Part shown: one piece after another, positions 1-37,375 of the stretch
Layout: every line of letters begins with the position of its first letter
How positions within the stretch are numbered: the stretch's first letter is position 1
Origin: Alphaproteobacteria bacterium
GTDB taxonomy: Bacteria; Pseudomonadota; Alphaproteobacteria; Micropepsales; Micropepsaceae
Assembly (NCBI GenBank): GCA_947474645.1
Contig: CANJJD010000025.1
Span: 1-37,375, forward strand
Direction: 5' to 3'
Length of the DNA stretch: 37,375 nucleotides
The notes under the pieces: generated by a model
Seen by the model: the letters and a program-made list of their open reading frames with translations, nothing else
Databases searched by the model: none
Told to the model about the DNA's origin: nothing
Translations under genes and position numbers: made by a program

Positions 1-82
1 CACCCTTGCCCTGAGAGATCAAAACTTCAATCTGGCGTAGCAAAATCACTATCTGCTCCGCGCTAAAACACTTCTTCGGCAT
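1..82 (-). CDS. IS3-family transposase OrfA, N-terminal fragment (runs off the window)
   Basis: Only the first 27 residues are in the window: MPKKCFSAEQIVILLRQIEV followed by LISQGKG. This closely matches the usual start of IS407-group OrfA proteins (M-P-x-K-x-F-[ST]-A-E-Q-I-V-x-x-L-R-Q-I-E-V). In the family it forms the helix-turn-helix DNA-binding subunit that, after programmed frameshifting into OrfB, makes the OrfAB transposase. A good Shine-Dalgarno (AAAGGACC) precedes the ATG. Third codon positions are less GC-rich than in the chromosomal neighbours, as expected for mobile DNA. Confidence 0.8.
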   Translation of the reverse strand, partial: MPKKCFSAEQIVILLRQIEVLISQGKG

Positions 83-147
83 AACTAAGGTCCTTTCCAA
101 GTCAGTTTCTCTCAAACCGCTTGGTACAAAAAGACCCGGTCAGGTCA
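1..147 (-). mobile_element. End of an IS3-family (IS407-type) insertion sequence
   Basis: Read on the minus strand, the element begins at 147 with TGACCTGACCGGGTC, which resembles the terminal inverted repeat of the IS407 group of IS3 elements (these begin TGACCTG). About 65 bases later comes a ribosome binding site (GGAAAGGACC) and the ATG of orfA at 82. The rest of the element, including orfB and the other terminal repeat, lies outside the window, so neither completeness nor the target duplication can be checked. Immediately inward, from 148, the sequence changes to a plus-strand reading frame that looks like the 3' part of a PAS-type gene. This fits an insertion into that gene. The family call is from recalled motifs, not a search. 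Confidence 0.75.
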
Positions 148-656
148 GCACCAGCTTCCTGGCCCATTGGGAATCCCAGTCCGGCCTGTCGCTGGCTTCG
201 CTTTTGCGCCAGGCGCTGAAAGCCTGCCAGCCTGTCTGCCTGTCTTCCGTCGCCGCCACCGCCGACAATGGCATGGTCGAGCTGGAAACCATCCTCACCC
301 CGGTCTCTTTCAATGGCGGCGAACCGACCCGCTTCTTCGGCATGGTGCAGATGTTGAGCGATCCCACGCCGCTTCTGGGCCGTTCCATCGCCTATGAACG
401 GCTGGTGGGCTCGCAGATCATCCAGGAAGACGAACCGCTTTCCGCTTGCGACCAGGACAACGACCAGCCCCCGCCGCCCCCGCCGCCGCCGCCCAGCCTT
501 CGGGCCCATCCCAAGGCGCCCTATTTGCGCCTGGTGGTGTCGCAGGAAAGCCCCGCCTTCCTGCATTTCGGCAGCGGCGACCTTCTTCAGAAAATGTTCG
601 ATGTGATCGGCCGCTGGCGCGCCGCCAATAGTCAGGATTACAGCCGCTTCGTCTAA
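148..656 (+). pseudogene. 3' remnant of a PAS-type (PAS_5-like) protein gene truncated by the IS
   Basis: The frame is open from the IS boundary to TAA at 654-656, about 168 codons, with no convincing start of its own (only a TTG at 204). The residues read as the second half of an alphaproteobacterial PAS_5-like domain: a helical stretch (FLAHWESQSGLSLASLLRQA), then VELETILTPVSFNGG and RFFGMVQMLSDP, which fit the last strands of the fold. A proline run of nine residues (encoded about 467-495) and a short C-terminal tail (PYLRLVV) follow. The N-terminal half is missing and would lie beyond the IS if the insertion is simple. Assignment to PAS_5 rests on recalled pattern and is moderate; the truncation by the IS is better supported. 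Confidence 0.6.
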
Positions 657-659
657 GCC

Positions 660-1013
660 TTATGGCCTGGGCATAATCGTGGTGGACGGCGTGTTCAGGT
701 CCGGCCGCTGCGCGGTGATTTCCTTGACCGGCGGATGGTCCACCGGATCGTTGCGCAGGATATTGGTATCCAGCCGCGCCGCATTGTTCTTGCGCTGCAG
801 ATACGGGATTTCATAAGCCTCGACCTTGGCGCGATAGGCCTCGAACACCGCATTGTCCTGGGCCGTGCGCTTGTCGCAGCGTTCCGCTGGCAGGCCCGCC
901 TGTTCCTGGCACCACAGGTCGAAATTCATTTCCTTGACCTGGTAGTTGCCGTTGCGCTGGGCCAGCGCCGGGCTCGCCACAACCAGGATCATCAATGCAA
1001 GACGCAGCTTCAT
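660..1013 (-). CDS. Small secreted protein of unknown function
   Basis: This 117-residue protein starts with a clear Sec signal peptide (MKLRLALMILVVASPALA, cleaved before QRNGNY). The mature part is hydrophilic, with two cysteines in WCQEQAGLPAERCDKR (near residues 34 and 46) that could form a disulfide in the periplasm. The region around residues 50-75 is helical and charged, and the tail is proline-rich. I do not recognise a family. It lies downstream of the OmpA-type lipoprotein gene on the same strand, but a strong hairpin (1064-1091) separates the two, so it is probably transcribed separately or by read-through. Confidence 0.65.
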   Translation of the reverse strand: MKLRLALMILVVASPALAQRNGNYQVKEMNFDLWCQEQAGLPAERCDKRTAQDNAVFEAYRAKVEAYEIPYLQRKNNAARLDTNILRNDPVDHPPVKEITAQRPDLNTPSTTIMPRP

Positions 1014-1063
1014 GATGCCAGCCTAGGCGCTTTGCCGGGGGTTGGACAGCCGCAAAATGACAA

Positions 1064-1091
1064 CGGCCCGCGCCTTTTGGGGCGCGGGCCG
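1064..1091 (-). terminator. Rho-independent-type hairpin after the OmpA lipoprotein gene
   Basis: An 11-bp perfect GC-rich stem (CGGCCCGCGCC / GGCGCGGGCCG) with a 6-base loop begins 23 bases downstream of the stop codon of the minus-strand gene at 1115-2059. In that direction it is followed by TTGTCATTTT, a moderately T-rich tail. Confidence 0.7.
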
Positions 1092-1114
1092 CTGATATGC
1101 GAGGCGTTAATGAT

Positions 1115-2059
1115 TTACGGTTGCAGCGTGACGACGGTGCGCCGGTTCTTGGCTTCCCGGACGCCGTCCTCGGTCTGAACCGCCAGGTCGGTTTCACCGA
1201 CGCCGCTGGCATGCAGGGCCGCGCGGCGCGCGCCCAGGTTGGCCAGGGCCTCGACCACGACATTGGCGCGGCGAACCGACAGCGCCTGGTTGTAGTCCGA
1301 GGCGCCGGAGGTATCGGTGTGGCCAACGATGTTGATGTTGGTCTGGCCGCCGGTGCGGGCGGTGGCGATCACATCGTCCAGCACCTTCAACTGCTCGGCC
1401 TTCAGGGTCCAGGAGTCGAAGTCGAAATAGACGGTGAAGTCACCGCCGGACTGGGCCGTGGGTGCGGGTGCAGCCGTCGGAGCCGGCATGGGTGCGACCG
1501 GCGGAGGCGGCGGCGCCGGACGGGCCGCGGTTTCCAGGCGCACGATCGAGGAATCCAGCGCGTTCTTGCAGGCCTGGGCGGCGGCAGCGGCGCTGGGCAC
1601 GTTGCTGTACAGCACCCAGCAGTCGAAGTCGGCCTGGGCGCGGGCGGCCTGTTCGGGGAACTGGTCCTTGCCGGTGATCACGGCGCGCACAAGGCGGGCG
1701 CGCATGGCGGTCTGGGCGGCGCCCGAACCGGATTCGGCTTCAGGCTCGGTGCCCCCGGTGGCCAGATCGGCCTTGTCGGTGAAAGCCTTGGCGAGCAGGT
1801 CGTTGGAGCTTTCGCTGCCCGAGAAGGGGTTCAGGGAGTCAAAAAAGCCGCTTTCCTCAGCGTCTTCGGCGGGCAGGGCGGCAGCCTGGGTGGCCAGGTC
1901 GCCATAATCCTTGGCCAGGGCCTGGGTGAAGGGACTGCCGGGACCGATATCCTCGGCGTCATCGCTCGAACAGGCGGCAAGGCCAAAGGCCAGGACACCG
2001 GCAGCGGCAAGCATGGTCCAGCGGCGGCCATGGCCGCGAGAAATCGTTGAAAAGCGCAT
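1115..2059 (-). CDS. OmpA-family lipoprotein (peptidoglycan-associated)
   Basis: This 314-residue protein begins with a lipoprotein signal peptide whose lipobox LAAC gives Cys30. An acidic domain of roughly 150 residues follows, with two cysteines in FDCWVLYSN and AAAQACKNAL. A proline/alanine linker (PAPPPPPVAPMPAPTAAPAP) leads to a C-terminal OmpA domain of about 100 residues. That domain carries VYFDFDSWTL and NINIVGHTDTSGASDYNQAL followed by SVRRANVV, the peptidoglycan-binding signature with its conserved Asp and Arg. The protein probably anchors the outer membrane to the cell wall. I chose the ATG at 2059 over a longer frame to 2305 because it gives the signal peptide and has GGGGA upstream. 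Alphaproteobacterial Pal is shorter, so this is a larger relative rather than Pal itself. It is divergent from the PilZ gene at 2323. Confidence 0.88.
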   Translation of the reverse strand: MRFSTISRGHGRRWTMLAAAGVLAFGLAACSSDDAEDIGPGSPFTQALAKDYGDLATQAAALPAEDAEESGFFDSLNPFSGSESSNDLLAKAFTDKADLATGGTEPEAESGSGAAQTAMRARLVRAVITGKDQFPEQAARAQADFDCWVLYSNVPSAAAAAQACKNALDSSIVRLETAARPAPPPPPVAPMPAPTAAPAPTAQSGGDFTVYFDFDSWTLKAEQLKVLDDVIATARTGGQTNINIVGHTDTSGASDYNQALSVRRANVVVEALANLGARRAALHASGVGETDLAVQTEDGVREAKNRRTVVTLQP

Positions 2060-2322
2060 ATTATTAAGTCCCCACAAGCGGCTTTGTAATCCGGGCCCCA
2101 GCCCTGCTCCGTGCCGCGAAATTTTACCCGCCTTTCCTATAGCGCGGCGCATGGATGCGAAAAAGGCCCCTGTTTCAAAATGGTTGACCCCGCCTGTGGC
2201 CCGAAAAAGGGGGTTTGGACGCGAAAAAAGGCCATTTCCCGGTCCATCCGGGGTGTCCGGTAACCTCCTGTTGACCCTCCCGGGGGTATGAATGGCTTGA
2301 AACATTAACGCTTGGGCGGCCC

Positions 2323-2961
2323 ATGCAGGGCTTGGCGATGTCCATCAAGGACGCCGAACCGGTCGTCGCCAAGGCAGGCGCCGAGCGCCGGCGCTTTCGC
2401 CGTGTCCGGGTGGACCTGCCCGGGCGGCTGTTCGTCCCCTCCGATGCCCGCGAAGCGCGCTGCACCATTTCCGACCTGTCGCCCGGCGGCGCCGCCATCG
2501 TCTGCGAGATGATCCCCGAGGCCGGCACCCCGGTCATTCTCTATGTCGACGGCTTCGGCCGTTTTGAAGGCAATGTGGTGCGCCGCGACGGTTACGGCTT
2601 CGGCATCGCCTTTATCTGCACCCCCTCCAAGCGCGAACGCACCGCCGAACAGTTGATCCTGTTCCTCAACAAGGCGCTGGTGGACGAGTCAGTGATGCGC
2701 CGCCATGAGCGCTCCAACCAGAAGGGCTTCGCCCGATACACCCGCGCCGATGGCCAGATCGTGCATTGCGAAGTGATGGATATCTCGGTCGGCGGCGTGT
2801 CGCTGCGGACCGACGTCAAGCCGCCGATCGGCGAATTCGTGCTGATCGCCCAGATCGCGGGCCGGGTGGCGCGTCATCATGCCGACGGCATCGGCATCGA
2901 GTTTGTCGGCCAGGAAAAAGCCGCCGACCAGGCTGCTCACCACATCAATGTGGTCCGCTAG
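2323..2961 (+). CDS. PilZ-domain protein with two PilZ units
   Basis: This 212-residue soluble protein carries two PilZ-like units, which in the family bind cyclic di-GMP and control motility, polysaccharide or surface behaviour. Unit 1 has a basic start (ERRRFRRVRVD, with R23 and R27 as a possible RxxxR pair) and D51-L-S-P-G-G, the D/N-x-S-x-x-G motif. Unit 2 (about 125-200) has D153-I-S-V-G-G, but its N-terminal motif is RSNQK rather than a perfect RxxxR, so c-di-GMP binding there is less certain. ATG 2323 is used; ATG 2338 (MSIKDAE) is an equally good start, with AGGG upstream. It is convergent with the hydroxylase gene, leaving only 3 bases between the stops. A GGDEF/EAL protein at 17270 is a possible source of the signal. 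Confidence 0.85.
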   Translation: MQGLAMSIKDAEPVVAKAGAERRRFRRVRVDLPGRLFVPSDAREARCTISDLSPGGAAIVCEMIPEAGTPVILYVDGFGRFEGNVVRRDGYGFGIAFICTPSKRERTAEQLILFLNKALVDESVMRRHERSNQKGFARYTRADGQIVHCEVMDISVGGVSLRTDVKPPIGEFVLIAQIAGRVARHHADGIGIEFVGQEKAADQAAHHINVVR

Positions 2962-2964
2962 TTT

Positions 2965-3552
2965 TTAGCGGAAGTCCGGCCCCACCGCCCAGATTACCAG
3001 CGAACGGCGGATCCCCGATTCAATCGGCGTGACCTGGTGCAGCATGTTGGCGGGGAAGGCGACCAGGGTGCCGCGCTCCCGTGGCGCGGTGTCGATCAGG
3101 TTTCCGCCGCGCACCTGCAGGTCGCAGCCCTTGTAATCGGCGCTGTCGCTGAGCTGCAGGCTCAAGGTCAGCTTGCGCGGCTCCTGCGACGGGTCATGCG
3201 GATCGCGGCCATAGTCCTTGTGCCATTCGAAGTGCCCGCCTTCGGGCCCGCCATACAGCGCATATTGCATTGCCGCCAACGCCGACAGGTCGAATCGGAA
3301 GTAGCGGGCGTTCAATTCCAGCACCGCCTGTTCCACTTTGGCATAGACGTTTTCGGTGTCGGGACCGCGCGGCACCCAGGCAACCTTGGTGCTGCGGATA
3401 TTCTCATAGCCCCGGCCGTTCGACAGTTCGGCTTTCTCCAGCGCCAGGCTGTCGCCCAGCCGCACCAAAGCGTCCAGTTCGGCCGTGCTGAACAGGCCGC
3501 GCCAGACGGCCAGCGCGCCGGATAAGGCCAATGATCCCCCCAATGCAAGCAT
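2965..3552 (-). CDS. 2-oxoglutarate/Fe(II)-dependent hydroxylase (PKHD/prolyl 4-hydroxylase type)
   Basis: This 195-residue protein has the double-stranded beta-helix layout of 2OG-Fe(II) oxygenases. Iron ligands are visible as H111-K-D113 (in HFEWHKDYG) and distal H172 (in MLHQVTPI). R182 or R183 (GIRRSLVIW) is placed to bind the 2-oxoglutarate carboxylate. The stretches RKLTLSLQLSDSADYKGCDL and GTLVAFPANMLHQVTPI are typical of the PKHD/P4H branch. The family hydroxylates protein or peptide side chains; the substrate here cannot be told. Start ATG 3552 gives a short hydrophobic N-terminus (MLALGGSLALSGAL), which could suggest a slightly later true start, though none is obvious. Confidence 0.85.
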   Translation of the reverse strand: MLALGGSLALSGALAVWRGLFSTAELDALVRLGDSLALEKAELSNGRGYENIRSTKVAWVPRGPDTENVYAKVEQAVLELNARYFRFDLSALAAMQYALYGGPEGGHFEWHKDYGRDPHDPSQEPRKLTLSLQLSDSADYKGCDLQVRGGNLIDTAPRERGTLVAFPANMLHQVTPIESGIRRSLVIWAVGPDFR

Positions 3553-3631
3553 CTGTTGTTGTGCCGGTTATGGATACGCAGAGCAGCTTACGGCAAAGCG
3601 CAGGGCCAAGAAATGGAAAGTTCGCCAGGTC

Positions 3632-4420
3632 TCAGAAGCGGTAGCCGGCCATGCCCATCACCGTGACATTGGTGTCGCGGATGCTGATGGGGCTAAGGGC
3701 GGCATCGCCGAGCAGGCGCGTGACGCCGACATCGGTGCCGACAAACCAATGACTGTTGATGCGGTAGATCAGGTTGGCGCCGGCCCGCACATCCTTGAAG
3801 CCGCTGGAGGCGTTAAAGCGCGGAAAGATCGAGGCGCCGGCCTGGGCCGGGGTGACGCCGAAATAGGTCTGCATGTATTCGCCGTCGGCCCAGGTGGCGC
3901 GAATATGCGGCATCAGGATCAGCTTCTTGCCCAGGGGCAGCCCCGACGACAGTCCCATGGTGCCCGTCACGCCATGGTTGATGGATTTGACGGCGGAAAC
4001 CTCGAAATTGAACAGGCTGATGCGGGTGGAGGCGAAGGCGCGCAGGGCCGCCGAAGCCTTGATGGTGCCCAGGCCCTTCAGCCGGTCATCGCCGGATTCG
4101 AAAATCCCGTCGCTGGCGTGATCCTTGCGGCCGGCATCGAAGGTGAGGCCGCCGCCGAAACGGATTTTCTTGAGATGGGCGGTGACGCTGAGCCCGCCCT
4201 GGCCCAGGGAGATGGTATCGCGCCAGCTCACGGCGACAAACGGCAGGGCACGCACGATGCTGCGGTCGCTGCCTTCAAAGCTGGGCCGTGACGCCACGGC
4301 CGCGCCCAATGTGACGTCCCATACTTTTGCTTTTTCGCCGCGGCCACGAAATTGCGCCTGCGCCGGCGCGCACATAAGGGCGGCCGCAGCAACGGCGATC
4401 AGGATACAGGGCGCTTTCAC
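3632..4420 (-). CDS. MipA/OmpV-family outer membrane protein
   Basis: This 262-residue protein has an N-terminal signal peptide (MKAPCILIAVAAAALMCAPAQA) and a body of alternating beta strands ending in GMAGYRF, with the C-terminal aromatic Phe typical of outer-membrane beta barrels. Early segments such as WDVTLGAAVASRPSFEGSD and the closing strands match the MipA/OmpV pattern. In Escherichia coli MipA scaffolds murein synthases, but the family is broad and the role here is unproven. The start is GTG at 4420. It lies 37 bases downstream of the NAD-GDH gene on the same strand, so the two may be cotranscribed. Confidence 0.8.
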   Translation of the reverse strand: MKAPCILIAVAAAALMCAPAQAQFRGRGEKAKVWDVTLGAAVASRPSFEGSDRSIVRALPFVAVSWRDTISLGQGGLSVTAHLKKIRFGGGLTFDAGRKDHASDGIFESGDDRLKGLGTIKASAALRAFASTRISLFNFEVSAVKSINHGVTGTMGLSSGLPLGKKLILMPHIRATWADGEYMQTYFGVTPAQAGASIFPRFNASSGFKDVRAGANLIYRINSHWFVGTDVGVTRLLGDAALSPISIRDTNVTVMGMAGYRF

Positions 4421-4457
4421 GCCTTCAGCGATACAGGCTTTGGCGCGGCCGCGCCAT

Positions 4458-6725
4458 CTATCCCAGATTCTGGATCTGGCTGGAGGCCAGCATCAGCTTG
4501 GCGACACTGAGTTCGCCGCTGGCGTCCAGGGTGCCCAGGAAGGCGCGGGTGCGTTCCAGCGCATCGCCCTGTGTGGCGGCCCAGTCGTCCACGCTGGCGC
4601 CGCTGGCCAGCAGTTTGCGGGTGATGCCGCGCTGGGACTGGGAAAGATCGTCGAGCAGCCGGCGCAGCGCCAGCCGGTCCCAATGTTCGGGTGGCGAGAA
4701 ACGTCCCGCCAGGCTGCGCAAGCGGTCCAGGCCCAGGATTTCGCCCAACTGGAAGAACACCGGCGCGACCTTGTCCGGTGGCATCCTGGTTTCATGCGCC
4801 AGCAGCGCCACGTCCAGCGCCGCCGCCAGGGGCGAGAGCAGCGCCATGTCGCGCGCCAGATCTTCCGGCACGCCGGCGCCGGTCAGTTCGGCGATGGCTT
4901 CCTGGTCGGCGGGCGTCATCGTGTAATGCTGGCGCAGCGCCTCCACCCCGGCGCGATACTGCGCCACGGTGTCGGCGATGGGCGCATCCCCCGGCACCTG
5001 GGTCAGGAACCAGCGCGCGGCGCGGCGGAACTGGTCGGCGATGCCGGAATAAAGCCGTGTCTGCACCGCGGCATCGACTTTCAAATCCAGCGCGTCGATG
5101 CGGCTCTTGAGCGCCGACAGACCAAAGGCGCCGTCACTGAGGACAAAGCCGCGCGCAACCTGCGCCGACGACAGGCCTGTCACCTCGCGGGTGCGCAGCA
5201 CGAATACCGGCCCGGCCAGGTTGACGATGCCGTTGATCAAAACGGTGCTGACGATCTCGCGCTTCAGGCGGTGGCGGCCGGGCTCCTCGGGAAAGGCGGC
5301 CACGGCGGCAGGCGGGAAATAGCCGGCCAGCAGGGATTCAAACACCGGATCGTCGGGCAGGGTGCTGGCCAGCACTTCGGCGTCCAGGTCCAGCTTGGCA
5401 TAGGCCAGAAGCACCGCCAGCTCGGGGCGGGTCAGCCCCTTGCCGCCATGGGCCAGCGCGCTGAGCGCCGCATCGCCGGGCAAAAACTCCACGCCCCGGT
5501 CCAGCTTGCCGCGCGACTCAAGATCGCGCATCAGCCGCGCTTGGGCGTCCAAATCGCGGATGCCGCGCTGCTCGGCCACCGACAAGGCCAGGGTCTGGTT
5601 GTAATTGTCCGCCAGCACATGTTCGGCGACATCGTCGGTCATGGAGGCGAGCAGGGTGTTGCGCTTGTCCTCGCTGAGTTCGCCGCGCATCACCGGCCCG
5701 CCCAGCAGGATCTTCAAATTCACTTCATGGTCGGAAGTGTCCACGCCGGCACTGTTGTCGATCGCGTCGGTCTCGATGCGCACACCGGAACGCGCCGCTT
5801 CGATACGGCCGAGCTGGGTGACGCCCAGATTGGCGCCTTCGCCCACCACTTTGGCGCGCAGCTCCGCGCCGTTGACGCGCACCGCGTCATTGGCGCGGTC
5901 GCCGGCCTCGGCCTGGGATTGCGAAGCCGCCTTGATGTAGGTGCCGATTCCACCGAACCACAACAGGTCGGTCTGGGCTTTCAGCAGCGCGTTGATCAAG
6001 GCCGGCGGCGACAGGCTGGCGGCATCGCTGCCGATCAGCGCCTGTACTTCGGGCGACAGGGGAATTTCCTTCAGGGTGCGGGCGAAGATACCGCCGCCCT
6101 TGCCGATCAGTTCCTTGTTGTAATCGTCCCAGCTCGAGCGGGGCAGGGCGAACAACCGCTCGCGCTCGGCAAAGCCGGTGGCGGCATCCGCATTGGGGTC
6201 CAGGAAGATGTGGCGGTGATCGAAGGCCGCCACCAGGCGGATGTGCTTGGACAGCAGCATGCCGTTGCCGAACACGTCGCCCGACATGTCGCCCACGCCG
6301 ATCACGGTGAAGTCGGTGCTCTGGATGTCGGTGCCCAGTTCGCGGAAGTGGCGCTTGACCGCTTCCCAGGCGCCGCGGGCGGTGATGCCCATCTTCTTGT
6401 GGTCATAACCGACGCTGCCGCCGCTGGCGAAGGCGTCCCCAAGCCAGAAGCCGCGTTCCAGCGCGATGCCGTTGGCGATGTCCGAGAAGGTGGCGGTGCC
6501 CTTGTCGGCCGCCACCACCAGGTAAGGATCATCGCCATCGGGCCGCAGCACGTTCGGCGGCGGCATGATCTTGCCGGCGCCGTCCAGATTGTCGGTGACG
6601 TCCAGCAGGGCGTTGATGAAAATCTTGTAGGCCGCGATGCCGGTTTCCATGAACTGCTCGCGGGAGGGATTGGCGGGCATCAGCTTGGGAAAGAAGCCGC
6701 CCTTGGCGCCCACCGGCACGATCAC
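4458..6725 (-). CDS. gdhB: NAD-glutamate dehydrogenase, C-terminal part (possible internal start)
   Basis: The open frame resumes right after the TAG (6737); the first usable start codon is GTG at 6725, giving 755 residues. It begins with IVPVGAKGGFFPKLMPANPS, the glutamate dehydrogenase substrate-lysine motif (Lys834 of the read-through protein). The NAD-binding Rossmann region follows, with VIGVGDMSGDVFGNGMLLS as the glycine-rich turn, then the helical C-terminal domain ending KLMLASSQIQNLG. Translation from this GTG would need reinitiation, and no clear Shine-Dalgarno is seen. Without the preceding substrate-binding segment an isolated product is unlikely to be active. Confidence 0.82.
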   Translation of the reverse strand: MIVPVGAKGGFFPKLMPANPSREQFMETGIAAYKIFINALLDVTDNLDGAGKIMPPPNVLRPDGDDPYLVVAADKGTATFSDIANGIALERGFWLGDAFASGGSVGYDHKKMGITARGAWEAVKRHFRELGTDIQSTDFTVIGVGDMSGDVFGNGMLLSKHIRLVAAFDHRHIFLDPNADAATGFAERERLFALPRSSWDDYNKELIGKGGGIFARTLKEIPLSPEVQALIGSDAASLSPPALINALLKAQTDLLWFGGIGTYIKAASQSQAEAGDRANDAVRVNGAELRAKVVGEGANLGVTQLGRIEAARSGVRIETDAIDNSAGVDTSDHEVNLKILLGGPVMRGELSEDKRNTLLASMTDDVAEHVLADNYNQTLALSVAEQRGIRDLDAQARLMRDLESRGKLDRGVEFLPGDAALSALAHGGKGLTRPELAVLLAYAKLDLDAEVLASTLPDDPVFESLLAGYFPPAAVAAFPEEPGRHRLKREIVSTVLINGIVNLAGPVFVLRTREVTGLSSAQVARGFVLSDGAFGLSALKSRIDALDLKVDAAVQTRLYSGIADQFRRAARWFLTQVPGDAPIADTVAQYRAGVEALRQHYTMTPADQEAIAELTGAGVPEDLARDMALLSPLAAALDVALLAHETRMPPDKVAPVFFQLGEILGLDRLRSLAGRFSPPEHWDRLALRRLLDDLSQSQRGITRKLLASGASVDDWAATQGDALERTRAFLGTLDASGELSVAKLMLASSQIQNLG

Positions 6726-6737
6726 GGCATTCTTGAC

Positions 6738-6740
6738 CTA
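6738..6740 (-). other. Premature amber codon within the NAD-GDH catalytic core
   Basis: The codons are GTG AAA GCG CAG TAG GTC AAG AAT on the minus strand. The second Q of the conserved K-A-Q-Q-V-K-N motif is replaced by TAG, a one-base change from CAG (C to T on the coding strand). Confidence 0.9.
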
Positions 6741-9203
6741 CTGCGCTTTCACCAGGCCCAGGATTTCGGTGCGGAAATCCTCGCGCCGGTCGCTCCAGCG
6801 CAAGCCGCCGCGCGCGATGCGGCCAAAGCGCAGATGCACGCCTTCCAGCACGGGCGAATAGACGAAGATTTCTCGCCAGGGACGCGGCGCGGGCAATTCG
6901 TCCAGTTTGGCGGAATCGAATTTCATCGCCATGGCCGGGCGTTGCGAGCCGTCGGCGCTTTTCTGGAAGAAGTTGGTGCGCAGCACGCTGTCCAGCACAT
7001 TCTTGAAGCGTCGGATGATGCGGTCGTCATCCAGAGACGGCACATCCTTGAGCGCCGCCTCGATGTGTTTTTCGATGCCGTCCACCTCAGCGGCGCGGTC
7101 GCCGCCTGCCGCCGGATCGTTCCTGGCACGGAACAGGGCCACCAGCAGGGCGGCGACGTCCGGATTGCGCACCAGCGCCTGCTGCATATAGGCGAGGGAG
7201 AAAGTGATCGCCGCCTGGCGCAGGAATTTTCCCGCCGCCCGCAGGATGGTGACGTCGCGCCAGGCCAGGTTCGCCCCGATCACCAGCTTGTTGAAGTCGT
7301 CGCTTTCCGCGTCGCCCCGCAGCACGGCGTGGAAGGCGTCCTGCAAGGGCTCGCGGATCTCGTCCAACCGGACGGGAAGGCCGTCGGCGCGCTCCATGGA
7401 AAAATCCAGGATCACCGCTTCCTGGCGCCAGCCGCCATCGCTGTTGAAGGACACGGGATAAGAATCTTCCGCGATCACCTTCAGGCCCAGATTCTCAAAC
7501 ACCGGCAGCGAGGCCGACAGCGGCAGCACATCGCCCAGCACATACAGTTTCAGGCGCAGCGCCGACGCTGTATCGCCTTCGCGCCGCCAGACGCCGGCGC
7601 GCAAGTTCAGCCCGTCCTTGGCCGCTGCCAGCTCCTGCAGCGCCGCCAGGTCGCGCGCTCCTTCATGGGCTGGGAAATTGTCGCGATAGCCGGGCGAGAA
7701 TTGGGGTGCCAGCGCCGCCAGCCGGGCAGGGCCTTCGCTGCGGCCAAGGCTGGCGCAGACCGCATCGGTCAGGGCGTCGTCCCAGGTGGTGATCATGGCG
7801 CCGATCTGGCGTTCGAGTTGACGCACATCCACGCGCGGCAGCGGCCCGTCATTGCGGCCGATGATGTAATGCAGTCGCACCAGCGGGCTTTCATCCACCG
7901 CCGCCTCGAACGCCGAGGTGCGGCCGTTAAAGGCCTTGGCCAACAGGGCATGGATGTCGGCGCGCAGCTTGGCGTTGATATGGTCGCGCGGCGCCAGCAG
8001 CAGCGCCGAAACGAAACGGTCAAAACGGTCGAAGCGCAGGAACAGCTTCAGGCGCGGCAGCCCGCCCATGTGCAGGATGCCGGTGGCGATGACATAAAGT
8101 TCGTCGGCCGAAACCTGGAACAGTTCGTCGCGCGGGAACGTGTCCAGGATATGGGTCAACGCTTTGCCGTCATGGCTGTTGGGCGCCAATCCGGCATGGG
8201 CCATCACCGCCTCGATCTTGCGGCGCAGCAGCGGGATGGTGCGCGGCTGGGCGCTGTAGGCGCTGGAGGTGAACAGGCCGACAAAGCGGCGCTCGCCGAC
8301 AAAGGCGCCCTTGGCATCGAAGGTCTTGATGCCGATATAATCCATATGGGCGCGCCGATGCACCAGGCTGCGGGCCGCGCTCTTGGTGACGATCAGGGCT
8401 TCGGGGGAATCCAGGAAGGCGCGCACTTCGGCTGTGAGGCCGCCGCGCTCGCCGCTGCGCCCGCTGCTGCGCCCAATGACGCGGGCATGTTCGTCGGCCA
8501 ACACGCCCAGCCCGCTGGCCTTTACCGGCTCCAGCATGCCATTGGCGCCGTCCTTTCCCAGCACATAGTCGCGCGCGCCCAGGAAGGTGAAATGATTGTC
8601 CGCCAGCCAGTCCAGGAAGGCGAGGTCCTCGGCAATGTCGGTGCGGGGCGGATGGCGCTCCAAGTCCTGCCGCGCCGCCGCCAGCCGCGCCAGCATCGGT
8701 TTCCAGTCGCGCACAGCCGCGGCGCCTTGGGCAAAGGTGTCGCGCAGCGAGTCCAGCAGCTTCTGGCGCGGCTCGGGCGGGATCGCGTCGCACACCAAGG
8801 CGATCAGGCTGATGCGCGACCCGTCCAGGTCCAAAATGGGATGGAAGGCGGCGCGGATGCGCGCCCCTCCGGCCAACGCCGCCTGCAGCGCGGAATCGAA
8901 CAGGAAGGGCCGGTCGTCATTGATCGCCACCAGCACCGTCTCATGGCCCTGTTCCAGCGCGTTCACCAGGCTCTCGCCCGGCTTATGCGCCTGCGCCTGG
9001 GCCAGCAGCGCCATGGCCAGCGCCGCCAACTGGTCGGCGCGGGCGCGCAGCACATCGTCAGGCACGGCATGGGCAAAGAGTGCATCGAAGAAGCTGGTGA
9101 GCGCGGCATCGGCCGGCAGAAGCGCGCGGGCTTCCTTGATGCGGTCGGCCGCGGTGCGGGCTTCCTCGGTTTCCGCTGAACGGATGGCAGTCATCACGGT
9201 CAT
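6738..9203 (-). CDS. gdhB: NAD-glutamate dehydrogenase, N-terminal part (821 residues, ends at premature TAG)
   Basis: Starting at ATG 9203 (MTVMTAIRSAETEE; a second ATG lies at 9194), this half holds the long N-terminal regulatory region of the family, with ACT-like segments. Examples are VLVAINDDRPFLFDSALQAA near residue 90-110 and LRLKLYVLGDVLPLSASLPV near 530-550. The beginning of the catalytic domain follows: FVYSPVLEGVHLRFGRIARG and then GGLRWSDRREDFRTE, the family's substrate-binding segment. It stops at LGLVKAQ, about a dozen residues before the GAKGGFFPK motif, so on its own it lacks the catalytic lysine and the nucleotide-binding fold. Confidence 0.85.
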   Translation of the reverse strand: MTVMTAIRSAETEEARTAADRIKEARALLPADAALTSFFDALFAHAVPDDVLRARADQLAALAMALLAQAQAHKPGESLVNALEQGHETVLVAINDDRPFLFDSALQAALAGGARIRAAFHPILDLDGSRISLIALVCDAIPPEPRQKLLDSLRDTFAQGAAAVRDWKPMLARLAAARQDLERHPPRTDIAEDLAFLDWLADNHFTFLGARDYVLGKDGANGMLEPVKASGLGVLADEHARVIGRSSGRSGERGGLTAEVRAFLDSPEALIVTKSAARSLVHRRAHMDYIGIKTFDAKGAFVGERRFVGLFTSSAYSAQPRTIPLLRRKIEAVMAHAGLAPNSHDGKALTHILDTFPRDELFQVSADELYVIATGILHMGGLPRLKLFLRFDRFDRFVSALLLAPRDHINAKLRADIHALLAKAFNGRTSAFEAAVDESPLVRLHYIIGRNDGPLPRVDVRQLERQIGAMITTWDDALTDAVCASLGRSEGPARLAALAPQFSPGYRDNFPAHEGARDLAALQELAAAKDGLNLRAGVWRREGDTASALRLKLYVLGDVLPLSASLPVFENLGLKVIAEDSYPVSFNSDGGWRQEAVILDFSMERADGLPVRLDEIREPLQDAFHAVLRGDAESDDFNKLVIGANLAWRDVTILRAAGKFLRQAAITFSLAYMQQALVRNPDVAALLVALFRARNDPAAGGDRAAEVDGIEKHIEAALKDVPSLDDDRIIRRFKNVLDSVLRTNFFQKSADGSQRPAMAMKFDSAKLDELPAPRPWREIFVYSPVLEGVHLRFGRIARGGLRWSDRREDFRTEILGLVKAQ

Positions 9204-9235
9204 GGCAAAGCCCCGGGCGCTGATTTGGTCTGCCT

Positions 9236-9268
9236 ATTATAACGCCAATAGGGTGGAGATAGCGTTAT
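9236..9268 (-). promoter_or_regulatory. Candidate promoter -10 and inverted repeat upstream of NAD-GDH
   Basis: On the minus strand a perfect TATAAT lies at 9241-9236, 33 bases before the ATG at 9203. No good -35 box is seen at 17 bases. The -10 overlaps one arm of a 7-bp inverted repeat, ATAACGC (9239-9245) and GCGTTAT (9262-9268), separated by 16 bases. The arms could be an operator, or a weak stem after the upstream membrane-protein gene, which ends at 9274. Confidence 0.35.
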
Positions 9269-9273
9269 TAGCG

Positions 9274-9984
9274 TCAGCGCAGCGCAAGCTGCGGCAGAGT
9301 TTCCTGCCGCTCGCGCATGGCGCAGTGCAGCATAGTGAAGCCGGTGATCGCGCCCGCCGCCGCCAGGACCGCAGCCGCAACCCAGGCATCCAGCGTCCAG
9401 GCGCCCAGCATGGCGGCGGCCGCGGTTGCGGTGGATGACGGCAGGATGAAAGCCATGACACCCTTGGCATCGCGCAGGATCAAGGCCGCAGCCAGGGCCG
9501 GCGCGGCCGCGAAGCAAAACACCAGGGCGGGCGCGGGCAAGCCGGGCATCACCAGGAAGGCGCCCGCGCCCCAGGCAGCGCCGGTATAAAGAAGCAGCAT
9601 GCGCAAATCGGAGGCAGCTTCCTGCAGGGGTACGCGCCGAAGGCTGCGCGCGAAGCCGCGGATGTAATTGCGGGTCATGCCGACAATGCCGATCAGCACC
9701 AGGCTCACCCAAGCGAAATCGGCCTTCAGGCTGGCGCCGCCGCTGCCGCCTGCGCTCCAGGCCAGGGCGATACCGCCCGCCAGCATCAGGGCGATGCAGA
9801 CCTGGGGCGAGCGGCCCAGGAATTGCGACAGATGCATGTTGCGGCTGGCTTCGCCATGCAGCGCCGGCAGGCGCGACAATGCAGCCAAAGGGAGGGCCGC
9901 AAGGGGCACGCCGTCATCAAAGCTTTTTGCAATGGATGCAGGATCGAAAGCTGGGCCGGCGCTCTCTATGTCGGTGATGGCCAT
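9274..9984 (-). CDS. Integral membrane protein of unknown function
   Basis: This 236-residue protein has a soluble N-terminus of about 55 residues (MAITDIESAGPAFDPASIAK onward). About six hydrophobic segments follow, for example VCIALMLAGGIALAWSAGG, FAWVSLVLIGIVGMTRNYI, MLLLYTGAAWGAGAFLVM, ALVFCFAAAPALAAALI, GVMAFILPSSTATAAAAMLG and WVAAAVLAAAGAITGFTML. A basic loop (YIRGFARSLRRVPLQEAASD) lies after the second segment. I do not recognise a family. It is divergent from the exonuclease gene and upstream of NAD-GDH on the same strand, separated by a 70-base gap with its own promoter-like sequence. Confidence 0.65.
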   Translation of the reverse strand: MAITDIESAGPAFDPASIAKSFDDGVPLAALPLAALSRLPALHGEASRNMHLSQFLGRSPQVCIALMLAGGIALAWSAGGSGGASLKADFAWVSLVLIGIVGMTRNYIRGFARSLRRVPLQEAASDLRMLLLYTGAAWGAGAFLVMPGLPAPALVFCFAAAPALAAALILRDAKGVMAFILPSSTATAAAAMLGAWTLDAWVAAAVLAAAGAITGFTMLHCAMRERQETLPQLALR

Positions 9985-10049
9985 GCAATGCCCCCCGTCA
10001 ATCCGCGCTAAGGATTTACAGCCTTACGCGGTATTAATGTGAGCAGTAG

Positions 10050-10661
10050 ATGATTCGCGCCGGTCAGGACAGTCGGGGCACGCGCTTGGCATCCATCACC
10101 ATTTTTGATCTGGAGTTCACCGCCTGGGAGTGCTCCATGGCGCGCCATTGGCTGTCGCCGGGCGAGTTCAAGGAAGTGGTGCAGATCGGCGCGGTGAAGC
10201 TGGATGCGGACAGCTTCGCGCCGCTGGCGGAATTGGACGTATTGGTGCGGCCGCGGGTGAATTTTCCGCTCACGCCCTATTTCGAAAAACTCACCGGCAT
10301 CAGCAGCGAACAGGTCGCTCGCCAAGGCACCGATTTCGCCGCCGCCTTTGCCCGCTTCCTGGAATTTGCCGGCGATGGGCCGATTGCCGCCTTCGGGCGC
10401 GACGACAAGGTGCTGGAAGAGAATGTCCGGCTCTATGGCATGGCAGGCGCGCCGGCCCTGCCGGTGTTCTATGACCTGCGCGGCTGGTTCGCGGTCCAGG
10501 GCGTGGATCCACGGGGCATGCATTCCTGCGATATCGGGCCGGCGGTCGGGCTTGCGTTTCAGGGCCGCACCCACAATGCGCTGGACGATGCCCGCTCCAT
10601 CGCCGGCGCCATGGCCAAGATGGCGGCGCGCGGGCTGCACGGCTTGCGGCCGGCGGCTTAG
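10050..10661 (+). CDS. DEDDh-family 3'-5' exonuclease
   Basis: This 203-residue protein has all four acidic positions of the DEDDh exonuclease fold: D20 and E22 (FDLEFT, motif I), D118 or D119 (AFGRDDKVLEEN, motif II), and H175 with D180 (HNALDDA, motif III). Such enzymes remove nucleotides from 3' ends of DNA or RNA using two metal ions; they act in proofreading, RNA turnover or repair. The insert MARHWLSPGEFKEVVQIGAV after motif I resembles RNase T/KapD-like members, which is only suggestive. Its TAG stop is immediately followed by the ATG of the cupin gene, so the two are probably cotranslated. Confidence 0.83.
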   Translation: MIRAGQDSRGTRLASITIFDLEFTAWECSMARHWLSPGEFKEVVQIGAVKLDADSFAPLAELDVLVRPRVNFPLTPYFEKLTGISSEQVARQGTDFAAAFARFLEFAGDGPIAAFGRDDKVLEENVRLYGMAGAPALPVFYDLRGWFAVQGVDPRGMHSCDIGPAVGLAFQGRTHNALDDARSIAGAMAKMAARGLHGLRPAA

Positions 10662-11063
10662 ATGGCTGAAGCTGATCGCCTGATCCAACTGCTCGACCTG
10701 AAGCCCCATCCGGAAGGCGGGCATTTCCGCGAGACGTATAGAGACGGCAATGAAGGCCGCGCCCATTCCACCGCCATTTATTTTTTGCTCAAGGCCGGCG
10801 AGGTTTCGCGCTGGCACCGGGTGGATGCCGCCGAAGTCTGGCATTTTTATCGCGGCGCCCCGCTGGAGCTGCGCATCGGCAAACAGACCTACGTGTTGGG
10901 CGCCAACATAGACGAGGCGCAAGTGCCGCAGCTTGTGGTGCCGCCAAACGCCTGGCAGGCGGCGCGCAGCCTGGGCGATTACACCCTGGTGGGTTGCACC
11001 GTGGCGCCGGGCTTTGAATTCTCGAAGTTCGAAATGGCGCCGGACGGTTTCGCGCCGGACTAG
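10662..11063 (+). CDS. DUF985 (cupin-superfamily) protein
   Basis: This 133-residue protein carries the DUF985 pattern throughout: LLDLKPHPEGGHFRETYRD near the start, STAIYFLLKAGEVSRWHRVD in the middle, AEVWHFYRGAPLEL, and YTLVGCTVAPGFEFSKFEM near the end. This is a small single-domain cupin. The histidines and acidic residues in SRWHRVDAAEVWHFY could bind a metal or sugar-like ligand, but the reaction of the family is not established. It starts directly at the stop of the exonuclease gene with no spacer. No dedicated promoter is visible. Confidence 0.85.
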   Translation: MAEADRLIQLLDLKPHPEGGHFRETYRDGNEGRAHSTAIYFLLKAGEVSRWHRVDAAEVWHFYRGAPLELRIGKQTYVLGANIDEAQVPQLVVPPNAWQAARSLGDYTLVGCTVAPGFEFSKFEMAPDGFAPD

Positions 11064-11181
11064 GGCGCCCGCCGTCTTTTCCTTGCAGTTGCGAAGACAA
11101 TGACAAACCGGCCAGAATCCGGGCGACAGGGGTGCGCAATCGGCTATTGTCGCGCCAACAAGGTTTATACGGGAGAGACAG

Positions 11182-12411
11182 ATGAAGTTTTTTGCAGGCG
11201 CGGGCTTATTGATGCTGGTGGCGACAGCCGCCTATGGCCAGGCCGACCGGCTGGCGATCCAGTCCGAACCCGCCAAGGGCGGCACACCGGCCTGGAAGCT
11301 GGCGCCCAGCTTTCCGGACTCCACCGGCTTCACCATGGTTGAAGCCGACGGCACCGTGAACGTCATTCCGCGCGAACAGCGCGGCGCCCGCCGCACCCTG
11401 CCGGACGGTTATGTCGCGACGCCGTCCTGCAAGGGCTCGCCGATCTGCGGCCGCGAGGGCGGCTATGCCCGCAACCAATTGGCGCGCGTCCTCTACGACA
11501 CCAACATGGGCTACAAATATTCCTATCCGTATTTCCTGCCCAAGGGCATCGGCGGCGTGCCGTCGGTGGCGCTGGATTCCAAGGGCAATCTCTGGGTCTT
11601 CAAGCGCTCGCCCGTCGGCGTAACCCAGTTGATGAAGTTCGACGCCAACAAGAAGCTGGTGCTGGAAGTGCCTGAAAGCGTCATCAGCTACCAGGAAAAG
11701 GCCCATGGCATGGCGGTGGATGCCGACGACAATGTCTGGGTCGCCGATGCGGGCCAGGCGACCGTCAAGAAACTCTCGCCCGACGGCAAGCTGCTCTTGA
11801 CCATCGGCGAGCGCGGCAAGCGCGGTGACTGGCACGAAGACAAGGGCCAGCGCCTGTTGTGGCAGCCGGTCATGATCGCCTTCGGTCCCAAGGGCGCGGT
11901 CTATATCGGCATGGGCCATGCCAATGAGAGCCCCAATGACGTCAACAGCCCCGACCCGCTGAACCAGTATGGCGTGGCGCGCGTCCTACAGGTGACCTCG
12001 GACGGCAAGTTCGTGCGCCAGTGGTTCGGCAATGAAGTGGGCCAGGGCAAGTTCAACGACGTCCATGGCCTGGCGGTGGACCCGGCCAATGGCGATGTCT
12101 GGGTCGGCGACCGCGAGCAGTACCGCATCGTCGTCTATACCGCTGACGGCAAGTTCAAGAAGACCCTGCAGGTCAAGAACCTGGTCTGCGCCCTGAACTT
12201 CGACCGCCAGGGCAATCCCTGGATGGCGTCGGGCCAGGACGGCCAGTTCCTCAAGCTGACCCATGACGGCCAGGTTGTGGGCGCGGTGGGCAATGGCATG
12301 GGCATCGGCACGGGCCAGTTCATCGAGGCCAGCTACTGGGTGTTCGATCCCAAGAATAACCTGATCGCCGGCGACACCAGCGTCGGCCGCGTCACGGTCA
12401 TGAGCAAGTAA
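11182..12411 (+). CDS. Secreted NHL-repeat beta-propeller protein
   Basis: This 409-residue protein has a Sec signal peptide (MKFFAGAGLLMLVATAAYGQ) and a series of NHL-type propeller blades. Repeat cores are visible as GVPSVALDSKGNLWVFKRSP, AHGMAVDADDNVWVADAGQA, VMIAFGPKGAVYIGMGHANE, VHGLAVDPANGDVWVGDREQ, ALNFDRQGNPWMASGQDGQ and EASYWVFDPKNNLIAGDTS. This suggests a six-bladed propeller in the periplasm or outside. Relatives include peptidylglycine amidating-lyase-like and other 6-bladed proteins, but no catalytic set is evident, so binding is as likely as catalysis. A Shine-Dalgarno GGGAGA precedes ATG 11182. It is downstream of the cupin gene with a 118-base gap. Confidence 0.78.
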   Translation: MKFFAGAGLLMLVATAAYGQADRLAIQSEPAKGGTPAWKLAPSFPDSTGFTMVEADGTVNVIPREQRGARRTLPDGYVATPSCKGSPICGREGGYARNQLARVLYDTNMGYKYSYPYFLPKGIGGVPSVALDSKGNLWVFKRSPVGVTQLMKFDANKKLVLEVPESVISYQEKAHGMAVDADDNVWVADAGQATVKKLSPDGKLLLTIGERGKRGDWHEDKGQRLLWQPVMIAFGPKGAVYIGMGHANESPNDVNSPDPLNQYGVARVLQVTSDGKFVRQWFGNEVGQGKFNDVHGLAVDPANGDVWVGDREQYRIVVYTADGKFKKTLQVKNLVCALNFDRQGNPWMASGQDGQFLKLTHDGQVVGAVGNGMGIGTGQFIEASYWVFDPKNNLIAGDTSVGRVTVMSK

Positions 12412-12423
12412 GCAGCTCGGACT

Positions 12424-12496
12424 ACCTCCCCCGGCGCGCGCGATAGCGCGCTTGCATGGGGGAGGTGGCCGCAGCATCGCTTGCGATGCGCAGGCC
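12424..12496. repeat. Intergenic palindromic element with nested hairpins
   Basis: An outer inverted repeat ACCTCCCCC (12424-12432) / GGGGGAGGT (12458-12466) encloses an inner stem GCGCGC-gata-GCGCGC (12436-12451). A second hairpin, GCATCGC-tt-GCGATGC (12474-12489), is bounded by GGCC on each side (12467-12470 and 12493-12496). It sits between convergent genes. The layout resembles dispersed intergenic repeats common in Alphaproteobacteria. Only this copy was found in the window, so its repeated nature is inferred; it may also act as a bidirectional terminator. Confidence 0.5.
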
Positions 12497-12519
12497 GGTG
12501 GGGGCAGTTCGCGCCGTTT

Positions 12520-13326
12520 TTATTTTACGGCCACGTCGCGCGGCGAGACCGCCAGCAGCTTGGACAATTCCTGCTGGATCGCCAGCGACGAGGCATGGCC
12601 TTCTTGGCCTTCGCCCGGCACAAAGCTGACCAGCAGGGTCTGGCCCAACAGGGTGATGGTGGGCTTGCCGCCTTCGGCCACCTTCACGCTGTTGATGCGC
12701 TTGACCAGCAGGCGATGCGCGGTAGGACTGGCGGCCAGGAAGCGCTCGATCCCCATGGCGGCGTTGGTCAGGGCGTCGAAGGCGCGGCCGCGGGTTTCGC
12801 TATCCGCCGCCAGCACCGCCGGGTCTGCCGAAAATTTGAGCGCGACATTCTGGACATAGGTGAGGTGCCTGGCCTCGTCGCCAAAGGCCGTCTGCAGCTC
12901 GCCGGCCGAGATCGCCAGGGTGTTGGGCGGCGGCGCGGCGCCCTGATAGGTGGCGGGCAATCCTTCCGGCGCGTCAGGTGTATAAAGTGTCATTCCGCCC
13001 CACACCGAAACCCGGATGGCGGTCGCGCCGGTGTCGTATTTCAGAAGCTTGGCGCCCAGCGAGCCGCGATCCATGCTGAGCACGAAACTCTCGGTCCGCC
13101 CGGAAAAGCGCAGCAGGTAGCGGCCCTTTCCATATGGCGCCAGGACAAAGTTGCCATCGCCCGCGCTGTACATGCCCGGTTGCAGCGGTCCGATGCGCTC
13201 GGCCGCCAGCCGCGAGGCCATGCCCGGCGGCGTGCCGGGCGGGACCTCAGGCTGCGCCCAAGCCGGTGACAAGCCGAGCGATGTGCTTGCCAGCAGCAGG
13301 GTCAGGATTGCGACTTTGGTTCTCAC
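12520..13326 (-). CDS. Secreted protein, DUF4908-like
   Basis: Using GTG 13326 the product is 268 residues and begins with a classic signal peptide (MRTKVAILTLLLASTSLGLS then PAWA, cleaved before QPEV). An in-frame ATG at 13401 would add 25 residues before the signal and is less likely. The central part (RYLLRFSGRTESFVLSMDRG, ATAIRVSVWGGMTLYTPDAP) recalls DUF4908, an alphaproteobacterial family of unknown function. The C-terminal half is helical and ends in an amphipathic region (HASSLAIQQELSKLLAVSPR). The protein is presumably periplasmic. The family call is from memory of the pattern and is moderate. It is convergent with the NHL-repeat gene and divergent from aconitase. Confidence 0.65.
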   Translation of the reverse strand: MRTKVAILTLLLASTSLGLSPAWAQPEVPPGTPPGMASRLAAERIGPLQPGMYSAGDGNFVLAPYGKGRYLLRFSGRTESFVLSMDRGSLGAKLLKYDTGATAIRVSVWGGMTLYTPDAPEGLPATYQGAAPPPNTLAISAGELQTAFGDEARHLTYVQNVALKFSADPAVLAADSETRGRAFDALTNAAMGIERFLAASPTAHRLLVKRINSVKVAEGGKPTITLLGQTLLVSFVPGEGQEGHASSLAIQQELSKLLAVSPRDVAVK

Positions 13327-13540
13327 GCGACTCTCATAGCGGTTGTTTCCGCCACGGCTGGCGACGTCACCAACCCCCTTCATTGCCTGAGATAATGCCA
13401 TCCCAATAGGGCAAATTTAAGGGCGCGAGCCGTTCGCAAAAGCGCCGGTCCGGTGGGGGGGTGAGACGCCGCCGCGCCTTCCTTTTGGGCGCAATTATGA
13501 CTAAACGGGAAGCCATTGATCAAAGCGACAGGGGGCTTTC

Positions 13541-16255
13541 GTGACGCAGAGTTTGGACAGTTTCAAGTGCCGCAAGACCTTGAAGGTCGGCAGCAAAAAC
13601 TATGTCTATTTCAGCCTCCCCACCGCCGAGAAGAACGGCCTGAAGGGCATAGCCAAGCTGCCCTATTCCATGCGGGTGCTGCTGGAAAACCTGTTGCGCT
13701 ACGAGGACGGCCAAACCGTCACCAAGGACGACATCCAGGCGGTGGTGGCCTGGGGCAAGAGCCGCACCAGTGACCGCGAAATCGCCTTCCGCCCCGCCCG
13801 CGTCCTGATGCAGGACCTGACCGGCGTGCCGGCGGTGGTGGACCTTGCCGCCATGCGCGACGCCATGAAGACGCTGGGCGGCAATCCGGAAAAGATCAAT
13901 CCGCTCGCCGAAGTGGATCTGGTGATCGATCACAGCGTGATGATCGACAATTTCGGCCAGAAGGATTCCTTCAAGAAGAATGTGGCGGTCGAATATGAGC
14001 GCAACCAGGAACGCTACCAGTTCCTGCGCTGGGGCCAGCAGGCGTTCGCCAACTTCCGCGTGGTGCCGCCGGGCACCGGTATCTGCCATCAGGTGAATTT
14101 GGAATATCTCGCCGAGACGATCTGGGTGCGCAAGGGCAAGGACGCCAAGAACAAGAATATCGAATATGCCTTCCCCGATACGGTGGTCGGCACCGACAGC
14201 CACACCACCATGATCAACGGCTTGGCGGTGCTGGGCTGGGGCGTGGGCGGCATCGAGGCGGAAGCCGCCATGCTGGGCCAGCCCATCTCCATGCTGATCC
14301 CCGAGATCGTCGGCTTCAAGCTGACCGGCAAGCTCAAGGCCGGCGTCACCGCCACCGACCTGGTGCTGACCGTGACGCAAATGCTGCGCAAGAAGGGCGT
14401 GGTGGGCAAGTTCGTGGAATTCTACGGCGCCGGTCTTGATGAATTGACGTTGGAAGACCGCGCCACCCTTGCCAACATGGCGCCGGAATATGGCGCCACT
14501 TGCGGCTTCTTCCCAATCGACTCCGAAACTGTCGCCTTCCTCAAGAATACCGCGCGCAAGCCGGCGCGCGTGTCGCTGGTGGAAAAATACGCCAAGGCGC
14601 AAGGCCTGTGGCGCACCGCCAAGAGCCCCGATCCAGTGTTCACAGACACGCTGTCGCTGGACATGGACGCGGTCGAGCCTTGCATGGCCGGCCCGATGCG
14701 TCCCCAGGACCGGGTGGCGCTGTCGGGCATCTCGGGCAATTTCGCCGAGCATCTGATCAAGACCTGGAAGAAGGAAGATACCGCCAACAAGCGCGCCAAG
14801 CTGGAAGGCTCGGAAGCCTCTATCGGCCATGGCGATGTGGTGATCGCCGCCATTACTTCGTGCACCAACACCTCCAATCCCAATGTGATGATGGGCGCAG
14901 GACTCTTGGCGCAGAAGGCGGTCAAGCGCGGCCTCAAGGTTCGTCCGTGGGTCAAGACCTCGCTGGCGCCGGGTTCGCAGGTGGTCACCGACTATCTGGC
15001 CAAGGCCGGCGTGGACAAGGCGCTGGACAAATTGGGCTTCACCCTGGCCGGTTACGGCTGCACCACCTGCATCGGCAATTCGGGCCCCTTGCCCGAACCG
15101 GTGGCCAAGGCGGTGACCGAGGCCGACCTGGTGGCGGCCGCCGTCATTTCGGGCAACCGCAACTTCGAAGGCCGCGTCCATCCGCAAGTGCGGGCCAACT
15201 ATCTGGCCTCGCCCATGCTCGTGGTCGCCTATGCCCTGGCCGGTTCGGTCAACATGGACCTGACCCGCGAGCCGGTGGGCTATGACAAGCAGAACGAGCC
15301 GGTCTATCTGAAGGACATCTGGCCCAGCCCGAAGGAAATCCGTGCCGCCATCGCCAAGGCGGTTAGACCTGCGGCCTTCAAGAAGCGCTACGGCAACGTG
15401 TTCGACGGCGATGCCAACTGGCGCAAGGTCAAGCTGGTCAAGGGCCAGACCTATCAGTGGGACAAGAAGTCCACCTATGTGAAGAACCCGCCCTTCTTTG
15501 AAGGTATGACCCTCAAGCCCCAGCCGGTGGAGGAAATCGCCGGCGCCCGCGTGCTGGCGCTGTTCGGCGATTCCATCACCACCGACCACATCTCGCCCGC
15601 CGGCAACATCAAGGCATCCGCCCCGGGCGGGCTGTACCTGTCGGAACACCAGGTGTCGCAGAAGGATTTCAACTCCTATGGCTCGCGCCGCGGCAATTTC
15701 GAGCTGATGGAGCGGGGCACCTTCGCCAATATCCGTATCCGCAACGAGATGATGGGCGGGGCGGAAGGCGGCAACACCCTCTATTACGCCAAGCCTGACT
15801 CGCCGGGCGAGCCCATGTCCATCTACGACGCCGCCATGGCGTACAGAAAGGACGGCCATGGCACGATCGTGATCGGCGGCAAGGAGTATGGCACCGGCTC
15901 GTCCCGCGACTGGGCGGCCAAGGGCCCCAAGCTGCAGGGCGTTCGCGCCGTGATCACCGAAAGCTTCGAGCGCATCCATCGCTCCAACCTGATCGGCATG
16001 GGCGTGGCGCCCTTCTGCTTCGAGGCCGGCAAGAGCCGCAAGGATTACGGCTTTACCGGGCGCGAAGTGATCGACATTCCCGGCCTGTCGGGGGATCTGA
16101 AGCCCCGCCAGCTCATGACCGCCAATGTGACCCGTCCCGACGGCACCAGCTTCAAGCTGCCGCTGTACCTGATGATCATGACGGCGGACGAGGTGGCCTA
16201 TTTCAAGAACGGCGGAATTCTGCCCTACGTTCTGCGCAATCTGCTCGCCGCGTAA
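13541..16255 (+). CDS. acnA: Aconitate hydratase A (aconitase)
   Basis: This 904-residue enzyme interconverts citrate and isocitrate in the TCA cycle using a [4Fe-4S] cluster. The cluster ligands are C441 (AAITSCTNTSNP), C507 and C510 (YGCTTCIGNSG). Other AcnA/IRP-type signatures include VGTDSHTTMINGLAVLGWGV, GDSITTDHISPAGNI and GGKEYGTGSSRDWAAKG. Length and motif order are normal, with no lesion. The start is GTG 13541, preceded by AGGGGG. A strong hairpin with a T tract follows the TAA by 5 bases, so the gene is probably a single transcription unit. Confidence 0.97.
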   Translation: MTQSLDSFKCRKTLKVGSKNYVYFSLPTAEKNGLKGIAKLPYSMRVLLENLLRYEDGQTVTKDDIQAVVAWGKSRTSDREIAFRPARVLMQDLTGVPAVVDLAAMRDAMKTLGGNPEKINPLAEVDLVIDHSVMIDNFGQKDSFKKNVAVEYERNQERYQFLRWGQQAFANFRVVPPGTGICHQVNLEYLAETIWVRKGKDAKNKNIEYAFPDTVVGTDSHTTMINGLAVLGWGVGGIEAEAAMLGQPISMLIPEIVGFKLTGKLKAGVTATDLVLTVTQMLRKKGVVGKFVEFYGAGLDELTLEDRATLANMAPEYGATCGFFPIDSETVAFLKNTARKPARVSLVEKYAKAQGLWRTAKSPDPVFTDTLSLDMDAVEPCMAGPMRPQDRVALSGISGNFAEHLIKTWKKEDTANKRAKLEGSEASIGHGDVVIAAITSCTNTSNPNVMMGAGLLAQKAVKRGLKVRPWVKTSLAPGSQVVTDYLAKAGVDKALDKLGFTLAGYGCTTCIGNSGPLPEPVAKAVTEADLVAAAVISGNRNFEGRVHPQVRANYLASPMLVVAYALAGSVNMDLTREPVGYDKQNEPVYLKDIWPSPKEIRAAIAKAVRPAAFKKRYGNVFDGDANWRKVKLVKGQTYQWDKKSTYVKNPPFFEGMTLKPQPVEEIAGARVLALFGDSITTDHISPAGNIKASAPGGLYLSEHQVSQKDFNSYGSRRGNFELMERGTFANIRIRNEMMGGAEGGNTLYYAKPDSPGEPMSIYDAAMAYRKDGHGTIVIGGKEYGTGSSRDWAAKGPKLQGVRAVITESFERIHRSNLIGMGVAPFCFEAGKSRKDYGFTGREVIDIPGLSGDLKPRQLMTANVTRPDGTSFKLPLYLMIMTADEVAYFKNGGILPYVLRNLLAA

Positions 16256-16260
16256 TTTGC

Positions 16261-16299
16261 AAAAGCCATCCGCGCGCTATCCTGCGCCGGATGGCTTTT
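16261..16299 (+). terminator. Terminator hairpin of aconitase, overlapping the next start codon
   Basis: A perfect 12-bp stem AAAAGCCATCCG (16261-16272) / CGGATGGCTTTT (16288-16299) is extended inward by GCGC/GCGC across a one-base bulge, with loop TATCCT. The 3' arm ends in TTTT. It begins 5 bases after the aconitase stop. The ATG at 16291 lies inside the 3' arm. Confidence 0.8.
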
Positions 16300-16869
16300 G
16301 ATTCTCTCGGCATTCCCGCTGCCTGCGCGCTGTTCGGCGCCGCGATTGCTGCCTGGCGGCTGGCCGCGCCGCTGCGCGCCGCGGCGCGGCTTTACCTGCG
16401 CTTCGCCGCCATGCTGTTCGCATCGCTGGGGGCGGCGCGCCTGCTCGGTCTGGCCGATGTCGCGGCCCTGTTCCTTTTGCCGCTGGGCAGCGCCTCGCTG
16501 ATGGTGGCGGCGCTGGCCTTGTTCGCGCGGCCGCTGCCGGTCTTTGCCATCTGTGTGGTGCTGGTGATCGCGCTGGCGGGTGGTCTTGCCGGGTTGGTAT
16601 CCGGCGTCGCAGTGCTCGCCCTGGTGCCGCTGATTTTTGCCGGGCTGGTCATCATCGCCGCGTCGCTGAACGGCATCGCCGTCTTTCCGATACTGGCCGG
16701 CGTAGCGCTGCTGGCAGCGGGATTGGCGTTTCTGCAGCAGGGCGCGCAGGCGGGCATGTTTCTGTTCTGTGCCGCCGTCCTGATGGGCCTGGCAAAACCG
16801 TCAGCTCTTGCGGTCCAGAACCAGCGCCATGCGCGGGCTGCCGATGCTGCCATACGCGGTCTCCACTGA
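16291..16869 (+). CDS. Hydrophobic membrane protein of unknown function
   Basis: This 192-residue protein is almost wholly hydrophobic, with about six short membrane segments. Examples are IPAACALFGAAIAAW, LRFAAMLFASLGAARLLGLA, VAALFLLPLGSASLMVAALA, PVFAICVVLVIALAGGLAGL, ALVPLIFAGLVIIAAS and AVFPILAGVALLAAGLAF. I do not recognise a family. The start ATG lies within the aconitase terminator hairpin and no Shine-Dalgarno is evident outside it, but no better start follows soon. The last 23 codons (16801-16869) overlap the convergent gene on the other strand and do not look membrane-like. The true end of the functional part may be around residue 170. Confidence 0.6.
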   Translation: MAFDSLGIPAACALFGAAIAAWRLAAPLRAAARLYLRFAAMLFASLGAARLLGLADVAALFLLPLGSASLMVAALALFARPLPVFAICVVLVIALAGGLAGLVSGVAVLALVPLIFAGLVIIAASLNGIAVFPILAGVALLAAGLAFLQQGAQAGMFLFCAAVLMGLAKPSALAVQNQRHARAADAAIRGLH

Positions 16870-17151
16870 CACCGTTTCGCGCCGCTCAGGCATGACCTGG
16901 CCCATCAACTGGGTGACGAAAGTCGGCAGCAATCGCGGAGCGTCCCAAAACGGGTCGCGGCGCAGCGTTTCGTCCTGACACACAAGTTCGACCTGGAGCC
17001 GGGGCGGAAAATTCTGGTTGCGGGCGTTAAGGTCTTTGGGCTTGTGGCCCAAAGTGCTGGAAGTGCTGGCTTTTTCGATCGGACGCGTGCCGGCGCCGGA
17101 GGGTTTGGGGCCTCCGCGCACGGCAATCTCAAAGGGTCCGGTGACACGCAT
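16801..17151 (-). CDS. Small hypothetical protein, conserved-looking
   Basis: This 116-residue soluble protein starts at ATG 17151 (MRVTGPFEIAVRGGPKPSGA; a TTG at 17163 is also in frame). The N-terminal half is basic and probably disordered. The C-terminal half (DPFWDAPRLLPTFVTQLMGQ through YGSIGSPRMALVLDRKS) has the look of small alphaproteobacterial proteins of unknown function in which a [LM]xGQ helix is followed by a [RI]xxLxxDR end. That resemblance is from memory. Two cysteines are absent apart from one in VCQDETLRRD. It is convergent with, and overlaps by 69 bases, the membrane protein gene, and is divergent from the GGDEF/EAL gene. Confidence 0.55.
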   Translation of the reverse strand: MRVTGPFEIAVRGGPKPSGAGTRPIEKASTSSTLGHKPKDLNARNQNFPPRLQVELVCQDETLRRDPFWDAPRLLPTFVTQLMGQVMPERRETVSVETAYGSIGSPRMALVLDRKS

Positions 17152-17159
17152 ACCAGTCC

Positions 17160-17175
17160 ACAAGGCAAGCCTTGT
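17160..17175. promoter_or_regulatory. Perfect palindrome upstream of the gene at 16801-17151
   Basis: ACAAGGC-AA-GCCTTGT is a 7-bp perfect inverted repeat with a 2-base centre. It lies 8 bases upstream of ATG 17151 and about 95 bases upstream of the divergent GGDEF/EAL gene. It could be an operator or a short hairpin; no regulator is known. Confidence 0.3.
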
Positions 17176-17269
17176 TCCGCCCGCAGAACCTTTGAGGTTT
17201 CCGCTTTTTTAAGCCCGCAGCCCACATACTGGCCCCGCGAAAAGGCCGGAGAAACCGGGCCGGGGATTG

Positions 17270-18961
17270 GTGGCTGTGCTGAACAGCGCATTGCAAAAGC
17301 GAAGGGACGTCGAACAGCTGGCTCAGCTGGATGACGAACTGCGCCTGCGCCTCGCCGCCCAGGCCGCGGGCGCCGCGACCTTTGATTGGGACCTCGGCGC
17401 CGGCACCATCCGCTGGGACGGCGCCACCGACATCCTGCCGCTGCATGTCGACAGCACCCAGGTCGGCAGTTTCCTGGACGGTATCCTGCCCGAACGCCGC
17501 GCCGAGATTCAGGCGGTGCTGGAGTCGCGCAACGCCGCCTCCACCACCTTCGTCGCCGACATCGAGATCGCCAGCGCGCTCGGCGCGGTCAATTTCACCA
17601 TGGCCGGCACCCGCATCCCCGGCGACAATGGCGCGACCGCGCGCCTGGTCGGGTTGATGCGCGACACCACCGAACGTTCGCGCGAAATGCGCCGCCTGTC
17701 CTATCTGGCCACCCGCGACGAACTGACCGGCCACCTGAACCGCAACGCCCTGCGCGAGGAGCTGTCGGGCGCCATCGAATCCGCCAAGTCGGAAAGCCGC
17801 AACTGCGCCCTCTTGGTCGCCTCGATCGACCGGCTGGCCATGATCAATGACAGTTTCGGCTTCGACGCCGGCGAGGAAGTCATCATGGGCGTGGGCGACC
17901 GCCTGGCCAAGACCCTTCGCGGCAGCGACGTGATCGGACGCACCGCCGGCAACAAGTTCGGCGTGCTGCTGAAGAATTGCCGCGAAAGCGAAATCGCGGT
18001 GGTGGCGTCCCGGCTGCGCGCCGCGGTGCGTTCCAGCGGCATCGAAACCCGCGCCGGTCTTGTCGCGGGCACCTGCAGCGTGGGCGCGGTGTGGCTGCCT
18101 CAGGCCGCTTCGACCAGCCAGGAAGCCATGCTGCGCGCCGAACAGGCGCTGGACAAGGCGCGCGCCAGCGGCCGCGACGGCTTTGCCGTCTATGAACCTT
18201 CGGCCCAGCGCGAGACCGCGCGCCTGCGCCTGATGCAGATTTCCGACGAGGTGATGGATGCGCTGAAGGAACATCGCCTGCGCCTTGCCTATCAGCCCAT
18301 CGTGGCGGCGCGCTCGCGCAAGATTTCCCACTACGAATGCCTCTTGCGCCTGATGCGGACCGATGGCTCGGTCATGACGGCCGGTCATTTCGTGCCGGCC
18401 TGCGAGCAGATGGGCATTGTGCATCTGGTGGACCGCTTCGCGCTGGAATCCACCATCGGCCAGCTCAAGGCCCATCCCGCCCTGACCCTGGCGGTGAATG
18501 TTTCGGGCACCGCCGCCTCCGATCCGGCCTGGCTGCAGAGCTTCGTGGAATATGTGCGCGCCGATCAGCAGGTGGCGCCGCGGCTTATCGTGGAGCTGAC
18601 CGAAACCGCCGCCCTGCATCATTTCGAGGAAAATGCCCGCTTTGTCTCGCAACTGCGCGACATGGGCGTGCGCGTCGCCATCGATGATTTTGGCGCCGGC
18701 TATACCTCGTTCCGCAACCTGCAGATGCTGCACGTGGATACCGTCAAGATTGACGGCTCCTATGTGAAGGATCTCAGCCAGTCGCCGGAAAACCAGGTCT
18801 TTGTGCGCACGCTTGTCGGCCTGGCGCGCAACTTCGACATCAAGACGGTGGCCGAATGGGTGGGCTCGGACGACGATGCCGCCCTGTTGCAGAATTTCGG
18901 CGTCGATTATTTCCAGGGCTTCCATTTCGGAGAGCCGCTGCTGGACCCGCAGTGGGCTTAA
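17270..18961 (+). CDS. PAS-GGDEF-EAL protein with degenerate GGDEF, probable c-di-GMP phosphodiesterase
   Basis: This protein of about 563 residues has a PAS-like sensor (about 20-140, ending LVGLMRDTTERSREM), a GGDEF domain (about 145-310) and an EAL domain (about 325-560). The GGDEF active-site loop reads AGNKF (residues 226-230, in GRTAGNKFGVLL), so diguanylate cyclase activity is unlikely. The EAL domain keeps the catalytic set: ECLLRL in place of EALLRL with the Glu retained, AVNVSG, VELTET, DDFGAGYTSF, VKIDGSYV, TVAEWVG and YFQGFHFG. It therefore probably hydrolyses c-di-GMP, possibly with GTP sensing by the degenerate domain. GTG 17270 is used; TTG 17267 is adjacent. No membrane segments, so cytoplasmic. 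Confidence 0.9.
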   Translation: MAVLNSALQKRRDVEQLAQLDDELRLRLAAQAAGAATFDWDLGAGTIRWDGATDILPLHVDSTQVGSFLDGILPERRAEIQAVLESRNAASTTFVADIEIASALGAVNFTMAGTRIPGDNGATARLVGLMRDTTERSREMRRLSYLATRDELTGHLNRNALREELSGAIESAKSESRNCALLVASIDRLAMINDSFGFDAGEEVIMGVGDRLAKTLRGSDVIGRTAGNKFGVLLKNCRESEIAVVASRLRAAVRSSGIETRAGLVAGTCSVGAVWLPQAASTSQEAMLRAEQALDKARASGRDGFAVYEPSAQRETARLRLMQISDEVMDALKEHRLRLAYQPIVAARSRKISHYECLLRLMRTDGSVMTAGHFVPACEQMGIVHLVDRFALESTIGQLKAHPALTLAVNVSGTAASDPAWLQSFVEYVRADQQVAPRLIVELTETAALHHFEENARFVSQLRDMGVRVAIDDFGAGYTSFRNLQMLHVDTVKIDGSYVKDLSQSPENQVFVRTLVGLARNFDIKTVAEWVGSDDDAALLQNFGVDYFQGFHFGEPLLDPQWA

Positions 18962-18964
18962 AGC

Positions 18965-19237
18965 CTACTTGTCCTTGTTCCACGTCGTGATCTTGGCATT
19001 GCCGTCATTCTCGACAATGACGGTGAAGCGCTGGCGCGGCGCCTCGACATCCACCAGCCAGCGTTTCTTGATGCGCTGGGTATGGCCCAGGGCCAGGGCG
19101 CCGCATTTGCCGGCGCAATAGCGGTTCAGCCGCTGCAAGGCGATGGATTGCGCCTCGCGCGTGGTCATGGGGGCAAAGCAGCCCGCCAGGAAAATTGTAC
19201 TGAAGAGAATGGCCGCGCCCCGGAAGGCTGGCGTCAC
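18965..19237 (-). CDS. Small lipoprotein of unknown function
   Basis: This 90-residue protein has a lipoprotein signal peptide with lipobox LAGC (Cys20) after a hydrophobic stretch (AAILFSTIF). The mature part has two further cysteines close together (YCAGKCGAL), a basic central segment (HTQRIKKRWLVDVEAPRQRF), and a C-terminal beta-like end (TVIVENDGNAKITTWNKDK). I do not recognise a family. The start is a GTG that overlaps the stop of phaR (GTGA), so it is probably translated by coupling to phaR. It is convergent with the EAL gene, with 3 bases between stops. Confidence 0.65.
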   Translation of the reverse strand: MTPAFRGAAILFSTIFLAGCFAPMTTREAQSIALQRLNRYCAGKCGALALGHTQRIKKRWLVDVEAPRQRFTVIVENDGNAKITTWNKDK

Positions 19238-19815
19238 TTGCGCTGACTCAATTCGGCCAACTGCCGGCGCATCGCTTCCATCTCTTCCTTGAGATCGGCG
19301 ACCTCGTCGGTCTGGGGCGCGGGTTGCTTGGCGCCCGCGGGCGCGCCGCCCTTGACCGCGCCGAACGGCGTGAACACGGCCATGGCATCCTCGAACATCT
19401 TCATGTTCTGGCGCGTCAGGTTCTCGACCATCTGGTTGCCGCCGCCCAGCGCCTCGGCGATGCGGTCGCGCATGGCGCCCTGGTTCTTGGTGAAGCCGTC
19501 CATGCTCATGTCCAGATAGCCGGGCACGAAGGTCTGGAGGCTGTCGCCATAAAAGCGGATCAACTGGCGCAGGAACTTGATGGGAAGCAGCGATTGGCCC
19601 TTGGCTTCTTCCTCGAAAATGATCTGGGTCAGGACCGAGCGGGTGATGTCCTCGCCGGTGCGGGCGTCCTGGACTTCGAATTCGGTGCCCTCCTTGACCA
19701 TCGCGGCCAGGTGGTCGAGCGTCACATAGGAGGAGGTCTGGGTGTTGTAGAGCCGCCTGTTGGCGTACTTCTTGATGACCACCGGGCCTTCGGCTTTGGC
19801 TTTATCGTCTGACAC
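19234..19815 (-). CDS. phaR: PHB synthesis repressor PhaR
   Basis: This 193-residue protein starts with GTG 19815, preceded by GGGGAA. Its N-terminal PHB accumulation regulatory domain (about 10-75) has IKKYANRRLYNTQTSSYVTL and ITRSVLTQIIFEEEAKGQSL, both highly typical of PhaR. The middle (LLPIKFLRQLIRFYGDSLQT) matches the second family domain. The C-terminus is a probable coiled coil (DLKEEMEAMRRQLAELSQR). PhaR binds both PHB granules and promoter DNA and represses phasin and often its own gene. It is divergent from phaA, which fits joint control from the intervening region. Confidence 0.93.
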   Translation of the reverse strand: MSDDKAKAEGPVVIKKYANRRLYNTQTSSYVTLDHLAAMVKEGTEFEVQDARTGEDITRSVLTQIIFEEEAKGQSLLPIKFLRQLIRFYGDSLQTFVPGYLDMSMDGFTKNQGAMRDRIAEALGGGNQMVENLTRQNMKMFEDAMAVFTPFGAVKGGAPAGAKQPAPQTDEVADLKEEMEAMRRQLAELSQRK

Positions 19816-20043
19816 TTTGTTCCCCAACTTTGTACACGCCTCCCAAGGGCGCTTTTGGATAGGACACCATCCTGCGCCTGCGCTGTCCAGCGCCATTTAG
19901 CAGGCGCAATACCGGATAGCCTGTCAGTTCGCCCATAAGCGCATGAAAAAGCACGTGATTTTTTATGATGGTTTACCATTGCACGCGTTCGCGGCATTTT
20001 GCGCGCGGCAATAACAAAAAGTCCGTTTGCGGAAGGAAACCCC
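19816..20043. promoter_or_regulatory. Divergent phaR/phaA intergenic region
   Basis: This 228-base region separates divergent phaR and phaA and must hold both promoters. It includes an A/T-rich stretch (about 19951-19970, TTTTTTATGATGG) after a CACGTG hexamer, and GC-rich repeats of TTGC/GGCA around 19979-20012. A PhaR site would be expected here from family knowledge, but I see no exact known PhaR box. AAGGAAACCCC before ATG 20044 is the phaA ribosome binding site. Confidence 0.35.
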
Positions 20044-21216
20044 ATGGAAGACGTCGTCATCGTTTCAGCGGCCCGTACCCCTGTGGGGTCCTTCACCGGC
20101 GCCTTTGCCACCGTACCGGCCCACAAGCTGGGCGAGGTCGCGATCAAGGCTGCTCTGGCCCGCGCCAAGGTGGCGGGTGACGAAGTTTCCGAGGTGATCC
20201 TGGGTCAGGTGCTGACCGCAGCCCAGGGCCAGAACCCGGCCCGCCAGGCCGCCATCGCCGCGGGTATTCCCATCGGCGCGCCCGCCTGGAGCATCAACAT
20301 GGTGTGTGGCTCGGGCCTGCGCACCGTGGCGCTGGGCGCCCAGGCCATCGCCCAGGGCGACGCCGCCATCGTGGTCGCGGGCGGCCAGGAATCCATGAGC
20401 CTGTCCACCCATGCCGCTTATTTGCGCGCCGGTCAGAAAATGGGCGACATGCAGTTCATCGACACCATGATCCGCGACGGGCTGTGGGACGCCTTCAACG
20501 GCTATCACATGGGCACCACGGCGGAGAATGTCGCCAAGGAATGGCAGATCACCCGCGACGAGCAGGACAAGTTCGCGGTGGCCTCGCAGAACAAGGCCGA
20601 AGCCGCCCGCAAGGCCGGCAAGTTCAAGGACGAAATCGCCGCCGTCACCGTGAAGGGCCGCAAGGGCGATGTGGTGGTGGATACCGACGAATATATCCGC
20701 GACGGCGCCACCCTCGAAGCCATGGCCGCCCTGCGGCCCGCTTTCGACAAGGCCGGCACCGTCACCGCCGGCAATGCTAGCGGCCTCAATGACGGCGCCG
20801 CCGCCCTGGTGCTGATGAGCGCCAAGGACGCCGCGGCGCGCGGCCTGACGCCCCTGGCGCGCATCGCAAGCTGGGCCCAGGCCGGCGTCGACCCCAAGGT
20901 GATGGGCTCGGGTCCCATCCCGGCCTCGCGCCTGGCGCTGCAGAAGGCGGGCTGGAAGGCCTCGGATCTCGACCTGGTGGAAGCCAATGAGGCCTTCGCC
21001 GCCCAGGCCTGCGCCGTCAACAAGGACATGGGCTGGGACACCGCCAAGGTGAACGTCAATGGCGGCGCCATCGCCATCGGCCATCCCATCGGGGCGTCGG
21101 GCGCGCGCATCCTGACCACCCTGTTGTTCGAGATGGGCCGGCGCGACGCCAAGAAGGGTCTTGCTACCCTGTGCATCGGTGGCGGCATGGGGATTGCGCT
21201 CACCGTCGAGCGTTAG
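20044..21216 (+). CDS. phaA: Acetyl-CoA C-acetyltransferase (beta-ketothiolase)
   Basis: This 390-residue thiolase condenses two acetyl-CoA to acetoacetyl-CoA, the first step of PHB synthesis, and can run in reverse. Catalytic residues are visible: nucleophilic C88 ([10 protein letters not shown]), H347 ([14 protein letters not shown]) and C377 (LCIGGGMG). The thiolase signature [11 protein letters not shown] is also present. Length is normal for PhaA/AtoB. ATG 20044 has a strong Shine-Dalgarno (GGAAGGAAA). The reductase gene phaB follows after 88 bases on the same strand, giving the usual phaAB pair; phaC is not in the window. Confidence 0.96.
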
Positions 21217-21304
21217 GCCGCACTGCAACATCGTTCTTTGTTGAAACGCCCCGAAAATGGGGCCTAACTTGCTTTCCAACGGGGAAAGCAAAAGGACAAA
21301 GCAC

Positions 21305-22027
21305 ATGGCACGGGTAGTGGTGGTGACGGGCGGGACGCGCGGCATTGGCGAGGCGATATCGCTGGCGCTGAAGAATGCCGGATACAAGGTGGCGGCCAAC
21401 TACGCGGGCAATGACGAGCGCGCCAAGGCCTTTACCGATCGCACCGGCATCGCCGCCTACAAGTGGGACGTCTCGTCGTTCGACGACTGCGCCGCGGGCA
21501 TCAAGAAGGTTGAAGCCGAACTCGGTCCGGTGGAGGTGATCGTCAACAATGCCGGCATCACCCGCGACGCCACCATGAAGAAGATGAACCGCCAGGCCTG
21601 GGACGAGGTGCTCGATACCAACCTGGGCGGCTGCTACAACATGTGCAAGGCAGCCTGGGACGGCATGCTGAGCAGAGGCTTCGGCCGCATCGTCAATATC
21701 GGCTCCATCAACGGCCAGGCCGGCCAGTATGGCCAGGTCAATTATGCCGCAGCAAAATCCGGCATCCACGGCTTCACCAAGGCGCTGGGCCAGGAAGGCG
21801 CCGCCAAGGGCATCACCGTCAACGCCATCGCCCCCGGTTACATCGACACCGATATGGTGGCGGCAGTGCCTGCCGAAGTGCTGGCCAAGATCGTGGCCCG
21901 CATTCCGGTCGGCCGTCTCGGCCAGGCCAGCGAAATCGCCCGTGGCGTGTTGTTCCTGGTGGCGGACGAGGGCGGCTTCATCACCGGATCCACCATGTCC
22001 ATTAATGGTGGGCAACACATGTACTAG
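21305..22027 (+). CDS. phaB: Acetoacetyl-CoA reductase
   Basis: This 240-residue short-chain dehydrogenase reduces acetoacetyl-CoA to (R)-3-hydroxybutyryl-CoA with NADPH. Visible motifs are the cofactor turn TGGTRGIG (residues 8-15), NNAG (81-84), catalytic S134 (NIGSINGQAGQYGQVNYAAA) and Y147-x3-K151. The NIGSINGQAGQ and NAIAPGYIDTDM segments are typical of PhaB rather than FabG, and adjacency to phaA supports it. A Shine-Dalgarno-like GGGGAAAGCAAAAGG precedes ATG 21305. The stop codon lies within a hairpin that may end the transcript. Confidence 0.94.
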   Translation: MARVVVVTGGTRGIGEAISLALKNAGYKVAANYAGNDERAKAFTDRTGIAAYKWDVSSFDDCAAGIKKVEAELGPVEVIVNNAGITRDATMKKMNRQAWDEVLDTNLGGCYNMCKAAWDGMLSRGFGRIVNIGSINGQAGQYGQVNYAAAKSGIHGFTKALGQEGAAKGITVNAIAPGYIDTDMVAAVPAEVLAKIVARIPVGRLGQASEIARGVLFLVADEGGFITGSTMSINGGQHMY

Positions 22028-22048
22028 TGGCTTTTGAGCCGCTAGTTT
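22023..22048 (+). terminator. Hairpin spanning the phaB stop codon
   Basis: ACTAGTGGC (22023-22031) pairs with GCCGCTAGT (22038-22046), nine pairs including one G-T, with loop TTTTGA, followed by TTT. It includes the phaB TAG and ends just before ccmA (ATG 22056), so it may separate the pha and ccm units. Its T tract is short. Confidence 0.5.
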
Positions 22049-22055
22049 CGCCGCC

Positions 22056-22658
22056 ATGATTTCGTCCCTCACCGCCGAGAAGTTGGCTTGCGCGCGCGGC
22101 GACAGAAGGCTGTTCGAGAATCTGTCGTTTTGCGTCAAGGCGGGGCAGGCGCTGGCCGTGGAAGGCGCCAATGGCGCCGGCAAGACATCGCTGCTGCGGC
22201 TGATCGCGGGGTTTCTGGCGCCCGCGGGAGGCCGCCTGGTGGTGCAGGACGCTGCCGGTGAAAGCGACGATGCCGAGGAGCGCGGCAAGCTTGTCGGCTG
22301 GCTGGGGCATCAGGACGGCCTCAAGCCGCAACTGACGGTGGCCGAGCAACTGGCCTTCTGGGCGGCACTCTATCGCGGCGTGGCAAATGCGGCGGTGCTG
22401 GAACAGGTCGGGCTGAAGCGCCAGGCGGATCTGCCCTGCCGCTATCTCAGTGCCGGACAGAAGCGAAGGCTGGCGCTGGCGCGGCTGCTGGTGTCGCAAC
22501 GGCCGCTCTGGCTGCTGGATGAACCCTTCGCCGCGCTGGACACATCGGGACAGGCGCTGGTCGCCCAGTTGATGGCCCTTCACTGCGGGCAGGGCGGCAT
22601 CATCATTGCCGCCACCCATGAACCTTTGGGCCTTGGCAACGAAAGCCTGAAGCTGTGA
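22056..22658 (+). CDS. ccmA: Haem exporter ATP-binding protein CcmA
   Basis: This 200-residue ABC ATPase works with CcmB in cytochrome c maturation (System I), driving release of holo-CcmE from the CcmC complex. Motifs in order are Walker A GANGAGKT (37-44), signature LSAGQ (131-135) followed by KRRLALARLL, Walker B LWLLDEP (151-157), and the switch histidine in ATHEPL. It is short, as CcmA usually is. ccmB overlaps its stop by four bases (GTGA), so translation is coupled. It is the first gene of the ccmABCDG cluster; ccmE, ccmF and ccmH are not in the window. Confidence 0.93.
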   Translation: MISSLTAEKLACARGDRRLFENLSFCVKAGQALAVEGANGAGKTSLLRLIAGFLAPAGGRLVVQDAAGESDDAEERGKLVGWLGHQDGLKPQLTVAEQLAFWAALYRGVANAAVLEQVGLKRQADLPCRYLSAGQKRRLALARLLVSQRPLWLLDEPFAALDTSGQALVAQLMALHCGQGGIIIAATHEPLGLGNESLKL

Positions 22659-23323
22659 GCCCGTTCTTCACGCTTCTGGCACGTGACATCAAGCTGGCCG
22701 CCCGCAGCGGCGGCAGCGCCTTCCTCGCTCTGTCCTTCTTCGCTCTGGTCGCGACCCTGGTGCCGCTGGGTGTGGGCGCGAATCTGGGTCTGCTGACGCG
22801 GGTAGGAGGCGGTGTGTTGTGGGTGGGGGCGGTGCTGGCGGCGCTGCTGTCGCTCGACCGGCTGTTCCAGGGCGACTTCGAGGATGGCAGCTTGGACCTG
22901 ATCGCGCTCGCGCCGCTGCCGCTGGAGCTGACCGCCCTGGCCAAGATGCTGGCGCACTGGCTGTCCACCGGCGCGGCCCTGACGCTCTTGTCGCCCCTGC
23001 TGGCGTTGCTGTTCAACCTGCCGCCGGCCGCCACCTGGACCCTGTTCCTGTCGCTCCTGCTGGGCACCCCTGCCGTCAGCGCCGTGGGCGCCATCGGCGC
23101 CAGCCTGACCCTGTCGCTCAAGCGCGGCGGGCTGATCCTGCCCTTGATCATCCTGCCGCTGCTGTCGCCGGCGGTGATTTTCGGAGCCGGCGCGGTATCC
23201 CTGACCCTGGACCGGCTGGGCGCCGGGGGCGCCTTGAGCCTGCTGGCGGCTTTTTCCGCGGGCGCGGTGCTGCTAAGTCCCTTTGCGGCGGCGGCTTCCG
23301 TCCGCTTGAACCTTGGTGGCTAG
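22655..23323 (+). CDS. ccmB: Haem exporter membrane subunit CcmB
   Basis: This 222-residue protein has about six membrane segments and is the permease partner of CcmA. Typical CcmB features are the N-terminal RDIKLAARSGGSAFLALSFF, the loop LSLDRLFQGDFEDGSLDLIA, and the later LSLKRGGLILPLIILPLLSP. It starts with GTG 22655 inside the ccmA stop and ends with TAG immediately before the ATG of ccmC. Confidence 0.93.
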   Translation: MSPFFTLLARDIKLAARSGGSAFLALSFFALVATLVPLGVGANLGLLTRVGGGVLWVGAVLAALLSLDRLFQGDFEDGSLDLIALAPLPLELTALAKMLAHWLSTGAALTLLSPLLALLFNLPPAATWTLFLSLLLGTPAVSAVGAIGASLTLSLKRGGLILPLIILPLLSPAVIFGAGAVSLTLDRLGAGGALSLLAAFSAGAVLLSPFAAAASVRLNLGG

Positions 23324-24037
23324 ATGAACTGGCTTTTCCGTTACGCCAATCCGCACAATTTCATGCGCCTGTCCGGCGTGCTGCTGCCCATCACGGCCAT
23401 AGCCACCGCGCTGTGCCTGGGCGTGGGTCTGTACCTGGGCTTCACCGCGCCGCCGGATTATCAGCAAGGCCGCACCGTCCTGATCCTGTTCATCCATGTT
23501 CCGGCCGCCACCGTGGCCATGAGCATCTATGGCGCCCTCGCGGTCTGCTCGTTGCTGTCCCTGGTCTGGCGCCATCCCTTGTCCGACATCGCGGCGCGTG
23601 CCGCCGCGCCCTTCGGCGCGGTGTTCACGGCGCTGGGCCTGATCACCGGGGCGCTGTGGGGCAAGCCGATGTGGGGCACCTATTGGGTGTGGGACGCGCG
23701 GCTGACAAGCTTCCTGCTGCTGCTGTTTCTCTATATCGGCTACATGGCGCTGTGGAACGCCATCGAGGACGAGACCCGCGCCGCCCGCGCCGCCGCCATC
23801 CTGGCGCTGGTGGGCGCGGTGAACATTCCCATTATCAAATTCTCGGTGGAGTGGTGGAGCACCCTGCACCAGGGCGAAAGCATCGTCTCCGGCAAGCTGG
23901 CGCCGGTCTTCCTGGCGCCGCTGCTGATCATGATGCTGGGCTATATGCTGCTGTTCGTCAGCCTGTGGATGCTGCGCATCCGCACCGCGATCCTGGAGCG
24001 CCGCGCCCGCACGCTTATGCAAGGCGGTGCCGCATGA
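23324..24037 (+). CDS. ccmC: Haem-handling protein CcmC
   Basis: This 237-residue membrane protein loads haem onto CcmE in cytochrome c maturation. It has six membrane segments and the tryptophan-rich periplasmic loop WGTYWVWDARLTSFLLLLF, the WWD-type motif of haem-handling proteins. The two expected periplasmic haem-ligand histidines are in LFIHVPAAT and STLHQGES. It starts directly after the ccmB stop and overlaps ccmD by ATGA at 24034-24037. Confidence 0.95.
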   Translation: MNWLFRYANPHNFMRLSGVLLPITAIATALCLGVGLYLGFTAPPDYQQGRTVLILFIHVPAATVAMSIYGALAVCSLLSLVWRHPLSDIAARAAAPFGAVFTALGLITGALWGKPMWGTYWVWDARLTSFLLLLFLYIGYMALWNAIEDETRAARAAAILALVGAVNIPIIKFSVEWWSTLHQGESIVSGKLAPVFLAPLLIMMLGYMLLFVSLWMLRIRTAILERRARTLMQGGAA

Positions 24038-24192
24038 GTTTCGATCTGGGTCCCTATGCTGCCTATATCTGGCCGGCTTATGCAGTTTCGGCCGTGGCGC
24101 TGATCGGCATCACCTTGTGGAGCGTGATGGGCTGGGTCCGGGCCAGGGCTGCTCTAAGCCGCCTGGAAGAGTCCAAGCTGGAACAGAAATGA
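24034..24192 (+). CDS. ccmD: Haem exporter protein CcmD
   Basis: This 52-residue single-pass protein begins MSFDLGPYAAYIWPAYAVSA, then LIGITLWSVMGWVRARAALS and a charged tail (RLEESKLEQK). The layout of a short aromatic N-terminus, one membrane helix and a basic then charged C-terminus is characteristic of CcmD, which releases holo-CcmE from CcmABC. Both ends overlap neighbours by ATGA, with ccmC upstream and ccmG downstream. It is easily missed because a longer overlapping frame reads through it. Confidence 0.88.
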   Translation: MSFDLGPYAAYIWPAYAVSAVALIGITLWSVMGWVRARAALSRLEESKLEQK

Positions 24193-24731
24193 AGCGCTGG
24201 GTCTTTATCGTCCCCATCGCCGCTTTCGCGGTGCTGGCCTTCTTCCTGTTCCGCAGCCTGTGGTCGCCGGCGCCTGATCTGGTGCCCTCGGCGCTGATCA
24301 ACAAGCCGGCGCCGCGTCTGACCTTGCCGGGGCTGGACGCGCAGAGCGCCGCCTTCACCCCCGCCGACCTGGCCAGCGGCCATGTCAGCGTGGTCAATGT
24401 CTTTGCCTCCTGGTGCGCCCCCTGCCGCACCGAGACCGGACAACTCGTCAGTCTGAGCCGCATGAAGGGCGTGGCGCTGTACGGCCTCACCCAAAAAGAC
24501 AAGCCGGAGGCCACCCGCGCCTTCCTGGACGAGGTGGGCAATCCGTTTGCCAGGATTGCCCGCGACGATGACGGCCGCGCCTCCATTGAATGGGGCGTCT
24601 ATGGCGTGCCGGAGACCTATGTGGTGGACGGGCGCGGCATCATCCGCCTGAAATATGTCGGGGCGCTGACCGATGCCGCCCTGGCGCGGGAGCTCATTCC
24701 CGCCATCAAGGCGGCCCAGGCCAATCCCTGA
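24189..24731 (+). CDS. ccmG: Thiol:disulfide interchange protein CcmG/DsbE
   Basis: This 180-residue protein has an N-terminal membrane anchor (VFIVPIAAFAVLAFFLF) and a periplasmic thioredoxin fold. The active site is W75-C76-A-P-C79 in VFASWCAPCRTE, and the cis-proline loop is VYGVPETYVVD. The insert and the acidic patch near IARDDDGRASIEWGVYG fit CcmG, which reduces apocytochrome c cysteines before haem attachment. The ATG overlaps the ccmD stop. It is the last gene of the run; the next gene is 61 bases away. Confidence 0.93.
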   Translation: MKRWVFIVPIAAFAVLAFFLFRSLWSPAPDLVPSALINKPAPRLTLPGLDAQSAAFTPADLASGHVSVVNVFASWCAPCRTETGQLVSLSRMKGVALYGLTQKDKPEATRAFLDEVGNPFARIARDDDGRASIEWGVYGVPETYVVDGRGIIRLKYVGALTDAALARELIPAIKAAQANP

Positions 24732-24768
24732 GGTCCTGATCCCTGGAGTGGGCCGTAACCTTTTGCTA

Positions 24769-24786
24769 ACCCTGTTTTGACAGGGT
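24769..24786 (+). promoter_or_regulatory. Hairpin covering the ribosome binding site of the small gene at 24793
   Basis: ACCCTGT (24769-24775) pairs perfectly with ACAGGGT (24780-24786) around a TTTG loop. The AGGG at 24782-24785, the likely Shine-Dalgarno for ATG 24793, is in the 3' arm. It could limit translation. Alternatively it could be a weak terminator for the ccm operon, although no T tract follows. Confidence 0.4.
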
Positions 24787-24792
24787 GGCGGT

Positions 24793-25044
24793 ATGCAAGT
24801 CAGCGCCACTCTTATTGCCGCCCAGCAGGCCGCCCGCGAGGCGCGCGCCCGGCTGCAGGTGCCCCAACAAGGCATTGAGGCGCCGCAAGCGGGCTTCGCC
24901 GCAGCGTTGGAAAAGACCGCTGGTGTTGTGCAGAGCTTCGCGGCCTTGCCGTTGAAGCAGACCGCCGCACCGCAAACGGCACAAGCGCCGGCGCAAGTAC
25001 AGCCGTCCGGCCGGTTGGGTCAGCACATCGACATCACAGTGTGA
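24793..25044 (+). CDS. Small protein of unknown function
   Basis: This 83-residue protein is rich in Ala and Gln (MQVSATLIAAQQAAREARAR, later LPLKQTAAPQTAQAPAQVQP) and ends SGRLGQHIDITV. The first half is probably helical and the second flexible. No signal peptide or membrane segment. I do not recognise a family. The start is chosen by the AGGG at good distance. Its stop codon overlaps the first bases of the 60-bp structured repeat (25041-25100). Upstream, GTAA-N7-CTAA (24755-24769) loosely resembles a CtrA half-site pair. Confidence 0.5.
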   Translation: MQVSATLIAAQQAAREARARLQVPQQGIEAPQAGFAAALEKTAGVVQSFAALPLKQTAAPQTAQAPAQVQPSGRLGQHIDITV

Positions 25045-25100
25045 GGAACGGCGCGCGTAGCGCGTGAGCAGGTCCGGTGGACCTGCGAAAGCGACGAACG
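25041..25100 (+). repeat. Copy 1 of a 60-bp two-hairpin dispersed repeat
   Basis: This copy is 54/60 identical to the reverse complement of 32334-32393. Hairpin 1 is CGCGC-gta-GCGCG (positions 12-24 of the repeat) and hairpin 2 is CAGGTCC-ggt-GGACCTG (29-45), followed by the invariant tail CGAAAGCGACGAACG. The six differences from copy 2 are one compensating base pair in stem 1 (positions 13 and 23), two bases in loop 1, one in loop 2, and position 8. It begins at the stop of the small gene at 24793 and lies between convergent genes. Confidence 0.85.
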
Positions 25101-25141
25101 CGCCGAGCTTGGGCGAGGCGCAGGGGCCGCTTAAGACGTTC

Positions 25142-25657
25142 TTAGCCGCCGATCTTGCGCCGACGCACATTGCGGCGGACGGGGCGGGAGCCATCGCCAT
25201 TGAGCAGCTCGGCAGCCTGGGCGATCTGGGACAGGGCCTTGACGAATTTCTGGCGTTCCGGCTGGGGCAGGGCCTCCAAAAAGGCCCGTTCGGCGCGGTC
25301 GGCGGCATTGCGGGCGCCGCGCAGGGCCTTGCGGCCGGAGGGGCTGATGGCCACGGCATTGGCGCGCTGGTCTTCCTCGGTGCGCTCGCGCGACAAGAGG
25401 CCCTTTTCCAGCATACGGCGCACCATCTCCGCCAGGGTCGAGCGGTCGATGCCGGTGATCTCCACCAACGCGGTCTGGCTCACGCCGTCATTCTGTTCCA
25501 GCGCGCAGAGCAGGGTGAATTGCTGCTTGGTCAGTTCCTTGGCGCCGGCTTCACGCGCGTAGAGGTCGCCGTAGAATTGCTGGCAGCGACGGATCAGGTG
25601 AGAGGGCGCTTCGGAAAGGTCGAAACCATTTCCCGTTCTGCGCTGCCCCTTCATCAT
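25142..25657 (-). CDS. MarR-family transcriptional regulator
   Basis: This 171-residue winged-helix regulator has the MarR layout. An N-terminal dimerisation helix (SHLIRRCQQFYGDLY) is followed by LTKQQFTLLCALEQNDGVSQ and the recognition region TALVEITGIDRSTLAEMVRR. The wing (GLLSRERTEEDQRANAVAIS) comes next, then C-terminal helices and a basic tail (RPVRRNVRRRKIGG). MarR proteins usually repress nearby genes and release DNA on binding small aromatics or oxidants; the ligand is unknown. ATG 25657 is preferred over a TTG at 25660 and has AGGGG upstream. A palindrome at 25775-25793 is a candidate operator. Confidence 0.88.
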   Translation of the reverse strand: MMKGQRRTGNGFDLSEAPSHLIRRCQQFYGDLYAREAGAKELTKQQFTLLCALEQNDGVSQTALVEITGIDRSTLAEMVRRMLEKGLLSRERTEEDQRANAVAISPSGRKALRGARNAADRAERAFLEALPQPERQKFVKALSQIAQAAELLNGDGSRPVRRNVRRRKIGG

Positions 25658-25971
25658 CAAAGACCCCTAATCTGTTCCACCGGTGCGCTGCCATCATCAT
25701 GTCCCGTATTCGGGTTACGGATGCGGCGCTGCGGTCCGGAAGGCGAGTTAAAACGGTTTTGCGCGCCGATGTCCATGCGCAAATTTTGCGTATGTCATCT
25801 TGCAAACTGCGCGCGTTGTGATCCGCCCCGTGCCCTGTACGTATTGGACGGTTCATCCGCGTGGAATGGGTCGCCAGGGGCACAATGAATGGTATGCCGC
25901 CCTCTGTGCGGGCCATACATCATCTCTCAATGTTTCTAAGAAGATAGTCCTGCGTTCATCAACGGGGCGCA
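25658..25971. other. Intergenic region between yciB and the MarR gene
   Basis: About 314 bases without a convincing gene. Both flanking genes are on the minus strand, so this holds the MarR promoter region and the 3' end of the yciB transcript. Codon-like patterns are weak, and a plus-strand frame that crosses it runs into yciB. The only clear structure is the palindrome at 25775-25793. Confidence 0.5.
25775..25793. promoter_or_regulatory. Candidate MarR-type operator
   Basis: ATGCGCAAATTTTGCGTAT is an imperfect palindrome with 9-base arms around a central T; the arms agree at 8 of 9 positions. Size and A/T-rich centre suit a MarR dimer, and it lies about 117 bases upstream of the MarR start, so autoregulation is possible. 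This is inference from position and symmetry. Confidence 0.4.
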
Positions 25972-26541
25972 TCATTGTTGCGCATTTGTGCCGCCGGCGG
26001 GAGCGGTTGCCTGATGTTTTATCACCAGCCGGGTCTGTGCGAGCGCGAACAGGAATATCAAGGGGATGATGCCCCAGACCTTGAACGAGACCCAGACATC
26101 GTCCGTCGTGTTGCGCCATACCGCTTCATTGATCGCGGCCAGCAGCAGAAAGAACACACCCCAGCGCCAGGTCAGTTGCCGCCAGCCGCTCTCGGTCAGG
26201 TCAAAGGCCTGGGCAAAAACATATTTGATGAAAAGGCGATTGAAGATCAGGCCGCCGAGCAGGATGGCGCCGAAAAAGGAATAGATCACCGTGACCTTCA
26301 CCTTCAGGAAGGTCTTGTTCTCCAGGTAAAGCGTCAGGCCGCCGAACACCATCACCATCACCGCCGTGAAAATCGGCATGGGCGAGAGCTTTTTCTCGAT
26401 CATGTAGCCCAGCACCAGCGAGACGGTGATCGCCACCATGAAGGCCCCGGTGGCGACGAAGAAACCGCCCCATTTGAAGGCCGCGAAGAATATCAGGAGG
26501 GGCCCCAGGTCCAGGGCCAGGCGGCGCATTTGAGGGGTCAT
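25972..26541 (-). CDS. yciB: Inner membrane protein YciB (septation protein A family)
   Basis: This 189-residue protein has five to six membrane segments. YciB/IspZ signatures include LALDLGPLLIFFAAFKWGGF, the loop PMPIFTAVMVMVFGGLTLYL, ENKTFLKVKVTVIYSFFGAI, and WRWGVFFLLLAAINEAVWRN ending in WVSFKVWGIIPLIFLFALAQ. The family affects cell envelope integrity and septation; the molecular role is not settled. Its ATG overlaps the ftsY stop (ATGA), placing it last in the dapF-mtaB-ftsY-yciB operon. Confidence 0.93.
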   Translation of the reverse strand: MTPQMRRLALDLGPLLIFFAAFKWGGFFVATGAFMVAITVSLVLGYMIEKKLSPMPIFTAVMVMVFGGLTLYLENKTFLKVKVTVIYSFFGAILLGGLIFNRLFIKYVFAQAFDLTESGWRQLTWRWGVFFLLLAAINEAVWRNTTDDVWVSFKVWGIIPLIFLFALAQTRLVIKHQATAPAGGTNAQQ

Positions 26542-27467
26542 GCGTCTGTTCCTACCAAAGCCCGGGCGAAATCGGCGGCGACAAAGGGTTGCAGGTCGTC
26601 CTCGCCTTCCCCCACCCCGATATAATGCACCGGCAGGCCGAAACGACCAGCCAGCGCCACCAGGATGCCGCCCTTGGCGGTGCCGTCCAGCTTGGTCATC
26701 ACCAGGCCGGTGACCGGAACCGAGGCCGAGAAGGCTTCCACCTGGCGCAGCGCATTCTGGCCGGTGGTGGCGTCCAGCACCAGCAGCACCGCATGGGGCG
26801 CACCCGGGTCCAGCTTCTTGATCACCCGGGCGATCTTCTCCAGTTCGGCCATCAGGTCCGTCTTGTTCTGCAGCCGGCCCGCCGTGTCGATCAATAATAT
26901 GTCGCTGCCGTTGATGCGCGCCTTCTCCAGCGCTTCGAAGGCCAGGCCTGCGGCGTCGCCGCCCGCCTTGGTGGCGACAAAGTGCGCGCCGGCGCGCGCT
27001 GCCCAGACTCCAAGCTGCTCGATGGCCGCGGCGCGGAAGGTGTCGCCGGCCGCGACGGTCACTTTGGCGCCTTCCTCGCCCAGGCGCTTGGCCAGCTTGC
27101 CGATGGTGGTGGTCTTGCCGCTGCCATTGACCCCGGCCACCAGGATGACAAAGGGCTTCTTGCCGTCCTCGATCCGCAGCGGCTGCTGGGTGGGGGCGAG
27201 CAGGGCGGCGATTTCACCCGCCAGCACCGATTTGAGCTCGGCGCCGGAGATTTCGGCGTCATAGCGGTTCCTGGCGACGGCAGCGGCGATCTTGGCGGCT
27301 TGCCCTGCGCCCATGTCGGCGCGGATCAGGGCTTCTTCCAGCTCCGCCACGGCGGCGGCATCCAGCTTCTTCTTGGTCAGGATGTCGCCCAGCCCGGTCT
27401 TGGAAAGCCCGGTCTTGAGGCGGTCGAAGAAACTGGGCGGCGGCGGCGCTTCGCCGAAGGTCCTCAT
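26538..27467 (-). CDS. ftsY: Signal recognition particle receptor FtsY
   Basis: This 309-residue SRP GTPase docks ribosome-SRP complexes at the membrane. It has the N domain (FFDRLKTGLSKTGLGDILTK), P-loop GVNGSGKT (112-119), DTFRAAAIEQL, DTAGR (194-198), TKLDGTAKGG and the C-terminal GVGEGEDDLQPF that is diagnostic for FtsY. The acidic N-terminal A domain of E. coli FtsY is missing, as in many Alphaproteobacteria. Both ends overlap neighbours by ATGA, so it is translationally coupled to mtaB upstream and yciB downstream. Its partner Ffh is encoded at 35781. Confidence 0.96.
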   Translation of the reverse strand: MRTFGEAPPPPSFFDRLKTGLSKTGLGDILTKKKLDAAAVAELEEALIRADMGAGQAAKIAAAVARNRYDAEISGAELKSVLAGEIAALLAPTQQPLRIEDGKKPFVILVAGVNGSGKTTTIGKLAKRLGEEGAKVTVAAGDTFRAAAIEQLGVWAARAGAHFVATKAGGDAAGLAFEALEKARINGSDILLIDTAGRLQNKTDLMAELEKIARVIKKLDPGAPHAVLLVLDATTGQNALRQVEAFSASVPVTGLVMTKLDGTAKGGILVALAGRFGLPVHYIGVGEGEDDLQPFVAADFARALVGTDA

Positions 27468-28693
27468 TGCAAAACGCCTGTCAGTTGATCGCCCATGCGG
27501 CCGGTGATGGTCAGGGGCAGAAAGCTGCCATAGGGCGCATCGAACTTTACCGGCGTGAAGCAGGGGGTACGGCCCATGCCGCCGCGCTCCATCAATATGG
27601 TGTGGCGCGAACCCTTCATCGCGTCCAGCCGCATCGCGCGCGCCGCCTCTCCCCTGGCGCGCAGGCGGGCGCCGCGTTCCTTGACCAGGGAACGGGGCAG
27701 TTGCGGCATCTTCGCTGCCGGGGTGCCTGCGCGCGACGAAAAGCCGAAGACATGAAGCTGTGACAGGCCGGCATCGTCCACCAGGGCCAGGCTGTTTTCG
27801 AACATCGCCTCGCTCTCGGTGGGAAAGCCGGCGATCAGGTCGGCGCTGAAGGCGGCTTCGGGCCGGTGTCGGCGCACTTCTTCACAAAAGGCGATGGTGT
27901 CGGCGCGGGTGTGGCGGCGCTTCATGCGCTTGAGGATCAGGTCGTCGCCCGACTGGGCCGAGAGGTGGAAATGCGGCATCAGCCGCTCTTCCTCGGCGAT
28001 GGCGCGCATCAAACCTTCATCGGCCTCGATACTGTCGATGGAGGACAGCCGCAACCGCTTCAATTCGGGCACCAGCTTCAGGATCTTGCGAACCAAGGTG
28101 CCCAGCCCAGGGGCGCCCGGCAGGTCGGCGCCATAGGAGGTAAGATCCACCCCCGTCAGCACGATCTCGGCATAGCCCTGGTCCACGATTCGCCGGGCTT
28201 CGGCCACCACCGCGCCCAGGCCGAGGCTGCGTGACGGCCCGCGGCCATAAGGAATGATGCAGAAGGTACAGCGATGGTCGCAGCCATTCTGCACCGCCAG
28301 GAAGGCGCGGGTGCGGCCTTCGAAATGATCCACCGCCTGGATGGCAATTTCGCGGGGAATGGCGCCGACGCGGATTTTTTCGCCCGCGAAGCCGGCATAG
28401 GCCTCGGCTGTCAGTTTTTCGCCATTTCCCAACACCCGGTCCACTTCGGCCATGGCGGCGAAGGTCTGCGGCTCTGTCTGGGCGGCGCAGCCGGTGACGA
28501 TGATGCGGCGGCTGGGCTGCTCGCGCTTCAGCCGGCGGATGGCCTGGCGCGACTGGCGCACCGCTTCGCCGGTCACGGCGCAGGTATTGACCACGATCGC
28601 ATCGCGCAACTGCGCCTCACGCGCGCGATCCTTGATCGCCTCGCTTTCATAGGCATTGAGGCGGCAGCCGAACGTCACGACCTCGACGGTCAT
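27464..28693 (-). CDS. mtaB: tRNA threonylcarbamoyladenosine methylthiotransferase MtaB
   Basis: This 409-residue radical-SAM enzyme adds a methylthio group to t6A37 of tRNA. The N-terminal cluster cysteines are C10 (FGCRLNAYES), C38 (NTCAVTGEA) and C69 (TGCAAQ). The radical-SAM triad is C138, C142 and C145 (NGCDHRCTFCIIPYGRG). A TRAM-like end follows. The NTCAVTGEA and CRLNAYE patterns favour MtaB over MiaB or RimO. ATG 28693 is chosen because it gives the normal N-terminus and overlaps the dapF stop; a longer frame extends upstream through dapF. Its stop overlaps the ftsY start. Confidence 0.93.
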   Translation of the reverse strand: MTVEVVTFGCRLNAYESEAIKDRAREAQLRDAIVVNTCAVTGEAVRQSRQAIRRLKREQPSRRIIVTGCAAQTEPQTFAAMAEVDRVLGNGEKLTAEAYAGFAGEKIRVGAIPREIAIQAVDHFEGRTRAFLAVQNGCDHRCTFCIIPYGRGPSRSLGLGAVVAEARRIVDQGYAEIVLTGVDLTSYGADLPGAPGLGTLVRKILKLVPELKRLRLSSIDSIEADEGLMRAIAEEERLMPHFHLSAQSGDDLILKRMKRRHTRADTIAFCEEVRRHRPEAAFSADLIAGFPTESEAMFENSLALVDDAGLSQLHVFGFSSRAGTPAAKMPQLPRSLVKERGARLRARGEAARAMRLDAMKGSRHTILMERGGMGRTPCFTPVKFDAPYGSFLPLTITGRMGDQLTGVLQ

Positions 28694-29517
28694 AGCTTGT
28701 CCAGGTCCACCCGGCCGCGGAACGGCGCGGCGGTGCCGCCGGTCATCAGCACATGGCCGTCTTCCTCGCGCCATTCGATCATCAGCGAGCCGCCGTCCAG
28801 CACCACCTCGACCTTGCGGCCGGTCAGGCCGCGCCGGATGGCCGATACGGCGGTGGCGCAGGCGCCGGTGCCGCAGGCCAGGGTCACGCCCACGCCGCGC
28901 TCCCACACCCGCATGCGGATTTTGCCCTTGTCCAGCACCTGGGCGAATTCGACATTGGTGCGGTTGGGAAAGAAGGGCAGGTTTTCGATTTTCGGGCCCA
29001 GCGCCGCGATGGGCGCGGCGACGGCATCGGGCACGAACAGCACGCAATGGGGATTGCCCATCGAAACGGCGCTGGCCGGAATGCTGGAGCCGCCCAGTTC
29101 AAGCAGGAAATTGGTGGTGTCCACCTGGCTCGCCAGCGGCACCTCTTTCCAGTCCAGTCGCGGGGCGCCCACATCCACCGTCACCGCGCTCTTGCCCGCA
29201 TCGCTGCAGATCATGATCCCGCCCTTGGTGGAGAGCTTGACCCGCGCCAGGCCGCGCTCGTCCAGCAGCAGGCGCGCGACACAGCGTGTGGCGTTGAAAC
29301 AGGCTTCGGATTCCGAACCGTCCGCATTGTAGAACAGCACACTGGCATCGGCCTGGGCGCCGCCGGGGCGGATCACCACCACCGTATCGCAGCCCACGCC
29401 GAAATGGCGGTTGGTCACCGCCTTGGCATTCGCCGCGGTCAGGTTGACGGCGGCGTCGCGCGCGTCGAACACCACGAAATCATTGCCCAGGCCATGCATT
29501 TTCACGAAAGCGGTCAT
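28690..29517 (-). CDS. dapF: Diaminopimelate epimerase with an altered catalytic motif
   Basis: This 275-residue enzyme epimerises LL- to meso-diaminopimelate for lysine and peptidoglycan. The N-terminus FVKMHGLGNDFVVFD is typical. The two catalytic cysteines are C73 and C215 (GVTLACGTGACAT). The first motif reads C73-F-N-A-T-R-C79, whereas the family nearly always has C-G-N-[GA]-x-R-C. The codon is TTC instead of a GGN, a two-base difference, so a simple sequencing slip is less likely. Other motifs (VGCDTVVVI, SMGNPHCV, FFPNRTNVEF, WERGVG) are intact. ATG 29517 is chosen over a longer frame to 29679. First gene of the operon; its stop overlaps mtaB. Confidence 0.94.
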   Translation of the reverse strand: MTAFVKMHGLGNDFVVFDARDAAVNLTAANAKAVTNRHFGVGCDTVVVIRPGGAQADASVLFYNADGSESEACFNATRCVARLLLDERGLARVKLSTKGGIMICSDAGKSAVTVDVGAPRLDWKEVPLASQVDTTNFLLELGGSSIPASAVSMGNPHCVLFVPDAVAAPIAALGPKIENLPFFPNRTNVEFAQVLDKGKIRMRVWERGVGVTLACGTGACATAVSAIRRGLTGRKVEVVLDGGSLMIEWREEDGHVLMTGGTAAPFRGRVDLDKL

Positions 29518-29536
29518 GGGGCGGGTTATAGGGTGA

Positions 29537-29578
29537 GGGTGGAAAAAGCGAAAGGTCCAGTGGACCTTTCGCCCACCC
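29537..29578 (-). repeat. Long hairpin related to the 60-bp repeat core
   Basis: GCGAAAGGTCC-agt-GGACCTTTCGC (29548-29572) is an 11-bp perfect stem. It is extended by GGGTGG (29537-29542) pairing with CCACCC (29573-29578) across a five-A bulge (29543-29547). Its core AGGTCC-N3-GGACCT, and on the minus strand the preceding CGGGTGGGC, match the second hairpin region of the repeats at 25041 and 32334. It lies between divergent dapF and the peptidase gene, in the presumed dapF leader. Confidence 0.6.
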
Positions 29579-29694
29579 GAACGCCGCAGTGGCGCGCGCC
29601 CAAGCGCGGCACGAGGCAGGAAGGAGGCAGCGCTTTTCCATGGACTTGGGGCCGTAAAATTCCCAAGCTGGCGCGACAATAATGCGGAACCACC

Positions 29695-31743
29695 ATGCGC
29701 ATTCTCATCAGCCTGATCGTGCCGCTGCTCATCCTTGCCTCAGGAGCCTTTGCTTTGACCGACGATCCCTATGTCTGGCTGGAAGACGTGCATGGCGAAA
29801 AGCCCCTGGCCTGGGTCAAGGCGGAAAATGCCAAGGCGCTGGGGCCGCTGAAGGCCGATCCGCGCTACCAGAAGAATTACCAGTCCGTGCTGGAAGTGCT
29901 GGACGCCACCGACCGCATTCCCACCGGCGGCCTCAGCCACGGCTTTGTCTATAATTTCTGGCAGGACGCCGCCAATCCCAAGGGCGTGTGGCGGCGCACG
30001 TCTATCGCTGATTACCAGACGCAAAATCCCAAATGGGACGTGCTGCTGGATGTGGATGCGCTGGCCAAGGCGCAAAAAGAGAATTGGGTGTTCAAGGGCG
30101 CCGAATGTTCGCCCGGCGAGACGCGCTGCCTGGTGCGGCTGTCGCGCGGCGGCGGCGATGCGGTGGTGCTGCGGGAATATGACCTGAAGGCCAGGCGGCT
30201 GGCCGATGACGGCTTTGCCTTGCCGGAAGCCAAGATTGATGCCGGTTACCTGGACGATGACACGCTGCTGTTCGCCACCGCCAAGGATGGCGAGACCAAG
30301 TCCGGCTATGCCCGCATCGTCAAATTGTGGAAGCGCGGGCTCCCTATCACGGCGGCCAAGGTGCTTTATGAAGGCCAGGTCGAAGACGTGCTGGCCGCGC
30401 CCGCCACCTTTCACAGCAAGCAGGGCAATGCCGCCCTGGTGATCCGGGCGGTGAACTTCTTCGAAAGCGATTACTTCCTGCTCGCGGGAGATACGGTCAA
30501 GCAATTGCCGTTGCCGCGCTCCGCCGATGTGAAAGGCCTGTTTGACGGCGCCTGGCTGGCCACCCTGCGCCAGCCTTTCCAGACCGGCGGCATCAGCCTG
30601 CCCAAGGGCGCGCTGGTGGCCTTTCGCAACGGCGCCCCGCCCCAGGTGATCTTCGCGCCAAATGCGCGCCAGAGCATCGAAAGCGTCGGCATCGGCCGCG
30701 ACAAGGTCTATGCCGCCATCACCGACAATGTGATCGGTGCGGTGCATGTCTTCACGACCAACGGAAAAGGCTGGTCGGACAAGGTGCTGCCGCTGCCGGG
30801 CCAGGGCAGCGCCGATATCGTCTCGGCCAATGACTTTGGTCCCGAGGCGCTGTTCAGCTTCCAGAACTATTTGACCCCGCCCACCCATTATTTCGACGAC
30901 GGCAGCGATAAGCCCCGCCCCATCAAGTCCCTGCCGGCGCGGTTCGATGGTTCGGGGCTGGTCAGCGAACAGTTCGAGGTCGTCAGCAAGGACGGCACAA
31001 AGATTCCCTATTTCGTCACCCGGCCCAAAAACCTGAAGGGCCCTGCGCCCACGATCCTTTATGGCTATGGCGGCTTCGAGATTTCGCTCACCCCCGGCTA
31101 CAGCGCCAATATGGGGCGGCTGTGGCTGAGCCATGGCGGCATCTATGTGGTGGCCAATATCCGCGGTGGCGGCGAGTTCGGGCCCGCCTGGCATGACGCG
31201 GCTTTGAAGAACAAGCGCCAGCACGCCTATGACGATTTCGAGGCGGTGGCCGCCGACCTGGCCAGGCGCGGCCTCACCACGCCCAAGCAGCTCGGCATCC
31301 TGGGCGGTTCCAATGGCGGGCTGTTGGTGTCCACCGTAATGGTGCAGCGGCCCGACCTGTTCGGTGCCGTGGTCTGCCAGGTGCCGCTGATTGACATGAT
31401 CGCCTATACCCATATCGGCGCCGGCGCGAGCTGGGTGGCCGAGTATGGCGATCCCGCCATCCCGGCGGAGCGCGATTACATCCTCACTTACTCGCCGTAC
31501 CAGAATGTCAAAGCGGGCGTGAAATATCCGCCGGTGTTCTTCGTCACCGCCACCAGCGACGACCGGGTGACGCCGCTGCATGCCCGCAAGATGGCGGCCC
31601 GCATGATGGCCCAGGGTCATGAGGTGCTGTTCTACGAGAATACCGACGGCGGCCATGCCGCCGCCGCCGATCACCGGCAGAATGCGGAAATGTGGGGTCT
31701 CTCATTCGTCTATCTGGCGACGAAACTGGGCCTGCAGATTTAA
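29695..31743 (+). CDS. Secreted prolyl oligopeptidase (S9A family)
   Basis: This 682-residue serine peptidase has a Sec signal peptide (MRILISLIVPLLILASGAFA), an N-terminal beta-propeller starting DDPYVWLEDVHGEKPLAWVK, and a C-terminal alpha/beta-hydrolase domain. Catalytic residues are S539 (ILGGSNGGLL), D622 or D623 (TSDDRVTPLHARKM) and H654 (DGGHAAAAD). YGYGGFEISLTPGYSANMGR and NIRGGGEFGPAWHDAALKNK are standard S9A blocks. It cleaves short proline-containing peptides, probably in the periplasm for nutrition. It is divergent from dapF and monocistronic in appearance. Confidence 0.95.
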   Translation: MRILISLIVPLLILASGAFALTDDPYVWLEDVHGEKPLAWVKAENAKALGPLKADPRYQKNYQSVLEVLDATDRIPTGGLSHGFVYNFWQDAANPKGVWRRTSIADYQTQNPKWDVLLDVDALAKAQKENWVFKGAECSPGETRCLVRLSRGGGDAVVLREYDLKARRLADDGFALPEAKIDAGYLDDDTLLFATAKDGETKSGYARIVKLWKRGLPITAAKVLYEGQVEDVLAAPATFHSKQGNAALVIRAVNFFESDYFLLAGDTVKQLPLPRSADVKGLFDGAWLATLRQPFQTGGISLPKGALVAFRNGAPPQVIFAPNARQSIESVGIGRDKVYAAITDNVIGAVHVFTTNGKGWSDKVLPLPGQGSADIVSANDFGPEALFSFQNYLTPPTHYFDDGSDKPRPIKSLPARFDGSGLVSEQFEVVSKDGTKIPYFVTRPKNLKGPAPTILYGYGGFEISLTPGYSANMGRLWLSHGGIYVVANIRGGGEFGPAWHDAALKNKRQHAYDDFEAVAADLARRGLTTPKQLGILGGSNGGLLVSTVMVQRPDLFGAVVCQVPLIDMIAYTHIGAGASWVAEYGDPAIPAERDYILTYSPYQNVKAGVKYPPVFFVTATSDDRVTPLHARKMAARMMAQGHEVLFYENTDGGHAAAADHRQNAEMWGLSFVYLATKLGLQI

Positions 31744-31859
31744 GCCGGCCCGTTAACACCCGTTACTTTAACGATGCCTGTTAAGCGCGTTTGCAAGTAG
31801 CCGTCAGCAGCACCGCGCCTTCGCGCTAAACCCGGCTGTCCCATTTTGAGGCAAGCCTA

Positions 31860-32024
31860 ATGCGCAAGATGTTCAAGAAACTGCTCCGTGACAACGCGGG
31901 CGCCACGGCCATCGAGTATGGCCTGATCGCGGCCTTGATTGCCGTGGCCATCATCAGTGGCGTGTCGGCGGTGGGCTCCAAGCTCTCCACCAGCTTCGAC
32001 ACGGTGCAGACCAACCTGAAGTAG
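31860..32024 (+). CDS. Flp-type (type IVb) pilin
   Basis: This 54-residue prepilin has a short basic leader (MRKMFKKLLRDNAG) followed by ATAIEYGLIAALIAVAIISG, the canonical Flp start with Glu and Tyr at positions 5 and 6 after the processing glycine (G14). The C-terminus is short (SKLSTSFDTVQTNLK). Flp pilins assemble into Tad adhesion pili, but no tad/cpa assembly genes are in the window, so this is an isolated copy here. GAGGC precedes the ATG. A strong terminator follows 29 bases after the stop. Three TTAA tetranucleotides occur upstream (31755-31790) without the exact CtrA spacing. Confidence 0.92.
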   Translation: MRKMFKKLLRDNAGATAIEYGLIAALIAVAIISGVSAVGSKLSTSFDTVQTNLK

Positions 32025-32053
32025 TTGCCTCTCCGCTTTCGCGGACGGCAAAA

Positions 32054-32082
32054 GAAAAAGCCCGCCGGATGGCGGGCTTTTT
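32054..32082 (+). terminator. Rho-independent terminator of the Flp pilin gene (bidirectional)
   Basis: AAAAAGCCCGCC (32054-32065) pairs perfectly over 12 bp with GGCGGGCTTTTT (32070-32081), loop GGAT, ending in a T6 run. It lies between the convergent pilin and 43-residue protein genes and has an A/T tract on both sides, so it can serve both. Confidence 0.92.
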
Positions 32083-32100
32083 TGTTTTCTGCGATTGGGC

Positions 32101-32232
32101 CTAGCGGCCCTTGGCGATCCGCGGCTTGGGCGGGGCGGCGGGGACGTCCTTGGGCTTGGAGGCCTTGTAGATCTTGGTCAGGGCCTCGCGGCTTTTGATG
32201 GCCGAGGCGGTCATTTCGGGCAGTTTGGGCAT
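32101..32232 (-). CDS. 43-residue basic protein of unknown function
   Basis: On the minus strand, ATG 32232 to TAG 32101-32103 encodes MPKLPEMTASAIKSREALTK, then IYKASKPKDVPAAPPKPRIA and KGR. It is rich in Lys, Arg and Pro, with a short helical start and a flexible basic tail, which suggests nucleic-acid or ribosome contact, but this is only inference. Nearly every codon ends in G or C, matching the real genes around it, and the stop is followed directly by the terminator at 32054-32082. No strong Shine-Dalgarno is seen. I do not recognise a family. Confidence 0.5.
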   Translation of the reverse strand: MPKLPEMTASAIKSREALTKIYKASKPKDVPAAPPKPRIAKGR

Positions 32233-32333
32233 GGCGGAACTTTCGGATGGGGAACTTCTGACCCCACCCTAAAGCCCGAAGGCCGTTCCGTAAACGGAGG
32301 ATTCCGCAGAGCTGCCTTGGCGTTAAGCTGGGG

Positions 32334-32393
32334 CGTTCGTCGCTTTCGCAGGTCCCCCGGACCTGCTCACCCGCTGGGCGGGCCGCTCCTCAC
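32334..32393 (-). repeat. Copy 2 of the 60-bp two-hairpin dispersed repeat (inverted)
   Basis: Read on the minus strand, this copy has stem 1 CCCGC-cca-GCGGG and stem 2 CAGGTCC-ggg-GGACCTG, then CGAAAGCGACGAACG. It lies 21 bases beyond the stop of the SMP-30 gene at 32414 and upstream of the 43-residue protein gene. As in copy 1, it starts close downstream of a gene end. Confidence 0.85.
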
Positions 32394-32413
32394 CCCACGG
32401 CGCATCGCCAGCC

Positions 32414-33553
32414 CTAGGCTGGCGCTGCACCTTGGATGCCCAACCGGACCAGATAGACCGACTGGGAGGCGCACATCCACAGCCAGTCGCGCTTGGGCCC
32501 GCAGAAAGTCACGTTGGCGCAGGTCTCCGGCAGGCGGATGCGGCCGATCAGCTTGCCGGCCGGGTTCCACACCGTGACGCCCATATAGCCCAGTCTGGAG
32601 GTCGAGCCCGACCAGACATTGCCCGCCACGTCCACCCGGTGGCCGTCCGGGCCGCAATGCACCCCATCCACGTCGCAGTCGGTGAAGCGGCGCTGGTTGG
32701 CGATCTTGTTGCCCACCACATCGGCCACGTCGATGCCGGTGCCCCAGGCGAAATAGACCTTGGAATAATCCGGCGAGAAGGCGATGCCGTTGGCCACCAG
32801 GCCCAGCTTGCCTTCCACGATCACGTCCAGCCGCCCGCTGGGGTCCCAGCGATAGATGCTGGGCGGGCGCACCTGCTTCTGCGAGCCGATAATGCCGGCG
32901 CTGCCATTGCCGATATTGGGGTTGGCCAGGCCCTTGGGGTTGAAGACGGCAACGCCGGGATCGGGATGGCCCTCGGCCAATTGCGCGCCGTAATAGGGAT
33001 CGGTGAACCAGATGCTGCCGTCCTTGTGCGGGGCCATGTCGTTGGGCGAGTTCAGCGGCTGGCCGTTGTAATTGTCGGCCAGCACGGTCATGGAGCCGTC
33101 ATGCTCCCAGCGCACGATGCGGCGCAGGTAATGTTGCGCCGTGATCTGGCGGCCCTGGAAATCAAACGTGTTGCCGTTGGAGTTGAAAGACTGGCGGCGG
33201 TATTCGGTGACCTCGCCGGTTTCCCAGATGTAGCGATACTGGATGTCCTTCGACACGTCGGAGAACACCACATACTGGCCCTGGCCGCTCCAGGCCGGGC
33301 CTTCCGCCCATTCAAAGCCGGTCTTGATGCGCTTGATCGAGCTGTGGCCGATGAAACAATCATTGGCGGCCGGATCCAGGATCAGGATGTCGGGATCGGG
33401 ATAGGTGTTGGGCGGCGCATCGGGCCCCCAGGTGCGGCCAGTGAGGACGGAGTCCGTGGGCCCGAACAGCGGCTTGTTCTGTGCGGCGGCCAGCGTCGGC
33501 ACGGCGGTGGCGGCAGCGGCCAGCATGCCGCGGCGCGTCAGATTGAATGTCAT
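32414..33553 (-). CDS. Secreted SMP-30/gluconolactonase-like protein (paralogue 1)
   Basis: This 379-residue protein has a Tat-like signal (NLTRRGMLAAAATAVPTLAAA) and a six-bladed SMP-30/gluconolactonase propeller. Likely metal or active-site positions are E84 (WAEGPAWS), N171 (LNSPNDMAPHKDGS), N255 (VANGIAFSPDY) and an Asp in GPDGHRVDVAGNVW. Members hydrolyse sugar lactones using a divalent metal. The substrate here is unknown; export suggests periplasmic sugar or aldonate metabolism. ATG 33553 gives the Tat signal; a longer frame upstream does not. A closely similar gene lies just upstream on the same strand (33659-34792), a clear tandem duplication. Confidence 0.88.
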   Translation of the reverse strand: MTFNLTRRGMLAAAATAVPTLAAAQNKPLFGPTDSVLTGRTWGPDAPPNTYPDPDILILDPAANDCFIGHSSIKRIKTGFEWAEGPAWSGQGQYVVFSDVSKDIQYRYIWETGEVTEYRRQSFNSNGNTFDFQGRQITAQHYLRRIVRWEHDGSMTVLADNYNGQPLNSPNDMAPHKDGSIWFTDPYYGAQLAEGHPDPGVAVFNPKGLANPNIGNGSAGIIGSQKQVRPPSIYRWDPSGRLDVIVEGKLGLVANGIAFSPDYSKVYFAWGTGIDVADVVGNKIANQRRFTDCDVDGVHCGPDGHRVDVAGNVWSGSTSRLGYMGVTVWNPAGKLIGRIRLPETCANVTFCGPKRDWLWMCASQSVYLVRLGIQGAAPA

Positions 33554-33628
33554 GAGAATCCTCCCAACCTTGTTGTTCTGGCAGGAAGGGGAACCCGGCC
33601 TATCGGTACTGTCAATGCCGCTCAATCC

Positions 33629-33651
33629 GACCCTCCCCTTGAGGGAGGGTC
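33629..33651 (-). terminator. Hairpin downstream of the second SMP-30 gene
   Basis: GACCCTCCC (33629-33637) pairs perfectly with GGGAGGGTC (33643-33651) around a five-base loop, 7 bases past the stop of the gene at 33659-34792. No T tract follows, so it may be a weak terminator or an intergenic processing/stability hairpin between the two paralogues. Confidence 0.45.
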
Positions 33652-33658
33652 AATTTAA

Positions 33659-34792
33659 TCAGCCGGGCGCCGCGCCTTGAATATTGACCCGCAGCAGGTA
33701 CAGCGACTGGGTCGCGGTCATGAACAGGTGATCGCGCTTGGGTCCGCCAAAGCAGACATTGGCGCAGCCTTCCGGCAGGCGGATCCGGCCGAGCAGCTTG
33801 CCTTGCGGATTCCACACCGTGACGCCGCAATAGCCCAGCGGCGCCGACGAGCTGGCCCAGATGTTGCCGGCGCGGTCGGCGCGCATGCCATCGGGGCCGC
33901 AGCGCACGCCGTCCACCATGGCGTCGGTGAAGACGCGCAGATTGGTGACCTTGCTGCCCTCGATATCGCCCACGGTAATGCCGCCGGCGCGGATGACATA
34001 GAGCTTGGTGTAATCGGGCGAGAAGCAGAGGCCGTTGGGCGCCTTGCCTGTCTCGAACGGCACCACGAGGTCCACCCGGCCGCTGGGATCGGCGCGATAG
34101 ACATTCATCGGCAGCTCCTGGCGCATGCTGCCCGCCTTCTGAATGCCGACGCCGGTATTTCCGATGCGCGGATCGCGAATGCCGTCGCCGTCATCGGGAT
34201 GGCCTTCCGCCAGGTTGCCGCCATACATCGGATCGGTGAACCACACGCTGCCGTCCTTGTGCGGCGCCAAATCGTTCGGCGAGTTGAGCGGCTTGCCGTC
34301 GAACGCATCGGCGACGATGGACATGGAGCCGTCCAGCTCCCAGCGCACCACGCGGCGGAAATAATCCTGGGTGGACAGCATGCGACCCTGGAAGTCGAAG
34401 CTGTTGCCGTTGGTGGAGAAGGACGGCCGGCGCATCACCGACACCTGCCCGGTCTCCCACAGATAGCGGTAAAGCGTGTCGTTCTTGACGTCGCTGAACA
34501 CGGCATAGAGGCCCACCGACGACCAGGCCGGGCCTTCCAGGAAATGATAGCCGGTGGACACGCGGCGGATGGTTTCCTGGCCGATCAACAAGCCGCCAAA
34601 GGCCGGGTCCGCCCGGATGATGTCCGGATCGGGGGAGGAGGGCGGCGGCGCATTGGGGCCGAAGTTGCGCGGCGGGCTGGTGATCACCGACAGGGGCGTG
34701 CCGAAGAGCGGCTTGGGCGCCTGGGCATGGGCGATTGCGGGCACACTGGCGGCGGCGCCCGCCAGCATCAGGCGGCGATTGAGATCGGACAT
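33659..34792 (-). CDS. Secreted SMP-30/gluconolactonase-like protein (paralogue 2)
   Basis: This 377-residue protein has a Tat-like signal (MSDLNRRLMLAGAAASVPAI then AHA) and the same propeller as its neighbour. Shared blocks include NGNSFDFQGR, LNSPNDLAPHKDGSVWFTDP, the CGPDG Asp and WNPQGKLLGRIRLPEGCANV. The Glu in FLEGPAWS and the Asn in APNGLCFSPDY are conserved, so lactonase-type activity is plausible. The two copies differ mainly in the segment after YGGNLAEGHPDDG, a region that could change substrate choice. ATG 34792 is preceded by GGGGAACACC. Upstream is the GAF-DHp gene, 70 bases away on the same strand. Confidence 0.88.
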   Translation of the reverse strand: MSDLNRRLMLAGAAASVPAIAHAQAPKPLFGTPLSVITSPPRNFGPNAPPPSSPDPDIIRADPAFGGLLIGQETIRRVSTGYHFLEGPAWSSVGLYAVFSDVKNDTLYRYLWETGQVSVMRRPSFSTNGNSFDFQGRMLSTQDYFRRVVRWELDGSMSIVADAFDGKPLNSPNDLAPHKDGSVWFTDPMYGGNLAEGHPDDGDGIRDPRIGNTGVGIQKAGSMRQELPMNVYRADPSGRVDLVVPFETGKAPNGLCFSPDYTKLYVIRAGGITVGDIEGSKVTNLRVFTDAMVDGVRCGPDGMRADRAGNIWASSSAPLGYCGVTVWNPQGKLLGRIRLPEGCANVCFGGPKRDHLFMTATQSLYLLRVNIQGAAPG

Positions 34793-34862
34793 GGTGGTGT
34801 TCCCCTTTGGCTTGGGGCAAGCATCGAAGCCGGGGCGGGGCCTGTCAACGCCGCCAGCGCGC

Positions 34863-35561
34863 CTATTGCGGTTGCTGCATCGCGGCGGCGACCTGGTCGG
34901 CCAATTTGCGCGCGCTGAGCTGCATCTCGTGCACGATGATGGTGGCCCGCTCATTGAGCGGCGTGCGTTCCAGCAGCCGCGCGCCCGCTTCCATGGCCGC
35001 CAATGTGTTGCGCATGTCATGGCCCAGCCCGGCGCGGAAGCGGTGGCGCAGTTGCTCGTTTTCCTTTTCCATCTGGGCCAGGTGGTTATGGGTGTCCAGT
35101 TGCAAGGCGATCAGGTCGGCGAACAATTTGAACATGCCGGTGACGGCGGGATTGTTCAGGGTGTTTGGCCGGGGATCTATGGCGCACAAGGTGCCGAAGA
35201 ATTTTCCGTCCGGCATGACGATGGGCTGGGAGATGTAGCTTTGAAAGCCGTACATCGCCGGGGTGTGGTGATTGCAGAAAGCGGAATCGCGGGCGACATG
35301 GTCGATCACAACTCGCTCGCCGCTGTCGCGGATCTCGTCGCAGATGGTGGTCTGAACCTTCAGCTCCCCGCCCGGCACCATGCCGAAGGCGATGTCGTCC
35401 TTGACGGCGCAGCACACCCAGCGGTCGTCGGTGACCCGCGCCACGGCGGCAAAGCCCATGCCGGTGGTGCGGCACACCACCTCCAGGATGGCGGCAATGC
35501 CGGGAAGGGCGGCAATGGCGTCCAGGTCGACTTGGAAGTCATGGGGGCTGTCGGGGGTCAT
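34863..35561 (-). CDS. GAF domain plus histidine-kinase DHp domain, lacking the ATPase domain
   Basis: This 232-residue cytoplasmic protein has a GAF domain (about 15-155, with VVIDHVARDSAFCNHHTPAM and KFFGTLCAIDPRPNTL, typical of sensor-kinase GAFs). A short coiled coil (HLAQMEKENEQLRHRF) and an H-box region follow, with H181 in GLGHDMRNTLAAMEAGARLL. After the second DHp helix (HEMQLSARKLADQVAAAMQQ) it ends with TAG. No N, G1 or G2 boxes of HATPase_c follow, and only 70 bases remain before the next gene, so the catalytic domain is absent rather than out of frame. It could serve as a phosphotransfer or dimerising partner. ATG 35561 is chosen. Confidence 0.78.
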   Translation of the reverse strand: MTPDSPHDFQVDLDAIAALPGIAAILEVVCRTTGMGFAAVARVTDDRWVCCAVKDDIAFGMVPGGELKVQTTICDEIRDSGERVVIDHVARDSAFCNHHTPAMYGFQSYISQPIVMPDGKFFGTLCAIDPRPNTLNNPAVTGMFKLFADLIALQLDTHNHLAQMEKENEQLRHRFRAGLGHDMRNTLAAMEAGARLLERTPLNERATIIVHEMQLSARKLADQVAAAMQQPQ

Positions 35562-35688
35562 CAGGCTGGGAACTCTCGCGATTTTTCGGGACCTTACGCC
35601 CGGCCCTGGCCCCCGCGCCAACCCAGACTTGGTACGCTTTGGTTCAGCGTTGACGGCCTCGGCGGGAGGGCCTAAAACCCCGCCAATT

Positions 35689-35766
35689 CCGGGAAAGCCC
35701 AGCTTTTCCGGTCCCCCGCCTGGCGCGGGGGATCGACCCCGAGCAGCGCAGGTGCGCCCCTCGGGG
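35689..35766 (+). other. Three consecutive hairpins in the ffh leader
   Basis: Three stems stand one after another. The first is CCGGGAAAGC/GCTTTTCCGG (35689-35711, one G-T pair, loop CCA). The second is CCCCCGC/GCGGGGG (35713-35731). The third is CCCCGAG/CTCGGGG (35737-35766, 16-base loop). The last ends 14 bases before the ffh GTG at 35781. They lie in the gap between the divergent GAF-DHp and ffh genes and could be a structured leader or a small RNA. Confidence 0.45.
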
Positions 35767-35780
35767 CATAACTGCTTGGA

Positions 35781-37166
35781 GTGTTTGGATTGTTTGAGTC
35801 ACTGCAATCTCGCCTGACAGGCGTCTTCGACAAGCTTCGCGGGCGCGGCGCGCTCAGCGAGGCCGATGTCGATGCCGCCCTGGGCGAAGTGCGCACCGCC
35901 CTGATCGAGGCCGATGTCGCCTTGTCGGTGGTGGACGACTTCATCGCCAAGGTGCGCCCGCGCGCCGTGGGCGAAAATGTCATCCGCTCGGTGCAGCCGG
36001 GCCAGCAGGTCATCAAGATCGTCCATGACGTGCTGGTCGAGACTCTCGGCAACGAGAATGAACAGCTTTCCATCGGCTCGCCGCCCGCCCCGATCCTGAT
36101 GGTCGGCCTTCAGGGCTCGGGCAAGACCACGACGTCCGCGAAATTGGGCCTGCTGCTGCAGACCCGCGAGAAAAAGCGCGTGCTGATGGCGTCGCTGGAC
36201 ACCACCCGTCCCGCCGCCATGGAGCAGTTGCGCGTGCTGGGCGAACAGGCGGGCATCGCCACCTTGCCGATCATGCCCGGCCAGGGCCCGCTGGACATCG
36301 CCAAGCGCGCCATGGCGAGCGCCAAGGTCGGCGGCTATGACGTCGTCATTCTCGACACCGCCGGCCGCCAGCATGTCGACGATCAGCTCATGGCCGAAGT
36401 CGCCGCCGTCAAGGCGCTGGTCAATCCGCACGAGACATTGCTGGTCGCAGACAGCCTGACCGGCCAGGACGCGGTGAACATCGCCAAGTCCTTCAACGAC
36501 CGCCTCAAGGTCACCGGCATCATCCTGACCCGCGTGGATGGCGACGGCCGCGGCGGCGCGGCGCTGTCGATGCGCAGCGTCACCGGTGCGCCGATCAAGT
36601 TCCTGGGCGCCGGCGAAAAGCTGGATGCGCTGGAGCCCTTCCATCCCGCGCGCGTCGCCGGCCGCATCCTCGACATGGGCGATGTGGTGTCGCTGGTCGA
36701 GAAGGCGTCCGAGACGCTGGACAAGGAAGAAGCGGAGAAGATCGCCGCCAAAATGAAGAAGGGTCAGTTCGACATGAACGACCTGAAATCGCAATTGAAC
36801 CAGATGAAGAAGCTGGGCGGCATGAAGGGCGTGCTGGGCATGCTGCCCGGCGTGGGCAAGATCAAGGGCCAACTCGATGCGGCCGGCCTGGACGACAAGA
36901 TCCTCACCCGCCAGGAAGCCATCATCCAGTCCATGACCAAGACCGAACGGACCGATCCGGATTCCATCAATGGCTCGCGCAGGAAGCGCATCGCCGCCGG
37001 CGCCGGGGTCGAGGTTTCCGAAGTGAACAAGCTTCTGAAAATGCACCGCCAGATGGCGGACATGATGAAGAAAATGGGCAAGGGCGGCCGCATGCCGCAA
37101 ATGCCCGGCATGGGCGGCGGTATGCCCGGTGGATTACCGCCCGGAATGTTTCCGGGTCGGCGTTGA
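35781..37166 (+). CDS. ffh: Signal recognition particle protein Ffh
   Basis: This 461-residue SRP GTPase binds signal peptides and 4.5S RNA and delivers ribosomes to FtsY. It has the N domain (MFGLFESLQSRLTGVFDKLR, ALSEADVDAALGEVRTALIE), P-loop GLQGSGKT (109-116), DTTRPAAMEQL, DTAGRQHVD, TRVDGDGRGGAALS and FLGAGEKLDALEPFHP. The M domain includes NDLKSQLNQMKKLGGMKGVL, the RNA-binding GSRRKRIAAGAG and a Met/Gly-rich tail. The start is GTG 35781. rpsP follows after 69 bases, the usual alphaproteobacterial order. Confidence 0.97.
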   Translation: MFGLFESLQSRLTGVFDKLRGRGALSEADVDAALGEVRTALIEADVALSVVDDFIAKVRPRAVGENVIRSVQPGQQVIKIVHDVLVETLGNENEQLSIGSPPAPILMVGLQGSGKTTTSAKLGLLLQTREKKRVLMASLDTTRPAAMEQLRVLGEQAGIATLPIMPGQGPLDIAKRAMASAKVGGYDVVILDTAGRQHVDDQLMAEVAAVKALVNPHETLLVADSLTGQDAVNIAKSFNDRLKVTGIILTRVDGDGRGGAALSMRSVTGAPIKFLGAGEKLDALEPFHPARVAGRILDMGDVVSLVEKASETLDKEEAEKIAAKMKKGQFDMNDLKSQLNQMKKLGGMKGVLGMLPGVGKIKGQLDAAGLDDKILTRQEAIIQSMTKTERTDPDSINGSRRKRIAAGAGVEVSEVNKLLKMHRQMADMMKKMGKGGRMPQMPGMGGGMPGGLPPGMFPGRR

Positions 37167-37235
37167 ACGGGAGCGTCGGCGCGAGCCGGAGCGACCAAAA
37201 ATAATTTAGTCTTTTAACAGCAAGGAAAACTGAAC

Positions 37236-37375
37236 ATGGCACTTCGCATTCGTCTGGCCCGCGGCGGCACCAAGAAACGCCCGCACTACAACATCGTCAT
37301 CGCCGACAGCCGCAATCCGCGCGACGGCCGCTTCATCGAGAAGATCGGCTTCTACAATCCGCTGCTGCCGTCCGA
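37236..37375 (+). CDS. rpsP: Ribosomal protein bS16, N-terminal part (runs off the window)
   Basis: The first 46 residues are in the window: [20 protein letters not shown], then [20 protein letters not shown] and NPLLPS. These match bS16 very closely. It is a small-subunit protein needed for 30S assembly. AAGGAAA precedes ATG 37236. It follows ffh, as in the ffh-rpsP-rimM-trmD-rplS arrangement; the rest lies beyond the window. Confidence 0.96.

Follow-up and report, generated by a model that had tools for sequence, protein, structure and literature searches.

The spread of REP-like repeats, and their position at gene ends, is an old question. In alphaproteobacteria, RIME is a palindromic repeat of about 100 bp. 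The Rickettsia palindromic elements (RPEs) and Bru-RS1/2 are alphaproteobacterial palindromic repeats, also of about 100 bp (PMC2229807, PMC2267715), and CIR repeats are intergenic, about 110 bp long, and have a two-armed fold with a conserved GANTC (PMC2229807). CGTC REPs are small palindromic repeats, mostly of alphaproteobacteria, that are often found after genes and apparently have no dedicated transposase (Di Nocera et al. 2013, PMC3733652).

Here we describe a family of folded elements of about 85 nt, found in a Micropepsaceae genome of 2.64 Mb in 54 contigs (GCA_947474645.1). The stretch analysed, hereafter the window, comprises 37,375 nucleotides of contig CANJJD010000025.1. We consider it probable (about 0.7) that this family is a new non-autonomous, REP-like miniature mobile DNA element. 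The window holds two copies in opposite orientations (Table 1). A preliminary description, made from the sequence alone, had presented positions 25041-25100 and the reverse complement of 32334-32393 as a 60-base structured repeat with 54 of 60 bases identical, and that count is correct. The differences lie at positions 8, 13, 17, 18, 23 and 38, and five were located accurately: positions 13 and 23 are a compensating pair in stem 1 (G-C versus C-G), 17 and 18 are in loop 1, and 38 is in loop 2. The sixth, at position 8, falls in an outer helix (P1) that had been missed, where the bases form an A.C mismatch in copy 1 and pair as G-C in copy 2. The unchanged 15 bases described as a tail are mostly the paired 3' strand of P1, not a free tail. 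The 60 bases are the start of the element, which runs on to about 25124 in copy 1 and to 32311 in copy 2. Both copies had been said to begin just after a gene end. Copy 2 starts 20 bases after a TAG stop codon. Copy 1 overlaps its gene, with element bases 2-4 forming the TGA stop. Elsewhere in the window, an Rfam match to the ffh sRNA is found at 35722-35774 (47.7 bits).

Table 1. Features of the two copies of the element and adjacent genes in the window.
Feature	Position	Strand	Remarks
Copy 1, whole element (P1-P2-P3-P1'-P4)	25041..25124	+	R2 79.4 bits (L010 1501-1584); R1 E 1.3e-21
Copy 1, P1 5' strand GTGAGGAAC	25041..25049	+	Tandem G.A at positions 3-4 and 6-7; A.C mismatch at position 8
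Copy 1, P2 hairpin, loop GTA	25051..25065	+	
Copy 1, P3 hairpin GAGCAGGTCC-GGT-GGACCTGCGA	25066..25088	+	
Copy 1, P1 3' strand GCGACGAAC	25091..25099	+	Part of the 'tail' of the preliminary description
Copy 1, P4 hairpin GCGCC-GA-GC-TTGG-GC-GA-GGCGC	25100..25121	+	
TGA within copy 1, stop of 83-aa ORF 24793-25044	25042..25044	+	ORF C-terminus conserved in relatives
Copy 2, whole element, P4 degenerate	32311..32393	-	R2 55.3 bits (L012 1480-1562); R1 E 3.2e-21
SMP-30/gluconolactonase-like gene upstream of copy 2, TAG stop at 32414	32414..33625	-	Pfam PF08450
MarR-family gene converging on copy 1	25142..25660	-	

Fold and distribution of the element

A pattern search allowing up to three mismatches found eight copies in the genome, and none with a reversed control pattern. 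A covariance model was built from these eight copies (R1), and a full-length model from 32 sequences (R2). The element is a three-way junction (P1, P2 and P3) followed by a hairpin (P4), and in the aligned copies conservation extends about 25 bases beyond the end of the original 60. The consensus reads GTGAGGAGC, a G, P2, P3 (core GGTCC-AGT-GGACC), two bases, GCGACGAAC and P4 (GCCGC-GA-GC-TTGG-GC-GA-GCGGC). P1, in which GTGAGGAGC pairs with GCGACGAAC, is a helix with tandem G.A pairs. In 172 of 195 distinct copies, positions 3-4 form tandem GA/GA with their partners. At positions 6-7, 73 of the 195 copies have GA/GA, 70 have two Watson-Crick pairs (CC/GG in 26, GC/GC in 20, AC/GT in 10, and others) and 52 have something else. 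The P2 triloop is of the GNA type, reminiscent of stable DNA mini-hairpins, in 69 of 131 cases.

In the R2 set (n = 32), 19 of 34 pairs were changed on both sides, compared with a mean of 12.1 after shuffling, and the covariation score was 0.310 (0.102 shuffled, at most 0.063 when slid). There were 37 further pair types, a number that 71 of 500 shuffles reached. In an independent set of 34 copies from loci used in neither model, aligned by fitting to the model and hence biased towards the structure, 23 of 34 pairs were double-changed (shuffled mean 14.0). Its score was 0.341 (0.105 shuffled, at most 0.058 slid), and no shuffle matched any measure. A G+C-rich genome might be expected to yield chance palindromes or artefacts of composition. 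This explanation is refuted by the covariation and its slid controls, by E-values down to 1e-21 and by the eight pattern matches versus none for the reversed control.

P1 was also seen as a free hairpin, for example GTGAGGAGC-GCAA-GCGACGAAC, without P2 and P3. This pattern was present in 7 of 329 loci (L179 at 3186-3207, L282, L284, L090, L162, L182 and L228), although the L162 match may be an ordinary element with a short interior. In Rhizobium, the free P1 hairpin is followed by a second hairpin with tandem G.A pairs, beside repeats that we take to be RIME-like. Two rearranged elements were also found. In one (L311, from genome G427 at the site homologous to locus L015 of the window's genome), an additional hairpin is inserted into the P3 loop, and the P2 and P3 stems differ from those of the copy in the window's genome. 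In the other (L286), the element of R. johnstonii 3841 has lost part of its interior, and that of strain TP60 at the same place is full-length.

R1 found 26 copies in the genome (genome-wide E≤0.01), and R2 supported a 27th (L035) and added a 28th (L206), giving a total of 28. One locus, L032, scored 41.5 bits by R1 yet was absent among the R2 matches. Within the genus, 31 of 69 genomes matched the pattern with at most one mismatch, and the number of matches per genome ranged from a single one in a few genomes to 54 (G438). Among 61 relatives, R1 detected the element in 17 of 37 genus genomes and in 0 of 24 others. The element occurs sparsely elsewhere in Alphaproteobacteria. Across the class, R2 found it in at least 7 of 386 genomes, four of them outside the genus, and this is a lower bound because at most 11 candidates per genome were scored. 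The class-wide pattern search also gave 7 of 386, two of which had no R2 support; G060 and G281, with a pattern match and no R2 match, were rejected as carriers.

A scan of a genome collection (84,980 species) gave at least 112 matching stretches, 80 of them listed with names. Among the matches listed were Neorhizobium, Rhizobium, Mesorhizobium, Nitratireductor, Stappia, Devosia, Parvibaculum, Celeribacter, Defluviimonas, Minwuia and many further alphaproteobacteria. R2 matched 108 of these 112 stretches (78 of 80 and 30 of 32), with L148 and L172 among those that had no R2 match. Pattern matches in Oscillibacter and Sphingomonas (L108 and L109) were dropped, as R2 found nothing there. Of 106 copies with genome labels assigned by hand, 32 had their closest relative within their own genome, where 11.7 were expected and the maximum in 2000 shuffles was 26, which points to amplification. 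In the openly licensed papers searched, of which part of the matches were inspected, we found no description of the element. The covariance-model search that the preliminary description had proposed thus revealed many further copies near gene ends and much more covariation, and the suggested likeness to REPs was borne out for the position and dispersal of copies.

Position at gene ends and the level of selection

The element is often located exactly at the end of a gene and itself supplies the stop codon of that gene. By a strict frame test, its TGA was the stop of the upstream gene in 66 of the 188 copies with sufficient upstream sequence, and a stop fell within -2 to +4 in 80 of 188 (14 beyond the 66 at the TGA). 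A sense ORF ran into the element in 95 of 188 copies, 15 of which read on, and the other 93 had none. Control GGGTGAG words outside elements ended a coding ORF in 11 of 225 cases (Fisher 1e-15 for the comparison with the element copies). Codon-based ORF calling found a coding sense ORF with its stop within -400 to +12 for 155 of 188 copies, 68 of them at the element's TGA. These counts may be slightly low, since the caller chose a more distant stop for copy 1 of the window. The upstream coding frame was sense in 100 of the 188 copies and antisense in 18, with none called in 70. Among 69 copies docked at a stop, the base immediately preceding the element was G or A in 97%, and the one before it was G in 93%.

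Gene tables agreed with docking at gene ends at two independent Rhizobiaceae loci, and a third annotated Rhizobium copy sits between diverging genes. In Rhizobium, the element is also found between the genes for a sugar ABC binding protein and its permease. In three Rhizobiaceae loci, and by flank sequence in a fourth (L121), the element has been kept at the end of a gene that, judging from its C-terminus, we presume to be ferredoxin-NADP reductase-like.

These positions raise the main rival to a mobile repeat, namely a family of cis-acting structures at mRNA 3' ends that protect the upstream message or lower readthrough and are kept by selection at each site. The REP between malE and malF of E. 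coli is a precedent for mRNA structure of this sort after a stop codon. We regard this explanation as possible, if at somewhat less than even odds. The sense orientation at gene ends speaks for it, as do the Rhizobium position between binding-protein and permease genes and the retention at a Rhizobiaceae gene end, where a P1 change is compensated (GGCGC/GCGCC in L095 versus GACGC/GCGTC in L119). Folding of sense-strand RNA adds to this: both copies tested (L020 and L119) gave exactly the structure derived from covariation. However, antisense RNA of L119 folded nearly equally well. DNA folding recovered most of the fold for L119 but not for L020. Copy 1 of the window took a different fold when folded alone, presumably because the 5' arm of its P2 can also pair with the first bases of P4.

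Counts of G-U and A-C mispairs also bear on whether selection acts on RNA. Frequent GT pairing in CGTC REPs has been cited as a sign of transcription (PMC3733652). Unlike CGTC REPs so described, the element has no excess of G-U at ordinary pairs: at 24 such pairs in 195 copies, G-U occurred 43 times and A-C 34 times (p 0.36). At 143 terminator-like hairpins from the same loci, some of them counted more than once, there were 21 G-U and 5 A-C (p 0.0025), and the contrast between the two sets gave a Fisher p of 0.034. Over all 34 pairs of the element, G-U exceeded A-C (105 versus 75), owing to the junction pair P2.1 (46 versus 22). The counts at ordinary pairs, which weigh against an mRNA structure, do not favour selection at the RNA level, and are as expected from decay after insertion or from selection at the DNA level; both conclusions are weak, because the copies are related.

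Empty sites, flanking repeats and phage contigs

Comparison of homologous sites shows that the element is or was mobile: sites that are filled in one genome are empty or hold a reversed element in relatives. The site of copy 1, compared by eye, is empty in G427 and G444, with 13 and 7 bases between the matched flanks. In G018, G445 and G438 it holds a reversed element at the end of the MarR gene (degenerate in G018), and in G445 the TGA of this element is the MarR stop (ATC GGT GGG TGA). In G436 and G016, CGTC-like palindromes take the place of the element. The copy-1 site is a hot spot for unrelated repeats.

The copy-2 site is empty in G018, G427 and G001. At this site the gene ends GGC TAA in G445 and GGG TGA in G444, the TGA being that of the element, and G448 has a degenerate element farther downstream. 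The L015 site is empty in G448, G438, G016 and G001, where TGG CTC GGC TGA or a close variant directly precedes the next gene; the window's genome has TGG CTG GGG TGA, again with the TGA of the element. On Rhizobium plasmids, the empty site of R. etli IE4803 reads GGC TGA GG-CTTGC, and R. lentis has GGG TGA GG...element...CTTGC. The same site is filled in R. sp. Pop5, R. beringeri TP37, R. johnstonii TP60 and R. leguminosarum 9B. Empty homologous sites and patchy presence (31 of 69 genus genomes) argue against an mRNA structure kept by selection, and so does a C.A mismatch near the P3 tip in 4 of the 5 filled plasmid copies aligned. CGTC-like REP dimers (TGTCATGGCCCGC...), identified by eye, were seen in the gap homologous to the copy-1 site in four relatives (L253, L258, L265 and L272).

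We then compared the 120 bases to the left of each copy with the 220 bases to its right, for 183 copies. Direct repeats with a score of at least 22, whose left member ended no more than 8 bases from the element, flanked 16 of 183 copies, compared with 3 of 549 control positions within these loci. For 13 of the 16, the left repeat stopped precisely at base 1 of the element. The right repeat ended 47-170 bases past the element. At scores of 14-16 there was no overall excess (54 versus 59.3 expected, and 33 versus 29.3 expected). Tandem arrays contain several of the 16 (L080 twice, L089 and L125), and one is inside another repeat (L064). The repeat flanking L185 is the start of a gene that we take to be NAD-synthetase-like. 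At L192 it is a tRNA-Gly sequence, with the intact copy after the element and agreement at 25 of 27 aligned columns. An RNA role by itself would not explain flanking repeats or insertions in tRNA genes. At locus L080 (398-952), two damaged tandem copies come after an intact tRNA-Met, and each of the two has an antisense element in its variable region.

At one locus of the window's genome (L018, G000:C8), the start of a gene (MSRAFVKETAESAPPPERMVDE, 22 residues) is encoded both before and after the element. The two copies differ at 16 of 68 bases and every change is synonymous, so a simple, recent duplication of the target does not account for them. The left copy resembles G036 (64 of 68) and G445 (62 of 68) more than the right copy does, which scores 52 in each case. 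This truncated left copy was the closer one for 25 of 26 relatives listed, and in G036 an element is found shortly upstream of the same gene. Such a pattern would be expected if the element were a recombination-junction signal at which foreign homologous DNA is joined to base 1 (one-ended capture), the apparent duplications being hybrid junctions. The 13 left repeats that end exactly at base 1 fit this explanation too. However, L018 is the single case traced in relatives, and other cases, such as the tRNA-Gly repeat at L192, resemble plain duplications; we consider a junction signal unlikely.

Four IMG/VR contigs matched both the first pattern and R2. In L331 and L333 the element begins right at the stop of a terminase large-subunit gene, and in L330 the element is at the stop of an ORF matching a PHROG of the C-terminal part of the terminase large subunit. 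L330 and L331 have element and flank in common, and the same docking sequence precedes the element in L332. Downstream, L330, L331 and L332 all have a P22-like portal gene. Between L331, L332 and L333, the P2 and P3 stems at the terminase site differ yet remain paired, which again speaks for an mRNA structure. These stem changes and the retention at a Rhizobiaceae gene end could mean that some elements have a selected function in place. No match was found in INPHARED phages. A search of terminase relatives gave 80 loci, 46 of which were run with R2; among these 46, only L435 (the contig of L331) has the element. Two further viral-contig patterns gave 101 new stretches; 84 were run with R2 and 11 matched at E≤0.001, several of them weakly.

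A mobile repeat fits these data best, with a selected mRNA 3' structure as its main rival, and the two are compatible. Mobility draws on the empty and reversed sites, the scattered copies, the conserved fold, the constant 5' end, the strong bias in orientation and stop codons, and the long flanking repeats of a minority. Against it stand the 93 of 188 copies without a sense ORF and flanking repeats in just 16 of 183, and the copies entering these statistics are not independent.

Possible mechanism and relation to known repeats

How might a mobile element of this kind insert? We suggest that a trans-acting factor recognizes the sense strand in its folded form, most probably as single-stranded DNA, and joins the first base of the element (GTGAG...) to a target following GG. 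The preferred target would be a gene ending GGn-TGA or GGn-TAA. The TGA of the element would replace the stop, so that the gene stays intact. Joining would sometimes leave a target duplication of about 50-170 bases. Once inserted, the element would form the start of the 3' untranslated region of the gene where it may incidentally serve as an mRNA 3' structure, and phages could carry it from cell to cell. The search for a mobilizing gene, which covered Y1 transposases, found none. More tentatively, and with some doubt, we propose a class of mobile element that targets stop codons and substitutes its own, travels as a single folded strand (of DNA, or of RNA via reverse transcription like a bacterial SINE), can leave flanking duplications of 50-170 bases, uses no known transposase and is spread by phages. 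If true, recognition of stop-codon contexts by a mover would represent a new principle of targeting, and such a mover might serve as a tool for inserting DNA downstream of genes. The answer to the old question is unusually legible in this family, with its constant 5' end, matched empty sites, stop codon in the first four bases and some long flanking repeats. It also offers a convenient way to test whether folds at gene ends are selected as RNA or are merely tolerated insertions.

A REP moved by a RAYT (Y1/TnpA-REP) transposase would likewise be a small folded extragenic repeat near gene ends, and GTAG REPs also supply stop codons (PMC3733652). The preliminary description had suggested looking for such a transposase. 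None was present in the source genome, which has no PF01797 match, and there was no association with the element within the genus (Y1_Tnp in 5 of 17 genomes with the element versus 7 of 20 without; Fisher p 1.0). The element also lacks the GTAG tag. A RAYT-driven REP is thus largely refuted for this genome, and we rate it as very improbable.

The element works like a REP but is not a member of the REP families tested. It is not a known Rfam family: in Rfam 15 there was no match at the gathering score over the window elements or the 12 loci scanned, and weak sub-threshold matches were seen for three copies. Inspection of the listed copies showed no T run directly after P3 or P4, as an intrinsic terminator would have; a separate terminator-like hairpin comes after L028. 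MITE-type terminal inverted repeats are absent, as the partner of the element's 5' end is an internal strand that lies about 24 nt short of the 3' end. MITEs would also have target-site duplications of a constant short length; here, 16 of 183 copies have flanking repeats, with the right copy ending 47-170 nt after the element.

By description, the element resembles Bru-RS and RIME as a palindromic repeat of alphaproteobacteria. RPEs are known for an in-frame position inside genes, whereas the element mostly ends genes. CIR repeats are intergenic alphaproteobacterial folded repeats of similar size, but any GANTC was found in just 4 of 195 element copies. CGTC REPs and the element are both small palindromic repeats, mostly of alphaproteobacteria and often after genes, and apparently neither has a dedicated transposase (PMC3733652). 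Of the features that define CGTC REPs, the CGTC/TGTC terminus, the 8-9 bp stem beginning AT, the loop of 4-5 and the CCA tail are all absent from the element sequences. Furthermore, CGTC REPs are a single stem, and the element, at about 85 nt, is a three-way junction plus a hairpin, with tandem G.A pairs. GTAG REPs are like the element in being extragenic and folded and in often giving the upstream gene its stop (PMC3733652). The element has no unpaired terminal GTAG motif, starting instead with GTGAG paired in P1, and the stop that it supplies is TGA where that of GTAG REPs is TAG.
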